NCBI RefSeq assembly: GCF_007004065.1
Contig: NZ_VFSV01000010.1
Location: forward strand, 1-64,000
Reading direction: 5' to 3'
Length of the DNA: 64,000 bases
From: Palleronia caenipelagi
GTDB lineage: Bacteria > Pseudomonadota > Alphaproteobacteria > Rhodobacterales > Rhodobacteraceae
Under the pieces are notes generated by a model. That model was given only the letters and a program-made list of their open reading frames with translations. It was not told where the DNA came from and searched no databases. Below, piece after piece: positions 1 through 64,000 of the stretch (position 1 is its first letter; every line of letters begins with the position of its first letter). Position numbers and translations under genes: made by a program.

Positions 1-237
1 ATCTCGATGGATGGCCGGGGCCGCTGGATCGACAACCGGATGATCGAGCGGCTCTGGCGATCCCTCAAATACGAATGCGTCTACTTGAACGCCTTCGAAA
101 CAGGTTCCGAAGCCCGGGACGGGATCGGTGACTGGATCAGCTACTACAACGAAAGACGCCCGCACTCATCACATGGGATCATGACGCCGGACGAGGCCTA
201 TGACAGGCAATCTCCGGACCTGAAGGTTGCCGCCTGA
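1..237 (+). CDS. IS3-family transposase OrfB, C-terminal part (cut by window edge)
   Basis: The frame is open from base 1 (Ile-Ser precedes the first Met), so the gene begins before the window. What remains is the end of a DDE integrase core: the segment NRMIERLWRSLKYE carries the final catalytic Glu of the DDE triad, and the YYNERRPHSS motif follows, as in OrfB proteins of the IS3 family. The stop at 235-237 lies about 60 bases before the apparent right end of the element. Whether the element is complete cannot be judged from here. Confidence 0.88.
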   Translation: MSMDGRGRWIDNRMIERLWRSLKYECVYLNAFETGSEARDGIGDWISYYNERRPHSSHGIMTPDEAYDRQSPDLKVAA

Positions 238-300
238 AATGAAACCAATGCTATAGCTTAGCACGGCGGCAAACTGGTCGAATTTCAAGGACCACCTCTT
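1..300 (+). mobile_element. IS3-family insertion sequence, right end
   Basis: After the OrfB stop there are about 60 non-coding bases ending in ggaccacctctt. A GGACCACCTC-type terminus is typical of the right inverted repeat of many IS3-family elements. From base 301 the sequence becomes the interior of an IS5-type transposase gene read on the other strand. The boundary at 299-300 is therefore placed both by the IR-like end and by where the IS5 homology starts. The left end is outside the window. Confidence 0.75.
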
Positions 301-1090
301 CAAACGCTGGGCATTTTTACGTGGCGAGATGATGGCTGCGGCTCCCCGAGCGGCAATCACAGTGTGGCATCTGCGCGTGTCATAGGTCCCATCAGCGGTG
401 ACCGTCGCAATCTCTTGGCCGGGCGCGATCTGCTCCAGCAGGTCGTGCAGCATTAGTGCATCACCTGCGTTGCTTGTCGTGACCTCGACCGCCCGGATCT
501 CCAACGGTTCTGCGTCCATTCCCAGATGGAGATTGCACCAAAGGCGCTTTTTGGACCCGCCATGCTTACGGGATCGTTTCCCGAACGGACGGAGCCCCCG
601 CTCCCCTTCACGCTCAGCCTTGATCCCGCGCGGCATTGTCTTCTAACCAGTGGCGGGAAATGCCCTGCCGTCGATCAGCATGTGCAAAGGACCCGTTCCG
701 CTGCGGTAAGGGATGGCGACGCTCAGCGTCTTCTGACGGCGACACAGGGTACTGAAGTCCGGCACTATCCAGTCAAGCTCTGCTGGCCTTAACAGGCTTT
801 GACGAACCCGGTCGTCTGGCGAAGCGGCATACCGAACATGCCCTGAGATCCGCCCGTTCAGGGCGCACATCCGCCCATGGACTGATGTCCGAGCGCTCTT
901 CACCCTTCATCGTGAGACAAACCTGGATTGCCGCATCGCTGAACTCCTGATGACGACCGCGCTTGCCGGTCGCCGGGGCATGTCATTCCATCTCGACATC
1001 AAACCAGATCAGTAGAAAACCGCGCTGCCTTTGCGCAGTGTTGTACGAAGGCCAGTTCCCGGTCTTGTACTTCGGTGTGGACCAACTGCT
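301..1090 (-). pseudogene. IS5-family transposase pseudogene
   Basis: Pieces of one transposase are spread over different frames. The N-terminal piece (about 1074-905) reads YKTGNWPSYN, LLIWFDVEME, a TGA where Trp is expected, then HAPATGKRGR and SDAAIQVCLTMK. A stretch of about 60 extra bases and a frameshift follow. Then come LDWIVPDFSTLCRRQKTL and PYRSGTGPLHMLID (about 775-685), another insertion with a stop, and finally RKHGGSKKR, EIRAVEVTTSNAGDA, VTADGTYDTRRCH and PRKNAQR (about 576-304). The core DDE region is thus disrupted several times and the C-terminus is missing. It cannot encode a working transposase. Confidence 0.85.
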
Positions 1091-1134
1091 CGTGAATAGT
1101 TGTTACCTTACTGGGTTCAAACAGGGAATCCTTC
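301..1134 (-). mobile_element. Decayed IS5-family insertion sequence, truncated at its 3' end
   Basis: Read on the minus strand, the tract begins near 1134 with an IR-like end (aaggattccctgtttgaa, 1117-1134) and contains the remains of an IS5-type transposase gene. It stops abruptly at 301, where the IS3 right end joins it inside the transposase coding sequence. The IS3 element seems to have landed in an existing IS5 copy. The other half of the IS5 copy, if present, lies before the window. Confidence 0.7.
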
Positions 1135-1839
1135 GCGACATTGGTGAAACAAAGCCTTTACGAGTCGAAGACGGCAGCGAATTTCTCTTCTGAGACCTTA
1201 ATCTTTTGGCCTATGCGAACGACTTTAAGCGGGGCCCCTCGCGGTCGGGAAAGCCCAAAGATCACAACTTCATATTGCGTCGGGGAAATCAGTCGCCCGG
1301 ACTGCTTTCTGCTTCCTCCTTAGCTTCATTAGCAAGTTCCGGGAAGAGTGTTTCAAATTGCACGGGGTCATGAGCCGTCCCGACGCCCGTGAATAGTTAG
1401 TGAATTGGCGTAGACACGATAACGGAAACAGACACCATGAGCCGCGATCAGGTACCAAGTCCCGATTGCAACGCAATACCCCGACGGCTTCACTAGCTTT
1501 TCACCGGGAGATGGCCGGAAAAATCCAGCTCCCGGCTGTCGAGAGTTAGCCACGACCGTAGCGACCTGGGGTTTGCCGGGGTGCCGTGGTTTCTGATTTT
1601 TCTATCTAAGGGCGGTCGGCGAACTTATTGACAGCGTCATGCTATGTTGGAGAACGCCACGGCTGCGTCGCCGGTTAAACGGTAGTTTCGAGTGTAAACC
1701 CATCCGACGTGTTCCGAGACCAATCCGCCTCCAGCGCTGCCTTTCCTACAAACTCTGAAATGTTGCTATAGATTCAGGCGGTCAGGAGGTACACACAACG
1801 GGTCATTTCTCGTGTGCGTAGAGATGGGGAGGGAAATCT
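1135..1839. other. Non-coding or unrecognised tract beside the IS scar
   Basis: About 700 bases without a convincing gene. Open frames here are short, overlap each other on both strands, and match no family I recognise. It may be decayed coding sequence left by earlier transposition. Near its right end there is an extended -10-like TGCTATAGA (1764-1772) and a purine-rich ggggaggga just before the small ORF at 1840. Confidence 0.5.
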
Positions 1840-1974
1840 ATGGTTGATGCGTCAAGCGACTCCGCAGACTGGTCCGATAGATTGCATCGAGAAGTTACTC
1901 GTGTCGGTGACAAAATCACTGATCTGGTCCGTGGTTCAGGGCTATTGGGGCACGATCCGCTCACAGGCGGTTGA
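1840..1974 (+). CDS. Possible small ORF (44 aa) upstream of the AhpD-like gene
   Basis: An ATG at 1840 is preceded by a strong Shine-Dalgarno-like ggggaggga (1826-1834) at good spacing and opens a 44-codon frame ending in TGA at 1972-1974. The product is hydrophilic (starts MVDASSDSADW, ends LLGHDPLTGG) and has no family I recognise. It ends 20 bases before the likely start of the AhpD-like gene, so it could be a leader or co-transcribed peptide. It could equally be the stub of a broken gene. Confidence 0.3.
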   Translation: MVDASSDSADWSDRLHREVTRVGDKITDLVRGSGLLGHDPLTGG

Positions 1975-1994
1975 ACAAAGAACGGAGAGCAGCT

Positions 1995-2351
1995 TTGAGT
2001 ACGACCTCTTACCCGGATCTGACCAATGCCATTTCGAAGCAGGTGGGGCAGCTGAGAAAAGGGATTCCAGCAACGATGAAAGGTTTTTCGGAAATGGCCC
2101 AGTGCGCGACAGCCAGCGGTCAGCTTGACGAAAAAACCAAAGAACTCATTGCGATGGGCATTGCAATTGCACTGCGCTGCGACGGGTGCATTGGGTTCCA
2201 TACGAAGGCCCTGCAACGGCTCGGCGTGACGCGGGCGGAGTTCGAAGAAATGTTAGGTGTGGCGATCTACATGGGCGGAGGGCCGTCGCTCATGTATGCG
2301 GCGCAAGCATTGGATGCCTGGGAACAGTTTGAAAGCGGTGGCGGCGCCTGA
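1995..2351 (+). CDS. Carboxymuconolactone decarboxylase / AhpD-like protein
   Basis: A 118-residue protein of the AhpD-like superfamily, small all-helical proteins that often act in peroxide reduction or thiol chemistry. The signature is C62-D-G-C65 followed by His69 (CDGCIGFH), the redox CxxC plus proton-relay His of the active subgroup. Length matches single-domain members. I chose TTG at 1995 because GGAG at 1984-1987 sits 7 bases upstream; a TTG at 1971 would add 8 residues but has no ribosome site. A hairpin at 2433-2467 follows. The substrate cannot be told from sequence. Confidence 0.85.
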   Translation: MSTTSYPDLTNAISKQVGQLRKGIPATMKGFSEMAQCATASGQLDEKTKELIAMGIAIALRCDGCIGFHTKALQRLGVTRAEFEEMLGVAIYMGGGPSLMYAAQALDAWEQFESGGGA

Positions 2352-2432
2352 AGACGCTTTTCCTCTCCGAGAGCGCGGCGGGTATATCATCAATCTGCAC
2401 CCTATGCGCGATCTTGGGGCGATAGTCTGCGA

Positions 2433-2467
2433 CCGCCAGCCGAAATGCGCTGCATTCCGGCTGGCGG
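2433..2467 (+). terminator. Hairpin downstream of the AhpD-like gene
   Basis: CCGCCAGCCG and GCATTCCGGCTGGCGG form a long stem with a tight loop. No T-run follows, so it may act as a terminator or mRNA-stabilising hairpin between the AhpD-like gene and the RND operon. Confidence 0.5.
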
Positions 2468-2536
2468 TGTGCTGCTGCTGGTGATATCGCCTGTTCGACT
2501 ATAACGTTCTGGCAGAGTTGCCCCGGGAGAGCCCAA

Positions 2537-3793
2537 ATGTATCATCGCTTTGCTACTGTTGTCTTATCGTCTGTACTGATTGCATCGCCCCTTTTTGCTC
2601 AGGACGGAGCGGACAGTGGTGAAGAGCAGGCCCCGGCAGTGATTTTCGAGACGGCAGAGAAAATTGCCGTGGGGGACTCGTATCGGTTCCTCGGTAATAT
2701 CGAGGCCATTGAGCGGGTGGCCGTGCGGGCCCGGGTTGATGGGTTCATTGAAGAAGTCGCCTTTGGTGGGGGCGAGTTTGTTGATGAGGGCGACGTACTC
2801 TTCAAGATCGAACAAGATCGCTACGCTGCGGATGTCGCCGCGGCCCAGGCCCGCGTGTCGAGCGCAACGGCGCAGTTGACGGATGCGGAGCGGACGCTCG
2901 CCCGGAATACGGAACTGCGCAAGAGCAACACCGTCAGTCAGGCGTCCCTAGATGACGCAACCGCCGCATTCGAAGCGGCGAAAGGGGCCGAGCTGGAGGC
3001 CAAGGCCGCGCTGACGCAGGCGCAGCTGAACCTGGACTATACGACTATTCAGGCCCCCATCAGCGGCAAGATGTCGGCACCCATTATCACACGCGGCAAC
3101 TATGTCGCGCCAGCCTCGGGGCAGCTTGCGGAGCTGGTGCAGCTCGACCCGATTTGGGGTACGTTCTCGCTCGGTGAAAGCCGCTGGTCCACGTGGCAGC
3201 GTCTGGGGATTGAGACGTCCGACCCGGCCCCGCTCGCTGATGGCGACGGCGACCAGCCCTCTGTCGAAGCCGCGACGACGGAGTCCAACAAAGAATATGT
3301 GTTGAACCTCGTTCTCCCGGACGGGTCTGTCTACGACGCACCGGGCGCCTTTGAATTTGTCGGGAATGAGATCAATGCGCAGACCGGGGCGGTGGATGTC
3401 AGGGTCCGCTTCGACAACCCGAACGGGGTTCTTCTTCCGAACCAGAATGTCACGCTGCTCGTGACCGAGGCCAATCCCCCCGTTGTGCCTGTGATTTCAC
3501 AATCCGCGATTCAGCTCAGCCGCGAAGGCCGGGCCGTCTGGGTGCTCAACGACGATGACACGGCGACGCTCAAACCCGTTCGCGTCGGCGCTGGTCCGCA
3601 GTCGGGGAAGGTTGCGGTTCTTCAGGGGCTCGAAGGCGGAGAGCGCGTTGTGGTGCAGGGTGGCATCCGGCTGGAGGAGGGCATGAAAACCGATCCCCGG
3701 CAGGCCGAAAGCGATTCAAGCGCGGCGCCGGGTGGTTCTGACGGCGAGAGCAGCAACGGCGGATCCGATACTGCGGAGGGGGCGGACAAATGA
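2537..3793 (+). CDS. RND efflux periplasmic adaptor subunit (membrane fusion protein)
   Basis: A 418-residue AcrA/MexE-type adaptor that links an inner-membrane RND pump to an outer-membrane channel. Residues 1-21 form a signal peptide ending LFA. A biotinyl-lipoyl half ([20 protein letters not shown], about residues 69-88) is followed by an alpha-helical hairpin rich in Ala and Gln, then the second lipoyl half ([11 protein letters not shown]), and beta-barrel and membrane-proximal domains. The C-terminus has a Ser/Gly/Asp-rich tail. It has cccgggaga as ribosome site and overlaps the pump gene by 4 bases (ATGA). There is no regulator or outer-membrane factor next to it. Confidence 0.93.
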
Positions 3794-6700
3794 TCTCGAC
3801 GACGTTTATCCACCGGCCAAGACTGGCCATGGCGGTGTCGCTCGTCCTCGTTGTGGCAGGTATCATCGCAATCCTCGTTCTTCCGGTGACTCAGTATCCT
3901 GAAATTTCGCCACCGACCGTCACCGTGAACGCGGCCTATCCGGGTGCCGACTCCGAGGTTTTGGCGGACACAGTCGCTGCGCCGCTTGAGCGGGAAATCA
4001 ACGGCGTCGAAGGCATGATCTATATGTCCTCGACCTCTTCGAACCAGGGGATATACAGCCTCAGCGTGACGTTCGAGATTGGAACAGATCCCGACATCGC
4101 CCAGGTGAACGTTAATAACAGGGTTCAACGCGCCATGCCGCGCCTGCCGGATGCGGTGAAGCAGCAGGGCGTTTCGGTAAAATCCCAGTCGCCGAACTTT
4201 CTCCTGGCGATCGCGTTTCCGATCGATGAGGACAGTGGTTTGTCCCTTGCTGAAGCCGGGGCCTATCTGTCCAGTAATGTGACCACGGCCATCCAGCGGG
4301 TAAACGGCGTCGGTAACGCCGAAATCCTTGGCCCTTCGGATTACTCCATGAGGATCTGGCTCGATCCGGAACGGCTGTCGCAGTACGATCTCTCCGCCAG
4401 TGACGTCTCTGCTGCGATCCAACGCTCGAACCTTGCGGCGGCTTTGGGTGGCATTGGAGAAGAACCTGCACCGCAGGGGCAGGCCTTCTCCTACACTGTT
4501 ACGGGTCTTGGCCGCCTCAGTGAAGCCGCGCAGTTCGAAGATATCGTGATCCGCTCCGGCGCGAACGGTGGCCTGATCCGGATCAGTGACGTCGCCCGGG
4601 TCGAACTCGGGTCGCAGACCTATTCGATCGACTCTTATCTCGGCGATGGTATCAGCCTTACCATTCAGGTGAACCAGTCCCCCGGTGCAAACGCCATTGC
4701 AACGGTTGAAGAGATCCGTGCGCAATTGGCTGATCTTGAGGGATCTTTCCCCGAGGGGCTGACCTACAAGGTGGTCTATGACACGACCGACTACGTGAAA
4801 GAGACGATCACCGAAATCAACTACACGCTGATCCTGACCGGTCTGATCATCATTTTCATCGTTTACGTGTTTCTGCAAAACGTGCGCTCAACTTTTATCC
4901 CGGTGCTCGCGATCCCGGTGTCGCTGATCGGGACCTTTGCGCTCATTCTTCCGCTCGGCTTCACCCTCAACGTGATCACCCTGCTCGCGATCATTCTGGC
5001 CATCGGCCTTGTGGTCGATGACGCGATCCTTGTGGTCGAAAACGTCGAGCGTCTGATGGAAGAAGAAGACGAGGACATGAGCATCAAGGAACTGACCGAA
5101 AAGGCCATGTCCGAGATCACAGGTCCGATCATCTCGACGACCCTTGTGTTGCTGGCGGTGTTCTTGCCGACGGCGTTTCTGCCCGGCATTTCCGGGCAGC
5201 TCTATCGCCAGTTCGGCCTCACATTGTCCATCTCGGTGGTGCTCAGTTCGATTGTCGCTCTGACGCTCGCCCCGGCTCTGTGTGGCGTGATCCTCAAGCG
5301 AGAGAAGAAAGACAAGGAGCCGGCCCTGCCGTTCCGCATCTTCAACAAGGTGCTAGACACTGCCCGGGACGGCTACGCGAAGATTGTCGGTTTTTTGGTT
5401 GTGCGCGGTTTGTTGGCGCTTGGTATTCTTGCCGCCGCGATTTTTGGACTCGTCACGATTTACAGCAGCCTGCCGTCTGAACTTGTGCCCGCCGAAGATC
5501 AGGGCGCGTTTTTCGTAGATGTCGCGCTGCCGGATGGGGCGTCGCAGCAGCGTACTAACGAAGCCATGGCGACGATCAGCGACATCATCGAGGACATGGA
5601 AGGCGTCGAGGACGTGGTCACGGTGGCTGGCTTCTCGATCCTTGGTGGCTCTCGGACCAATGTGGGCCTCGCGATTGTGTCCATGGAGCCATGGGGTGAG
5701 CGCCCGAACATGTTCCCCATTGTCGGCGAATTGAACCAGAAGTTCCGCGGATTGCCCGGTGTGCAGGCCACCGCTTTCCCGCCGCCAGCTCTGCCGGGCG
5801 TGGGCGCCGTGGGCGGCTTTTCCCTCGAACTCCTCGCCTTCGGCGGTCAGAGTCCCGACGAGCTGTCGCAGGTCACGCGGTCCTTCCTCGGTGAGATCAA
5901 CCAACTTGAGTCCGTGGGCGGGGCTTCGACGACGTTCTCAGCAGATGTGCCGCGGATCTACGTGAACATTGAACGGGACAAGGCCAGCCTGTTGGGCCTG
6001 ACACCGGCGGACGTGTACGCCGCAATCGGTCAATCCTTCGGTTCCAGCTATGTGAACCAGTTCGTCTATGAAGGCCGCGTCTATCAGGTGCGGATGCAAA
6101 GCGACCCGCAGTTCCGGGCCTCACCTGAGGACATCCTGGGTCTCTACGCCAAGAATGCGGCGGGGCAGAACGTGGCGATGCGCGATGTGGTGACGCTGGA
6201 AACACGGTTCGGACCTTACATCGTCCCCCGGTTCAATCTGTTCACAACGGCGTCGATTACAGGTTCTCCGGCACCGGGCTACGCTTCGGGGCAGTCGATC
6301 TCGGCAATTGAAAAGGTTGCCGAAGAGGTGCTGCCGGAAGGCTACAAGCTCTCCTATTCCGGCTTGACCTACCAGCAAAAGGCGGCGGGCAACGTGACCA
6401 TCATTGCGTTCGGTCTCGCCTTCATCTTTGCGTTTCTGTTCCTTGTGGGTCAGTTTGAAAGCTGGTTGCAACCGCTGGCCATTATGCTCTCGGTCATGAT
6501 CGCGGGTGCGGGGGCAGCGATCGGTCTGAAGATTGGTGGCTTCAGCGCTAGCGTGTATGCGCAGATCGGGATGGTCATGCTGATCGGTCTGGCAGCAAAG
6601 AATGCCATCCTGATTGTGGAGTTCGCGAAAGAACTTCACGAGGATGGCATGTCGATCACCGAAGCTGCGATCACCGGGGCCCGGATGCGTTTCCGCGCCG

Positions 6701-6975
6701 TGTTGATGACAGCGCTGGCCTTCGTTTTCGGGATGATCCCTCTAGTTCTGGCCTCCGGTGCCGGCTCGGGGATGCGGAACCAGATCGGAGCGGCGTCTTT
6801 GGGGGGCATGATCGCGGCGACGTCTGTGGGGATCATGGTCATTCCGGCGATTTACGCAGTTTTAGAAAGGCTGGGTGAGCGCAAGAAGGGCATCCTCTGG
6901 GGAAATGAGCCGGAGTATGACGAAGAGCAGAAGAAGGCTTCTGAGGAATCCCGGAAGGCCGAAGCGTCTGCCTGA
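3790..6975 (+). CDS. RND efflux pump, inner-membrane permease (HAE1 family)
   Basis: A 1061-residue proton-driven drug/solute antiporter of the AcrB/MexF type. The N-terminus ([13 protein letters not shown], then a first membrane helix) and the [14 protein letters not shown] start of the porter domain are canonical. The proton-relay Asp pair in TM4 is present as D410-D411 in [12 protein letters not shown]. The duplicated 6-helix bundles and two large periplasmic loops give the usual length. It is the second gene of the operon with the adaptor. The C-terminal tail is Lys/Glu-rich. The outer-membrane partner must be encoded elsewhere. Substrates are unknown. Confidence 0.95.
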
Positions 6976-7033
6976 CTTGCCGCGCTAGATTGCCGGTGCT
7001 GCGGGAATAGCATCTCGGGCGCGGTATCAAAAA

Positions 7034-7069
7034 CACAGCACCCCGGTTCGCAAGAATCGGGGTGTTGTG
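7034..7069 (+). terminator. Strong hairpin after the RND operon
   Basis: The two arms cacagcaccccggttc and gaatcggggtgttgtg pair over 16 positions (two G-T wobbles) around a gcaa tetraloop. The T-run is weak, but position and stability suit transcription termination after the pump gene. Confidence 0.7.
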
Positions 7070-7214
7070 CATTTGACGGGGTCTCCGGATCCTGAAGTTC
7101 TATGCTGTGATGAACCCTGACTTGAAATAATGGCAACGGAATCCCCCCCCGGTTGATGATCGCGGGCGGTGGGCCATTTTGTCGGTTCATATTTACATGC
7201 AGGGAGCTTTGAGC

Positions 7215-9632
7215 GTGTCTCACGGACCGCCTCCCACAAACGCCACTGATACCGGCGTTAACATCCTGGTCCGACTGGTCGGCCTTGTGCTGATCCTCGC
7301 CGGACTCCCCCTCGTGTTTGGCGGGATCTACCTGCTGACGCTTGGTGGGTCGTTCTATTATCTCATCGCCGGAATTGGCCTCGCCAGTTCGGGTCTCCTG
7401 CTCTGGCGGGGAGAGATGATGGGCGTGTATGCCTACATTCTGGTTTTTGTCTTCACGCTGATCTGGGCGTTCTGGGAGGTCGGTCTGAGCTTCTGGCCGC
7501 TGGTGCCCCGTCTTATCGCGCCGATCTTCCTCGCCGGAGCAGTGCTGCTGATCGTGCCACTGATCCGGCCCGCCGATGGGCGCCCGTATAAAACTGGCGG
7601 CTTCGTGCTGGGAGGGCTGGCGATGATGGCCGGGTTTGCCGCGTATTTCGCCGGCATGTTCCTGCCCCATGATGTGATCCAGAACGACGTGGAGATCGTT
7701 CCCGGACAGGTCAGCGCCGCCACGGCGGACTCGGGCGACAACTGGTATTCGTGGGGCAAGACGCCCGAGGGCGCCCGCTATGCGCCGTTCGATCAGATCA
7801 CGGCGGAGAACGTGGACCGGCTGGAGGTGGCCTGGACCGCGCGGACAGGCTTTATCGCCGAAGGGTCCAATCAATTGGAGGACCAGAATACGCCGCTTTT
7901 CGTGGACGGGACACTGTATCAGTGTGCTGCGGGCACACAGGTGACTGCGCTGAACGGCACCACGGGTTAGATCAAGTGGCAGTTCGATTCCGGCGCGCAG
8001 GACGCTACGCCGTTCTGGAAGCGCTGCCGGTCGCTGGGCTATGTTGACCCCGGTGAGGGCGACGCCTGCGGACCCCGCATTATCGTGACTGCCCTTGATA
8101 ACCAGATGCACGCCCTGCGGGCCGAGGATGGCAGCCATTGCGAGAGCTTCGGCGAGAATGGTGTCGTCAGCCTGACCAAAAGTTTGGGCGAAGTTGAGGA
8201 CGGGTTCTGGACGCCGACCACCGGTCCGCTTGTTGCGGGCGGTAAGATCATGCTGGGCGCGTGGGTGGCCGATAACGTGATGACCGGCGAGCCTTCGGGC
8301 GCGATTCGGGCCTTTGACGCAATGACCGGCGAGCAAGTCTGGGCCTGGGATCTCGGCAACCCCGAGATCACCAACTGGCCGCCCGAGGGCGAGACTTACA
8401 CCCGTGGCACGCCGAACTCGTGGTCAGGTCTGGCGGCGGACGAAGAGCTGGGCCTCGTCTATGTGCCGCTCGGCAATGCGACGCCGGACTATTACGGCGG
8501 GATGCGTCGTGACTTCGACGACGACTACAACTCCTCCGTGGTGGCCCTGCGGCTCGAAGACGGGCGCGAAGCCTGGCACTACAATACTGTGCACCACGAT
8601 GTCTGGGACTTTGACCTGCCCTCGCAGCCCGCGCTGGCCGACATCCCGGACGGCAATGGCGGCACCATCCCCGGTCTGATCCAGACCACCAAGCGAGGTG
8701 AAATCTTTGTCCTGAACCGCGAAACCGGTGAGCCGATCAAGGAGGTGACCGAAATCGAGGTGCCCGAGGGCGACGGAACGGCGACGGGGGAATATTACTC
8801 CGAGACCCAGCCCTTCTCCACGGGGATGGATGGCGTCGGCACGGCCGAGCTCACCGAGGCACGCATGTGGGGGGCGACGCCCATCGACCACATGATGTGC
8901 CGGATCCTGTTCAAGAAATACCGGTATGAGGGCCCCTTCACCACCCAATCGACCCATAAGTCGATCATCTATCCCGGCAATAACGGGGGCATGAACTGGG
9001 GCAGCGTGACCGTCGATCAGGAGCGCAACCTGATGATGGTGGCCGATATGCGGATGCCGGTGGTCACCTATCTGATCCCGCGCGAGGAGTTCGAGGAAGA
9101 GCACCCGAATTTCCAGGGCGGCGCCCATGGTGAGCTGTCGCCGCAATTCGGTCTGCCCTTTGCGCATCACATCACGAACTTCATGTCGCCGCTGGGCATC
9201 CCCTGCCTTGAGCCGCCCTGGGGCACGATCACGGGTCTCGATCTGGCGTCGGGCGAGCTGGTCTGGCAACAGCCGGCCGGAACCGCCAGAGACGTCACCT
9301 TCCCCGGGATTGGTCTCCAGAACCCGCTGTCCTTCTACACGGGCATGCCAGCGTTGGGCGGCTTGATTTCGACCAAGGGGGGCGTGTCCTTCCATGGTGG
9401 AACGCAGGACTACTACCTGCGCGCCTATGACAGCGTGACCGGGGACGTTCTGTGGAAGGGCCGTCTGCCCACCGCCTCCCAGTCCACCCCGCTGACCTAT
9501 GTCGGCGACGACGGTCGGCAGTATGTAGTCACCACCGCAGGTGGCGCACGGTATAACCCCAATGACCGGGGCGACTACATTGTGGCCTTCGCCCTCCCGG
9601 CTAACGAGGTCGAGACCGCCGCGGCGGAGTAA
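7215..9632 (+). pseudogene. gcd: PQQ-dependent membrane glucose-type dehydrogenase, interrupted by an in-frame TAG
   Basis: The frame encodes a membrane-anchored quinoprotein of the glucose dehydrogenase family, which oxidises sugars or polyols in the periplasm and passes electrons to ubiquinone. About 130 N-terminal residues form five membrane helices; the rest is the eight-bladed PQQ propeller, with the usual start WYSWGKTPEGARYAPFDQI and motifs such as HHDVWDFDLPSQP and GGMNWGS. A single TAG at 7968-7970 (context GTTG-stop-IKWQF, where Glu is usual) stops translation after about 250 residues. The same frame then stays open and conserved for 554 codons. GTG at 7215 was chosen because GGGAG at 7202-7206 is well placed. 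It may be a recent nonsense mutation, a sequence error, or read through. Confidence 0.85.
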
Positions 9633-9680
9633 GTGCCAAAAAAGCTCCCGGATCTATTCTCCGGGAGCCGAAACAAAGAA

Positions 9681-9716
9681 CGCCGCGCCGGATCCCTCCG
9701 GCGCGGCGTTTTGTTT
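9681..9716 (+). terminator. Rho-independent terminator after gcd
   Basis: CGCCGCGCCGGA, loop tccc, TCCGGCGCGGCG, then TTTTGTTT. A second hairpin (gctcccgga ... tccgggagc, 9644-9668) sits just upstream. Together they close the quinoprotein transcript before the convergent cupin gene. Confidence 0.9.
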
Positions 9717-9734
9717 GGGATGCGTCGCGTTGTC

Positions 9735-10193
9735 TTAATCGGGTGCGACCTTGGCGAAGTCGGTGCCAGCGGGGCGGATGTAGGGGGGCAGCTTTTGGCC
9801 GGTTTCCTTCGACACAGCGACCAGCGCCTGCTCGATCCAGCCTGCGTCCATAATGAACATCAGCGAGCCATCTTCGTTCAGGTTCACATTGGCCCCCTCG
9901 ACGATCAGGAAACCTTCGGCACCCTCTTTCGACTCAAAGGTGTGGATGGAGCCAGCCGGTTCAAACAGATAGCTGCCGGCGGTCTGCGGGTCTTCGGGAT
10001 GCTCGACATAGTTCCAGGAACCGGCGGTTGTATAGAAATGCACAACCCCTGAGTGATAATGGCGGGGCAGCACGGTGCCTGCGTCAAAGCGGGCATAGAG
10101 CGCCCAGATCCCCTTGATCGGATCAAGGAACATCGGGGACACGTGGACGCCGGGCAGCACGTTCTCGATTTCCCCGTCACGGTTGTGGTTCAC
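9735..10193 (-). CDS. Cupin-fold protein, 2,4'-dihydroxyacetophenone dioxygenase-like
   Basis: A single cupin of 152 residues from the GTG at 10193. Metal-binding candidates are H45 and H47 (RHYHSG), H52 and H84 (SIHTFE). The overall look (VLPGVHV, GSWNYVEHPEDP) resembles the dihydroxyacetophenone dioxygenase family, which cleaves aromatic ketones, but function is inferred from family only. The start is doubtful: the frame remains open upstream to a TAG near 10288 and would encode a family-like N-terminus (IDPYLEEKNQSFDAV). A perfect GGAGGAG lies in this stretch, but no ATG, GTG or TTG is in frame there. It is divergent from the AraC regulator. Confidence 0.72.
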   Translation of the reverse strand: MNHNRDGEIENVLPGVHVSPMFLDPIKGIWALYARFDAGTVLPRHYHSGVVHFYTTAGSWNYVEHPEDPQTAGSYLFEPAGSIHTFESKEGAEGFLIVEGANVNLNEDGSLMFIMDAGWIEQALVAVSKETGQKLPPYIRPAGTDFAKVAPD

Positions 10194-10424
10194 GGTCAGC
10201 AGACGGTCTTGCTCGGTGATAACAGCATCGAAAGACTGGTTTTTCTCCTCCAGATATGGGTCGATGTGCGAATTGCGTTTCGATGACCCTTGCTAACCTT
10301 GCGCCCAGGTTCCGAATGTGCGCGGCGCGACCAAAATTTGACTTTGCGTGCCACGGGGGTCTTGCTATCGTTTGAATTCTGTCGCCGTCAGGCGTGCAGG
10401 GTTTGCCATTCGGGGGAGGGGTGA

Positions 10425-11429
10425 GTGGCGAGAAACTATCACAGGGCGAGTGTCCTGAACGGCGTTCGCGAAGTTGCGAAATCCGTCGGACAGAATCCGA
10501 TGACGGCGATGCACGTGGCGAATATTGATCCCGCTGCGTTTTTTTCGCCGGATGAATTGATCGACTTCAACAAGGTCAATGTCCTGTTCGAACACTGTGC
10601 TGAGGCGTGGGATCTGCCCGATTTTGGCCTGCGGATTGCGCCGTTCCAGCAGATTGATGTTCTGGGCCCGATCTCTCTGGTGACGAAGATCGAGAAGGAC
10701 GTGCGCTCGGCTCTCGCGGCGATCATGCATAATCTGTTTATCCAGAGTGATATGGTGTCGGCGGTGATCGTCGAGACCGGTGATCTGGCCGAGTTGTCCG
10801 TCGAACTGAAAGACATGAGCGGTCCCACCGTCCAATATATTCTGCTTGCGCTCGCTGTCGCGCAAAACGTCCTCGAAGATACCGCACGCGCGCCGATCGA
10901 GCTTTGTCAGGTCAGCCTGCGATCCGATGACAAGCGCTTGCGGCAACTGGTTGGAGCCTACTTCCGCTGCCCGGTTCAGCTCTCCGCCGAGCGCAATGCG
11001 ATATTTTTCGAGCGGGCGATTCTCGACCGGAAACTGGAAGGGGGCGATCTCGCCTATCGGCCCATCGTCGAGCGCTACCTTTCTACCGCTCAGCATGAGG
11101 CGGTTGGGCGTTTCAGCGATTCCGTACGCAAGGAAATCGCACGGCAGATGGAACTGGGGCACTGCACTCTGGAAAATGTCGCGCGTAGCCTGCGCATGGA
11201 GTCCCGGAGCTTGCAGCGGCGGTTATCGGGCGAAAACCTGTCCTTCCGCGATCTCGTCGATGACTGGCGCAAGACGCGGGCTGCGAAGCTGTTGAGCCAG
11301 ACGAACCTGCCCCTGTCTGAGATTTCGCTGGCACTGGGATACGCAGATCAGAGCATTTTCAGCCGGGCGTTCCAGCGGTGGCATGGGCAGCGCCCCTTGG
11401 CTTATCGCAAGGCCAGCCTCTCGCGCTGA
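10425..11429 (+). CDS. AraC-family transcriptional regulator
   Basis: A 334-residue regulator with an N-terminal effector domain of the arabinose-binding-like type (PF12625-like, as in OruR/VirF-type regulators) and a C-terminal pair of helix-turn-helices (about residues 230-330; second HTH in LPLSEISLALGYADQSIFSRAFQRW). GTG start with ggggaggggtga in front. It lies between the divergent cupin gene and the downstream acyl-CoA dehydrogenase operon and is the obvious candidate to control one or both. The ligand is unknown. Confidence 0.9.
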   Translation: MARNYHRASVLNGVREVAKSVGQNPMTAMHVANIDPAAFFSPDELIDFNKVNVLFEHCAEAWDLPDFGLRIAPFQQIDVLGPISLVTKIEKDVRSALAAIMHNLFIQSDMVSAVIVETGDLAELSVELKDMSGPTVQYILLALAVAQNVLEDTARAPIELCQVSLRSDDKRLRQLVGAYFRCPVQLSAERNAIFFERAILDRKLEGGDLAYRPIVERYLSTAQHEAVGRFSDSVRKEIARQMELGHCTLENVARSLRMESRSLQRRLSGENLSFRDLVDDWRKTRAAKLLSQTNLPLSEISLALGYADQSIFSRAFQRWHGQRPLAYRKASLSR

Positions 11430-11585
11430 CGTTTTGCGACAGTGGTGCGCTATGCCGCCGGGTTCCCGTATTGCTTCAGACCGTGACGGGTCGTCATTGT
11501 CATGCAAAGCCAAATTCGGATCACAAAGAACCAAAACTTTTTAGCGGAAGCGAAACATGATGGACTCAACCTAGGAGGAGTTCAC

Positions 11586-12776
11586 ATGCTTGATTATTCG
11601 CGTCTTATAATCGATCCCATTGATTTTTACAAACTGGCCGACACGCTACCATCCGAAGATCAGGCCCTGCTGGCGGAGCTCCGGGAATACTTGCAGGCGG
11701 AAGTCACGCCGGTGATCAGCGACTATTGGAACCGGGCGGCATTCCCCCACGACCTCCTGCCCGGCCTCGCCAAACTCCGGATCATGGGGGTGAATTATAA
11801 GGGATACGGGTTCCGCGAGCGTACCAATTTGCTCAACGGTTTCATTGCTCTGGAACTGGCTCGGGTCGACCCGTCGATGGCGATCTTTGCCGGGGTTCAG
11901 GGCGGGCTGTCGGCGGGTTCGATTTATGTCTGCGGTTCCGAGGAGCAAAAGCAGCGCTGGTTGCCGGGCATGGCGGCGCTGGAAAAGATTGGCTCGTTTT
12001 GCCTTACAGAACCCGAGGTGGGCTCTGGTGCGGCGGGCGGGCTCCTGACCACCTGCCGCCGCGAGGGCGACGAATGGGTGCTCAACGGCGCAAAGCGCTG
12101 GATCGGCAACGGAACCTGGGCCGATCTGCATGTGGTGTGGGCGCGTGATGAGGACGACAATCAGGTCAAAGGCTTCGTCGTCGAGAAAGGAAAACCCGGA
12201 TTCTCCGCCACCAAGATCGAGGACAAGATGGCGCTGCGCGTGGTGCAGAATGCCGATATCGTTCTCAAGGATGTGCGGGTTCCCCATGAGAACAAGCTTG
12301 AGCACGCCAACAGCTTTGCCGACACGGCGAAGGTTCTGATGATGACCCGCGCCCATGTAGCGTGGCTCGCCACCGGCTGCGGCCTCGGCGCTTATGAGCA
12401 TGCGCTGGCCTACGCGAAAAAGCGCGAGCAGTTCGGACGACCCATTGGGGGGTTCCAGCTGGTGCAGGATCTCCTGTTCCGGATGGTCTCGGGCGTCACC
12501 TCATCGATGACCCTGTGCCACCGCCTGTCCCAGCTTCAGGACGAAGGCATCATGACAGACTCGCAGGCATCGCTGGCCAAAGCCCACACAACGGTGTCCG
12601 CCCGAGTGACGGTGGGTTACGCCCGTGAACTTCTGGGCGGCAACGGCATTGTTCTCAGTGAGCAGGTCGGCCGCTTCGTGGCCGATGCGGAGGCCATCTA
12701 CTCCTATGAAGGCACCCGCGAAATGAACAGCCTGATCGTCGGCAAAGCGCTGACAGGTCAGAGCGCCTTTGTTTGA
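11586..12776 (+). CDS. Acyl-CoA dehydrogenase family protein (glutaryl-CoA dehydrogenase-like)
   Basis: A 396-residue flavoprotein that would desaturate an acyl-CoA at the alpha-beta position and feed electrons to ETF. The FAD/substrate signature CLTEPEVGSGA and the C-terminal AIYSYEGTREMN are clear; the Glu of YEGT is the catalytic base in glutaryl-CoA-dehydrogenase-type members. The ATG at 11586 follows ctaggaggagttcac, a near-perfect ribosome site; an ATG 84 bases upstream is in frame but unlikely. It is followed after 12 bases by the SDR gene. Exact chain preference cannot be assigned. Confidence 0.9.
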   Translation: MLDYSRLIIDPIDFYKLADTLPSEDQALLAELREYLQAEVTPVISDYWNRAAFPHDLLPGLAKLRIMGVNYKGYGFRERTNLLNGFIALELARVDPSMAIFAGVQGGLSAGSIYVCGSEEQKQRWLPGMAALEKIGSFCLTEPEVGSGAAGGLLTTCRREGDEWVLNGAKRWIGNGTWADLHVVWARDEDDNQVKGFVVEKGKPGFSATKIEDKMALRVVQNADIVLKDVRVPHENKLEHANSFADTAKVLMMTRAHVAWLATGCGLGAYEHALAYAKKREQFGRPIGGFQLVQDLLFRMVSGVTSSMTLCHRLSQLQDEGIMTDSQASLAKAHTTVSARVTVGYARELLGGNGIVLSEQVGRFVADAEAIYSYEGTREMNSLIVGKALTGQSAFV

Positions 12777-12788
12777 GAGGACAGATCA

Positions 12789-13565
12789 ATGAAAGCAAGT
12801 TTTGACTATTCCGGCGCCAATGTCTTTGTCTCCGGCGGGACCAGCGGCATCAATCTCGGCATCGCCAAGGCGTTCGCCGCGCGGGGTGCCCGCATCGGCG
12901 TCGCCAGCCGCAAGCAGGATAAGGTGGATGCCGCTGTCGCACAGCTTGGCAGTGATGCCGGGTCGGCGCTGGGCTATACCTTTGACGTGCGCGATCCCGA
13001 GGGGGTACAAACCGCGATCAGCGCCTATGCCGAAGAGGTTGGCGAGATCGATGTGCTGATCTCCGGCGCCGCAGGGAACTTCCCGGCTTTGGCCAAGGAT
13101 ATCAGCAATAACGGCTTCAAATCCGTGATCGATATCGACCTCCTGGGCACCTGGCACGTGATGAAGGCTGCCTATCCCCACATGCGCCGTCCCGGCGGCA
13201 GCATCATCAATGTCTCCGCCCCGCAGGCCGCCATCCCCATGGCCCTGCAAACCCATGTCTGCGCCGCCAAGGCGGGTGTGGATATGGTGACCCGCTGTCT
13301 GGCCATCGAATGGGGCCCCGAGGGGCTGCGGGTGAACGGCGTGATCCCGGGTCCGATCGACGGGACCGAGGGCATGGACCGGCTCGCCACAACCGAGGAG
13401 GCCCGGCAGAAGATCGAGAAATCCGTGCCTCTGAACCGGATGGGTGTGCCTGATGACGTGGCCCAGACCTGCCTCTACCTTGCCTCCGATGCGGCCTCCT
13501 ATGTCAGCGGAGCCATTGTGCCTGCTGATGGCGGCTGGATGCAAAACGGCGCGCGGATGGCATAA
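12789..13565 (+). CDS. SDR oxidoreductase, 2,4-dienoyl-CoA reductase-like
   Basis: A 258-residue short-chain dehydrogenase. The nucleotide motif is SGGTSGINLGIA near residues 16-27 and the NNAG equivalent is SGAAGN. The catalytic Lys is kept (THVCAAKAGVDMVTR), but the Tyr four positions before it is Val. Loss of this Tyr together with the AxEWGPEGLRVN(G)(V)IPGPI pattern is characteristic of the 2,4-dienoyl-CoA reductase branch of SDRs rather than of classical alcohol dehydrogenases. It is co-transcribed with the acyl-CoA dehydrogenase, which fits a role in degrading unsaturated or branched acyl-CoAs. A terminator follows. Confidence 0.88.
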   Translation: MKASFDYSGANVFVSGGTSGINLGIAKAFAARGARIGVASRKQDKVDAAVAQLGSDAGSALGYTFDVRDPEGVQTAISAYAEEVGEIDVLISGAAGNFPALAKDISNNGFKSVIDIDLLGTWHVMKAAYPHMRRPGGSIINVSAPQAAIPMALQTHVCAAKAGVDMVTRCLAIEWGPEGLRVNGVIPGPIDGTEGMDRLATTEEARQKIEKSVPLNRMGVPDDVAQTCLYLASDAASYVSGAIVPADGGWMQNGARMA

Positions 13566-13588
13566 ACTCCGCCGCATTAGATGACTGG

Positions 13589-13615
13589 AAAGCCCCCAAT
13601 TTTTGGGGGCTTTTT
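13589..13615 (+). terminator. Rho-independent terminator after the acyl-CoA dehydrogenase/SDR pair
   Basis: AAAGCCCCC, a short AT loop, GGGGGCTTTTT. A textbook terminator that separates the acd-SDR operon from the downstream ligase gene. Confidence 0.93.
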
Positions 13616-13848
13616 CATATCCGCAGCCGGGAGAGCTGCAGGAGCGGCCGCCCTTTAACGCGGCGTCACATGGTGCCACTGTCGTTCAAAGTCAAAATCC
13701 GGGCACTTCAACACAAACTACGTCGGAACATTTAGGCGAAACTGGACTTGTTTACGCAACCGGGCCGGGTTTTTATGGGTCCGCCGGATCGCGTTTGGGG
13801 CGAAACGCCCGCCAAACTAAAACGCTTTTTTCCCGCTGGGAGGATAAA

Positions 13849-15483
13849 ATGAACAAGATTTATACCACCGATATGAGCCGGAGCGCCGAAGAGGTCTCCG
13901 CTGGATATTCTTCGGTTGCTGAACTGTTCCGTGAAGCTGTGAAGAAGAACGGCGACAAGGTCATGTTCGAGTGCTTCGGCACGTCGATGACCTATGATGA
14001 GGTCGATGAGGCCGCCGACAGCTTTGCGGCATGGCTCCAGCAGGATCTGGGCGTGGTCAAAGGCGACCGCATCGCGCTTATGTGTCCGAATGTCTTCGCC
14101 TTCCCCATCGCCATGCACGGGATCATCCGGGCTGGCGGTTGTCAGGTGAACGTCAATCCGCTCTACACGCCGCGCGAGATGGCGCATCAGCTTAACGATT
14201 CCGGGGCAGAGACCATCGTGATCTTTGGTGGCTCCACACCGGTTCTGGCCGAGGTTCTGGCCGAGACGCCGGTCAAGAACGTTGTCACCGTCGATTTGGC
14301 TGATGGCACGGATCTTAGCATCCCGTCTCCTGCCGTGGACACGCGTCTCAAAAACTACACCCGTTTTGCCGATGCGCTGAAGAAAGGCCAGTCGCTCCCG
14401 TTCGAGCCCGTGCGGTTAACCGGTGATGATCTTCTGTTTCTGCAATATACCGGCGGGACCACCGGCCCGTCGAAGGGCGCGACGCTCAGCCACAGCAACC
14501 TCGTTGCGAACACCGCGCAGTTTAAATCCTCCCTCGCCGAAGCCTGCGTTGAGGGGGAGGAAGTGCTGGTTCTGGCACTGCCGCTCTACCACATCTTCGG
14601 TCTGATGGTCATGCTGACCTACTCAACCATCGGCGCCCGCATGGTCCTGATCCCCAACCCCCGCGACATGGACGGCTTCATCGATGCCATCAAGGATGCG
14701 GGTCTGACGGTGTTGCCGGGCGTGAATACCATGTTCCAAGGCCTCTCGGCACATTCGCGGATCAAAGAGGTGGACCTGTCCAATTACAAACTGGCCGTTG
14801 GCGGTGGCGCTGCGGTGATCGAAGACACGTCCAATCGCTGGAAGGCGCTTACCGGCCATCACATCAAAGAGGCCTACGGCATGTCTGAGACATCGCCCGC
14901 CGTAAGCCTGACGCCCGTCCATGAACCGACCTTTACCGGCACCTGTGGCAAACTTTGCGCCGGGACCGAAGTGCGGCTGCTCGACGATGACGGCAATGAT
15001 GTGCCCCTTGGGGAGGCTGGTGAACTGGCGATCCGTGGTCCGCAGGTCATGAGCGGTTATTGGCAGAAAGACGAGGCCAACGCCAAGTCCTTTACCCCGG
15101 ACGGGTTCTTCCTGACCGGCGACGTGGCGGTGATCAGCGAAAATGGTTATATCAAGATCGTAGATCGCAAGAAGGACATGGTGATTGTCTCCGGCTTCAA
15201 CGTGTATCCCAACGAGATCGAAGCAACCGTAACCGCCTGCGATGGTGTCGCCGAATGCGCTTGCATCGGGGTGCCCGATGCGAAATCCGGCGAAGCCTTG
15301 CGGGTTTACGCGGTCAAGGAGGCAGGGGCCGACCTGACTGCGGAGCAGGTGACCAATCACTGCCGCAACGAGCTGACCGGCTATAAGGTGCCGCGCCAGA
15401 TCGTCTTTGTGGACGAGCTGCCTAAGTCCAACGTTGGTAAGATATTGCGCCGCGAACTGCGCGACATGGCGCTGAAGTCCTGA
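13849..15483 (+). CDS. fadD: Long-chain acyl-CoA ligase (AMP-forming)
   Basis: A 544-residue acyl-adenylate-forming enzyme that activates a carboxylic acid to its CoA thioester. The phosphate-binding loop YTGGTTGPSKG is at residues 200-210; YGMSETSP, the TGD motif (FFLTGDVAV) and the C-terminal DRKKDMVIVSGFNVYP and LPKSNVGKILRREL with the catalytic Lys are all present. ATG at 13849 follows gggaggataaa. The 235-base gap after the terminator should hold its own promoter. FadD-like by motif layout; other medium-chain or aryl acids are possible substrates. It probably supplies substrate for the acyl-CoA dehydrogenase/SDR pair. Confidence 0.9.
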   Translation: MNKIYTTDMSRSAEEVSAGYSSVAELFREAVKKNGDKVMFECFGTSMTYDEVDEAADSFAAWLQQDLGVVKGDRIALMCPNVFAFPIAMHGIIRAGGCQVNVNPLYTPREMAHQLNDSGAETIVIFGGSTPVLAEVLAETPVKNVVTVDLADGTDLSIPSPAVDTRLKNYTRFADALKKGQSLPFEPVRLTGDDLLFLQYTGGTTGPSKGATLSHSNLVANTAQFKSSLAEACVEGEEVLVLALPLYHIFGLMVMLTYSTIGARMVLIPNPRDMDGFIDAIKDAGLTVLPGVNTMFQGLSAHSRIKEVDLSNYKLAVGGGAAVIEDTSNRWKALTGHHIKEAYGMSETSPAVSLTPVHEPTFTGTCGKLCAGTEVRLLDDDGNDVPLGEAGELAIRGPQVMSGYWQKDEANAKSFTPDGFFLTGDVAVISENGYIKIVDRKKDMVIVSGFNVYPNEIEATVTACDGVAECACIGVPDAKSGEALRVYAVKEAGADLTAEQVTNHCRNELTGYKVPRQIVFVDELPKSNVGKILRRELRDMALKS

Positions 15484-15512
15484 ACCAACGGCTGCTGCCA
15501 GACGGAAACCCA

Positions 15513-15550
15513 GAAAGGGCGGGATCACAATCTCGCCCTTTCCGCTTTTG
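15513..15550 (+). terminator. Rho-independent terminator after fadD
   Basis: GAAAGGGCG and CGCCCTTTC pair around an AT-containing loop, followed by cgctttt. Confidence 0.85.
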
Positions 15551-15647
15551 TGAGGGCAGATCACCCCAGTACCAAAGCCAGACGGGCCGTCTTGCCCTTG
15601 ACAGCAACCCGTGCCAAGGCGGCTGAGATTGCAAGAGGAACCCAGCC

Positions 15648-16520
15648 ATGCCGACCTATACCGCCCTGACCCTCGTTCCAGATGAACAGAACGCCAAGGA
15701 CCTCGGCGATGCGATGGAGCGGCTGGATCCGGAACCCACGGGCGTCGGCGTGTTCGAGATGGAAGACGGGTCAGGCCTTTGGGAGGTTGGGGCCTATTTC
15801 GTTGAGGCGCCCGATCAGGCCGGGCTCGCCCTCTTGGCCACCGCCTTCTCGGCGCAAGGCTTTACCATCAGCGAATTGCCGGAGATTGACTGGGTGGCCA
15901 AGGTACGCCGCGAACTTGCGCCGGTGGAGGCCGGGCGGTTCTGGCTCTATGGCAGTCACGACGCGGAGAATGTGCCCGAGGGCGTGGTGCCGCTGCTCGT
16001 GGACGCTGCCATGGCCTTTGGTACAGGGCATCACGGCACGACCAAGGGCTGCCTCGTGGCCTTTGATGCCTTGCTGAACGCAGGCACCGGGATCGAGCGG
16101 GTGGCCGATATCGGCTGCGGCACTGCGGTTCTGGCGATGGCGGCGGCCAAGGAGCTGCCGGTCGTGCCGCTGGCCTCAGATATTGACGCGGTGGCGGTCG
16201 AGGTGGCGGAGGCCAATGTGCAGGCCAATGGGCTCGAGGGGCGTGTGCGGTGCCTGGAGGCGACGGGGTTTGACCACCCGGACCTGACGGGGGCAGGTCC
16301 TTTCGATTTGGTCTTTGCCAACATTCTCAAGGGGCCGCTGATCGCGCTGGCCCCTGATATGGCGGTCAATGTGGCGCCCGGTGGCCATGCGATCCTGTCG
16401 GGTATCCTGAATCCTCAGGCCAATGAGGTGGTCGCGGTCTATGACGGCGCCGGGTTCGATCTGGTCGAGCGGCTGGAACTCGGAGACTGGACGACCCTGA
16501 CCCTGAAACGGCGCGGTTAG
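15648..16520 (+). CDS. prmA: Ribosomal protein L11 methyltransferase
   Basis: A 290-residue SAM-dependent methyltransferase that trimethylates ribosomal protein L11. The SAM-binding motif I (VADIGCGTAVLAMAAA) begins near residue 150; the post-motif DIDAVAVEVAEANV and the FANILKGPL (PrmA-type NILA) follow. The preceding AFGTGHHGTTKGCL is the family signature. Length is close to the usual 290-300. It lies upstream of ruvC in the same direction with its own gap, so it may or may not be co-transcribed with it. Confidence 0.93.
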   Translation: MPTYTALTLVPDEQNAKDLGDAMERLDPEPTGVGVFEMEDGSGLWEVGAYFVEAPDQAGLALLATAFSAQGFTISELPEIDWVAKVRRELAPVEAGRFWLYGSHDAENVPEGVVPLLVDAAMAFGTGHHGTTKGCLVAFDALLNAGTGIERVADIGCGTAVLAMAAAKELPVVPLASDIDAVAVEVAEANVQANGLEGRVRCLEATGFDHPDLTGAGPFDLVFANILKGPLIALAPDMAVNVAPGGHAILSGILNPQANEVVAVYDGAGFDLVERLELGDWTTLTLKRRG

Positions 16521-16589
16521 GGCAGGTTCCGCTTGGCCCATGTTCTCGGTTCGTGCTAGCGTGGCGCAAAGAACCGGAGGCAGGTCAGA

Positions 16590-17087
16590 ATGATGCGCGT
16601 TTTTGGGATCGACCCCGGGCTGAGGAGCCTTGGGTGGGGGGTTATCGATGTAGACGGCGCGCGGCTCTCCCATGTGGGCAACGGGCAGTGCCAGTCCGGC
16701 GATGGGACGCTGGCGGCGCGGCTTTTGCGGCTCCATGAGCAGCTGGTGGATTTGCTGACCCGGTATCAACCGGATCACGCTGCGATTGAGGTGACCTTTG
16801 TGAATCGGGACGGGGCCGGGACGCTGAAGCTCGGGCAGGCGCGGGGCGTGGCTCTGCTGGCGTTGGCGCAGACCGGCCTCGAGATCGGTGAATATGCCCC
16901 GAACGCGGTAAAGAAAACCGTGGTCGGCGTGGGCCACGCGGCCAAGCAACAGGTGGAGCACATGGTCAAACTGCAACTACCGGGGGCGATGCCGGTGGGG
17001 CCGGATGCGGCGGATGCGCTTGCGATTGCCCTGTGTCACGCGACGCATCTGTCGACACGGCGCAACCTTGTAGAGGTGGTGCGATGA
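16590..17087 (+). CDS. ruvC: Holliday junction resolvase RuvC
   Basis: A 165-residue endonuclease that cuts Holliday junctions as part of the RuvABC resolvasome. The four acidic catalytic residues align at D8 (GIDPG), E67 (AIEVTF), D139 and D142 (GPDAADAL). Two ATGs (16590 and 16593) are adjacent; GGAGG at 16576-16580 serves either. The stop overlaps the ruvA start (ATGA). I saw no clear alphaproteobacterial LexA box upstream. Confidence 0.96.
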
Positions 17088-17770
17088 TCGGACGGCTGAC
17101 GGGGCGTGTGGGTTATATCGGCAGCGATCATGTTCTGATCGATGTGGGCGGCGTAGGCTATGTCGTCTACATTTCAGACCGGACCAGGGCGGGGTTGCCG
17201 GGGCCTGGAGAGGTGTGCTCTCTCTATACGGAGCTGCTGGTGCGAGAGGATCTGCTCCAGCTGTTCGGGTTCGCGTCCCTGTTGGAAAAGGAATGGCATC
17301 GCTTGTTGACGAGCGTTCAGGGGATCGGGGCGAAGGCATCGCTGGCGATCCTTGGAACGCTGGGTCCGGAGGGCGTGGGCCGGGCGATTGCACTGGGAGA
17401 TTCGACTGCGATCCGAGCGGCCCCGGGTGTTGGGCCAAAGATCGCGGCGCGGGTGGTCAATGAGCTGAAGGACAAAGCTCCGGCGGTGATGGCATTGGGC
17501 GTACAAGGCGGCGCGACATCCGCTCCGGCAGAGGTATCTGTGATGGACGTGCCCCCCCCCAGCTCTGGCGCGACTGCCCCGGCCCCGTCGCGCACTGCTC
17601 AGGACGGCCGCGCGGCGGCTCAGGCGGAGGCGCTGTCGGCGCTCAGCCATCTGGGCTATGGCCCGTCAGAGGCCGTGCAGGCGATCGCGGAGGCAGCGGA
17701 CGGCGATCCTGAGGCAGGGACAGAGGACCTGATCCGTGCGGCTCTGCGTTTGCTTGCGCCCAAGGGTTAA
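17084..17770 (+). CDS. ruvA: Holliday junction branch migration protein RuvA
   Basis: A 228-residue protein that binds the four-way junction and loads RuvB. The N-terminal OB fold starts [12 protein letters not shown]; the central helix-hairpin-helix pair includes [14 protein letters not shown] and [20 protein letters not shown]. The linker around residues 150-175 is Pro/Ala/Ser-rich, followed by the C-terminal RuvB-binding domain ([15 protein letters not shown]). The ATG at 17084 overlaps the ruvC stop by 4 bases, indicating translational coupling; the open frame reaches further upstream, but the family N-terminus fixes this start. Confidence 0.96.
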
Positions 17771-17785
17771 GGGGAGGATACGACA

Positions 17786-18811
17786 GTGATCACACCCGAT
17801 CCCACCCTGCGCCCCCAGAGTCTCCCCGAGGATGAGGGGAATGCGCTGCGACCGCAGAGTCTAGATGCCTTTGTAGGTCAGGCCGAGGCACGGGCCAATC
17901 TGCGGGTTTTCATCGAGAGCGCCCGGATGCGCGGGAGGGCCATGGACCACACCCTGTTTCATGGGCCGCCGGGGCTGGGTAAGACGACGCTTTGCCAGAT
18001 CGTCGCGCGCGAATTGGGGGTGAATTTCCGCATGACGTCCGGGCCGGTGCTGGCCAAGGCCGGGGACCTGGCGGCGATCCTGACCAATCTCGAAGCGCGG
18101 GATGTCCTGTTTATCGACGAGATCCACCGCTTGAATCCGGTGGTGGAGGAAATCCTCTATCCCGCCATGGAGGATTTTGAGCTGGATCTGGTGATCGGCG
18201 AGGGTCCAGCGGCGCGGACGGTCCGAATTGAGCTCCAGCCCTTTACGCTGGTGGGGGCGACGACCCGGCTGGGGCTGTTGACGACGCCGCTCCGGGACCG
18301 CTTTGGCATCCCGATCCGGCTGCAATTCTACAATGTGGACGAGCTGACCGCGATCGTCGCGCGGGGCGCGTCAAAGCTGGGCGTCGAGGCCGAACCCGAG
18401 GGCACTCGCGAGATTGCAAAGCGCTCGCGGGGAACGCCCCGGATTGCCGGTCGGCTGCTGCGCCGGGTGGTCGATTTTGCTCTGGTTGAGGGGGATGGGC
18501 GTCTGACACGGGAGCTGGCTGACCGGGCGCTGACCCGCCTGGAAGTGGATGCGCTGGGGCTGGACGGCGCGGACCGGCGGTATCTTCGGCTGATCGCTGA
18601 GCACTATCAGGGCGGTCCCGTGGGGATCGAGACTATGTCGGCAGCGCTGTCCGAGAGCCGTGATGCTCTGGAAGAAGTAATCGAGCCCTACCTGTTGCAG
18701 CAAGGTCTGATCCAGCGGACACCGCGCGGCCGAATGCTGGCGCCGCGGGCCTGGAGCCATCTTGGGATGGCGCCCCCGACGGTGACCGGGGGCGACCTGT
18801 TCGATCTGTAA
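17786..18811 (+). CDS. ruvB: Holliday junction branch migration ATPase RuvB
   Basis: A 341-residue AAA+ motor that drives branch migration with RuvA. Walker A GPPGLGKT is at residues 60-67 and Walker B DEIH at 111-114; sensor [18 protein letters not shown] and the C-terminal winged helix ([12 protein letters not shown]) are present. GTG start at 17786 has ggggagga 7 bases upstream and lies 15 bases after ruvA. The gene ends 7 bases before the convergent unknown gene. Confidence 0.97.
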
Positions 18812-18818
18812 TGGCGGT

Positions 18819-19559
18819 TCAGCCTGCGGGTTTCAGGCCCAGCAGCGCGTTGTCGAGTACGCCGTCGAGGCGGCCGATCCACTGTTGCAGCGCCTCCTCG
18901 GCACGGGCGCCGTCGATGTCGATGACGATCACGTCCCGCGAATTGGCGACCCGGAGCGAGAAGCCCGGACCGTAGACCGACTGGGAGACGACCTCCCGGC
19001 TCTCTTCATCGCCTGCATGAAACAGGGCGACGAACGGGTTCGAGACGCGTGCGGTCAGGCCCTGATCTTCGCTGAAGGCAGGGGAACGGACCGCGAGCAT
19101 GGTTTCGGCCTTGCGCTGCCGCGATCCCGCGTCCCCCAGTTCAGACGAGGTCATGAAGTCGGACAGATCGCTCAGCTCTTCGCGCAGGCGGTCGGAGACG
19201 GAGACGATGCCCGAGAGAGATGTCACCCAGGCGTCGAAATTGTCGAGCTGGGTGTAGTCTTCCATCAGGAAGTAGCGCAGCGCATTGGTGACCGGGAAAA
19301 GCCGCGAGCGGTCGGTGCCCGCCATGTCCAGCATCACCAGCTTGGCGATCCGGCGGTGGGCGCGGCTCATCAAAAGCAGGTTCGTGGTCAGAAACGCGGC
19401 GGCCAGAGGCTCTGCGGCAGCGCCCAGTTCCTCGGCATTACGCACCGCGAGAACCAGCTTGCCCAGATCCCTGATGGAGCGGCCCCGGGCGAAGGTGGCG
19501 TATTTGTCTTTTTCCTCGTCGATGAAGAACGGGATCGAATCGTATTTCGGATTGGCCAT
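18819..19559 (-). CDS. Uncharacterised 246-residue protein
   Basis: No family recognised with certainty; I believe similar proteins occur in other Rhodobacteraceae. No signal peptide or membrane segment is obvious. The middle (LTTNLLLMSRAHRRIAKLVMLDMAG) is helical and partly hydrophobic, followed by an acidic helical stretch with paired Leu/Glu (RLREELSDLSDFM). The C-terminal third (VANSRDVIVIDIDGARAEEAL) looks like an alpha-beta domain. Start at 19559 has aaagga 6 bases upstream. It lies 23 bases downstream of pheA on the same strand and is probably the third gene of the tyrA-pheA operon. The codon use resembles its neighbours, so it looks native. Confidence 0.8.
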   Translation of the reverse strand: MANPKYDSIPFFIDEEKDKYATFARGRSIRDLGKLVLAVRNAEELGAAAEPLAAAFLTTNLLLMSRAHRRIAKLVMLDMAGTDRSRLFPVTNALRYFLMEDYTQLDNFDAWVTSLSGIVSVSDRLREELSDLSDFMTSSELGDAGSRQRKAETMLAVRSPAFSEDQGLTARVSNPFVALFHAGDEESREVVSQSVYGPGFSLRVANSRDVIVIDIDGARAEEALQQWIGRLDGVLDNALLGLKPAG

Positions 19560-19582
19560 GGAGAGTCCTTTCGGAGCGCGGA

Positions 19583-20434
19583 TCAGGGCTTGAGGAAGCC
19601 GTTACGGCCGGAACGGGCGGGATCGGAGCGGTAGCTGCCGAGGAACTTCGAATAGGAGATGTGCTGCTCGATCTCACGCATGGCAGCGATCAGGTTTTCT
19701 GCCTCGGAGCCGCAGCCGATATCCAGATAGAAGGTCGGCAGCTCTGTCCGCTCGGAGATCATGTAGGTCTCCAGTTTTGTAATATTCACGTCATGGGAGC
19801 CGAACACGGCCAGCGCTTTGACCAGACTGCCCGGTTCGTGGCCGACCTGAATGATCAGCGATGACATGTCGTGGGACGGGTCGGTCTGGGCCTCCCGCGA
19901 GACAATCACAAACCGCGTGATGTTGTCGTCTCGGTTGGAGATTCCCTTATGCAGGACAGTGCCGCCATAGTGCTGAGCGGCGAACTCGGAGCCGATCGCC
20001 GCCAGATGCCGGTCGCCGGACTCGACGACTTCGCGCACCGCGGTGGCGGTATCGGAGCGTGTCTTGTGGGTTGTTTCGGGGAAGCGGTCCTTGAGGAAAT
20101 GTGAGCTCTGCAGGAAGCCCTGCGGGTGCGAGAAAATCGAGTGGATCTCTGCCTCGACCGTGGGGCCGCAGGTGACGAGGCAGTGCGACACGTCAAGGAG
20201 CAGCTCACCGGTGATGAACAGCTCCATGCCGACCACCAGACGATGCACGTCGGGGATGCGGCCCGATTCGGAGTTCTCCAGCGGCAGCACCGCTTCGGTG
20301 ACCTCGCCACTCTCGGCCGCAGCGACGAGATCCTCGAAGCTGGGATAGGGCACATGCTCGGCTTCGGGACGCAGGCGGGATGCGGCCTGATGGGAATAGC
20401 TGCCTGGCTGGCCAAGATAGCCGATCTTCGTCAT
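19583..20434 (-). CDS. pheA: Prephenate dehydratase
   Basis: A 283-residue monofunctional enzyme converting prephenate to phenylpyruvate for phenylalanine synthesis. The catalytic TRSDTATA motif is at 125-132 and NITRF at 171-175. A regulatory ACT domain (about 191-270) contains GSLVKALAVFGSHDVNITKLETY, which should confer phenylalanine feedback. No chorismate mutase domain is fused. The start overlaps the stop of the upstream prephenate dehydrogenase gene by 4 bases. Confidence 0.94.
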   Translation of the reverse strand: MTKIGYLGQPGSYSHQAASRLRPEAEHVPYPSFEDLVAAAESGEVTEAVLPLENSESGRIPDVHRLVVGMELFITGELLLDVSHCLVTCGPTVEAEIHSIFSHPQGFLQSSHFLKDRFPETTHKTRSDTATAVREVVESGDRHLAAIGSEFAAQHYGGTVLHKGISNRDDNITRFVIVSREAQTDPSHDMSSLIIQVGHEPGSLVKALAVFGSHDVNITKLETYMISERTELPTFYLDIGCGSEAENLIAAMREIEQHISYSKFLGSYRSDPARSGRNGFLKP

Positions 20435-21279
20435 TCGTCAGAACTCCTGCTGAGGGACGCGGCCCGCGCGGATGCGCGGCCCAGCCTGTCCATGAGGTCG
20501 GTGGTGTCGCCTTTGGCGAAGGATTCGCGCAGGCGCATGAGGTCCAGGATCACGTCATCGAGCGCTGCCGAGACATGGGGCGCATTCTGCTGGAATATGC
20601 CCGCCCACATGGCCGTATTGTCGCTGGCGAAATGGGTCATCTCGCGGGTCGAGCGCGAGGCGAGAGAAACCAGATCGCCTGCATCAATCCCGTCCAGCAT
20701 TTGTGCATAGCCGTAGGACAGGAGATGCGGCAGGTGCGAGGTCCGCGCCAGCAGGGCATCGTGGGATTTTGGGTCCATACGGAACACGGTCATGCCGAGA
20801 GACGCGAGGAAGTGCTCGACGGTCTCAATGTCGTCGTCGCTGTTCCCGGGATGGGGTGTGATCACGAACCGGGTGCGGATCAGCGCATCGGGTTCAGCTT
20901 CGAACGGGCCCGGGCTGTTGCCGCCCGAGAGCGGGTGACCGCCCACGAAACGCGGCACGTCGGAGAGCTCGGTGGTGATCCGTTCCTTGACGGAGGCGAC
21001 ATCGAACATCAGCGGGTTGCCCGCCGCCGCGATCTCGCGCGCCAGTCCGGTCACCGCATCGGGGGGGCAGGCGAGACAGATCAGATCGCAGGTGGCCAGC
21101 TCCGTCGCGCAATGGGCCCATTTGATCCGCGGCAGCCGTGCCGAGACAGCCGCCCGATAAGCGCCGTTGGGTTCGACCGCGTGCACGGTGATCTCCGGAT
21201 GACGCTCGGCGATCAGTTCCGCCAGAGCCGCGCCGATGAGGCCGGTTCCGACAATGCCGATATGGGTGGGCTGATCCAT
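20431..21279 (-). CDS. tyrA: Prephenate/arogenate dehydrogenase
   Basis: A 282-residue NAD(P)-dependent enzyme of tyrosine synthesis. The dinucleotide fold starts with GIVGTGLIG (8-16); the HPLSGG motif is at 115-120 and the SHLPH segment (181-185) carries the likely catalytic His. The frame is open far upstream, across the convergent-looking region under the MFS gene, but the family start and the ATG at 21279 with ggagaga before it fix the N-terminus. Coupled to pheA by an ATGA overlap. Whether prephenate or arogenate is preferred cannot be told. Confidence 0.92.
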   Translation of the reverse strand: MDQPTHIGIVGTGLIGAALAELIAERHPEITVHAVEPNGAYRAAVSARLPRIKWAHCATELATCDLICLACPPDAVTGLAREIAAAGNPLMFDVASVKERITTELSDVPRFVGGHPLSGGNSPGPFEAEPDALIRTRFVITPHPGNSDDDIETVEHFLASLGMTVFRMDPKSHDALLARTSHLPHLLSYGYAQMLDGIDAGDLVSLASRSTREMTHFASDNTAMWAGIFQQNAPHVSAALDDVILDLMRLRESFAKGDTTDLMDRLGRASARAASLSRSSDE

Positions 21280-21341
21280 CTCTCTCCCTTTGCTCACCCC
21301 ATCGTTTTGCAAATGGCGCCGAGGAGTGCAATTGCCCAAAG

Positions 21342-22547
21342 TCACATCAGGGTCGAATCCCGTCGGTCCAGCCAGATGAGCGACAGTCCGGAGGCGACCA
21401 CCAGCCCCGCTGCGAGATAGGCCACGGTTCCGTAGCTGCCGAGGGCCGTGCCTGCGGCAAAGATGGCGGAGGCTGCAATCTGCGCGCCGAGATTGCAGAT
21501 GGCGACCAGCGATCCTCCGGCGCCGGGGCGGCTGGCCATCAGGTCCTGAAGGTACTGCATCGGTTGGGTCAGGAGCACCGCCGCGCCCATCGCCGCCAGA
21601 ACCGGCAGGCCCCAGAGGAGCGACGTCTCGGCAATCAGCGGGAACAGGATCAGAAAGCTCGCGTGGATCACCGCACCCAGCGCGATGAGCCTGGTGCGCC
21701 CGAGCAGGAGGAGCGGCCGCCGCAGCGCCAGCATGAAGGGCACTTCGAAACCGGCCACCAGCGCTGTGAACAACGCCACATCGGCGGTGCCCCGGCCTTC
21801 GATCCCTGTGAGGATGAGGCCCGTGAGGGTAAGGTAGACCATCACCCCCATGAGCACGCCGATGAGCAGGAGGACACGACTGATCACCGCAGGCTGGGTC
21901 AGCTCGCGCAGGGCAGCGCGCAGGCTGAGGCCGGACGCTCCGTCCTGCCAACGGGTCTGGCCGTCCTTTGGCCAGGCAAAGACAAAGATCGCCGCGATGA
22001 TGCCCACGCCCAACGCGCCGCCTGCATAGATGGAGATGATCGGAACGCCCGCCTCGAAGGCCATCGACCAGAGCGGCAGGATGATCAACCACGGGAGGGC
22101 CAGAATGGCCCGGATAGCCGAGAGGATTGCGGCGGCGTCTGCGGGACCGTGATGGCTCGCGGCGAGGCGCGAGAGCGTAAAGATCTGGGAAAATAGCGTC
22201 GCGCTGAGCGGGAAGATCACCATATGCGCGGCCAGAAACGTCCAGTGGCTTTGGGTCGTCCAGACCAGCGCTGCGCCGCCGAACCCTGCCAGCGCGGCTA
22301 GTCGGGCAGCGTTGCGTCGGCGGCCTGTTTGATCGGTGAGGATCCCGACCCCGATGGCGCAGACCAGCGATAGGGTAGAGCCGGTCACATACATGACCGC
22401 AAATGCGGGATCTGACATGCCGAACCAGCGGATCGCCATCACCGACTGCATCGGCCCAATGGAGGCTGTAAAACTGCCGGTGAAGAACGCCGCAATCGCG
22501 AGAAGGCGCAGGATCGGGTCTTGGGTGATGAGGCGGAGGGCGTTCAT
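21342..22547 (-). CDS. MFS transporter (sugar-efflux/SetA-like)
   Basis: A 401-residue major facilitator protein with about twelve hydrophobic helices. It begins with a short cytoplasmic start (MNALRLITQDPILRLL) and has the loop 2-3 basic motif (GILTDQTGRRRNAARL). The general look (IGPMQSVMAIRWFGMSDPAFAVMYVTGS) resembles SetA-type efflux transporters. It lies on the same strand just upstream of tyrA with a 62-base gap. Substrate is unknown. Confidence 0.82.
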   Translation of the reverse strand: MNALRLITQDPILRLLAIAAFFTGSFTASIGPMQSVMAIRWFGMSDPAFAVMYVTGSTLSLVCAIGVGILTDQTGRRRNAARLAALAGFGGAALVWTTQSHWTFLAAHMVIFPLSATLFSQIFTLSRLAASHHGPADAAAILSAIRAILALPWLIILPLWSMAFEAGVPIISIYAGGALGVGIIAAIFVFAWPKDGQTRWQDGASGLSLRAALRELTQPAVISRVLLLIGVLMGVMVYLTLTGLILTGIEGRGTADVALFTALVAGFEVPFMLALRRPLLLLGRTRLIALGAVIHASFLILFPLIAETSLLWGLPVLAAMGAAVLLTQPMQYLQDLMASRPGAGGSLVAICNLGAQIAASAIFAAGTALGSYGTVAYLAAGLVVASGLSLIWLDRRDSTLM

Positions 22548-22594
22548 GATAGCGCTATCGAGCGCCCTGCCGCTTTCGTCAAGAGGGGGCTGTC

Positions 22595-23137
22595 TTAGCC
22601 AGCCAGTGCCGAGAGGGCTTCGTCCAGCGCAGACAGTAGCGTGTCCGAGGTCAGCGTGTCGTTCTCAGCGTCGTAGGCTTCGTTCCAGACGGGGACGCTC
22701 AGCTTGCCCTTGATCTCAGTGCCGAAGAACTGTGCGGAATTTTCGGCAAGGTTCAGCACGGAAGTGGCGCCGCCCGGTCCGGGGGAAGTGGCGAGGATCA
22801 CCATGGGGCGGTCCTGATAGACCTTGCCGTCAATCCGGCTCATCCAGTCAAAGCTGTTCTTCCACGCTGCCGTGTAATTTCCGTTATGCTCGGCAAAGGA
22901 GATGATCAACGCATCCGCTGAGCCGATTTTCTCGAACAGCGCGTGTGCATTGGCCGGGATCCCGTCCGCGGTCTCACGGTCGATAGAATAGAGCGGCATC
23001 TCGTAGTCGTTCAGATCAACGGTCATGATCTCCGCGTCGGCGGCGTGCTGCGCCTTGAAGCGGTTTGCGGCCAACGTGGCGAGCTTGGCATTGATCGAGT
23101 CGCGGCTGGTGCTGGCGCCGAAAGCAAGAATTTTCAT
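22595..23137 (-). CDS. NAD(P)H-dependent FMN reductase family protein
   Basis: A 180-residue flavodoxin-fold reductase. The N-terminal phosphate-binding loop is FGASTSRDSINAKLA, and the YSIDRE...ADALIISFAEHNGNYTAAWKNSFDW segment with TSPGPGGATSV is typical of NADPH-dependent FMN reductases (chromate/quinone reductase-like). The ATG at 23137 was chosen over an upstream in-frame Met because homologues start MKILAFGAS and agggact lies upstream. A monocistronic gene between the MFS gene and hemC. Confidence 0.88.
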   Translation of the reverse strand: MKILAFGASTSRDSINAKLATLAANRFKAQHAADAEIMTVDLNDYEMPLYSIDRETADGIPANAHALFEKIGSADALIISFAEHNGNYTAAWKNSFDWMSRIDGKVYQDRPMVILATSPGPGGATSVLNLAENSAQFFGTEIKGKLSVPVWNEAYDAENDTLTSDTLLSALDEALSALAG

Positions 23138-23238
23138 TTCAGTCCCTTTGGGTTGACGTTGCGTTGGATCGCAGATGGCTCTGTGCGCCCACGATATCAA
23201 CTCTCAGAATACGTAGGCGCGTGTGCGCCAGCGAACAG

Positions 23239-24195
23239 TCAGGCCGTGGGCGTCGGCTCGCGCCAGTCAAAGAACCCTTCGCCTGCGCGTCCCAGCAACG
23301 TTTCCGCGAGCTGCGCCCCGAGTCTCGCGCCGTCGGAAACCGGGCCGCTGATCTGGTCAGAGAGGCTTTCCGACCCGTCGGGCCGCAGGATTTCGCCACG
23401 CAGCGTCAGCGTGTCGCCGTCGAGCGTCGCCAGTCCGGCAATGGGCGTCTCGCAGGACCCATCGAGACGCGCGAGAAACGCGCGCTCGGCGGCGAGGCGC
23501 AGGCCCGTCTCGGTGTCGTGGATGGCGGACAGCATGTGGGCCGTCAGCGGATCATCCGCCCGGCGCTCGATCCCGATGGCACCCTGCGCCACGGCGGGCA
23601 GCAAGTCGTCCTCGGAAATTGCCACGCGCGGCACATCATCATAGCCGAGCCGGTTCAGCCCGGCCATGGCGAGAAAGGTCGCGGCGGCCACGCCTTTTTC
23701 CAGCTTGGCCAGCCGGGTCTGGACGTTGCCCCGGAACTCCACGACCTCCAGATCGGGCCGCCGGTGCAGGAGTTGTGCCTTGCGCCGCAGGGATGAGGTC
23801 CCAACAACAGTGCCCGGTGCCAGATCCCCGAGGGTCCCGCCTGCCAGCGAGATGAACGCGTCGCGGGGATCCTCGCGGGGCAGGTAGGTCTCCAGCACCA
23901 GCCCGTCCGGTTGCTGGGTCGGCATGTCCTTCATCGAGTGTACCGCGATGTCGATATCCCCGGACAGGAGCGCGTCCTCGATTTCCTTTGTGAACAGGCC
24001 CTTGCCGCCGATTTCTTTGAGCGGGCGGTCGATAATCCGGTCGCCCGTGGTCTTGATCACCACGATGCTGAACGCTTCGTAGGGCAGGTCAAAGGCCCGG
24101 GCGAGCCGGTCGCGCGTTTCATTGGCCTGGGCAAGCGCCAGCGGCGAGCCGCGGGTGCCGATTTTCAGCGGGGTGTCGGGGCGAGGCATATCCAT
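23239..24195 (-). CDS. hemC: Hydroxymethylbilane synthase (porphobilinogen deaminase)
   Basis: A 318-residue enzyme that joins four porphobilinogen units in heme/chlorophyll synthesis. The N-terminal [12 protein letters not shown], the HSMKDMP loop with catalytic Asp (residue 90), the SSLRRKAQL arginines, and the dipyrromethane-anchoring Cys248 ([10 protein letters not shown]) are present. Either ATG at 24195 or 24189 could be used; no strong ribosome site favours one. It is divergent from hemE, with about 105 bases between them that must hold both promoters. Confidence 0.95.
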
Positions 24196-24300
24196 GGGAC
24201 AATGGGTAGCGGCGCTCTGCGGGCAGGGCAATGGGGTGCGCGACTTGACAGCGCTTCCGTCCCGGTTGACCAAGCGAAGAACGTGACGAGGGAGAGCCTT

Positions 24301-25332
24301 ATGGCCGAAAAGACGATCTTGCGAGCCCTGGCCGGTGAGGTTCAGGACGTGCCGCCCATCTGGATGATGCGGCAGGCGGGGCGCTATCTGCCCGAATACC
24401 GGGCGACGCGGGCGCAGGCGGGCGATTTCCTGTCGCTGTGCTATAATCCGGAGCTGGCCGCTGAGGTGACTCTCCAGCCGATCCGGCGCTACGGCTTCGA
24501 TGCGGCAATCCTGTTTGCCGACATCCTGCTGGTGCCGCAGGCCTTGGGGGCGGATCTGTGGTTTGTCACAGGTGAGGGGCCACGGCTGTCGCTGACTGAT
24601 ACGCCGGACAAGCTCGCCGCCCTGCGTCCCGTTGAGGAGATCCACGAGACGTTGTCGCCGGTCTATGAGACGGTCTCGATCCTGTCGCGCGAATTGCCCA
24701 AGGAAACGACGCTGATCGGATTTGCTGGCGCACCCTGGACCGTTGCGACCTACATGATCGCCGGGCGTGGCACACCGGATCAGGGACCTGCGCATGCGCT
24801 GAAGGCCGAGGACCGCGCGACCTTTGAAGGCCTGTTAAACCTCATCACCGACGCCACGATCGAATATCTGTCCCGCCAGATCGACGCGGGGGCTGAGGTG
24901 GTGAAGCTGTTCGACAGCTGGGCCGGTTCGCTTTCGCCGGAGGATTTCCACGCCTACGCGCTGGAGCCCGCCAAAAAGATCATCGCCGCGCTCAAGGCCC
25001 GCCATCCGAATGTGCCGATTATAGCTTTCCCGCGCGGGGCAGGTGAGGGCTATGTGGGCTTTGCCAAAGAGACTGGCGCCGATGCGGTAGCTCTGGATCA
25101 GGGCACCGATGCCGATTGGGCCGCGAGGCACGTGCAGGTCGATGGCTGTGTGCAGGGCAATCTTGCGCCCGAACATATGGTGACCGGGGGAGAGGCGCTC
25201 GACGCGGAGGTGCGACGTATCCGGCAGGCGTTCTCGGGCGGGCCACATATTTTCAACCTCGGCCACGGGATTACGCCGGATGCGGACCCGGAGAACGTGG
25301 CGCGGATGATCGAAGTCCTGCGCGAGCGGTGA
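24301..25332 (+). CDS. hemE: Uroporphyrinogen decarboxylase
   Basis: A 343-residue enzyme that decarboxylates uroporphyrinogen III to coproporphyrinogen III. The family signatures [13 protein letters not shown] (about 22-34) and [13 protein letters not shown] are intact, as is the C-terminal [16 protein letters not shown]. The ATG at 24301 with gagggagagcctt fixes the start; the frame is open far upstream but that stretch is antisense to hemC. Divergent from hemC and convergent with hemF, making a three-gene heme cluster. Confidence 0.96.
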
Positions 25333-25341
25333 GGGAAGGGC

Positions 25342-25360
25342 GCTCCGGTCAGGCCGGAGC
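25342..25360. terminator. Hairpin between convergent hemE and hemF
   Basis: GCTCCGG, loop tcagg, CCGGAGC, without a T-run. Its position in the 45-base gap between convergent genes suggests a shared terminator. Confidence 0.45.
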
Positions 25361-25377
25361 CCACGCTGCGCGAGCAA

Positions 25378-26283
25378 TCAGACCCATTTGGCCAGCGGCG
25401 GCAGGCTCATGAGGACGGCATTGGCGTCGTGCCCGGTCTCCAGCCCGAATTTCGTACCCCGGTCATAGACCAGGTTATATTCTGCATAGAGCCCGCGATG
25501 CACGAGCTGGGTGTCCTTATCGGCCTCGGTAAAGCTCTGGCCGCGGCGCTTCTCGACGAGTGGCACGAAGGCGGGCAGGAAGGCGCGGCCAATGTCCTGC
25601 GTCAGGGCGAAATCCGCCTCCCAGTCGCCCGAGCACTGGTCATCCATGAAGATCCCGCCGACGCCGCGCGCCCGGCCCCGATGCGGCACATAGAAATACT
25701 CATCTGCCCAGGCCTTCAGGCGCGGGTAGTGATCCGTCCCGTGGGGATCCAGATGGGCCTGCTGGGTGGCGTGGAAATGGGCGGTGTCTTCGTCATATTC
25801 GATGCAGGGATTGAGGTCCGAGCCGCCGCCGAACCACCATGCATGGGGGGTCCAGAACATTCGTGTGTTCATATGGACCGCAGGCACATGAGGGTTCTGC
25901 ATATGGGCTACGAGGGAAATCCCCGACGCCCAGAAGCGCGGATCAGACGTCATGCCCGGAATGCCCTTCCGCGCGGCCATGGCGGCCTGCGCCCGTTCGC
26001 CAAGGGTGCCGTAGACGGTCGAGACGTTCACGCCGACCTTTTCAAACACACGTCCACCGCGCATGACGCTCATCAGGCCGCCGCCCGCATCTCCACCATC
26101 GGGTGCGGCGCGGTGGGTCTCTGTCACCTCGAACCGGCCCGGCGCCTGATCGGCAAAAGGGCCGTCGGCGTGGGTGTCTTCCAGCTCTTCGAAAGCGGCG
26201 ACAATCTGGTCCCGCAGGCGGCGGAACCAGTCCGCTGCTCGGGCCCGTTCGGGGGCGAGGTCTTCGGTCATAGGCGCGTTCAT
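25378..26283 (-). CDS. hemF: Oxygen-dependent coproporphyrinogen III oxidase
   Basis: A 301-residue aerobic enzyme converting coproporphyrinogen III to protoporphyrinogen IX. The HMNTRMFW and WWFGGGSDLNP motifs, the YVPHRGRARGVGGIFMDD stretch and the C-terminal RGLYAEYNLVYDRGTKFGL signature are present. Length matches the family. It is divergent from the small lipoprotein gene, with 76 bases between. No Fnr-like box was visible in that gap. Confidence 0.96.
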   Translation of the reverse strand: MNAPMTEDLAPERARAADWFRRLRDQIVAAFEELEDTHADGPFADQAPGRFEVTETHRAAPDGGDAGGGLMSVMRGGRVFEKVGVNVSTVYGTLGERAQAAMAARKGIPGMTSDPRFWASGISLVAHMQNPHVPAVHMNTRMFWTPHAWWFGGGSDLNPCIEYDEDTAHFHATQQAHLDPHGTDHYPRLKAWADEYFYVPHRGRARGVGGIFMDDQCSGDWEADFALTQDIGRAFLPAFVPLVEKRRGQSFTEADKDTQLVHRGLYAEYNLVYDRGTKFGLETGHDANAVLMSLPPLAKWV

Positions 26284-26359
26284 GCCTAACTCCTAGCATC
26301 TGGCGCAGACGCTGCAATGGGCGATTGTCGCGAAGCGGGGCCGGGTCTACGCTGAAGCC

Positions 26360-26755
26360 ATGAAACTGATCTTGCCCCTTCTTGCCGCCGCAACGATTGC
26401 GGCCTGTATGCCTAGTCAGGATGCGTGCATCCGGGATGCCACCCGCGACCTGCGAACGGTAGATGAGCTGATCGCTCAGCAAGAGCTGATCCTCCAGCGC
26501 GGCTATGCGCTGAAGAAGGAGAAGGAATACGTCCGCCGGTTGAGCCTTTGCTCTGGCATCGGATCATGGGGACATCGCCGCTATGGCGGCGTTGGCACGG
26601 CTTGCGTGGACAGCTTCCCCGTGACCCGGACCGTGCCCGAAGCCGTTAATCTCGACGAGGTCCGCGCGACGCTTGCCAGTCTGCGGGAAAAGCGTGGCGA
26701 ACTCGCCGCGCAGGCCGAACCGAATGTGGCGGCCTGCCGGGCGCGTCCGGCCTGA
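26360..26755 (+). CDS. Small putative lipoprotein with four further cysteines
   Basis: A 131-residue protein with an N-terminal hydrophobic segment ending in a lipobox-like IAAC, Cys16 being the probable lipidated residue. Cys23, Cys64, Cys82 and Cys126 could form two disulfides in the periplasm. The centre has a HRRYGG patch, and the ends are charged and helical (ELIAQQELILQRG and EVRATLASLREKRGEL). No family recognised. It ends 2 bases before the convergent SDR gene. The lipobox lacks the usual Leu at -3, so a plain secreted protein is possible. Confidence 0.7.
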   Translation: MKLILPLLAAATIAACMPSQDACIRDATRDLRTVDELIAQQELILQRGYALKKEKEYVRRLSLCSGIGSWGHRRYGGVGTACVDSFPVTRTVPEAVNLDEVRATLASLREKRGELAAQAEPNVAACRARPA

Positions 26756-26757
26756 GA

Positions 26758-27570
26758 TCAGTGCGCGGCGGTTTCGACCGTATCAAGCAGCGTCCGTCCG
26801 CCATCTACTGTCAGGATTTCGCCGGTAATAAACCCGGCTCCGTCGGAGGCGAGGAATTGCGCTGCCTCCGCCACTTCTGAAGCCGCCGCGATCCGGTGCA
26901 GCGGCGTGGCGCCGATGATCTCCTCGCGTAACCCGTTGGATTGCTTGATGGCACCCTTGAGCGAGGCCGACATGACCGAGCCAAAGGCGATCCCGTTGAC
27001 CCGGATTTTATGCGGGGCGAGGGCGACGGCGAGATTGCGGGTTGCCTGATCGAGCGCTGCCGAAGAAATAGAGTAGGCCATCAGCTCGGGCTGGGTGCGC
27101 CGGGAGGCGATCGAGGACATGTTGATGATCGCCCCGACGGAGCCGCTGCTATGCTCGTCTTCCTCGGCCTGACGGATCATCTGTTTCGCGACCTTCTGGC
27201 TGAGCCGCAGGGAGGTCAGCAGATTCTGCTCCAACAACATTCCTAACACGGGATCATTCGGGTCGAGCGGGTCCGAGACCTCCATCTGGCGAGACGCATT
27301 GACCAGAATGTCGACCCGCTCAAACGCATCCAGCGTGGCGGACAGAAGGTTAGCCACCGTCAACTTTTCCCGCAGATCACCCGCGAAATAGCGCGCAGTG
27401 CCGCCGTCCTCGTCCTTGAGTTCGCCAATCTCGTCGATCAGCCGGGCTTCGTCGATATCTGTCAGCATTACATTTGCGCCGCGGTCAATGAAGTGTCGGG
27501 CGACCGCCAGCCCGACACCGTTCGCGGCGCCCGTGACGATGGCGCATTTGCCCGAAATGGAAAGCGACAT
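26758..27570 (-). CDS. SDR family protein with a substituted catalytic lysine
   Basis: A 270-residue short-chain dehydrogenase fold. The cofactor loop TGAANGVGLAVA, DIDEARL and the NMSSIAS serine segment are normal. The catalytic YxxxK reads YSISS, so the Tyr is kept but Ser replaces Lys. In known SDRs that Lys lowers the Tyr pKa and holds the ribose, so activity may be lost or altered. The C-terminus (FITGEILTVDGG) is typical. It lies 17 bases downstream of rsmC on the same strand and is probably co-transcribed with clpS and rsmC. The role is unknown. Confidence 0.82.
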   Translation of the reverse strand: MSLSISGKCAIVTGAANGVGLAVARHFIDRGANVMLTDIDEARLIDEIGELKDEDGGTARYFAGDLREKLTVANLLSATLDAFERVDILVNASRQMEVSDPLDPNDPVLGMLLEQNLLTSLRLSQKVAKQMIRQAEEDEHSSGSVGAIINMSSIASRRTQPELMAYSISSAALDQATRNLAVALAPHKIRVNGIAFGSVMSASLKGAIKQSNGLREEIIGATPLHRIAAASEVAEAAQFLASDGAGFITGEILTVDGGRTLLDTVETAAH

Positions 27571-27587
27571 GGGAAACTCCCGGTTTA

Positions 27588-28547
27588 TTATCGTGGCGTG
27601 ACGGGGCGGCTTGCCCGCGTCAGCTTGTAGGCATTGGTGCCCGGCAGGTCCTCGACCTCGCGGAACAGGTCCGCGAGGGTTCGCTCATAAGGCAAATGGC
27701 GGTTGGCGACCAGCCAAAGCGTGCCACGCGGTCCAAGGGAGGCCGCTGCAGTCTGTAAAAACGCCCGCCCCAATCCCGGATCGGCCGACCGCCCTTTGTG
27801 AAAGGGCGGGTTGGTGATCACGTGGTCGAGCTTCGCGTCCGGGCGCCACGTCCGCGCATCTGCCCAGTGAAATGTCACGCGAGGATCGGAGACATTTTTT
27901 CGGGCGCAGTCGAGGGATGGCTTGTGGGCCTCGATCAGGGCGCAGAAGCGGATCTCGGGGCTGCGCGAGAGCACAGCCGCCGAGAGCGCGCCCCATCCCG
28001 CCCCCAGATCTGCGACGCTGCCCTTCAAAGAGGGCAGAGCGTCGATCAGCAGCGCCGAGCCGGGGTCTACTCCGTCGGCCGAAAAGCCACCCGGCGGCGT
28101 CACAAACCCCTCCGCCGTCGTCGAGGAATCCCGGATCCAGCCGGAGAAATCACCCGCCTCGATGGCGAAGAGCTTGCCATGGGCCTTGGAGATCACCTCG
28201 CCGGTTTCGCCCAGCTTGCGACACTCTTTCAGGATGCCGTCGATACCGTCGGTCTTTTGCCCGTCTACAAAAACGCGCGCGCCGGTCGCTTTGGCGCGGG
28301 CGATTCTGTCGCGGGCGGCGTCACGGGCACGGGGGATCGACACGATAACCGTCCCGGCAGGCCCTTCGATCCGGTCCCGCATGGGGTACGTGGCGGCGTA
28401 GTGCCCATGTTCCGGCTGGTCTTCGTGGTAAACCGCAATATCGCCTGTGAGGTCAGACAGGTCCGTGTCGGCGGGGGGGCAAACGAGGAGAACCGGCCCC
28501 TCAATCAGATTATTTCGGGCGGCGAGCGTCAGGCGTGCAGAGAGCAG
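27588..28547 (-). CDS. rsmC: 16S rRNA (guanine-N2) methyltransferase RsmC-like, apparent CTG start
   Basis: A class I methyltransferase with motif I (VADLGAGWGALSAAV) and the RsmC/RsmD-type catalytic NPPFHKGR. It would methylate a guanine of 16S rRNA. The first ATG in frame (28382) gives 264 residues and cuts off a family-like N-terminal domain. The frame is open and plausible upstream (LSARLTLAARNN, PVLLVCPPADTDLSDL), but contains no ATG, GTG or TTG. CTG at 28547, placed just after the clpS stop with aaggaa upstream, fits best and gives 319 residues. This start is inferred; the ATG form is the alternative. Confidence 0.8.
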   Translation of the reverse strand: MLSARLTLAARNNLIEGPVLLVCPPADTDLSDLTGDIAVYHEDQPEHGHYAATYPMRDRIEGPAGTVIVSIPRARDAARDRIARAKATGARVFVDGQKTDGIDGILKECRKLGETGEVISKAHGKLFAIEAGDFSGWIRDSSTTAEGFVTPPGGFSADGVDPGSALLIDALPSLKGSVADLGAGWGALSAAVLSRSPEIRFCALIEAHKPSLDCARKNVSDPRVTFHWADARTWRPDAKLDHVITNPPFHKGRSADPGLGRAFLQTAAASLGPRGTLWLVANRHLPYERTLADLFREVEDLPGTNAYKLTRASRPVTPR

Positions 28548-28551
28548 CGTC

Positions 28552-28926
28552 CTATTCCTTTTCCATTGTGCATTGCAGAGGGTGCTGGTGACGGCGGGCG
28601 AAGTCCATCACCTGCGCCACCTTGGTTTCGGCGACCTCAAAGGAAAACACGCCCACGACCGCCAGTCCCTTCTTGTGCACGGTCAGCATGATCTCAAATG
28701 CCTGCGCGTGGTTCAGGCCAAAGAATCGCTCAAGCACATGCACGACAAACTCCATTGGCGTGTAGTCGTCGTTCAGCAGCATGACCTTGTAGAGCGGTGG
28801 GCGCTTGGTCTTGGGACGTGTTTCGAGCACGACGCCAAAATCGCCGTCGCCCCCATCCTCGTTATCATTCTCTGCCATCGTCAGCTCAGCCTCGGTCGTC
28901 CTGGACCCCGATCTCCGGGTCGTCAT
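28552..28926 (-). CDS. clpS: ATP-dependent Clp protease adaptor ClpS
   Basis: A 124-residue adaptor that delivers N-degron substrates to ClpAP. The core [20 protein letters not shown], the [11 protein letters not shown] segment and the C-terminal [12 protein letters not shown] are diagnostic. The N-terminus is variable: ATG at 28926 has ggtgag before it and gives an extended basic leader; an internal ATG (MAENDNEDG) would give about 108 residues. It is divergent from the HAD hydrolase gene and is followed, almost overlapping, by rsmC. Confidence 0.93.
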
Positions 28927-28974
28927 TTGCTCACCGTCATATAAGATAGGACGGGACCAGCGAAAGGGGGGCAT

Positions 28975-29673
28975 ATGGCCACAATCACCACGGTCGGTTT
29001 CGACGCGGATGACACGCTCTGGCATAATGAACGTTTCTTCAAGATGACCGAGGCGCGGTTCGCCGAGCTGCTAGCCGATCACGCGGAGCAAGATCATCTG
29101 GCCGAGCGACTTCTGGAGGCGGAGCGCCGCAATGTCGGTCATTACGGGTTTGGCATCAAAGGCTTCATGCTGTCGATGATCGAGACTGCGCTCGACGTGA
29201 CGGGCGATCGGGTGCCGGCCGAAGTTGTGCGCGGGATCCTTGATGCAGGCCAGGAGATGCTGGCCCATCCTATCGAACTGCTCCCCCACGCGCGGGATGC
29301 CATCGAGGCCCTCCACGGTGATTACTGTCTGCTGCTGGTCACCAAGGGCGATCTCCTGGATCAGGAGCGGAAGCTGGCGCAATCGGGCTTGGGTGATTTG
29401 TTTGACGGGATCGAGATCGTCTCGGGCAAGCATCCTGAGACCTATACCCGGATTTTCAGCGATCACGGAGATGGCCCGGATTCGGGTCTCATGGCGGGCA
29501 ATTCCCTCGCATCGGACGTCCTGCCGATGATCGCAGCGGGCGGCTACGGTGTCTATGTGCCGCATGGCCAGATCTGGGCGCTCGAAGAGGCGAGACCACC
29601 TACGGGCGAGCCGCGCTATCATGAAATCGAGGATCTGGGGCAATTGCCGGGACTGGTTCGGGATCTGAAATAA
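28975..29673 (+). CDS. HAD-superfamily hydrolase
   Basis: A 232-residue haloacid-dehalogenase-fold phosphatase. Motif I is [11 protein letters not shown] with the nucleophile Asp near residue 10; motif II/III are VTKGD and the KHPETY segment; motif IV is [11 protein letters not shown], in which the usual GDS/GDN reads GNS with Asp a few residues later. A cap domain lies between motifs I and II. Ribosome site aagggggg is just before ATG 28975. Substrate unknown. Confidence 0.87.
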
Positions 29674-29864
29674 GGTCATTTTGTGGCGCCAAACCTGATC
29701 TAGTGGCAGCCGCGCAGCATGGGACAACATCTTCCAATGGTTGAGCGCATCGAGAGAAAACAAGGTCTCGCGGGTATTTTCGCGACGTAAAATCCGTGTT
29801 AGCGTATTGCCGTAATGATCGACCACGAAGAGTCGGCAGGCAGAGGCAAAGAGGCAGGTTCACC

Positions 29865-31130
29865 GTGCGACATTTACGGCTTCACTCGCTTGTGCGAGCA
29901 ACATTGCTATTTTTCACGCTTGTTCTGAGCGCGGGGCTGGTCCACGCCGCCCCCTACGCGGCGATGGTGGTTGATGCGCGAAACGGTGAGGTATTGCATG
30001 CCCGCAATGCTGATACACGGCTTCACCCCGCATCTCTCACCAAGATGATGACGCTCTATGTGGCATTTGAAGCCATTGAGAACGGAGAGATTTCCCTGAA
30101 CACGCCAGTGCTGATCTCTCAGAATGCGGCCAGCGAGCCTCCTTCGAAGCTGGGACTGCGGGCCGGTCAGAAGATTGTGCTGCGGTATCTGATCCGGGCC
30201 GCCGCGGTAAAGTCTGCCAACGACGCGGCGACCGCGATCGGCGAAGCGGTTGCGGGATCCGAATCAGCTTTTACGGAGCGGATGAATCGGACAGCCCGGG
30301 CGCTGGGAATGCGGAAATCAACCTTCAGGAACGCGCACGGCTTGACCCAGGATGGTCACCTGTCCACCGCGCGCGATATGACGGTACTCGGACGGCATTT
30401 GTTCTACGACTACCCCGAGTATTACAACCTCTTCTCGCGGGAACGCACCGATGCTGGACTGAAGGAGGTGCGCAACACCAACCGTCGCCTGCTGTCAGAT
30501 TATCCCGGCGCCGATGGGATCAAGACCGGCTTTACCAATGCGGCGGGCTACAATCTCGTGGCCTCGGCTGAGCGTGGACGCAAGCGTGTGATCGCTACAG
30601 TGTTCGGCGGGAAATCCACCGCATCCCGCAACGCGCAGGTGGCGGAGCTGATGGATATGGGTTTCTCCCGCATGCGTGAGCGTGTTGCTGTGCGAAAGCC
30701 GTCGAAGCCCCGCTATCGTGGTGGTAGCGACCGTCGCCAGATCGAGATCGCGCAGTCGCGTCGTCCCCGCATGCGGCCGGAGCAAGTGGATAACCTTGCC
30801 AGTCAGATTGTTGCCGCAGTGGCCAGCGCGCAGTCCACCCGCAGCCGACCGACCCAGAACCTCGAAGTTGTCACCCGGATGGCGAGTTCCGGTGGTCGGA
30901 ACTGGGGGATCAATGTGGGACGATACACCACCCGGTACGAAGCGGAGCAGATCTTGCTGAAAACCGCTTTGACCGAGATCGGCACGCTGGATGAGGCGCT
31001 GCGCAAGGTCAGCTCCGGCTCGGCAGGGTGGGAAGCGAACTTCGTTGGTATGACACAGGAACGCGCGGCACTTGCGTGCCGCCGGCTGCAAGCCCGCTCC
31101 ATGCCTTGCACAACACTGGGACCGGGCTGA
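29865..31130 (+). CDS. D-alanyl-D-alanine carboxypeptidase with C-terminal SPOR-like domain
   Basis: A 421-residue penicillin-binding protein of the DacA/PBP5 class that trims peptidoglycan pentapeptides in the periplasm. Signal peptide about 1-28 (ends VHA). The three penicilloyl motifs are S57-L-T-K60, S117-A-N119 and K220-T-G222. After a basic linker, the C-terminal 75 residues (NWGINVGRYTTRYEAEQIL ... GMTQERAALACRRLQ) look like a SPOR peptidoglycan-binding domain, which would target it to the division site. GTG at 29865 was chosen because the signal peptide begins there; upstream Met codons in frame give a charged, non-signal leader. Confidence 0.92.
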   Translation: MRHLRLHSLVRATLLFFTLVLSAGLVHAAPYAAMVVDARNGEVLHARNADTRLHPASLTKMMTLYVAFEAIENGEISLNTPVLISQNAASEPPSKLGLRAGQKIVLRYLIRAAAVKSANDAATAIGEAVAGSESAFTERMNRTARALGMRKSTFRNAHGLTQDGHLSTARDMTVLGRHLFYDYPEYYNLFSRERTDAGLKEVRNTNRRLLSDYPGADGIKTGFTNAAGYNLVASAERGRKRVIATVFGGKSTASRNAQVAELMDMGFSRMRERVAVRKPSKPRYRGGSDRRQIEIAQSRRPRMRPEQVDNLASQIVAAVASAQSTRSRPTQNLEVVTRMASSGGRNWGINVGRYTTRYEAEQILLKTALTEIGTLDEALRKVSSGSAGWEANFVGMTQERAALACRRLQARSMPCTTLGPG

Positions 31131-31159
31131 GCGAACGTTCAATTGCTGGTGCGCTACAC

Positions 31160-31187
31160 AATGTCCGTCCCCGCCGGGGCGGACATT
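31160..31187. terminator. Hairpin between convergent dac-like gene and yejF
   Basis: AATGTCCG-T-CCCC, loop gcc, GGGGCGGACATT with one bulged base. It lies in the gap between two convergent genes and could terminate both. Confidence 0.6.
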
Positions 31188-31215
31188 CCTATTCATCTGA
31201 TCGCTTTGCCAGACT

Positions 31216-32823
31216 TTAAGCGGCGGAGCCGGCCCGCCCGCCGAACGCGGCGGTCATCAATTCGCGTGTATACTCGGTGCGGGGTGCATCGAAAATTTGA
31301 TCCACTGGACCCGATTCGATGATATCTCCCTTTTGCATCACGACCACCTTATGGCTCAGGGCGCGGACGACCTTCAGATCGTGGCTGATGAAGAGATAGG
31401 CGAGGCCGTAGCGCTTCTGCAGATCGCGCAGCAGTTTCACAATTTGCACCTGAACCGTCATATCGAGCGCCGAAGTCGGCTCATCAAGGACCACAAGTTT
31501 CGGCCGCAGGATCATGGCGCGGGCGATGGCGATGCGCTGACGTTGACCGCCGGAAAATTCGTGCGGGTAACGGTGTCGGGTGTCCGGGTCGAGCCCGACC
31601 TCCCGCATGATGCCCACGACCATCTGGCTCTTGTCCTCGCCCGGACGGGTGCCGTGAACGCCAACGCCCTCGGCGATGATCTCCTCAATGGTCATCCGGG
31701 GCGACAGAGAACCAAACGGGTCCTGGAACACGATTTGCATGTCGCTGCGCAGGGGCCTCAGCGCGCGGCCTTTGAGATCGTCAATCTGCTTGCCCATAAA
31801 GACGATCCGCCCCTCGGAGGAGATCAGCCGCATGATCGCCAGTGCGAGCGTCGTCTTTCCGGAACCTGATTCGCCCACGATCCCAAGGGTCTCGCCCGAC
31901 CGCACGGAGATATTCGCGTCGTTGACCGCCTTCACGTGGCCCACCGTCTTGCGCATTAAACCGCGCTGGATGGGGAACCAGATGCGCAGGCCTTCGGTCT
32001 CGGCGATGGTCTCCGCTCCGCTCGGCACGGGCTCGGGCATCCCCGTTGATTCGGCGGCGAGCAGCATCTGCGTGTAGGGGTGCTGCGGATTGTCGAAGAT
32101 CTCTGTGGTGCGGCCTTCCTCAACGATCTGTCCGTCTTTCATCACGCAGACCCGGTCGGCGATGCGCCGGACGATGCCGAGATCGTGGGTGATGAAGAGC
32201 ATGGACAGCCCCTCGCGCTCCTTCAGTTCCTGCAACAGCTCCAGGATCTGCGCCTGAATGGTCACGTCGAGGGCGGTGGTCGGCTCGTCCGCGATCAGCA
32301 GGTCCGGCTTATTCGCCAGTGCCATGGCGATCATCACCCTTTGCCGCTGACCGCCCGAAAGCTGGTGCGGATAGGCGCCGAGGCGGCTTTCGGGGTCGCG
32401 GATACCGACTTTGTTCAGCAGGTCGATGATTCGCCCGCGCGCCGCATCCCCGGCCACCCCCTGATGCAGCGCGAGGCTCTCGCCCAACTGCCGCTCGATG
32501 GTGTGGAGCGGGTTCAGGGAGGTCATCGGCTCCTGAAAGATGAACGAGATGTCGTTACCCCGAACCTTGCGCAGCATCTTCTCCGACGCGCCGACCATCT
32601 CCTGCCCTTCGTAATCGATCGAGCCGGTGATCCGGGCGGATGGCGGCAGCAGGCTGACCGTCGAGAGCGCCGTCACCGATTTGCCCGAACCCGATTCGCC
32701 AACCAGCGCCACGGTCTCGCCGCGCTTCACGTGAAAGGACACGTTGCGCACCGCATGGGTCTCGGCCCCGTCCTGACGAAAATGGACGTTGAGGTCGGAG
32801 AAAGAGAGGACGTGCTCGATCAT
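31216..32823 (-). CDS. yejF: Peptide ABC transporter, duplicated ATP-binding protein YejF
   Basis: A 535-residue protein with two fused ABC ATPase domains. Each has Walker A (GESGSGKSV and GESGSGKTT), a signature (LSGGQRQRV and FSGGQRQRI) and Walker B (LLIADEPTTALD and LVVLDEPTSALD). It powers oligopeptide import through YejB/YejE. It is the last gene of the yejABEF operon, 9 bases after yejE. Confidence 0.95.
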   Translation of the reverse strand: MIEHVLSFSDLNVHFRQDGAETHAVRNVSFHVKRGETVALVGESGSGKSVTALSTVSLLPPSARITGSIDYEGQEMVGASEKMLRKVRGNDISFIFQEPMTSLNPLHTIERQLGESLALHQGVAGDAARGRIIDLLNKVGIRDPESRLGAYPHQLSGGQRQRVMIAMALANKPDLLIADEPTTALDVTIQAQILELLQELKEREGLSMLFITHDLGIVRRIADRVCVMKDGQIVEEGRTTEIFDNPQHPYTQMLLAAESTGMPEPVPSGAETIAETEGLRIWFPIQRGLMRKTVGHVKAVNDANISVRSGETLGIVGESGSGKTTLALAIMRLISSEGRIVFMGKQIDDLKGRALRPLRSDMQIVFQDPFGSLSPRMTIEEIIAEGVGVHGTRPGEDKSQMVVGIMREVGLDPDTRHRYPHEFSGGQRQRIAIARAMILRPKLVVLDEPTSALDMTVQVQIVKLLRDLQKRYGLAYLFISHDLKVVRALSHKVVVMQKGDIIESGPVDQIFDAPRTEYTRELMTAAFGGRAGSAA

Positions 32824-32832
32824 GGACAGCCG

Positions 32833-34053
32833 TTACTGAAAGGTCTTGCGGGGATCAAACGCGTCGCGGACGCCTTCGAAGATGAACACCAGCAGCGACA
32901 GCATGATAGCGAAGGTGGTGAAGGCGGTAAAGGCGAGCCACGGCGCCTGAAGGTTCTGCTTGGCCTGCAAGGTCAGCTCCCCCAGTGACGGCGCCGAAGA
33001 GGGCAGGCCAAAGCCGAGGAAGTCGAGGCTGGCCAGTGTCGAGATCGTGCCCGTGATGATGAAGGGCAGCATGGTCACTGTGGCCACCATGGCGTTGGGC
33101 AGCATGTGGCGGAACATGATCTTCCATGTGGGCACACCCAAGGCGCGGGCGGCGCGGATATATTCGAAATTCCGCGCCCGCAGGAATTCCGCGCGCACGA
33201 CACCGACGAGGGCGGGCCAGCCAAAGAGGACGGTGACGAGCACAAGAAGCCAGAAACTTCGGCCCAGAATGGCGAAGAGGATGATGATCACGTAGAGTGA
33301 GGGTGTGGAGACCCAGATCTCGATGACGCGCTGGAAGATCAGGTCGGTCCAGCCGCCGAAAAAGCCCTGCACCGCGCCCGCGATGATGCCGATGATCGAT
33401 GTCAGTACCGTGACAATCAGCGTGAACAGGATCGACAGGCGAAAGCCGTAGATCACCCGGGCGCTCACATCCCGCGCCGTGTCGTCGGTGCCGAGCCAGT
33501 GCTGGGCATCGGGCGCTGAGGGGGCCGCGCCGTCGATATCGTTGATCGTGTTGTAGCTGTAGGGAATTGGTGGCCAGAGCAGCCAGCCGGCCTTGGCGCC
33601 CTCGGCCACGGCGCCCTCGGCGATCAGCTCTTCGGGCGTATCAAAGCACGCTTCCATACCGCCGGTCTTGATCAGGCATCGCACCTCGATATCACCATAG
33701 ACGGCTTCGGTGCGGAAATCGCCTCCGAATTCGGTCTCGGGATAGAAGTTGAAGACCGGCGTGTAATAGCTGCCGTCGTAGGAGACGAGGATCGGTTTAT
33801 CGTTGGCGAGGAACTCGGCAAAGAGCGACAGGCCGAACAGGATCGAAAACAGGATCAGCGACCAGAACGCGCGCCCGTTGCGCCGGAAATTCCGCCAGCG
33901 GCGCTGGTTCAGCGGGCTCAGGAATGGACGCCTGCGGCGCGGCGCGACCGGAGCAGGGGCATCCGCACCGGGCGCAGGCTGCGGCGCGGGGGTGTCGATG
34001 GCGGGCTGGGTCATGTGCAGCTCTGTGTGCTGGGTTGCGGGGGTGTCGGACAT
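32833..34053 (-). CDS. yejE: Peptide ABC transporter permease YejE
   Basis: A 406-residue inner-membrane permease. It has a Pro/Ala-rich cytoplasmic start, one helix (FWSLILFSILFGLSLFAEFLA), a long periplasmic loop and then five helices with the EAA-type loop ARALGVPTWKIMFRHMLPNA. The long first loop and C-terminal VFIFEGVRDAFDPRKTF are typical of YejE. It begins 3 bases after the yejB stop. Confidence 0.94.
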   Translation of the reverse strand: MSDTPATQHTELHMTQPAIDTPAPQPAPGADAPAPVAPRRRRPFLSPLNQRRWRNFRRNGRAFWSLILFSILFGLSLFAEFLANDKPILVSYDGSYYTPVFNFYPETEFGGDFRTEAVYGDIEVRCLIKTGGMEACFDTPEELIAEGAVAEGAKAGWLLWPPIPYSYNTINDIDGAAPSAPDAQHWLGTDDTARDVSARVIYGFRLSILFTLIVTVLTSIIGIIAGAVQGFFGGWTDLIFQRVIEIWVSTPSLYVIIILFAILGRSFWLLVLVTVLFGWPALVGVVRAEFLRARNFEYIRAARALGVPTWKIMFRHMLPNAMVATVTMLPFIITGTISTLASLDFLGFGLPSSAPSLGELTLQAKQNLQAPWLAFTAFTTFAIMLSLLVFIFEGVRDAFDPRKTFQ

Positions 34054-34055
34054 GC

Positions 34056-35129
34056 TCAGCCCTCCCGCGTGTCGAAGTCGATGCGCGGATCTACCAGCAC
34101 ATACATGAGATCCGACAGGATCCCGACCACGAGGCCGATCAGGCCGAAAAAGAACAGCGTGCCGAAAATCACCGGGTAATCCCGCGCCACCGCCGCCTCG
34201 AAGCCCAGCCGCCCGAGCCCGTCGAGAGAGAAGATCGTCTCGATGATTAGCGATCCGCCAAAGAACACACCTATGAAAACGCTCGGGAAACCGGCGATGA
34301 CGATCAGCATGGCGTTGCGGAACACGTGGCCGTAGAGAACCTTGCCTTCGCTCAGGCCCTTGGCCCGCGCGGTGACCACGTACTGCTTCTTAATCTCGTC
34401 GAGGAAGGAGTTCTTCGTCAGTAGGGTGAGTGTGGCGAAAGCCGAGATCGTCGAGGCCAGTACGGGCAGGGTGATGTGCCAGAAATAGTCGGCGATCTTG
34501 CCCAGAAGGCTCATGTTTTCCCAGCCATCCGAGGTTAGTCCCCGGAGCGGGAAGATCTGGAAATAGGAGCCTCCCGCGAACAGCACGAGGAGCAGGATCG
34601 CGAAGAGAAAGCCCGGGATCGCGTAGGCTACGATGATCAGCGCCGACGTCCATGTGTCAAAGCTCGACCCGTCACGGACTGCCTTGCGGATGCCCAACGG
34701 GATCGAGACCAGATAGGCGATCACCGTCGACCAGAGGCCGAGGGTGATGGAGACAGGGAGTTTCTCCCAGACCAGATCCAGCACGCCGATCGAGCGGAAA
34801 TAACTTTCGCCGAAATCGAACCGGATGTAGTTCCACATCATGTTCAGGAACCGCTCCAGCGGCGGTTTGTCAAAGCCGAATTCGCGCTCCAGCTCTTCGA
34901 TGAATTCCGGCGGCAGACCGCGCGCCCCCGCATATTCGCTGTCGCTGCTCTCGATCTCACCGCCGCCGCCGGCAATGCCTTCGAACACATCCCCGCCGCC
35001 TTCCATCCGGGCAATGATCTGCTCAATGGGACCGCCGGGGACGAATTGGGTGAGCGTGAAGTTCACGATCATGATCCCGATGAGAGTCGGTATGATCAGG
35101 AGCAAACGGCGAAGGATATAAGCGCCCAT
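34056..35129 (-). CDS. yejB: Peptide ABC transporter permease YejB
   Basis: A 357-residue permease with an N-terminal helix ([20 protein letters not shown]) and the FVPGGPIEQ motif of DppB/OppB-like permeases. The YejB-specific large loop contains a Gly/Glu-rich insert ([18 protein letters not shown]). The EAA loop is [20 protein letters not shown]. It forms the channel with YejE. Confidence 0.94.
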
Positions 35130-35132
35130 GGA

Positions 35133-37052
35133 TCAGAGCGCCCCCTCAGATTTCAACCGCTCCGCCGCCTCGGCGTCGTACCACCAGAGATCGAACACCC
35201 CGGGATCGAGCGGCGGCAGCGGGTCGGGGTACCGGAACATGTCCCAGTAGGCCACGGTGTGAACGTCCTTGTACCACTGGGGAATCCAGAAATGGATCGA
35301 GCGCAGCACCCGGTCGAGCGCCCGGGCCCCGGTGGTCACATCCTCCAGCGTGTTCGCTTCGATCAGGTTGTCCACCAACCGGTCCACCGCCGGGTCCTGC
35401 AACGCCATCAGGTTGCGCGAGCTGTCCTCGGCGGTCGAGGAGTGGAACCACTGGCGCAGGGTGCTCGACGGCTCCCATTCCTGCGTCGGGCTGTGGGTGA
35501 TCAGATCCCAGTCAGCAGAGCGGCTGCGCTCGACATATTGCGAGCTGTCGACACGTTCGAGCTTTGCGTCCACACCGACCAGCCGCAGGTTCTCCACATA
35601 AGGGTTCACGATCCGGTCGAAGGCGGGGGAAGTCGTGAGGATCGTCATGGCCAGGGGCTGACCGTCTTTGGAGCGGAACTGCGCCCCTTCGGCGAAGGTC
35701 CAGCCAGCCTCTTCCAGCGACGCGGAGGCGGCGCGGAGGACCCGGCGAGACGGGGTGTTGCCCTCGGGATCATTGACCTGCGGAACCGCAGCCTCCTCAG
35801 AGAGGATGTCCTCGGGCAGCAGTCCTTCATCGACAAGCGGTTGCAGGAGAGCTATTTCATCCTCGCCGGGGGTCCCCGTCGCCATCAGGTCGGTATTTTG
35901 CCAGAATGAGACCGGACGGTCATACAAACCGTAAAACAGGGTGTCGTTGGACCATTCAAAGTTAAGCACATCCGCGATGGCCTGCCGGACCTGGACATCC
36001 TGCCACTTGTCCCGCCGCAGGTTGAAGATGAAGCCCTGCGCCTGCCCGATGGCGCCATCTGGGAGTTCGGTTTTGATCACCCAGCCCTTTGCCAGAGCGG
36101 GAAAGTCGTAGGAAGTCGCCCATTCCTTCGAGGAGTTCTCGCTGCGGAAGGTGTATTCGCCTGCCTTGAAGCCTTCGAGCGCGGCGGAGGCATCGGCGAA
36201 AACCTCGATCCCGATCTCATCGAAATTCCAGCGCCCGACATTGAGGGGGTGCTCAGCGCCCCACCAATCTGGGTTTTTCGTGTAGGTTACAGAACGCCCC
36301 ATATCGACCTCGCCCAGAACATACGGCCCGGTTCCCATGAAGGGACGCGATTGGCTCTCGTCGAGGCGCAGGCCGTTGGTCTCGAAATCTGTTTGGGAGA
36401 ATACGCTCGTACCACCGGCGAAGCTGATCCGGTCGCGGATCGGGGCTTCCTCAGTAAAGGTGAACTTGATCCGATGTGGGTCCAGCACCTCGACACTGTC
36501 GAAATAGCGGCTGAACGTGTTGCGGAATTCAGCAATGCCCTGTTCCAGAACCAGATTGACTGAGAACGCCAAATCTTCGGCAGTCATCGGTGTCCCGTCC
36601 GAAAAGGTCACATCGTCGCGCAGATTAAAGATCACCCAGGCGATATCCTCGGGGTACTCCATCGTTGTGCACAGATAGCAGTAGACCGAATAGGGATCGT
36701 CAGCGGTGCTCCTCAAGATAGTTTCCATCATCAGGCTGGAGGCGGTGAATTCCGCGACGCCTTTCCGGGTGAACGGATTAAAGCTGTCGAACACTGAGCT
36801 GGTCGAGGTCGAGAGCCGTCCGCCCTTGGAAGCATTGGGATTGACATAGTCGAGATGCGCGATGTCCGGACCATAGGCAGGCTCCGCGAGGTTGGAATAC
36901 GCGTGGGTTTCCGTCACGTCGGCGTCCTGCGCTTTGACCGCGCTGCCCGTCGCCAAAAGCGCTCCGAGGCCCAAAGCCGCCAGCCAAACCGGTCTAAGAT
37001 CCGGTCGTTGCCGGACGATAGCATGGGCGGGGGTGGTGCGGGCAGGCGTCAT
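35133..37052 (-). CDS. yejA: Peptide ABC transporter substrate-binding protein YejA
   Basis: A 639-residue family 5 extracellular solute-binding protein. An unusually long N-terminal leader (about residues 1-40) contains the signal peptide, ending VKA before QDADV. The body has the SBP_bac_5 fold (FNLRDDVTFSDGTPMTAEDLAFS). YejABEF imports peptides, including microcin C-like compounds in E. coli, and affects antimicrobial-peptide resistance in Brucella; here the role is inferred. It is the first gene of the operon, preceded by the cytochrome terminator. Confidence 0.93.
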   Translation of the reverse strand: MTPARTTPAHAIVRQRPDLRPVWLAALGLGALLATGSAVKAQDADVTETHAYSNLAEPAYGPDIAHLDYVNPNASKGGRLSTSTSSVFDSFNPFTRKGVAEFTASSLMMETILRSTADDPYSVYCYLCTTMEYPEDIAWVIFNLRDDVTFSDGTPMTAEDLAFSVNLVLEQGIAEFRNTFSRYFDSVEVLDPHRIKFTFTEEAPIRDRISFAGGTSVFSQTDFETNGLRLDESQSRPFMGTGPYVLGEVDMGRSVTYTKNPDWWGAEHPLNVGRWNFDEIGIEVFADASAALEGFKAGEYTFRSENSSKEWATSYDFPALAKGWVIKTELPDGAIGQAQGFIFNLRRDKWQDVQVRQAIADVLNFEWSNDTLFYGLYDRPVSFWQNTDLMATGTPGEDEIALLQPLVDEGLLPEDILSEEAAVPQVNDPEGNTPSRRVLRAASASLEEAGWTFAEGAQFRSKDGQPLAMTILTTSPAFDRIVNPYVENLRLVGVDAKLERVDSSQYVERSRSADWDLITHSPTQEWEPSSTLRQWFHSSTAEDSSRNLMALQDPAVDRLVDNLIEANTLEDVTTGARALDRVLRSIHFWIPQWYKDVHTVAYWDMFRYPDPLPPLDPGVFDLWWYDAEAAERLKSEGAL

Positions 37053-37135
37053 GGGCGTCTCCGTCGCGAAAATCGTTTACCATAGCTATGTGTCGAGGGG
37101 AGCGGGGTTCAAGCTGAAAAATCGTGAAGATCCGC

Positions 37136-37164
37136 AAACAAAAACGCCGACCCGAGGGCCGGCG
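37136..37164 (-). terminator. Rho-independent terminator after the cytochrome c gene
   Basis: On the minus strand cgccggcc, ctcg loop, ggtcggcg, then ttttt. The G-T wobble and the T-run only make sense in this direction, so it ends the cytochrome transcript before yejA. Confidence 0.88.
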
Positions 37165-37191
37165 CTTTGATTTATTTGTAACGAGGTTGGC

Positions 37192-37710
37192 TCACCCGCC
37201 AGTCGTCTCAAGATAGGAGATCAGGTTGGCGCGGTCTTCGACCTTGGCCAGACCGTTAAAGCTCATGCTCGTCCCGGGAGCATATTTCTTGGGGCTTTCA
37301 AGGAAGGCATTCAGCGCTTCGGGGGTCCAGGCGTCGTCGCCGGTCTCGGACAGGGCACCGGAATAGGCAAAGCCCCCAACTGAGGCCACCGCACGACCCA
37401 CCACACCGTTCAGGTGCGGGCCAGTTGCGTCGGTGCCGTCGAGGTTGTGGCAGGCGCGGCACTTGCCGAACACACGCTCGCCGGCGCCCGCATCAGCGGA
37501 GGCAAGAATCTCTTCGAACGGCACTTCGGCGGCTTCCTCGGTCTCTTCGCCACCCTCGACGGGGATGGTGTAGGCCTGATGGTGTTCGTCGCCGTGGCCT
37601 TCGTCGCCCACGTGGTAGATCAATTCCGCTGCCCAGCCGCCCAGCAGGAAGATCAGCAGGGTCCCGCAAAAGCCGCCGACGATCTTGGTCATCGTCATGG
37701 TATCGAACAT
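37192..37710 (-). CDS. Membrane-anchored cytochrome c (c552/CycM type)
   Basis: A 172-residue class I cytochrome c kept in the membrane by an N-terminal helix (about residues 9-32). An acidic/His-rich linker ([10 protein letters not shown] and EEGTEEAAE-like stretch) leads to the heme site C84-R-A-C-H88; Met149 (GTSMSF) is the sixth ligand. Such proteins carry electrons from the bc1 complex to terminal oxidases in alphaproteobacteria. Monocistronic, with its own terminator. Confidence 0.93.
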
Positions 37711-37801
37711 CGGATCATCTCACTTCAGCAAAAGGTCATGCGCTGTCTATCCGCAACTGCCCTCCGGGTTCAAGCAGGATGGGTTGGGAGTTTTGTCGCA
37801 A

Positions 37802-38716
37802 TCATCCGTGAGGGTGCGCTTTGCCGTAAACCTGCAACAGACGCGCCTCGTCCACGGCTGTGTAGGCCTGAGTTGTGGAGAGAGAGGCATGGCCCAGCAA
37901 ATCCTGAATGGCCCGCAGATCCCCGCCCGCCGCCAGCAGGTGAGTCGCGAAGGAATGGCGCAGGGCGTGGGGTGTGGCAGAGGCGGGCAGGCCAAGGCTG
38001 TGACGCGCCCGCTCCATTGCCTTGGCGATAAGGCGTGGGTTGAGCGGCCCGCCCCGCACTCCTCGAAACAGGGCTGTGCCGGGGGTGAGGTCGTGGGGGC
38101 AGGCCGCGCAGTAGGCCTCGACCGCCTGCCGGGCGGCTGGCAGGACCGGGACCAGTCGTTCCTTGCCGCCCTTGCCCCGGATCACCAGCGTATCGGGTAG
38201 CGGGGCCTGACCTGCGTCCAGTCCCAATGCCTCGGAAATCCGCAGCCCGCAGCCCCACAGGAGCGTCATCACCGCCGCGTCCCGGAACGCCACCCAGCCG
38301 GTGGGCTCCAGTTCCGCAGCGGCCTCGATCAGCGCGCGGGAGCCCTCGACCGAGACCGGGCGGGGTAGCTTGCGGGTAAATTTGGGTGCTTTGGCCGAGA
38401 GGATTGGCGTCACATCTATGTCTTCACGCTCGGCAAACCAGCCCGCAAAGTTGCGCACGGCGGAGAGCTTGCGGGCCAGCGACCGCGCCGAAAGGCCTTC
38501 GGCCCGCTCCCGCGCCATCCACGCGCGCATATCGCGGATGCCGATGGCGGAAATCAGCGCGGTTCCGGTGGCTTCGCCCAGATGACCGGACTGGAACGCG
38601 AGAAAGCACCGCACATCCGCGCCGTAGGCCTCCAGAGTCGCTGCGGCCACGTTATCGACGCCGCGCAGGTGGGTCAGCCAGCCTTCGAGCGCATCAGCGA
38701 GGCCGGGGGAGATCAT
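37802..38716 (-). CDS. xerC: Tyrosine recombinase XerC
   Basis: A 304-residue site-specific recombinase that resolves chromosome dimers at dif with XerD. The catalytic set is R159 (LRISEAL), H250 and R253 (HALRHSFATHLL), H276 (LLGHASL) and the nucleophile Y285 (TTQAYTAV). The start at 38716 overlaps the stop of the DUF484 gene, so upstream in-frame codons are not used. The DUF484-xerC pairing is conserved in proteobacteria. Confidence 0.94.
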   Translation of the reverse strand: MISPGLADALEGWLTHLRGVDNVAAATLEAYGADVRCFLAFQSGHLGEATGTALISAIGIRDMRAWMARERAEGLSARSLARKLSAVRNFAGWFAEREDIDVTPILSAKAPKFTRKLPRPVSVEGSRALIEAAAELEPTGWVAFRDAAVMTLLWGCGLRISEALGLDAGQAPLPDTLVIRGKGGKERLVPVLPAARQAVEAYCAACPHDLTPGTALFRGVRGGPLNPRLIAKAMERARHSLGLPASATPHALRHSFATHLLAAGGDLRAIQDLLGHASLSTTQAYTAVDEARLLQVYGKAHPHG

Positions 38717-39423
38717 GCCAGATGCCGTCTCAGTGTCCGCTCGATTACACCGGCAAAGAAGGTCAGCAGATCGTGACCTTGTCCGGCCGCGAATTGTTGG
38801 GGATCGCGGGAGCCCAGGACCAGCAGCCCCGGCATCCGGCCTTCGCCCAGATCGAGCATCAGACAAGCCTCAGAACGAATCTCTTCGGCTGCGGCGCCGT
38901 GCACCGGCGCAAAGCCGCGCGGCACCTGCCGGAGTGTGACGTCGCGCGCGACACCACCTGCGCTGGTGCCGGCATAGTTGGCAGCGAAGCCCTCCTCGAC
39001 AAAAGCAAGGATGTCTTCAAGATCACCCAGCGTGGCACTGTCCCGGTCGCCCTTGGTCTCCAGCATCAGCAAGATCGAATCGACCCGTAACGTGTCCGCA
39101 ACCGGCCCCGCGAGCGTGCGAAGCGTGTCACCGAAGCTCACCTGATCCAGCAGGGCGAGGATGGCGCGGTTCACCAACGTCGTTCCCGAGAGGTTGTCAT
39201 AGGCGGCGGCGATGACCTGACGGTGGGTCTCCTCCAGCCGGTCGAGCCGGGTTTCGAGACGATCCATGGCGACGGCGCGCATGTCGACCACATTTCCGCC
39301 ACGCGCGGCGTCGGCGGCTTCGACGAGGGCGCGCATCAGTTCGGGGTCGTTCAGAAGGGGTTCGGGCTCGGACAGGAGCCGTTCCCGCACGGACGGATCC
39401 GAGAGGGGGTGCAAAGAGGACAT
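38713..39423 (-). CDS. DUF484 family protein
   Basis: A 236-residue protein of the DUF484 family, which has a GAF-like fold and usually precedes xerC. The opening DPSVRERLLSEPEPLLNDPELMRAL, the VDMRAVAMDRLETRLDRLEETHRQVI helix and the GLLVLGSRDPQQF C-terminal part are typical. Function is not established. Overlaps xerC by 4 bases (ATGA), so the two are likely translated together. Confidence 0.9.
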   Translation of the reverse strand: MSSLHPLSDPSVRERLLSEPEPLLNDPELMRALVEAADAARGGNVVDMRAVAMDRLETRLDRLEETHRQVIAAAYDNLSGTTLVNRAILALLDQVSFGDTLRTLAGPVADTLRVDSILLMLETKGDRDSATLGDLEDILAFVEEGFAANYAGTSAGGVARDVTLRQVPRGFAPVHGAAAEEIRSEACLMLDLGEGRMPGLLVLGSRDPQQFAAGQGHDLLTFFAGVIERTLRRHLA

Positions 39424-39590
39424 CAGAAACCTGCTCGTTTTGTTTTGACCCAGACTATCAGAGACCCACCGTCCGCAAAGAGGGTTTGGGGACAGGAGTA
39501 CGGGATCGGTTCAAGACTGTGACATCTGCGGCGGCTTTTGATCCCCGGCCCGAGGTCTTATAGCCTGTAGGTCCGCTCAATTGCCGGAAG

Positions 39591-41783
39591 ATGATGACCG
39601 AGTTTTTCGCCCCCGATGCCCTTGTGGCCGTACTAACGACCCAGCCGCTTGACCGGACGCTCGACTACCGCGCGCCCGAGGCGGGATGCCGGATGGGCGA
39701 TGTGGTCGAGGTTCCGCTGGGTCCGCGCAAGGTAACGGGCGTAGTCTGGTGCGAGGGGGAGGGGTCCTTCGACCCGGCGCGGATCCGACGGATCATTCGG
39801 GTGTTGGAGGTGCCGCCCTTTCGCCGCGAGTTGCGCGACTTTCTGGAGCGCGCGGCCGATTACACCCTGACCCCGCGCCCCGCCATGCTCCGGCTGGCGA
39901 TGCGGGTCCCCGACCTCGCTGCGCCTCCCGGTTGGCGTAAAGTCTATGTCCGCGGCACCGGCACGCCCGAGCGCCTCACCGATGCCCGTCGCCGGGTGAT
40001 CGAGGTGCTCGACGACCACGGGCCGCTGTCCTTTACCCTGTCAGAACTGGCGGGGCTCGCTGATGTGGGGACTTCCGTCGTTAAGGGGTTGGTCAAGTTC
40101 GGTGCGGTGGACGAGATCGAGGCGCCGCGCGATCAGCCCTATCCGCGCCTTGATCCCGATCTGCCGGGCAAGGCGCTGACCGGTGATCAGGCAGAGGCGG
40201 CAGAGAGCTTGCGTCAGGCTGCGGCGTTGGGGCGCTATGGCACGACGTTGCTGCGGGGCGTGACGGGTTCGGGCAAAACCGAGGTCTATCTGGAGACCGT
40301 CGCCGCTTGTCTCAAGGCCGGACGTCAGGCGCTCGTGCTGTTGCCCGAGATCGCCCTGACTTCAGAGTTTCTCACCCGGGTCGAAGCACGCTTTGGCGCC
40401 CGGCCTGCCGAGTGGCACCACGGCGTCACCCAGACCGAGCGCCGCCGCTGTTGGCGGATGGTGGGCGAGGGGCGCGCCGAACTGGTGGTCGGTGCGCGTT
40501 CGGCTCTGTTCCTGCCCTTTCGCGATCTGGGCCTGATCGTCGTCGATGAGGAGCACGACACTTCCTACAAACAGGAGGATGGTGTCCTCTATTCCGCCCG
40601 CGACATGGCTGTCTTGCGGGCCTCACTGGCGGGGGCGCAGGTGGTACTCGCCTCGGCCACGCCGTCGCTGGAGAGCTGGGCCAATGCCGAGGCGGGCAAG
40701 TATCGCAGCCTCACGCTGACCTCGCGATACGGGGATCGTGCCTTGCCCGAGATGGCCGCCATCGACATGCGCGCCGAGGATCTGCCGGGGCAGGCCTGGG
40801 TCTCGCCAACGCTGGCGCGCGAGGTGGAAACCCGGTTGAACGCCGGAGAGCAATCGCTCCTGTTTCTGAACCGGCGGGGCTACGCCCCGGTGACGATTTG
40901 CCGGGCTTGCGGGGAGATGATCGCCTGCGAACATTGCGACGCCCGTATGGTCGAGCACCGGTTCCTCAAGCGTCTCATGTGCCACCAATGCGGTGAGACC
41001 AGACCCATCCCCGAGGCCTGCCCGTCTTGCGAGATGGAGGGCAAGCTCGCCCCCGTCGGCCCCGGTGTCGAGCGGATGGCCGAGGAGGCCGCGGCGCTGT
41101 GGCCTGATGCGCGGATCGAGGTCCTGTCCTCTGATCTCTACGCCTCCGCTCGCGCGCTCAAGGAACGGATCGAGGCGATTGCGGCGGGGGACGCGGACGT
41201 TATCATCGGCACCCAACTGGTGGCCAAGGGGCACAACTTCCCCCTCCTGACGCTGGTCGGCGTGATCGACGCCGATCTCGGGTTGCAGGGCTCGGACCTG
41301 CGTGCGGCGGAGCGGACCTTTCAGCTCATGCGGCAGGTGGCGGGCCGGGCGGGCCGCGCGGACAAGCCTGGCGCGGCGCTGCTGCAAACCTTTCAGCCAG
41401 AGCACCCGGTGATCAAGTCGATCCTGTCCGGCGACGAAGAGGGATTTTGGGCCGCCGAGGCCGCAGAGCGCCGTCGCGCCGGGATGCCGCCCTTTGGCCG
41501 AATGGCGGGGATCATCCTGTCCTCGCCGGATGTCCAGGCGGTGTTTGACCTCGGCAACCGGCTCGCACAGGCCGATGCGCCGCTCCGCCGGATCGGCGCC
41601 ACGCTTTACGGCCCCGCCCCTGCCCCCATCGCCCGGATTCGGGGTCGCCACCGGGTGCGTCTGCTGATCAAGGCCGACAAGACCGCCCCCCTGCAACCCG
41701 CCATCACGGAATGGCTGTCGCAGGTCCAGATCCGGGGCGATCTGCGCCTCAGCGTCGATATCGACCCGCAAAGCTTCTACTGA
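39591..41783 (+). CDS. priA: Primosomal replication restart helicase PriA
   Basis: A 730-residue 3'-5' helicase that reloads the replisome at stalled forks. The N-terminal 3' DNA-binding domain (TQPLDRTLDYRAP) is followed by Walker A GVTGSGKTEV (about 223-232), the DEEHD box, and two zinc-binding sites in a Cys cluster (CRACG, CEHC, CHQCG, CPSC; about 437-480) inserted in the helicase. The C-terminal helicase motif GTQLVAKGHNFP and QVAGRAGRADKPG are intact. Two adjacent ATGs at 39591/39594 could serve. It is divergent from the DUF484 gene. Confidence 0.96.
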   Translation: MMTEFFAPDALVAVLTTQPLDRTLDYRAPEAGCRMGDVVEVPLGPRKVTGVVWCEGEGSFDPARIRRIIRVLEVPPFRRELRDFLERAADYTLTPRPAMLRLAMRVPDLAAPPGWRKVYVRGTGTPERLTDARRRVIEVLDDHGPLSFTLSELAGLADVGTSVVKGLVKFGAVDEIEAPRDQPYPRLDPDLPGKALTGDQAEAAESLRQAAALGRYGTTLLRGVTGSGKTEVYLETVAACLKAGRQALVLLPEIALTSEFLTRVEARFGARPAEWHHGVTQTERRRCWRMVGEGRAELVVGARSALFLPFRDLGLIVVDEEHDTSYKQEDGVLYSARDMAVLRASLAGAQVVLASATPSLESWANAEAGKYRSLTLTSRYGDRALPEMAAIDMRAEDLPGQAWVSPTLAREVETRLNAGEQSLLFLNRRGYAPVTICRACGEMIACEHCDARMVEHRFLKRLMCHQCGETRPIPEACPSCEMEGKLAPVGPGVERMAEEAAALWPDARIEVLSSDLYASARALKERIEAIAAGDADVIIGTQLVAKGHNFPLLTLVGVIDADLGLQGSDLRAAERTFQLMRQVAGRAGRADKPGAALLQTFQPEHPVIKSILSGDEEGFWAAEAAERRRAGMPPFGRMAGIILSSPDVQAVFDLGNRLAQADAPLRRIGATLYGPAPAPIARIRGRHRVRLLIKADKTAPLQPAITEWLSQVQIRGDLRLSVDIDPQSFY

Positions 41784-41847
41784 GCCCCCCTTGGCTTCTG
41801 CCGCTATGGGTGCACATTGACCTGACACGAACCTCACGGAGACCCCC

Positions 41848-42474
41848 ATGACCCCGCAGGAGATCGAAGCCCTCTTTACCCGCACCGATGGCAGCTACGC
41901 CTTTGCCCGCTGGGGACGGCCCATCGCGCCGGTGGTTTTCGGGGTCGAGGACCAGACGCTCGCGGTTGTCAAAGGCGCGATCGAGGCGCTGTGCCATCTG
42001 GCCGGGCACGACATAGCGGAGACCGACCCGGAGTTGGGCGTCAACCTGATGGTGTTCTTCCTGCGCGAGTGGGACGAGCTGCGCGGGGTGCCTGACCTCG
42101 ACCGCCTGATCCCCGACCTCGCGCCGCTTCTCGACCGGCTCGAAGGGATCGATGCCAACCAGTACCGCATCTTCCGCTTTGACGAGGCCGGGGCGATCCG
42201 CGCGGCGTTCGTGTTCGTGCGGATGGATGCGGAGATGTCGAAGGTTCCCGCCGAGACCATCGCGCTGGCCCAAGCCGCCCAGACCATGCTGCTCTGGTCG
42301 GATCAGGCCTTCACCGACCGTTCCACCCTCGCCCAGACCCCCTCCGGCGCCGTGGTCCTCCGCCCTGACATCGGAGCCCTCATCCGCGCCGCCTACGACC
42401 CCGTCCTGCCTCCCAGCGCCCACGACCCCAGCCACGCGCTGAGACTGTCAGCACGTGTGGGGGCAGCGTTGTGA
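41848..42474 (+). CDS. Uncharacterised 208-residue protein, upstream of the tol-pal operon
   Basis: No named family recognised. The protein is soluble and acidic, with an alpha-beta pattern (TDPELGVNLMVFFLREWDEL, IFRFDEAGAIRAAFVFVRMD) and a Pro-rich C-terminus. ATG at 41848 has cggagaccccc upstream. It lies 64 bases after priA in the same direction. Its stop overlaps the GTG start of the next gene (GTGA), suggesting coupled translation. Base composition is like the neighbours, so it is likely native. I believe similar proteins sit near priA in other Rhodobacteraceae, but this is from memory only. Confidence 0.8.
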   Translation: MTPQEIEALFTRTDGSYAFARWGRPIAPVVFGVEDQTLAVVKGAIEALCHLAGHDIAETDPELGVNLMVFFLREWDELRGVPDLDRLIPDLAPLLDRLEGIDANQYRIFRFDEAGAIRAAFVFVRMDAEMSKVPAETIALAQAAQTMLLWSDQAFTDRSTLAQTPSGAVVLRPDIGALIRAAYDPVLPPSAHDPSHALRLSARVGAAL

Positions 42475-43880
42475 AACGGAGGCTGGCGGAGTTCGGGCAG
42501 CTGGATGCGGTGCAGCAACGGCTGTTGGACGAGATCGGTTCCGGGAAAGTGATCTGCTTTGGCAAAGCAAAGCCCGGGCAGCTTTTTACTGGAACAGCGC
42601 GTCCCGCACCCGACGATGCCCACATCCCCACCGTTTCGGCCGATTTCTTGCGCTATGTGATCCTCGGCGGCTGCCCGGCCCTGACGGCGCGAGGCGTCAC
42701 AGTGCCGGCGAAGGGAGTGCAGGTAGCGGGGCTCTGGATCACCGGTGTGCTGGATATGCAGACGGAGCAAATCACCCGCGATATTGCATTATTGGATTGC
42801 TACATAGAAAGACCGCCAGTTTTCTACTCAGCGTCCTTGCGGAGTCTCTTCCTCAGTGGATCAGAGCTCCCAGGTTTCGAGGGCGATCGTATGACTGCAA
42901 GCGGCGGAGTGTTCTTCCGAGATATGAAAATCAGTAGGGAAATTTGCCTTCCCGGGGCAAGAATAGCTGGAAATTTCGAGTTAACCGATTGTGCCTTCGA
43001 GGCGGGCCGCGGTGATGGCATAGACTTAACAAAAGCGGATATTGCAGGCATTTTTTTCTTTCAAGGTGTGAAGCAGTTAACTGGCGCCGTCCGCATGGGA
43101 GCCGCGAGGATTTCGTCGCTAGTTGATGATCACGACAGCTGGCCGTCAGGCAAAGTCTATCTTAATGGCTTGACCTATGATGCCTTTGGCGGCGACGCCG
43201 CGACCGATGGCACGGCCCGGATCGCCTGGCTGGACCGGCAGCGTCATGACGATGTGAACGAAGACTTCCGTCCCCAGCCTTGGGAACAGTGTGCGAAAGT
43301 TCTGCGCGAGATGGGCCATGGCGAGGCGGCCCGCGCGGTTCTGATTGCGAAGGAGGAACGACAGCGGCGCGCTCAGCGGATGCGCCTGAAAAAGGCAGGT
43401 CAGCCGGCATTTGCTACGATCCGGGCCGTTTGGGACCACATCCTCTGGGCCACGACCGCCTATGGCCATCAACCCTTTCGCGCCCTCTGGTCGATGGTGG
43501 TCCTTTTCGTGTTCGGAGCAATGGTGTTTCACCACGCGGCCCAGATAGGGTCCATGGCACCGACCTCTCCTGAGATGGTGATGCTTGACGCCAAATGGAT
43601 CGGCTGCGAGAGCGGTCCCGCTTACGAAGCACTGGACTGCTTCAAAAGGAACGCACCGGACTTTCCTCGGTTCAACTCCTACGTTTTCTCGCTCGACACG
43701 CTCCTGCCGGTGGTCTCTTTCGGCATGGAAGGCTATTGGCTCCCCTCCGAAGCGCGAGGTACTCGATTTGCGACCTTCGCCGCGGGATACCTCTGGTTCC
43801 ACATCGCGGCGGGATGGGTCCTCTCGCTCCTCCTTGTCGCCGGGCTCTCGGGCCTCATCAGAACGGACAACACCAAATGA
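42471..43880 (+). CDS. Beta-helix-like membrane protein of unknown function
   Basis: A 469-residue protein. Residues about 80-240 form irregular repeats of roughly 20 residues with patterns such as GARIAGNFEL and ADIAGIFFF, suggesting a right-handed beta-helix or pentapeptide-like fold. A conserved linker follows (QPWEQCAKVLREMGHGEAA, then IAKEERQR), then a membrane helix (about 345-367), a loop with SLDTLLPVVSFG, and a final helix pair region (about 435-463). Similar proteins with the linker and the SLDTLLPVV motif occur in actinobacteria and proteobacteria and are often loosely called membrane-associated oxidoreductase; I see no oxidoreductase motif. GTG start overlaps the previous stop; its own stop overlaps ybgC (ATGA). 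The middle (about 42780-43080) is visibly AT-richer. Confidence 0.82.
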   Translation: MKRRLAEFGQLDAVQQRLLDEIGSGKVICFGKAKPGQLFTGTARPAPDDAHIPTVSADFLRYVILGGCPALTARGVTVPAKGVQVAGLWITGVLDMQTEQITRDIALLDCYIERPPVFYSASLRSLFLSGSELPGFEGDRMTASGGVFFRDMKISREICLPGARIAGNFELTDCAFEAGRGDGIDLTKADIAGIFFFQGVKQLTGAVRMGAARISSLVDDHDSWPSGKVYLNGLTYDAFGGDAATDGTARIAWLDRQRHDDVNEDFRPQPWEQCAKVLREMGHGEAARAVLIAKEERQRRAQRMRLKKAGQPAFATIRAVWDHILWATTAYGHQPFRALWSMVVLFVFGAMVFHHAAQIGSMAPTSPEMVMLDAKWIGCESGPAYEALDCFKRNAPDFPRFNSYVFSLDTLLPVVSFGMEGYWLPSEARGTRFATFAAGYLWFHIAAGWVLSLLLVAGLSGLIRTDNTK

Positions 43881-44263
43881 CGCATCGCTTTGACGTTACG
43901 GTTTACTACGAAGACACGGATATGGGCGGGATTGTGTATCACGCCAATTATCTGAAATTCATCGAGCGGGCGCGGTCGGACTGGGTGCGCGGGCTGGGGG
44001 TGGACCAGAATATGCTGCGGGACGGCGGCCTTGTCTTTGCCGTGCGGCGGGTGGAAGCGGATTTCCTCGGACCGGCGCGGCTTGATGACCGGCTGGAGGT
44101 GGAGACCGAGGTGCTTTCGGCGACCGGCGCGCGGATCGAACTGGGGCAGAAGATCCGCTCGGGGGGGAAGACCCTGTTCCGGGCCAAGGTGCAGCTGGTG
44201 GCCATGGATCCGGCGGGTGGGGTGCGGCGTCTGCCTGCGGAGCTGCGCGCGCGGATCGCCTGA
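43877..44263 (+). CDS. ybgC: Tol-Pal associated acyl-CoA thioesterase YbgC
   Basis: A 128-residue hotdog-fold thioesterase. The catalytic segment YYEDTDMGGIVYHANYLKF with the key Asp near residue 14 and YHANY are canonical. YbgC acts on acyl-CoA or acyl-ACP at the inner membrane and is normally the first gene of the tol-pal operon. Here the ATG at 43877 overlaps the stop of the beta-helix membrane gene, so translation is probably coupled to it; the open frame continues upstream inside that gene, but the family N-terminus fixes the start. Confidence 0.94.
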   Translation: MTHRFDVTVYYEDTDMGGIVYHANYLKFIERARSDWVRGLGVDQNMLRDGGLVFAVRRVEADFLGPARLDDRLEVETEVLSATGARIELGQKIRSGGKTLFRAKVQLVAMDPAGGVRRLPAELRARIA

Positions 44264-44404
44264 GCGGCTTTCCGCCCGTCCGAAGGCCGACGGGACGGAA
44301 CTTCACCGCTTTGTGCGGCGCAACTTGCTTACGCAGGGGCCGCGCATCATGTATGCGTCGGAAAAGCGCACCCGCAGAGGTGCCGGGCAACGAAGAGCAG
44401 GCAG

Positions 44405-45100
44405 ATGGAAACGGACACCCTTGCGGCGGCCTCGCAAATCGACTTCTCCATGATCGGGCTGTTCGCCCGCGCGACCCTGACGGTCAAGCTGGTGATGATC
44501 CTGCTTATCGCCGCGTCGATCTGGTCCTGGGCAATCATTTTTCGCAAGCATGTCAGCTACCGCCTCGCCCGGCGCGAGGCGGCGCGGTTCGACGAAGCTT
44601 TCTGGTCCGGCGAGCCGCTGGATGACCTGTATCGCCAGGTCGGACCCGAGCCCAAGGGTCGCGCCGCCGGGATTTTCGCTGCCGGCATGGCCGAGTGGCA
44701 GCGCAGTCATCGCACCGGCGGCGACCTGATCCCCGGCGCTCAGGCGCGGATCGAGCGGAGCATGGACGTGGCGATTGCCCGTGAGGCTGACGATCTGGAG
44801 CGCGGACTGCCGGTGCTGGCGACGATTGGCTCGACGGCGCCGTTCGTGGGGCTGTTCGGGACCGTCTGGGGCATCATGCACGCCTTTATCGGTATTGCCG
44901 AGCAGCAGAACACCAATCTCGCCGTTGTCGCTCCGGGCATCGCCGAGGCACTGCTGGCGACGGGGCTGGGCCTGCTGGCTGCGATCCCGGCGGTGGTATT
45001 CTACAACAAGCTCTCAGCCGATCAGGGGCGGATTGTCGGCGGCTACGAGGTCTTTGCCGACGAGTTTTCCACCCTCCTGTCGCGCCAGCTGGACGACTGA
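44405..45100 (+). CDS. tolQ: Tol-Pal system proton-channel subunit TolQ
   Basis: A 231-residue inner-membrane protein related to ExbB/MotA. First helix about 17-40, then a cytoplasmic domain, then two helices around LATIGSTAPFVGLFGTVWGIMHAF and AEALLATGLGLLAAIPAVVFYN. With TolR it forms the proton-driven motor that energises TolA during envelope constriction. Followed after 1 base by tolR. Confidence 0.96.
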   Translation: METDTLAAASQIDFSMIGLFARATLTVKLVMILLIAASIWSWAIIFRKHVSYRLARREAARFDEAFWSGEPLDDLYRQVGPEPKGRAAGIFAAGMAEWQRSHRTGGDLIPGAQARIERSMDVAIAREADDLERGLPVLATIGSTAPFVGLFGTVWGIMHAFIGIAEQQNTNLAVVAPGIAEALLATGLGLLAAIPAVVFYNKLSADQGRIVGGYEVFADEFSTLLSRQLDD

Positions 45101-45101
45101 A

Positions 45102-45572
45102 ATGGGTGCCGCGCTGCAAAAGAGCGAGTCCGGGGGCGGCCGTCGTCGCAGGCGTCGCCGGGCTCAGCCCATGGCCGAGATCAACGTGACGCCTTTTGTG
45201 GATGTCATGCTGGTTCTTCTGATCATCTTCATGGTTGCCGCGCCGCTCCTGACGGTGGGCGTGCCCATCGACCTGCCCGAGACCGCCGCCGAGGCGCTGC
45301 CGACCGAGCGGGAGGAGCCGCTGTCCATCACGCTGGCCGCCGATGGCCGGGTGTTGTTGATGGATAACGAGACCGAGAGTGCCGATCTGATCGCCCAGCT
45401 CCGCGCCATCGCCGCCGAGCGCGACAGCCGCAAGGTCTTCCTGCGGGCCGATGGGTCGATCCCCTATGAACGGGTGGCCGAGGTCATGGGGGCGCTGAAT
45501 GCGTCAGGGTTCAACGAGATCGGTCTGGTGACCGATGCGGGAGGCCCGCGTCTTGACGGGTCGGACCGGTAG
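45102..45572 (+). CDS. tolR: Tol-Pal system subunit TolR
   Basis: A 156-residue ExbD/TolR protein. After a basic Arg-rich start (GGGRRRRRRR) and MAEINVTPFVDVMLVLLIIFM, the single helix carries the essential Asp of the proton path. The periplasmic domain follows (VPIDLPETAAEALP). ATG at 45102 lies 1 base after the tolQ stop; the frame is open far upstream but that part is a shadow of tolQ. Confidence 0.95.
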   Translation: MGAALQKSESGGGRRRRRRRAQPMAEINVTPFVDVMLVLLIIFMVAAPLLTVGVPIDLPETAAEALPTEREEPLSITLAADGRVLLMDNETESADLIAQLRAIAAERDSRKVFLRADGSIPYERVAEVMGALNASGFNEIGLVTDAGGPRLDGSDR

Positions 45573-46691
<1,119 letters not shown>

Positions 46692-46726
46692 CCGGACCCA
46701 TCGCCGAAACCCGAGGAGAGACCTGC

Positions 46727-48067
46727 ATGTCTGTCAAAGCCCTTTGCCTGATCTGGAGTGCCGCCGTCTTGGCTCTCAGCGGCTCGATCAGCGCTCCTGC
46801 GGTCGCTCAGTCAGCCGGTGAGCCCCTGCGGCTGGAGATCACCCAGGGGGTCGTCGAGCCCGTCCCCTTTGCCTTGCCGGTCTTCATCGACCAGGGCGGA
46901 GCGGGGGCCTGGACCTCGCAGATCAGCGACCTGATCGCCGAGGATCTTGTGGGAACGGGCCTGTTTCGCCGCATCGGGTCGGAGGCCTTCATCGCTCCGG
47001 TGACCGAGTTTTCGCCCAGTGTGACATATGCCAACTGGAAGGCCATTAACGCGCAGGCGCTGATTACCGGAGCCGTCTCGGCGGACGGGGCCGGGGGGCT
47101 GACTGTGCAGTTCCGGCTCTTCGATGTGTTTTCCGAGGCGCCGCTGGGGCAGGGTTTGCAGCTTCAGGGCACCGAAGCGGGCTGGCGCAGGCTGGCGCAT
47201 AAGGTTGCGGACGCGATCTATGGGAGGATCACCGGCGAGAGCGGTTATTTCGACAGTCGCGTGGTGTTTGTCTCTGAACAAGGGCCCAAAAACGCCCGCC
47301 AAAAGCGGCTTGCCGTGATGGATTACGACGGTGCCAATGTGCAGTATCTGACCGACGCCTCCTCGCTGGTTCTCGCTCCGCGCTTTTCGCAGGATGGAAA
47401 TCGGGTGCTCTATACAAGCTATGAGAGTGGATTTCCGCAGATCTATCAGATGACCGTCGGTGCCACGAACAAGGTGCCTCTGCCTGTTCCGGCGGATGGC
47501 ATGAGCTTTGCGCCCCGTTATGCGCCGGATGGCAACACCGTGGTGTTTTCGGCGGCGATCAACGGCAATACCGACCTCTATCGCCTGCGCCCCGGCGGAC
47601 AGGCAGAGCGGCTGACGAGCGCGCCGTCCATCGAGACCGCTCCCTCCTATAGTCCTGACGGCAGCCAGATCGTGTTTGAGAGCGACCGCTCCGGCACGCC
47701 GCAACTCTACGTCATGCCTGCGAGCGGGGGCGAGGCGCAGCGGATCTCCTTTGGCGCGGGGCGCTATGGCACGCCCGTCTGGTCGCCGCGCGGGGATCTG
47801 ATTGCGTTCACCAAGCAAAATGACGGCCGGTTCCACATCGGCGTCATGCGCACCGATGGCAGCAACGAGCGGCTTCTGACTGCCAGCTTTCTCGATGAGG
47901 GCCCGACATGGGCACCCAACGGTCGGGTCCTGATGTTTACCCGTGAGAGCGCTGGAGCCAACGGTCAGCCCGCGCTCTATTCGGTGGATGTGTCGGGTCG
48001 TAACCTGCGCAAGGTGCCGACGCCGTCGGCCGCCTCCGACCCGGCGTGGTCGCCGCTCCTGCCCTGA
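46727..48067 (+). CDS. tolB: Tol-Pal system beta-propeller protein TolB
   Basis: A 446-residue periplasmic protein. The signal peptide ([19 protein letters not shown], cleaved near AVAQ) is followed by an N-terminal alpha-beta domain and a six-bladed propeller of repeats such as [18 protein letters not shown] and [12 protein letters not shown]. It binds Pal and is displaced by TolA. ATG at 46727 with gaggagag was chosen; an ATG at 46688 in frame would add 13 residues in front of the signal peptide. Confidence 0.95.
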
Positions 48068-48127
48068 GTTCCCAAGATCGGTCTGGAGTGATAGAAGATG
48101 ACAAAACAAGCAGTGCAGGAGAGCAGA

Positions 48128-48661
48128 ATGCACAGGACCGGTTTCGTGATGATGGCGCTCGCTGTGGTGAGCTTGTCCGCCTGTTCCAACCCGGACCGTT
48201 TCGGCGGCACGGCGAACGGCACCTATGACGCGGGAAACGCGGGCGTCGTCGCACCAGCTCCGGCACCGGTGCCTACGGGTCCTGCTCCGTCTTCTCCGGC
48301 CTATTTCTCGCAAACCATCGGGGACCGGGTGTTATTCCTGGTCGACCAGTCGACCCTGACCGACAGTGCGCGCCAGACCCTGTCTGCTCAGGCGCGCTGG
48401 CTCACCCAGAACCCGGAATACACGGCAATCATCGAGGGTCATGCGGATGAGCAGGGCACGCGGGAGTATAATCTCGCTTTGGGCGCCCGTCGGGCGGCAT
48501 CTGTGCGGGATTACCTCGTCAGTCAGGGAGTGTCTGCCGGGCGAATGCGGACCCTGACCTTTGGCAAGGAACGCCCCATTGAAATCTGCTCGACTGAGGC
48601 TTGTTATGCCAAAAATCGTCGCGCCGTCACGGTCATCGCCGCCGGCGGGTTGACCGGATGA
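48128..48661 (+). CDS. pal: Peptidoglycan-associated lipoprotein Pal
   Basis: A 177-residue outer-membrane lipoprotein. Lipobox LSAC with Cys19; a Pro/Ala linker; then the OmpA-like domain with TAIIEGHADEQGTREYNLALGARRA, the diaminopimelate-binding region. ATG at 48128 follows caggagagcaga. The C-terminal YAKNRRAVTVI is typical. Its stop overlaps the cpoB start (ATGA). Confidence 0.96.
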   Translation: MHRTGFVMMALAVVSLSACSNPDRFGGTANGTYDAGNAGVVAPAPAPVPTGPAPSSPAYFSQTIGDRVLFLVDQSTLTDSARQTLSAQARWLTQNPEYTAIIEGHADEQGTREYNLALGARRAASVRDYLVSQGVSAGRMRTLTFGKERPIEICSTEACYAKNRRAVTVIAAGGLTG

Positions 48662-49476
48662 GACCGGTGCTGCGCCCTCTGATCTTCGCTGCCCTGCTCA
48701 TGCCGGCTGCAAGTTTCGCGCAGGACGACGCGACCCTCGCCGACATCCGGCAGGAGATCGCGGTGCTGACGGTCGAGCTGCAACGGCTCCAGCGCGAAGT
48801 ATCCACCACCGGCCCGGTGGCGCTGAACCTTGCGGGAACGTCGGCACTCGACCGCATCGATTCGATGGAAAGCGAGCTGAGGCGGCTGACCTCGAAGACC
48901 GAGGAGATGGAAAACCGCATTTTGAGTATCGTCACCGATGGCACCAACCGGCTGGGCGATCTGACTTTTCGCGTGTGTGAGATCGAACCGGGCTGCGATA
49001 TTGGCGCCTTGGGCGAGACCTCGCCGTTGGGCGGGGCCAGCACCGCGCCCCAGCCACGTCCGGCCCAGCCGGTCACCAGCGGCGCGGAGCTCGCCGTTGG
49101 CGAGCAAGCCGATTTTGACCGGGCGAAGGAGGCCTTCGATTCCGGTAGCTTTCGCAATGCCGCTGACCTCTTTGCGGCCTTTGCCGAGACCTACACGACG
49201 GGTCCGCTGACGCAGGAGGCTCTGTTCCTGCGGGGGCAATCTCTAGCTCAATTGGGTGAACAGGCCGATGCGGCGCGCGCCTACCTGGCGGCATTCTCTG
49301 GCGCACCGGACGGGGCGAAAGCGCCCGATGCGTTGCTGGAGCTGGGCAGGGCGCTAAGCGCATTGGGGCAGACCGCCGATGCCTGCGCTACGCTGGGCGA
49401 GGTGCCTTTGCGGTTCCCGGGCGCTCCGGCCGCAGCGGAAGCCGATAGCCTGCGGGCGTCCCTCGGCTGCGCGTGA
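48658..49476 (+). CDS. cpoB: Tol-Pal system protein CpoB/YbgF
   Basis: A 272-residue periplasmic protein that coordinates peptidoglycan synthesis with Tol-driven outer-membrane constriction. Signal peptide about 1-21 (SFAQ); a coiled coil around residues 25-95 (EIAVLTVELQRLQREV, SMESELRRLTSKTEEMENR); then TPR-like repeats (FDRAKEAFDSGSFRNAADLFAAF, EALFLRGQSLAQLGEQADAA). Overlaps pal by 4 bases and tilS by 4 bases. Confidence 0.94.
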   Translation: MRPVLRPLIFAALLMPAASFAQDDATLADIRQEIAVLTVELQRLQREVSTTGPVALNLAGTSALDRIDSMESELRRLTSKTEEMENRILSIVTDGTNRLGDLTFRVCEIEPGCDIGALGETSPLGGASTAPQPRPAQPVTSGAELAVGEQADFDRAKEAFDSGSFRNAADLFAAFAETYTTGPLTQEALFLRGQSLAQLGEQADAARAYLAAFSGAPDGAKAPDALLELGRALSALGQTADACATLGEVPLRFPGAPAAAEADSLRASLGCA

Positions 49477-50699
49477 CCACCGATCTGGCGGACCGCTTCG
49501 CTGCTGCGCTGGATCCTGCGACCAAGTCATTGGCCGTGGCAGTCTCAGGTGGCGGCGACTCAATGGCTTGCCTCGACCTCGCTGACGATTGGGCAAAGCG
49601 GCGCGGGGTTCATCTGCGTGCGGTCACCGTGGATCATGGACTGCGCCCTGAGGCGGCCGATGAGGCGGTGCATGTGACGCGGGTCTGTGCGGCTCGGGGC
49701 ATTCCTCACGCCGTATTGCACTGGCATTGGGACCGGCGTGGCAATCTGCAAGCCTCTGCGCGTCAGGGCCGCTACGCCCTCATCGGTGACTGGGCGCAGG
49801 ACTGCGGGATCGATACGGTTGTGCTTGGCCATACGACAGACGACATCGCCGAGAGCTTTCTGCTCCGCCTGCGACGTGCCCCGGGAGTGGATGGGTTGGC
49901 GGCCATGCCTTCACGGTTCGAGCGCCACGGCGTCCGCTGGGTCCGTCCGCTGCTGAGGGCCAGCCGGGCGGAGCTGCGTCGTCACCTGACGGCGCGGGGC
50001 CTGGGCTGGGTTGAGGATCCCTCTAACGATGACCCGCGTTATGATCGCGCCCGGGCGCGCGCCCTCAGGACGGCGCTGGAGCCACTGGGTGTTACGACCA
50101 GCGGTCTCGCCCGCGCCGCAACGGCGTTGAGGGACGGGGCCGAGGCGCTCGACTGGGCTGTAAGCCGCATCGCCGAGGATCATGTGACCGTGGTCGGAGG
50201 CGATCTCTTGCTGGAGCGTCTCGACGATTTGCCCGCCGAGTTGGCTCGCCGTCTGACGCTAAGGGCCCTTCGTGTCGTCGGTGGCGCCCCACCGCCCCGG
50301 CAAGCGGCACTGACGGCGATCCATAGCGGGCTTGTGCAGGCCGGTCAGCACACTCTGGCCGGGTGCCTGATCCGGCAGGACGGCGCTGCGTTGCGGATCG
50401 CGCGCGAGCCCGCAGTGGTTTCGGGGTTGCGGATGGACACGACAGAGCCCTGGGACCGGCATTGGCGGCTGCAGGGCCCTCACGCTCCGCAATTCCAAAT
50501 CGCGGCGCTGGGAGACGCGGTGGCCCTCTGTCCTGACTGGCGTCAGACCGGGTTTCCCCGCGATTCGCTCCGGGCGTCGCCCGCAATCTGGCGGAACGAA
50601 GAGCTCATCGCCGCGCCGCTCGCCGGGCTCTCAAACGGCTGGTCCGCCGAATGGACGGGATGGCGCGACGAATCGGCGCCTTCGGGGTATGGTAATTGA
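49473..50699 (+). CDS. tilS: tRNA(Ile)-lysidine synthase TilS
   Basis: A 408-residue ATPase that modifies the anticodon C34 of tRNA-Ile2 to lysidine, making AUA decoding possible. PP-loop S25-G-G-G-D-S30; the second motif VLGHTTDDIAESFLLRLRRAPGVDGL and RPLL...SRAELRRHL are canonical, as is WVEDPSNDDPRYDRARARALR. GTG start overlaps the cpoB stop. The C-terminal domains are present but divergent. Confidence 0.94.
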   Translation: MTTDLADRFAAALDPATKSLAVAVSGGGDSMACLDLADDWAKRRGVHLRAVTVDHGLRPEAADEAVHVTRVCAARGIPHAVLHWHWDRRGNLQASARQGRYALIGDWAQDCGIDTVVLGHTTDDIAESFLLRLRRAPGVDGLAAMPSRFERHGVRWVRPLLRASRAELRRHLTARGLGWVEDPSNDDPRYDRARARALRTALEPLGVTTSGLARAATALRDGAEALDWAVSRIAEDHVTVVGGDLLLERLDDLPAELARRLTLRALRVVGGAPPPRQAALTAIHSGLVQAGQHTLAGCLIRQDGAALRIAREPAVVSGLRMDTTEPWDRHWRLQGPHAPQFQIAALGDAVALCPDWRQTGFPRDSLRASPAIWRNEELIAAPLAGLSNGWSAEWTGWRDESAPSGYGN

Positions 50700-50780
50700 A
50701 ACCTGATCCAGCGTAGTTATCTGTCAGGTCAAAGCACGGGGACACGCCCCGTGAAAACCCGTTCTGCGATGGAGGCCCGT

Positions 50781-52700
<1,920 letters not shown>

Positions 52701-52721
52701 ATTCTGACCGGTAAAAGATAC

Positions 52722-52750
52722 AAAGCCCCGCCTCTTTGGCGGGGCTTTTC
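52722..52750. terminator. Bidirectional terminator between ftsH and thiQ
   Basis: AAAGCCCCGCC, loop tcttt, GGCGGGGCTTTT. The A-run on one side and T-run on the other suit both converging transcripts. Confidence 0.93.
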
Positions 52751-52775
52751 CTTTGAAAAACGGGGCCTGTTCGGC

Positions 52776-53474
52776 TCAGCGCTCCCCCAGATAGGCGCGC
52801 AGCTCTGGTGGAGGATCGCTGAGCAGCGTCTCAGCCTCGACCGGGACGGAGACGGTACCATCGGCGACAATCGCGCCCGATCCTCCCAGCCGAACCGCGT
52901 CACCGGGATCGTGGGTGATCATCAATACGGTTTGTTCACGCTCTGTCGCGAGGTCTTTCACGAGGTCGATCATCTCGTCCTTCAGCGCCGGTCCGAGGGC
53001 GGAGAAGGGTTCATCGAGGGCAAGGATCGGACGGTCCTGAAGAATCGCGCGGGCCAGAGCGACGCGACTTTGCTGCCCCCCCGACAGTGCGCCGGGCTTG
53101 CGGTCGCCCATCCCGTCGAGCCCAACGCGCGCCAGCGCGGCCTTAACCCGGTCACCTTCGGGGCCGCTCAGCCTGCCATTGGGACGCAGGCCCAATCCCG
53201 CATTCTGCGCCGCGGTCAGGTGCGGGAACAGATTGTTGTCTTGGAAAATCGTTGCCACGGGTCGCGCGGCAGGGGGCGTCGTATCGATGCGCTGGCCCTG
53301 CCAAAGGATCCGCCCGGTTGTCAGCGGCAGGAACCCGGCAATGGCGGCCAGCAGTGTGGACTTGCCCGCCCCCGAAGGCCCAAGGATCGCCACACGCGCA
53401 CCTGCCGGGATCTCCATATCGACGGACAAGTGCCAGTCGTCATAGCTCAGCCGCACATTATCAAGCGTCAACAT
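52776..53474 (-). CDS. thiQ: Thiamine ABC transporter ATP-binding protein
   Basis: A 232-residue ABC ATPase: Walker A GPSGAGKST, signature LSGGQQSRVALARAIL, Walker B LALDEPFSALGP, and the His switch MITHDPGDAVRLG. It energises thiamine/TPP uptake with ThiP and ThiB. Its start overlaps the end of thiP by 14 bases. The operon is led by a TPP riboswitch. Confidence 0.93.
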   Translation of the reverse strand: MLTLDNVRLSYDDWHLSVDMEIPAGARVAILGPSGAGKSTLLAAIAGFLPLTTGRILWQGQRIDTTPPAARPVATIFQDNNLFPHLTAAQNAGLGLRPNGRLSGPEGDRVKAALARVGLDGMGDRKPGALSGGQQSRVALARAILQDRPILALDEPFSALGPALKDEMIDLVKDLATEREQTVLMITHDPGDAVRLGGSGAIVADGTVSVPVEAETLLSDPPPELRAYLGER

Positions 53475-55002
53475 CCTTGCGTCCTCCGCGGTCGCAGATC
53501 CAGAACAGTCCGAGGCTCAGGAGCAAGAGCAGCAGCGCCCCCGCGCTGGCCTGATCCATCCGGTAGGAGCTCATGAGACGGTAGACCTGCAGCGGCAGGG
53601 TGGCGCTTTCGCCATCTGCGAAGAGCGCGATCACTCCGAGATCGCCCATTGACAGCGCGGCCGCCAGTCCTGCGGCAAAGCCCAGCGGGCGCCGGATGCG
53701 TGGCAGGATCAAAAGCCGCAGGCGGGACCAGCCGGTCAGGCCCAGTGAGGCTGCGAGGCGTCCGTAATCCCGCTCGACCCGGGCAACGGCGGGGATGAGC
53801 GCACGCAAGGCAAAGGGCACTGCCATGATGCCATTGACCAGCGCGGTGACCGGCAGGGCCGCCAGATCCGGCCGCTGCACGGGTCGGATCAGGACGAACA
53901 GGCCGATCCCCATGACCAGCGGCGACGCGGCCAGCGCGCTCATGCCCAGCGTCTCGGCCAAAACCCCGCGCCTGCCGCCCCCTGCGGCCGCCAAGGCAAT
54001 GGCGAGGGAAAGGAGAACGCAAAACAGGGTCGATGCGCTTGCGACCATCAGTGAACGCATCGCTGAGGACCAGACTGCGGGTGGCAATTCCATCACGTGA
54101 GGCAGGCCACGCACGGCCAGTGCGGCGAGCGGCGCCAGCAGAAACAGGCTCGCGGCGGCGATGGCCAGTGTGTCGGGCAGGATGCCGTCTCGGGACGAGG
54201 ACGTGATGCGTCGGTCCATCCCCGCCCCCATGCTGTCCGGGATGGCGATTCGGAGCGCCAGGAGGGTGGCGGTGACAGTGATCGCGAGTTGCATCATTGC
54301 CAGCAGCCCCGCCCGTCCAAGGTCGAAATCGAAGCGCACCGCCTGATAGATGGCGAGTTCGATCGTTGTGGCTCGGGGACCACCACCCAGCGTCAGGGCG
54401 ATGGCAAAGCTGGAGATGCAGATGAGGAAGATCGCCAGCGCCGCGCCCGGACAAACCGCGCGGAGCATGGGGGCTTCGATCAGGCGGAACAGGGTCCAGC
54501 CGCGAATCCCAAGGGATTGAGCGAGGCGCAGACGTTCTTCGGGTATCGACTGCCAGCCTTGCAGGAGCAGCCGTGTCGCCAGTGGCAGGTTGAAGAACAC
54601 ATGGGCAAGGATCACCCCATGGGCACCGTAGATGCTGAACTCCGGCAGGTGCAGGCCGCCGCCCAGCGCGTTCAGCCATCCTGATCGTCCGAAGACCATC
54701 AACAGCCCGAGAATCGCGACGATGGTCGGCAGGATGAAGGGCGCGCCAAGAAGCGTGATCAGAAGCCGCTGGCCCGGGAATTGTCTCCGCGCCAGCGCCC
54801 GCGCGACGGGTATGGCGAGGGCGACGGAGATCAGCGCGGAGAGGGCGGCTTGCCACAGGGTAAAGCGGATCGCGGCCCAATCTCCCGGTGCGAGCGCGGA
54901 CAGACCTCCTGAAACGGACACCGCCGAGAGGAGCGTCCCCCCGACCAGAGCGGCGACGGCAAAGGCCGCCGCGAGGCCGAAGGACCGATAAGTATTGGAC
55001 AT
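53461..55002 (-). CDS. thiP: Thiamine ABC transporter permease
   Basis: A 513-residue double permease (two fused BPD domains, about twelve helices), as in ThiP/SfuB. EAA-like loops are RLRLAQSLGIRGWTLFRLIEAP and DYGRLAASLGLTGWSRLRLLILP. ATG at 55002 lies 4 bases after the thiB stop; the frame is open upstream only as a shadow of thiB. Confidence 0.93.
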   Translation of the reverse strand: MSNTYRSFGLAAAFAVAALVGGTLLSAVSVSGGLSALAPGDWAAIRFTLWQAALSALISVALAIPVARALARRQFPGQRLLITLLGAPFILPTIVAILGLLMVFGRSGWLNALGGGLHLPEFSIYGAHGVILAHVFFNLPLATRLLLQGWQSIPEERLRLAQSLGIRGWTLFRLIEAPMLRAVCPGAALAIFLICISSFAIALTLGGGPRATTIELAIYQAVRFDFDLGRAGLLAMMQLAITVTATLLALRIAIPDSMGAGMDRRITSSSRDGILPDTLAIAAASLFLLAPLAALAVRGLPHVMELPPAVWSSAMRSLMVASASTLFCVLLSLAIALAAAGGGRRGVLAETLGMSALAASPLVMGIGLFVLIRPVQRPDLAALPVTALVNGIMAVPFALRALIPAVARVERDYGRLAASLGLTGWSRLRLLILPRIRRPLGFAAGLAAALSMGDLGVIALFADGESATLPLQVYRLMSSYRMDQASAGALLLLLLSLGLFWICDRGGRKDVDA

Positions 55003-55006
55003 GAGG

Positions 55007-55993
55007 TCAGCGGCGGAGGGCCGCAACCCACTCGTCAATGGCCGCGTCGCGCAGCTCAAAGGCAGTCTCTTCGTCGTAGAAAAGGACCTTTTCGGGCATC
55101 TCAAGCTGCTGGAAGCCCTCGGGCAATCGGTCGGCTGGCAGTTTCGCGGGCATGGACCAGTTGGCCTCGGGGATCAGGGACTGGAAGGTCTCGGACAGGA
55201 CAAAGCCCATGAACTGGTCGGCCAGCTCAGGCACGTCCGTCCCGGCGAGCTTTGCCACCTGTTCGACCATGAAGTAATGTCCTTCGGGGAAGATCGCGGC
55301 CTTCACCGTCTCATCCCCCTCGGCGATGATGTGATAGGCAGGGGATGTGGTAAAGCTCAGCACCATATCCGCCTCACCCTCGCTGAACAGGCCGTAGGCC
55401 TCAGACCAGCCCTTGGTCACGGTAAGGATCTTGGGCGCGAGTTCCTCCCAGACATCCCCCGCCTCGTCGCCGTAGATCGATTTGACCCAGAGGATCAGAG
55501 CGAGCCCGGAGATCGAGGTGCGGGGGTCCTGAATGGCGATCCGGTAGGCGTCTTCGGGCGCATCGACCAGCGCGTCAAAGCTGGCGGGCGGATCGGAGAC
55601 GTAGTCGGTGTCATAGACGAAAGCAGTATGCCCCCAGTTGAATGGCAGGAACACGTCATCATCCCATTCAACCGGAAGTGTCAGGCCGGTGACGTCCTGC
55701 TCGTGGGGGGCAAAAAGGCCAGTTTCACGGGCGCGGCGGGTCTCATCGGTGGTAAAGCCGATGCCTACATCGGCGTCGGTCTTGTCGCCTTCGAGCATCA
55801 GGCGCGGCAGCAGGTCGCCGGTCTTGTATTCCAGATCACACTCGCAAATCGCCTCGAAGGCTGTCTCTATGGCGGGGCCGGGACCCCATTCGCTGGCAAA
55901 GTAGTCGGGCGCGTAGACAGTCAGCACGGGTTTGTCCTGTGCCATCACAGGTGTCGCGAGCAGTCCAAGCGCAAGGATGAGTGAGCGGTTCAT
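55007..55993 (-). CDS. thiB: Thiamine-binding periplasmic protein
   Basis: A 328-residue solute-binding protein with a signal peptide (about 1-18, VMAQ). The body starts VLTVYAPDYFASEWGPGPAIE and has the ThiB/TbpA ligand region (WDDDVFLPFNWGHTAFVYD). ATG at 55993 follows aaggaggcgat. First gene of thiBPQ, under the TPP riboswitch. Confidence 0.93.
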   Translation of the reverse strand: MNRSLILALGLLATPVMAQDKPVLTVYAPDYFASEWGPGPAIETAFEAICECDLEYKTGDLLPRLMLEGDKTDADVGIGFTTDETRRARETGLFAPHEQDVTGLTLPVEWDDDVFLPFNWGHTAFVYDTDYVSDPPASFDALVDAPEDAYRIAIQDPRTSISGLALILWVKSIYGDEAGDVWEELAPKILTVTKGWSEAYGLFSEGEADMVLSFTTSPAYHIIAEGDETVKAAIFPEGHYFMVEQVAKLAGTDVPELADQFMGFVLSETFQSLIPEANWSMPAKLPADRLPEGFQQLEMPEKVLFYDEETAFELRDAAIDEWVAALRR

Positions 55994-56032
55994 ATCGCCT
56001 CCTTGTCGCCGGTGGGTGAAAGGGCGGCTGAG

Positions 56033-56119
56033 GCCGATACCTTCCCTCCGCCGGTCCTAACCGGTTCAGGTTCTACGGGTCCGCATGATGCGTCTCAGCC
56101 CTGAGGCTCCCCGAGGTGT
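56033..56119 (-). promoter_or_regulatory. TPP riboswitch (THI element)
   Basis: Read on the minus strand the leader contains GGGGAGCC, GGCTGAGA, ACCCGTAGAACCTGA and CGGTTAGGACCGGCGGAGGGAA in the right order and spacing for the thiamine pyrophosphate aptamer. It lies about 40 bases before the thiB ribosome site, so ligand binding probably blocks translation or elongation of thiBPQ. Confidence 0.95.
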
Positions 56120-56174
56120 GGACGGAGGGTAGAAACTGGCGCGGCGGAATGCAAGACCTGCCGCGCCTGGGGAG

Positions 56175-56660
56175 TCAGATCAGGTCCGCGAAGTGGCCTA
56201 GGACCTGATCGTAGACGGCGCGCTTGAACGGCACAATCTGAGCGCGGAGGGCGTCGGGTGCCATCCACTGCCACGCACCAAATTCCGGGTGCGCGGTCTG
56301 GATGTTGATATCGCTGTCTTGCCCGGTGAACCGGCAGAGCAGCCATTTCTGCTTCTGACCCCGGTACTTACCCTTCCAGATCTTGCCAAGCAGTTCCTCT
56401 GGCAAATCGTAGAGAACCCATTCCGGGGTCTCGCCCAGCACCTCGACGAGAGACCGGGAGAGGCCTGTTTCCTCCTCGAGCTCACGCAGGGCAGCGTCGC
56501 GGGGACTTTCGCCCGGGTCAATGCCGCCTTGAGGCATCTGCCAGGCCCCCGAGGCGTGGTCCAGCCGTTGCCCGGCAAAGACCTCGCCCCGCCCGTTGGT
56601 CAGCACCACCCCGGCGCAGGGGCGATAAGGCAGGCTCTCGCGCAATTCGTCCGGCGTCAT
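56175..56660 (-). CDS. rppH: RNA pyrophosphohydrolase RppH
   Basis: A 161-residue Nudix hydrolase that removes pyrophosphate from 5' ends of mRNA and starts decay. The Nudix box is complete at 45-67 ([20 protein letters not shown] then TGL). The N-terminal [21 protein letters not shown] and the C-terminal [12 protein letters not shown] match RppH. Overlaps the ctpA stop by 4 bases. Confidence 0.94.
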
Positions 56661-58003
56661 TGTTGATCCGTCTTCAGCGCTACGAGACCCTTGAGGATGT
56701 CGATGGCATAGGCCAACTGGTAATCCTCTTCGCGCAGCTTGGCGGCCTCTTCAGCGGCAGCCTGCTCTTCGCGGATGGTGTCCTGTTCATCCTCGGTCAG
56801 CGAATCGTTATCCAATGAGCCACGGAGATCCGCTTCGGTACGGTTGAAGCGCGGGCTGTCTTCCTCTTCCTCGGTCTCGGGCTGGGTCATATCCACCGGC
56901 GGCTGCTGGACCACGATGTCCGGCGAGACCCCCAGAGCCTGAATCGAGCGGCCCGAGGGAGTGTAGTAACGTGCAGTGGTGAGGCGCATGGCGCCGTCGC
57001 CGCGCATGGGCACGACGGTCTGGACAGAGCCCTTGCCGAAGGATTTGGTTCCGACGACGATGGCCCGGCGGTGATCCTGCAACGCGCCTGCGACGATCTC
57101 GGAGGCAGAGGCGGAGCCGCCGTTGATCAGCACGACGATGGGTTTACCCTCCGCCAGATCGCCCTCGACCGCATTCACCCGGTCACTGTCTTCCTGCTCC
57201 CGGCCACGGGTCGAGACGATCTCGCCTTCGTCAAGGAACGCGTCTGACACCTTGATTGCCTGCGTCAGCAGACCACCGGGGTTGTTGCGGAGGTCAATCA
57301 CGAAACCGTTCACCGCGTCCATTCCGCCCGCTTCTTCGACGAGCTTTGCCAGCTCTTCCGCCATTTTCGGATAGGTCTGGTCGGAGAAGGTGATCAGCCG
57401 CAACACCACTGTATCGCCTTGTAGCCGCCCGCGCACGGCGGTCAGCTCGATCGTGTCGCGGATGATCGACACGTCAAAGGGCTCGTCCATGCCCTCGCGG
57501 ACCACGGTGATGACGATCTCTGACCCGACCGGCCCGCGCATCATCTCCACCGCCTCGTCGAGCGTCAGGCCCAACAGGCTCTCGCCGTCCACATGGGTGA
57601 TGAAGTCGCCCGACTGCATCCCGGCCTCGGAGGCGGGGGTGCCGTCCATCGGGGAGACAACCTTGACGAAGCCTTCTTCCTGCGTGACCTCGATCCCCAG
57701 TCCGCCGAATTCACCACGCGTCTCCGTGCGCATCCGCTGGGCGTCTTCGGGTGAGAGATAGGATGAGTGCGGATCGAGCGAGGACAGCATTCCGTCGATA
57801 GCGGCCTCGATCAGATCCTTCTCCGAGACGTCCTCGACATATTCCGAGCGGATGCGCTCAAAGATATCGCCGAAGAGATCAAGCTGCTCATAGACATTGG
57901 TCCGGCTCTCGGTCTCCTGCGCGAGCAGTGGACCCGCGATCTGCGTTGTCGCGATCACGCCGGCAAGGGTGCCACCACATATGGCCAGTGCAAATTTCTT
58001 CAT
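56657..58003 (-). CDS. ctpA: Carboxy-terminal processing peptidase CtpA (S41)
   Basis: A 448-residue periplasmic serine protease. Signal peptide about 1-29; PDZ domain about 97-180 ([33 protein letters not shown]); the catalytic region [13 protein letters not shown] (about 294-306) and K324 in [11 protein letters not shown] form the Ser-Lys dyad. The C-terminal tail is Glu/Asp-rich. Lies 7 bases downstream of the envC-like gene. Confidence 0.95.
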
Positions 58004-58010
58004 TCCTGTC

Positions 58011-59069
58011 TCATCCCTGATCTGCGGACGGGGCGAACCAGTCTTCCGGGTCCACCGGCTGATCGTCGCGCCTGATTTCGATATAGAGCGTCACGTCCTG
58101 ACGGCTGGTGTCAAGCGATCCTCGCATTTCTGTCATCTGTCCAACGAGATCACCGGCAGCGATCACGTCCCCAACGGCGCCGAAAACTTCGCCAAGGCCT
58201 CCGAAAATTATCAGATAGCCTGCGGCGGGTTCGAGAACCATCACATTTCCGTATCCAGGCAGTGGTCCCAGATAGCGCAATGTGCCCGGTGCCGGTGCCT
58301 GTACGGCGGCGCCGGGCTCTGTCAGGATCTGCCAGCCGGGCCGGTCGGGCAGATCGCCGTAGCGCAGAACGATCCGGCCCTGTGCGGGCAGCGGCAAGCT
58401 GCCACGCGCGGCCTCGAACATCGCATCCCCGACGCCGCCCAGACGCGGGGCAAGAGCGGCGAGCTGGCGGGCCATCTCGGTCGCCTGCGCCAGCGTTTGT
58501 GCCTGACCGGGCAGGGCCCGGCGTTCCTCCACAGCTTCGGCCAGATCCCGGCGGGCTTGCCGGAGCGCGTCTGTGCTGCTGCCCAGATCAGCCAGCAACT
58601 GACTGCGAAGGCGTCGCAATTCGGCCACGTCCTCGGCTTCCTGCCGGAGTGTCTCGGCCTGCCTCATCAGCGCGGGCAGGGCGCTTTGCATCAGCATCCC
58701 CGCACGCGCTGTGGCTTCGGGGCCGGCGGGGTGCAGGAGGAGTGCGGCCTCGGGTGCTTGACCCACGGACATCAGCGCGGCCAGCAGATCGCCTGTCTTG
58801 CTGTCGGCGGCGGTCATGCGGGAGAGGATCTCGTCCTCCCGCGCGGCCGCGGCCCGCTCCGCCTCGCGCAGTGCGGCGAGTCCTGCCTCGTAGCCGCGTA
58901 CGACCTTCGACAGCGCCTCGATCCGGTCATAGCCCTCGGCCTTCGCATCATAGCCCGCCGCCGCCGCGGCGATCTGCCGCGCCGCCTCACGAGCCAGATC
59001 CGAGGGGCTGTCCTCGGCCAGCGCCATGCCAGCGGTTGCCGCCAGGATCAGGGCGAGGGTACGGATCAT
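58011..59069 (-). CDS. EnvC-like murein hydrolase activator
   Basis: A 352-residue periplasmic protein: signal peptide (about 1-18), two long coiled-coil stretches (about 25-215) rich in Ala/Arg/Glu, and a LytM/M23 domain (about 240-345: PAPGTLRYLGPLPGYGNVMVLEP). The HxxxD and HxH metal ligands of active M23 enzymes are missing (the second site reads LYIEIRR), as in EnvC itself, so it should activate amidases rather than cut peptidoglycan. Overlaps the gpmI stop by 4 bases. Confidence 0.88.
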   Translation of the reverse strand: MIRTLALILAATAGMALAEDSPSDLAREAARQIAAAAAGYDAKAEGYDRIEALSKVVRGYEAGLAALREAERAAAAREDEILSRMTAADSKTGDLLAALMSVGQAPEAALLLHPAGPEATARAGMLMQSALPALMRQAETLRQEAEDVAELRRLRSQLLADLGSSTDALRQARRDLAEAVEERRALPGQAQTLAQATEMARQLAALAPRLGGVGDAMFEAARGSLPLPAQGRIVLRYGDLPDRPGWQILTEPGAAVQAPAPGTLRYLGPLPGYGNVMVLEPAAGYLIIFGGLGEVFGAVGDVIAAGDLVGQMTEMRGSLDTSRQDVTLYIEIRRDDQPVDPEDWFAPSADQG

Positions 59070-60586
59070 CTGCGGATCAGGCTTTGTCCGGTCATTTCTT
59101 CGGGCAGATCGAGTCCCATCAGTTCCAGCACCGTCGGCGCCAGATCCGCCAGCCGCCCGTCGGCGAGTGATGCGCCCTCAGGCCCACCGACCATGATGCA
59201 GGGCACCGGGTTCAGGGTGTGCGCCGTGTGGGGACCGCCGGTCTCGGGGTCCACCATGGTCTCGCAATTGCCGTGATCGGCGGTGACGATGATCGCACCG
59301 CCCGCCTGCTCCAGCGCCTCAAGCACCCGGCCAAGCCCCGCATCCACCGCCTCACAAGCCGCGATCGCAGCGTCCAGATCACCCGTATGGCCCACCATGT
59401 CGGGATTCGCGTAGTTGCAGACGATCAGGTCGTAGCCCGCCTCGATCGCCTCGACAAAGCGCTCCGTCACCTCGCCCGCGCTCATCTCGGGCTGCATGTC
59501 GTATGTGGCGACCTTGGGCGATTTCGGCATGGTGCGGTCCTCGCCTTTCTCCGGGGCTTCCTTGCCGCCGTTGAGGAAGAAGGTCACGTGCGGGTACTTC
59601 TCCGTCTCGGCGACGCGGAACTGACTCAGGCCCTTGGAGGCGACCCATTCGCCGAGGGTGTTTTTGATCTTCTGCTTGGGAAAGACCGTCTCGAACCAGG
59701 CGTTGTGATCCTCGGAGTAATCCACCATCCCCAGCCGGGCGGCAAACTCCGGGCGGGCGGAGATATCGAACTCAGCAAAATCAGGCTGGCCGATGGCGCG
59801 CAGAATCTCGCGGGCGCGGTCGGCGCGGAAGTTCAGGCAGAACACCCCGTCGCCGTCCTGCATCCCGGCGTAATCACCGATCACGGTCGCGGGGATAAAC
59901 TCATCGGTTTTGTCCGCGTCATAGGATTGCTGCACGGCCTCTGCCGGGCAGTCCGCCGTCTCGCCCTGACCTGCGACCATGGCTGAGAACGCCTGCTCGA
60001 TCCGCTCCCAGCGATTATCCCGGTCCATTGCGTAATAGCGGCCCGTGACTGTCCCGACCCGCGCGCCCTCGGGCAAGGCGTCAATGAGTTGGGCGAGGAA
60101 TCCCTCGGCAGATTTCGGCGCAACGTCCCGCCCGTCGGTCATGGCGTGGATCACCACCGGCACACCGGCCTCGCAGATCGTTTTGGTCGCGGCGATGATA
60201 TGGGTCAGGTGCCCATGTACCCCGCCATCGGAGACGATCCCGAGGAGATGCGCCTTGCCGCCGCTTTCCTTCAGGCTGGCGATGAAGCTCTTCAGAGCGT
60301 CCTTTTCGAAAAAAGACCCGTCCTCGATGGCCAGATCGATCTGACCCAGATCCATCGCCACGACCCGACCTGCGCCGATATTGGTGTGGCCGACCTCGGA
60401 ATTGCCCATCTGCCCGGTGGGCAGGCCCACATCGTTGCCAAAGGTGATCAGTTGCGAGGACGGGTTCCCGGCGCGGATGCGGTCGAAATTCGGGGTGCTC
60501 GCCAACGCGGGGGCACTTGCCGTCATGTCGGCATTGTCCCCCCAGCCATCAAGAATACACAGAACAACGGGTTTTGGCGCGGTCAT
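59066..60586 (-). CDS. gpmI: 2,3-bisphosphoglycerate-independent phosphoglycerate mutase
   Basis: A 506-residue manganese enzyme of glycolysis/gluconeogenesis. The N-terminal CILDGWGDN holds a metal Asp; the phosphorylated nucleophile is Ser63 (GNSEVGHTNIGAGR). The C-terminal VTADHGNCETMVD supplies the other metal ligands. ATG at 60586 with aagga 7 bases upstream was chosen over an in-frame start 27 bases earlier. Confidence 0.95.
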   Translation of the reverse strand: MTAPKPVVLCILDGWGDNADMTASAPALASTPNFDRIRAGNPSSQLITFGNDVGLPTGQMGNSEVGHTNIGAGRVVAMDLGQIDLAIEDGSFFEKDALKSFIASLKESGGKAHLLGIVSDGGVHGHLTHIIAATKTICEAGVPVVIHAMTDGRDVAPKSAEGFLAQLIDALPEGARVGTVTGRYYAMDRDNRWERIEQAFSAMVAGQGETADCPAEAVQQSYDADKTDEFIPATVIGDYAGMQDGDGVFCLNFRADRAREILRAIGQPDFAEFDISARPEFAARLGMVDYSEDHNAWFETVFPKQKIKNTLGEWVASKGLSQFRVAETEKYPHVTFFLNGGKEAPEKGEDRTMPKSPKVATYDMQPEMSAGEVTERFVEAIEAGYDLIVCNYANPDMVGHTGDLDAAIAACEAVDAGLGRVLEALEQAGGAIIVTADHGNCETMVDPETGGPHTAHTLNPVPCIMVGGPEGASLADGRLADLAPTVLELMGLDLPEEMTGQSLIRR

Positions 60587-60650
60587 GAACGGATCCTTCG
60601 GGTCAAATGTCACGCGTTCTCTAGCGTGCTCCGCCGCGACAGGGAACCGC

Positions 60651-61121
60651 TCAGACGCGGTGATAGGGGGATCCGGCGAGGATCGAGGCCGCGCGGTAGA
60701 GTTGCTCGGTCAGCATGACGCGGGCGAGCATGTGGGGCCAGACCATCTGGCCGAAGCTCAACATCAGGTCGGCACGGTCCCGCAGCGCATCGGTGAGCCC
60801 GTCTGCGCCACCGATGACAAACGTGACCTCGCCCCGGCCCTGATCCCGCCAGTCACCGAGACGGGCAGCGAAGTTCGGGGAGGTCATGACTTTGCCTCGC
60901 TCGTCGAGCGCCACCACGACAGAATCGTCGGGGATCGCGCGCAAGAGGGCTTCGGCCTCGGCATCCTGACCGGTGGCCTTGTGTGGCTCGATCTCGATTT
61001 CCTCAAGGGGTCCGAGGGATAGCGCGCGCCCCGTGCGGTCGAAGCGCTGGGTATAGTCGTCGATCAGCGCCCGCTCCGGACCCTTGCGGATCCGGCCAAT
61101 GGCGCAGAGGCGCACCCGCAT
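60651..61121 (-). CDS. rlmH: 23S rRNA (pseudouridine-1915-N3) methyltransferase RlmH
   Basis: A 156-residue SPOUT methyltransferase. The knot region FVIGGADGLTDALRDRAD and LSFGQMVWPHMLARVMLTEQ, and the terminal SPYHRV, are diagnostic. It starts 1 base after the rsfS stop. This rsfS-rlmH order is widely conserved. Confidence 0.95.
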   Translation of the reverse strand: MRVRLCAIGRIRKGPERALIDDYTQRFDRTGRALSLGPLEEIEIEPHKATGQDAEAEALLRAIPDDSVVVALDERGKVMTSPNFAARLGDWRDQGRGEVTFVIGGADGLTDALRDRADLMLSFGQMVWPHMLARVMLTEQLYRAASILAGSPYHRV

Positions 61122-61122
61122 C

Positions 61123-61497
61123 TCAGGAGCGGGCGGCGACCTGCTGGGGGTCCATCCACATCTTTTCGATCTGGTAGAACTCCCGGACCTCGGGACGGAA
61201 CACGTGGACGATCACGTCGCCCGCGTCGATCAGAACCCAGTCGCCGGCATCCTTGCCTTCGACCTTGGCCAGAACACCGTGATCCTGCTTCATCATGTCG
61301 ATCAGCTTTTCGCTGATCGCGCCGACCTGACGGCTGGACCGGCCCGAGCAGACGATCATGTAATCGGCCATCTCGGATTTGTCCTTCAGAGGGATCTGAA
61401 CAACATCCTGAGCCTGATCATCATCGAGCTGTTGGAGAATTGCGGAGAGAAGCGTGTCGGCCGCAGAGGCCGAAGGGTGCGAGACGCTGTCGGGCAT
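61123..61497 (-). CDS. rsfS: Ribosome silencing factor RsfS
   Basis: A 124-residue protein that binds L14 and blocks subunit joining in starvation. The YMIVCSGRSSRQVGAISEKL and GKDAGDWVLIDAGDVIVHVF segments define the family. The N-terminus is variable. Start at 61497 leaves a 232-base gap to the divergent YihY gene. Confidence 0.94.
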   Translation of the reverse strand: MPDSVSHPSASAADTLLSAILQQLDDDQAQDVVQIPLKDKSEMADYMIVCSGRSSRQVGAISEKLIDMMKQDHGVLAKVEGKDAGDWVLIDAGDVIVHVFRPEVREFYQIEKMWMDPQQVAARS

Positions 61498-61729
61498 TAC
61501 CGGCTCAACCTGCGTTTTGGACTGATGCTCAGCCGAGTGCTGTGCGAGAGACAGGACATTGTCCTCCTAAAATCATCACGCCGACATTCCCCGGCGCTGG
61601 GACCACGATACAATATGTATTCGAGTCTGTGAATCCAATATTGCCGGATGCGTTTCTTCAGTCGCCGGATTGCAGACGCGGCGTAAAACCGCCAGAAGCC
61701 GCCTGAAACAAGCCCGTGGGGACCGCCCA

Positions 61730-62701
61730 ATGACGATGCCAGAGACCTCTCCCGATACTAGCCCGGAGCCCGCGCCGCGTCGCCGTAAGCTCCTGCCCGG
61801 TCTGGGATGGCGCAAATGGTTCGGTGCGATCAAGGCCGTGATACTGGGCCTGAATGACAGCAATCTGGCCCTGTATTCAGCAGGAATCGCATTTTACGGC
61901 ATGTTGTCGGTGTTTCCGGCCATTGGCGCGGTCGTGGCTATCTGGGGCTTTTTTGCCGATCCGGTCGAGGTGGCCGAACAGCTCGCCGTCATGGAAGAGG
62001 TGATGCCCGAAGAGGCTTATGACATCGTTTACGATCAGGTCACGCAAATTGTGGGCGCGGCCAATTCGACGTTGGGCTGGACCACCTTTTTGTCGCTGGG
62101 TGCGGCTCTGTGGTCCTCGCGAGCGGGGGTGGCGTCGCTGATTCGGGCGCTGAACGCCATTTACGGCCAGCGCAACCGGCAAGGTCTGCGCCAGATCGCA
62201 ACAGCGTCGGCCATCACACTCCTGCTGATCGGCGTGTCGCTTGTGGCGCTTCTGTCGGTTGTTGTCTTGCCGGTGGTGCTGAATTTTGTGCCGCTGGGTC
62301 CGGTGACTGAATGGCTCGTCGCCTCCGTGCGCTGGGTGGTGGCGCTGGGTGTGGTGATCGTCGCGATCGGTATGATCTATCGGTTCGGCCCTAATCGCCG
62401 CAAAGCCCGACTGCCCTGGGTGACACCGGGGGCCATCGTGGCGATGTTCCTCTGGGGACTCGTGTCGTGGGGCTTTAGTTACTATCTCTCGAATTTCGGA
62501 AATTATAACGAGATCTACGGCACACTCGGCGCGGTGATCGCTCTGTTGATGTGGATGTTCCTGAGTGCCTTCACGGTGCTTCTCGGGGCCGCGCTGAACG
62601 CAGAGCTTGAGCTGAGAACCTACCGAGACTCTACTGTGGGACCGGACCGGCCCATGGGCTATCGCAAGGCCGTGGTCGCCGACAATTACATTGAAAAGTG
62701 A
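61730..62701 (+). CDS. YihY/BrkB-family inner-membrane protein
   Basis: A 323-residue membrane protein with six hydrophobic segments. The family pattern is seen in LALYSAGIAFYGMLSVFPAIGAV, GAALWSSRAGVASLIRALNAIYG and FSYYLSNFGNYNEIYGTLGAVIALLMWMF. Function of YihY proteins is not settled; despite older names it is not RNase BN. ATG at 61730 has gggga upstream. It ends directly against the convergent regulator gene. Confidence 0.92.
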   Translation: MTMPETSPDTSPEPAPRRRKLLPGLGWRKWFGAIKAVILGLNDSNLALYSAGIAFYGMLSVFPAIGAVVAIWGFFADPVEVAEQLAVMEEVMPEEAYDIVYDQVTQIVGAANSTLGWTTFLSLGAALWSSRAGVASLIRALNAIYGQRNRQGLRQIATASAITLLLIGVSLVALLSVVVLPVVLNFVPLGPVTEWLVASVRWVVALGVVIVAIGMIYRFGPNRRKARLPWVTPGAIVAMFLWGLVSWGFSYYLSNFGNYNEIYGTLGAVIALLMWMFLSAFTVLLGAALNAELELRTYRDSTVGPDRPMGYRKAVVADNYIEK

Positions 62702-63442
62702 TCAGATCAGCGGTCGCTTGTCCAGAAGCGGCCCTCCGCACACCATGGCCAGCTCTCTCAGCTTGTCGATTTCGTACACCCGTAAACGATCGTCCCGCCA
62801 CTCGAACAGTCCCTGATCGGTGAGCTTGTGCATGGTCTTGTTGAAATGGACGAGGGAGATTCCCAGGGCGTCGGCTGCGTCGCGCTGGCGGTAGGGCAGA
62901 GGCATCGCTCCGTTCTCCACCAGACCGAGTGACGCCCCCCGTTCCCAAAGACGCAATACGCCCCATGCGATCAACTCGGTCGCTTTGCGCTGGCCTACGG
63001 CGGTCAGAATTTCGCTCAGAAAGTGCTCTTCGGTCGCGGCGACCCAAGTCAGGTTGAAGGCGACTGAGGGGTGGCTTTTAAACAGCGACCAGACCCGGTC
63101 GGCCGGGAAAACGCAGAGGGTCATATCGGTTGTTGCTTCGATACTCTGCGTCATGTCTCGCCCGAGCGCAGATTGGATGCCGATGAAATCGCCGGGAAAA
63201 ACGAAGTTGATGACTTGCCGCCGCCTGTCGTGAAGCGTCTTGTAGCGCAGCCCCATACCGGACAGCACCGTATAGAGATGCGCTGATCGCTCACCCTCGA
63301 CCATCAGCGTTGTCCCGGCCTCGATCTGAAGTTCACCCGCTTTGAAGCGCTGAATGAAGTCGAGTTCAGTATCGGTCGCGTTGTCGAACACCGCCAGCCG
63401 TCTCAAGGGGCAATCTGTGCAATCGGTTGTCACGGGCCTCAT
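62702..63442 (-). CDS. Crp/Fnr-family transcriptional regulator
   Basis: A 246-residue regulator: cNMP-binding-like beta-roll (about 30-125, including FVFPGDFIGIQSALG), dimer helix, and a C-terminal winged HTH (RDAADALGISLVHFNKTMHKL). Two N-terminal cysteines (CTDCPLRR, residues 8 and 11) recall Fnr-type proteins, but a full set of four iron-sulfur ligands is not seen, so oxygen sensing is uncertain. ATG at 63442 chosen; a longer frame upstream lacks family similarity. Confidence 0.88.
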   Translation of the reverse strand: MRPVTTDCTDCPLRRLAVFDNATDTELDFIQRFKAGELQIEAGTTLMVEGERSAHLYTVLSGMGLRYKTLHDRRRQVINFVFPGDFIGIQSALGRDMTQSIEATTDMTLCVFPADRVWSLFKSHPSVAFNLTWVAATEEHFLSEILTAVGQRKATELIAWGVLRLWERGASLGLVENGAMPLPYRQRDAADALGISLVHFNKTMHKLTDQGLFEWRDDRLRVYEIDKLRELAMVCGGPLLDKRPLI

Positions 63443-63511
63443 CCTTTCAACAGTTGGCGAGGTTGGGAGAAGCGCTGAACCGCCTCTCCCTGGGATCATG
63501 CGCGCCTCGGA

Positions 63512-63871
63512 TTATTTGCGCAGGGCCCGGCCGAGCGTCACCCCAAGCATCAATGCGTTGATCATAGACGCCGTCGTACCAACTGGCGTCGGAGTGCCGG
63601 TAGTTCCCAGTTGCTGTGCGGTCTGCTTTGGGACGACACGAGGGGGACGGCTGGCAAAAGCCTTCGCGCCGAGAGCAAGGATCAGAAAAAACGCCCCAAA
63701 TCCGAGGGCGGTTGGGACAGTACCAAAGAGGTCGGTCAGAAGGACCCACGCCGCAATGGCGAAGAAAATCACAGCGAGCGCTCCAAGAGCGCCCGCCACA
63801 CCGCCCCAGAGGGCTTTGCGTTTCGCAAGCCGGGCCTTGTATTGCAGTTCGGCGATCTGGGGGATCATCAT
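63512..63871 (-). CDS. Phage-holin-like (superfamily III) membrane protein
   Basis: A 119-residue protein with two adjacent membrane helices (GGVAGALGALAVIFFAIAAWVLL and GFGAFFLILALGAKAF) after a short Lys/Arg-rich start, and a Pro/Thr-rich tail. It matches the small holin-like/YqjE-type proteins that sit beside DUF883 genes in stress loci. It is not evidence of a prophage. Starts just inside the end of the DUF883 gene region. Confidence 0.8.
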   Translation of the reverse strand: MMIPQIAELQYKARLAKRKALWGGVAGALGALAVIFFAIAAWVLLTDLFGTVPTALGFGAFFLILALGAKAFASRPPRVVPKQTAQQLGTTGTPTPVGTTASMINALMLGVTLGRALRK

Positions 63872-63875
63872 CGGA

Positions 63876-64000
63876 TCAGCGGCGCCCCATGAAGCCGATC
63901 AGCAGTCCGATCCCGGCAGCGATGCCCATCGCCTGAAGGGGGTTACGGCTGACATAGGCTTCGAGTTCACCGAGTTGGTTTTCGGCCTCATGGCGGAGTT
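63876..64000 (-). CDS. DUF883/YqjD-ElaB-like protein, C-terminal part (cut by window edge)
   Basis: The last 41 codons of a minus-strand frame read LRHEAENQLGELEAYVSRNP then LQAMGIAAGIGLLIGFMGRR and stop. The amphipathic stretch followed by a single C-terminal helix with double Arg is the YqjD/ElaB pattern, proteins tethered to the inner membrane and able to bind ribosomes. The gene begins beyond 64000. Confidence 0.8.
   Translation of the reverse strand, partial: LRHEAENQLGELEAYVSRNPLQAMGIAAGIGLLIGFMGRR

What the first reader, a model, noticed from the sequence alone, without database searches (positions are those of the whole stretch)
41848..43880. Two uncharacterised genes coupled to the head of the tol-pal operon
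Between priA and ybgC lie a soluble 208-aa protein and a 469-aa beta-helix/membrane protein. They overlap by GTGA, and the second overlaps ybgC by ATGA, so the pair is likely translated with ybgC and transcribed with tolQRAB-pal. The membrane protein has a repeat domain, a conserved WEQ-GHGEAARAVLIAK linker, and helices around a SLDTLLPVV loop. That layout, helix, re-entrant-like loop, helix, could be a small channel or sensor with an attached beta-helix. A role in envelope constriction or stress is possible but unproven. This is the best candidate here for an undescribed system.
Basis: partly seen in the sequence, partly recalled or inferred. Interest (0 to 1): 0.65.

Follow-up and report, generated by a model that had tools for sequence, protein, structure and literature searches.

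The report
HalA-like membrane protein beside tol-pal genes
One of two unnamed genes in front of the Tol-Pal cell-envelope genes encodes an inner-membrane protein that by predicted shape resembles HalA, the ion channel of a bacterial anti-phage system, and in a number of related bacteria it sits in this same place, whereas its neighbour is a separate, widespread, apparently inactive protease-shaped protein.

Summary
In detail: p208 (41848-42474), p469 (42471-43880) and ybgC (43877-44263) overlap by GTGA and ATGA. The two genes are not a conserved pair. p208 is found in 247 of 295 family genomes, any p469 relative in 58 of 295, and each occurs without the other.

p208 is a divergent relative of DUF2927 (below Pfam's cut-off). 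Its model has a metzincin-like fold without the zinc motif.

p469 belongs to a mainly alphaproteobacterial family: cytoplasmic pentapeptide-type beta-solenoid, helical linker, two transmembrane helices, and a loop with an almost invariant D409. Its model (pLDDT 90.8) has HalA, the Hailong channel, as best PDB match in both aligners. No sequence link to HalA or K+ channels was found, so channel function is inferred from fold alone.

The tol-pal link recurs. Of the 80 nearest named relatives, 28 lie beside ruvB, p208 or ybgC; 21 distinct copies abut ybgC, 15 by a 4-base overlap. But most relatives lie elsewhere, the gene is patchy, and it is frameshifted in the nearest relative. I read it as an old, dispensable passenger of this operon, probably a gated channel.

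The parts
39591..41783 (+). priA, upstream neighbour (in most relatives looked at ruvB stands upstream of p208 instead)
   Evidence: Pfam PriA domains; ruvB upstream on the same strand within 4 kb in 33 of 40 p208 regions; the window's own ruvB is at 17792-18769
41848..42474 (+). p208: soluble DUF2927-like protein, metzincin-like fold without the zinc motif
   Evidence: PF11150 E 6.1e-5, 23.6 bits, below cut-off 26.2; model pLDDT 89.1, though the five models range from 89.1 to 66.4; best VIA match MMP-7 Z 9.8, rmsd 3.2, 137 aligned; HExxH in 0 of 19 sequences; 247 of 295 genomes
42471..43880 (+). p469: pentapeptide-type beta-solenoid plus two-TM inner-membrane protein, HalA-like by fold
   Evidence: model pLDDT 90.8, pTM 0.83; best PDB match 9nyi_A HalA in Foldseek and VIA; family tree and placement
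42630..43190 (+). beta-solenoid domain of p469 (residues ~54-240); G+C falls to 0.50 at 42801-43100
   Evidence: strands in the model; composition; relatives match Pentapeptide_3, 42 of 56 at E up to 1
43473..43544 (+). TM1 of p469 (residues 335-358)
   Evidence: helix in the model; hydropathy peak 1.83
43677..43715 (+). short helix (403-411) and following residues, SLDTLLPVV = 407-415; pore-helix candidate; D409 and P413 near-invariant
   Evidence: D409 in 97 of 98, P413 in 96 of 98 rows
43764..43847 (+). TM2 of p469 (residues 432-459)
   Evidence: helix in the model; hydropathy peak 2.21
43877..44263 (+). ybgC, tol-pal-associated thioesterase
   Evidence: TIGR02799 above cut-off
44405..45100 (+). 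tolQ, 141 bp after ybgC
   Evidence: TIGR02796 272.4 bits against 221; spacing

Best explanation
p469 is an inner-membrane protein of a broad, mainly alphaproteobacterial family. A cytoplasmic beta-solenoid is joined through a helical linker to TM1, then an extracytoplasmic loop that folds back as a short helix with an almost invariant Asp, then TM2. I think it most likely assembles into an oligomeric gated ion channel, as HalA of the Hailong system does: the solenoid crown binds an unknown cytoplasmic ligand and opens or shuts a pore lined by the D409 loop and TM2. It is made from the ybgC message by translational coupling. It is an old resident of the ruvB-ybgC interval in Rhodobacterales, kept in few lineages, and not a core Tol-Pal part. 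p208 is a separate cytoplasmic pseudo-metzincin (an inactive protease fold), perhaps a binding or adaptor protein. Shown by computation: frames, overlaps, family, placement, predicted fold. Inferred: topology (charge bias), oligomer, pore, gating, co-transcription.
For: Model pLDDT 90.8, pTM 0.83 from 56 sequences. HalA (9nyi_A) ranks first in Foldseek (E 1.1e-3, prob 1.00; next hit E 3.2e-2) and in VIA (Z 14.1, rmsd 4.8, 282 aligned, model 95..465, so both domains; the best pentapeptide protein has Z 12.9 with 193 aligned). Four K+/TRP channels are among Foldseek's first 50 rows, at E 1.3-4.9 only. HalA is called an ion channel in PMC13275509 (passages). D409 is in 97 of 98 rows, P413 in 96, W423 in 98; the cysteine pair C379/C390 is in 28 of 28 rows with this placement. 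Before TM1 there are 10 K/R against 4 D/E, and in the loop 5 against 9. Placement: 28 of 80 named relatives lie beside ruvB, p208 or ybgC; 21 distinct copies abut ybgC, 15 with a 4-base overlap; the placement label needs 4 changes on the tree against 24.7 for shuffles, 0 of 500 as low.
Against: There is no detectable sequence relation to HalA: profiles A3 and A6 against PDB chains at E up to 10 did not list it. There is none to Ion_trans_2: no Pfam match at E up to 1, and hhalign probability 1.3%; no TTxG[YF]GD filter is present. No Foldseek match reaches E 0.001, and the TM-score to HalA is low (0.27/0.34). A beta-solenoid alone matches many proteins at Z 10-13, and VIA can also span a solenoid and a TM bundle spuriously (7t9n_R, Z 9.8, rmsd 8.6). 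No HalB-like nucleotidyltransferase stands next to it. Most relatives lie away from tol-pal: 24 of 30 fetched family loci, 52 of 80 named ones. The window copy has a long branch (1.09), departs from the consensus at several conserved sites, is frameshifted in Palleronia salina and is missing from 11 of 14 genomes of the genus; one of the 3 hits there is a distant 32% relative at an unexamined place.
Confidence: 0.42

Rival explanations
1. p469 is a membrane-anchored beta-solenoid scaffold: two TM helices tether a binding platform to the inner membrane, with no pore.
For: The solenoid by itself matches many soluble pentapeptide proteins (Z about 10-13). The TM part has no sequence link to channels. 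Protein length varies among relatives: 469 aa here, up to 673 aa in L076.
Against: Conservation is highest from the end of the solenoid on: the 12 invariant columns of A3 all lie at residue 224 or later. A near-invariant Asp in the inter-TM loop is hard to explain for a plain tether. HalA matches across both domains.
Confidence: 0.3
2. p469 is a selfish or neutral passenger: the ruvB-ybgC interval in Rhodobacterales collects accessory genes, and co-location with tol-pal has no functional meaning. (This concerns position and can hold together with the channel or the tether reading.)
For: The interval holds very different genes in different genomes: Crp-like, GH10-like, vWA/DUF1194-like, ThpR-like, GNAT-like, CAP-like and nucleotidase-like proteins (names by inspection). 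p469 sits at different points in it, is often missing, and most relatives lie elsewhere. 3 of the 32 placed copies are frameshifted: L089, L123, L124.
Against: Co-directional in all 32 placed copies, with a 4-base overlap to ybgC in 15 of 21 adjacent ones across deep divergence. The placement is clustered on the tree, not random.
Confidence: 0.35
3. p469 is an anti-phage effector of the Hailong kind that has lost or distanced its nucleotidyltransferase.
For: HalA is the best structural match. Presence is patchy, and broken copies occur.
Against: No PADLOC match (that library is of 2023, before Hailong was published). No nucleotidyltransferase at E up to 1e-5 among the 10 neighbour proteins scanned, nor beside it in the window. 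The immediate neighbours read look like transport or metabolic genes; wider neighbourhoods were not searched for defence genes. The position is clustered on the tree.
Confidence: 0.1
4. p208 and p469 form one two-protein envelope system with Tol-Pal.
For: The 4-base overlap of p208 and p469 recurs in 7 of the named loci: L061, L066, L070, L073, L092, L124, L128.
Against: p208 is in 247 of 295 genomes, any p469 relative in 58 of 295. p469 occurs without p208 (L078) or before it (L065, L074, L075).
Confidence: 0.07

Closest known systems
HalA of the Hailong anti-phage system (PDB 9nyi)
   Same: Best PDB match of the p469 model in both aligners, spanning the solenoid and the TM part.
   Different: No sequence match, no HalB-like partner seen next to it, gene in an envelope/repair locus. 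DNA binding and defence are untested.
Pentapeptide repeat proteins (PF13576; Qnr, MfpA, HetL)
   Same: The beta-solenoid domain matches Qnr, MfpA and HetL at Z 11-13; 42 of 56 relatives match Pentapeptide_3 at E up to 1.
   Different: The window protein itself has no Pfam match at E up to 1. It has an added linker and a two-TM domain.
Two-TM K+ channel pore (Ion_trans_2, PF07885)
   Same: Order of parts only: helix, short inter-TM helix and loop, helix.
   Different: No Pfam match, hhalign probability 1.3%, no TTxG[YF]GD filter, long extracytoplasmic insert with a Cys pair.
DUF2927 (PF11150) and metzincin/MMP fold, for p208
   Same: DUF2927 E 6.1e-5 over 171 residues. All 50 VIA rows shown are matrix metalloproteinases or MMP-like karilysin, Z 8.6-9.8.
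   Different: Below the DUF2927 cut-off; HExxH absent in 19 of 19.
Tol-Pal operon (ybgC-tolQRAB-pal)
   Same: Same strand, overlapping ybgC.
   Different: p469 is absent from most family genomes searched, so it is not a core component.

Membership tests
Hailong HalA | Solenoid-plus-channel fold of HalA | tested here: met
   9nyi_A rank 1 in Foldseek (E 1.1e-3, TM 0.27/0.34) and VIA (Z 14.1, rmsd 4.8, 282 aligned). Resemblance of a predicted model, not proof of kinship.
Hailong HalA | Sequence relation to HalA | tested here: inconclusive
   Profiles A3 and A6 against PDB chain sequences at E up to 10 did not list HalA; I never held the HalA sequence itself.
Hailong HalA | Neighbouring HalB nucleotidyltransferase | tested here: not met
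   Not among the window neighbours scanned, nor among 10 neighbour proteins of relatives; only those were scanned.
Hailong HalA | Binds oligo-dA; defends against phage | not testable with these tools
   Needs bench work.
Pentapeptide repeat (PF13576) | Profile match and right-handed beta-solenoid | tested here: inconclusive
   Window protein: no Pfam match. Relatives: 42 of 56 at E up to 1. Model matches pentapeptide structures up to Z 12.9.
Ion_trans_2 K+ channel pore (PF07885) | Profile match with selectivity filter | tested here: not met
   Not listed for any of 56 members at E up to 1; hhalign of TM alignments A6 against A5 probability 1.3%; the 25 channel sequences of A5 share TTxG[YF]GD-type filters.
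Ion channel by function | Conducts ions | not testable with these tools
   Inferred from the HalA-like fold only.
DUF2927 (PF11150), p208 | Score above gathering cut-off | tested here: not met
   23.6 against 26.2 bits; 4 of 19 relatives match at E up to 0.01. Related in part, but not filed as a member.
Metzincin peptidase, p208 | Metzincin-like fold | tested here: met
   MMP-7 Z 9.8, rmsd 3.2, 137 aligned, a little above the usual chance level of 7-8; Foldseek's best E is only 3.1e-2.
Metzincin peptidase, p208 | HExxH zinc motif | tested here: not met
   0 of 19 sequences.
Tol-Pal core component, p469 | Present wherever tol-pal is present | tested here: not met
   Any relative in 58 of 295 family genomes, while 24 of the 25 regions with p208 and ybgC lack it (L178 has it).
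YbgC (TIGR02799), downstream gene | Score above cut-off | tested here: met
   149.8 against 141.35 bits.

The most novel reading that the evidence does not exclude
The family is a new, widespread branch of solenoid-gated ion channels with the HalA plan but outside phage defence. In Rhodobacterales one branch has been translationally coupled to the Tol-Pal operon since early in the order, so that a cytoplasmic signal sensed by the solenoid sets an ion leak in step with Tol-Pal synthesis. Hailong's channel would then be one defence-adapted member of a larger class of solenoid-gated channels.
Probability: 0.17. Interest if true: 0.72.

Novelty: new variant of a known kind. Interest (0 to 1): 0.46.

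Why it matters
No profile in Pfam, NCBIfam or PADLOC matches this protein at E up to 1; the solenoid of most relatives matches only Pentapeptide_3, and their TM part has no consistent Pfam match. If the fold match to HalA holds, the DNA-blocked defence channel has chromosomal cousins beside ordinary genes of Rhodobacterales and Rhizobiales, which gives a test of where such channels came from and what else a solenoid crown can sense. It also gives Tol-Pal workers a candidate accessory protein coupled to ybgC. If it is only a tether or a passenger, it still explains a recurrent unnamed gene at this locus.

Tried and rejected
Rejected: p208 and p469 as an obligate pair. p469 as a K+ channel by sequence. 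p208 as an active metalloprotease. p469 as a member of a defence system catalogued in PADLOC 2023. No viral relative was seen either: nothing in BFVD at E up to 0.001.

Led nowhere: the single-sequence scan of genome contigs found no relative; an alignment query then worked. An all-against-all clustering of ORFs was swamped by shadow frames of high-G+C DNA, so neighbours were read locus by locus for 30 of the 52 loci elsewhere. Sequence profiles of p469, of its TM part and of p208 against PDB chains gave only chance-level or repeat-type hits. VIA is not a search, so absences there mean nothing. Paper searches: no held paper has the word DUF2927; the Hailong paper is not held, so HalA is described from two citing papers (passages only) and from recall; other searches (listings only) gave nothing on this family.

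A3 uses 55 of the 80 loci plus the window. 'Elsewhere' means that none of ruvB, p208, ybgC, tolQ or priA was found in the DNA held, which is short for some contigs. Of the 28 loci, four (L065, L083, L084, L097) show no ybgC in the DNA held. The 40 p208 regions were not random: 12 were taken because their short loci had shown no ybgC, 2 for a long gap, the rest by hand from the list. Gene starts are misplaced for some long p469 copies (e.g. L072, L076, L092, L128), so the p208-p469 gaps were recounted.

Full report
Observation. The flanking genes are priA and ybgC; tolQ follows 141 bp after ybgC, and tolQ, tolR, tolB and pal are confirmed by NCBIfam. No promoter-like site and no terminators above chance were found in 41500-44700; that scan cannot exclude other promoter types.

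p208. It is found in 247 of 295 genomes of the family. In 40 larger regions, 12 of them chosen because short loci had shown no ybgC, ruvB lies upstream on the same strand within 4 kb in 33, and ybgC lies downstream on the same strand within 3.1 kb in 25; one of the 40 has p469. So p208 is an old gene of the ruv / tol-pal neighbourhood that mostly lacks p469. In the window, ruvB is 23 kb away at 17792-18769 and priA stands next to p208. By sequence p208 is a sub-threshold relative of DUF2927 (4 of 19 relatives match at E up to 0.01). Its model (best pLDDT 89.1, the five models 89.1 to 66.4) resembles matrix metalloproteinases: best Z 9.8, rmsd 3.2, 137 aligned, and all 50 rows shown are MMPs or MMP-like karilysin, while Foldseek E-values are only 3.1e-2 and up. 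The HExxH motif is absent in all 19 sequences looked at. I read it as an inactive metzincin fold; what it binds is unknown.

p469 family. Nothing in Pfam, NCBIfam or PADLOC matches the window protein at E up to 1. Of 56 members scanned, 42 match Pentapeptide_3 at E up to 1. Two broad types can be told apart. Type A, with the window, has a Cys pair in the loop (28 of 28 rows beside ruv/tol; 47 and 46 of 48 other type A rows for the two positions) and typically a GWxLSLLAVAGFSG second TM. Type B typically has GWIVTALGAAAITG and no Cys pair, except for L007, which fits neither type well. Both keep D409 (97 of 98), P413 (96 of 98) and W423 (98 of 98).

Structure. The AlphaFold2 model from 56 sequences has pLDDT 90.8 and pTM 0.83: beta-solenoid about 54-240, linker helices 247-333, TM1 335-358, an insert with a short helix 403-411 that overlaps the SLDTLLPVV stretch (407-415), TM2 432-459. 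Charges before TM1 are 10 K/R to 4 D/E, and in the loop 5 to 9, which favours a cytoplasmic solenoid and an extracytoplasmic loop. Against the PDB, Foldseek ranks HalA (9nyi_A) first at E 1.1e-3, with no match at or below 0.001, and VIA ranks it first at Z 14.1 over model residues 95-465. Pentapeptide proteins come next at Z up to 12.9. Cautions: TM-scores are low (0.27/0.34), solenoids match many proteins, and one unrelated receptor (7t9n_R) also spans both parts, at rmsd 8.6. Profiles found no sequence link to HalA or to Ion_trans_2. The Hailong paper itself is not held. That HalA is an ion channel blocked by poly-dA is taken from passages of PMC13275509, and that oligodeoxyadenylate negatively regulates Hailong from PMC12265719.

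Placement. Of the 80 named loci, 28 lie beside ruvB, p208 or ybgC; four of these show no ybgC in the DNA held. 21 of these abut ybgC: 15 with a -4 overlap and 6 with a gap of 2-61 bases. The other 11 stand after ruvB, before p208, 3 kb before ybgC, or at a contig end. In L065, L075 and L084 the overlap is with ruvB instead. On a quick tree of 98 rows the placement label needs 4 changes against a shuffled mean of 24.7 (0 of 500 as low); support along the backbone is mixed and the root is not inferred. So the position looks inherited and old. Against this, most relatives lie elsewhere: 24 of 30 family loci fetched show no p208, ybgC, tolQ, tolR or priA within 1.5 kb, and 52 of the 80 named loci, mostly Rhizobiales, show none of ruvB, p208, ybgC, tolQ or priA. 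Those scanned stand beside transporters (CitMHS, AbgT, sulfate), DUF1269/patatin genes or a phosphorylase. The interval itself holds very varied genes. Within the genus only 3 of 14 genomes give a match: the window; one whose match has the same split layout and position as Palleronia salina L124 and is, I judge, that genome, with the gene frameshifted; and a distant 32% relative at a place not examined. Three of the 32 placed copies are frameshifted (L089, L123, L124); assembly error cannot be excluded.

Judgement. p469 is best read as a HalA-like solenoid plus two-TM protein, probably a gated channel (0.42), riding with ybgC by translational coupling but dispensable. The tether and passenger readings remain strong rivals; the passenger reading concerns position and can hold together with either. 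A defence role is possible but has no genomic support in what was searched here.

Noticed in passing
17792-18769 and 39591-42474: The window's ruvB is 23 kb from p208, with priA now next to p208, whereas ruvB lies close upstream of p208 in 33 of 40 regions looked at: a rearrangement in this lineage.
   Followed up: partly
L218 2011-2730 and 2364-3830 (minus strand), G000:C68: A second solenoid plus TM paralogue in the same genome, with a signal-peptide-like N terminus and a FFYSLENAMPLIALSQ loop, split over two frames. If real, its solenoid would be exported, i.e. the opposite topology.
   Followed up: partly
42801-43100: G+C drops to 0.50 inside the solenoid of p469, against about 0.57-0.71 in the windows around it, which may mean recombination or relaxed selection.
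   Followed up: no
ruvB-ybgC interval in L005, L032, L047, L062, L066, L075, L077, L085, L092, L095, L104, L138: The interval carries very varied genes (ThpR-like, GNAT-like, CAP-like, LysM/solute-binding pairs, 5'-nucleotidase-like, GH10-like, DUF1194-like, Crp-like and unnamed ones; names by inspection), so it looks like a hotspot for gene gain.
   Followed up: partly
L087, L101, L117, L129 and related Rhizobiales loci (L069, L094, L140): In Rhizobiales, relatives recur beside a DUF1269 gene and/or a patatin-like phospholipase gene, or next to a CitMHS-type permease (by inspection; for one example of each).
   Followed up: partly
L080, L098: Type B relatives beside a PNP_UDP_1 phosphorylase (MTAP-like) gene and, in L098, an apt-like gene (L098 and apt by inspection).
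   Followed up: no
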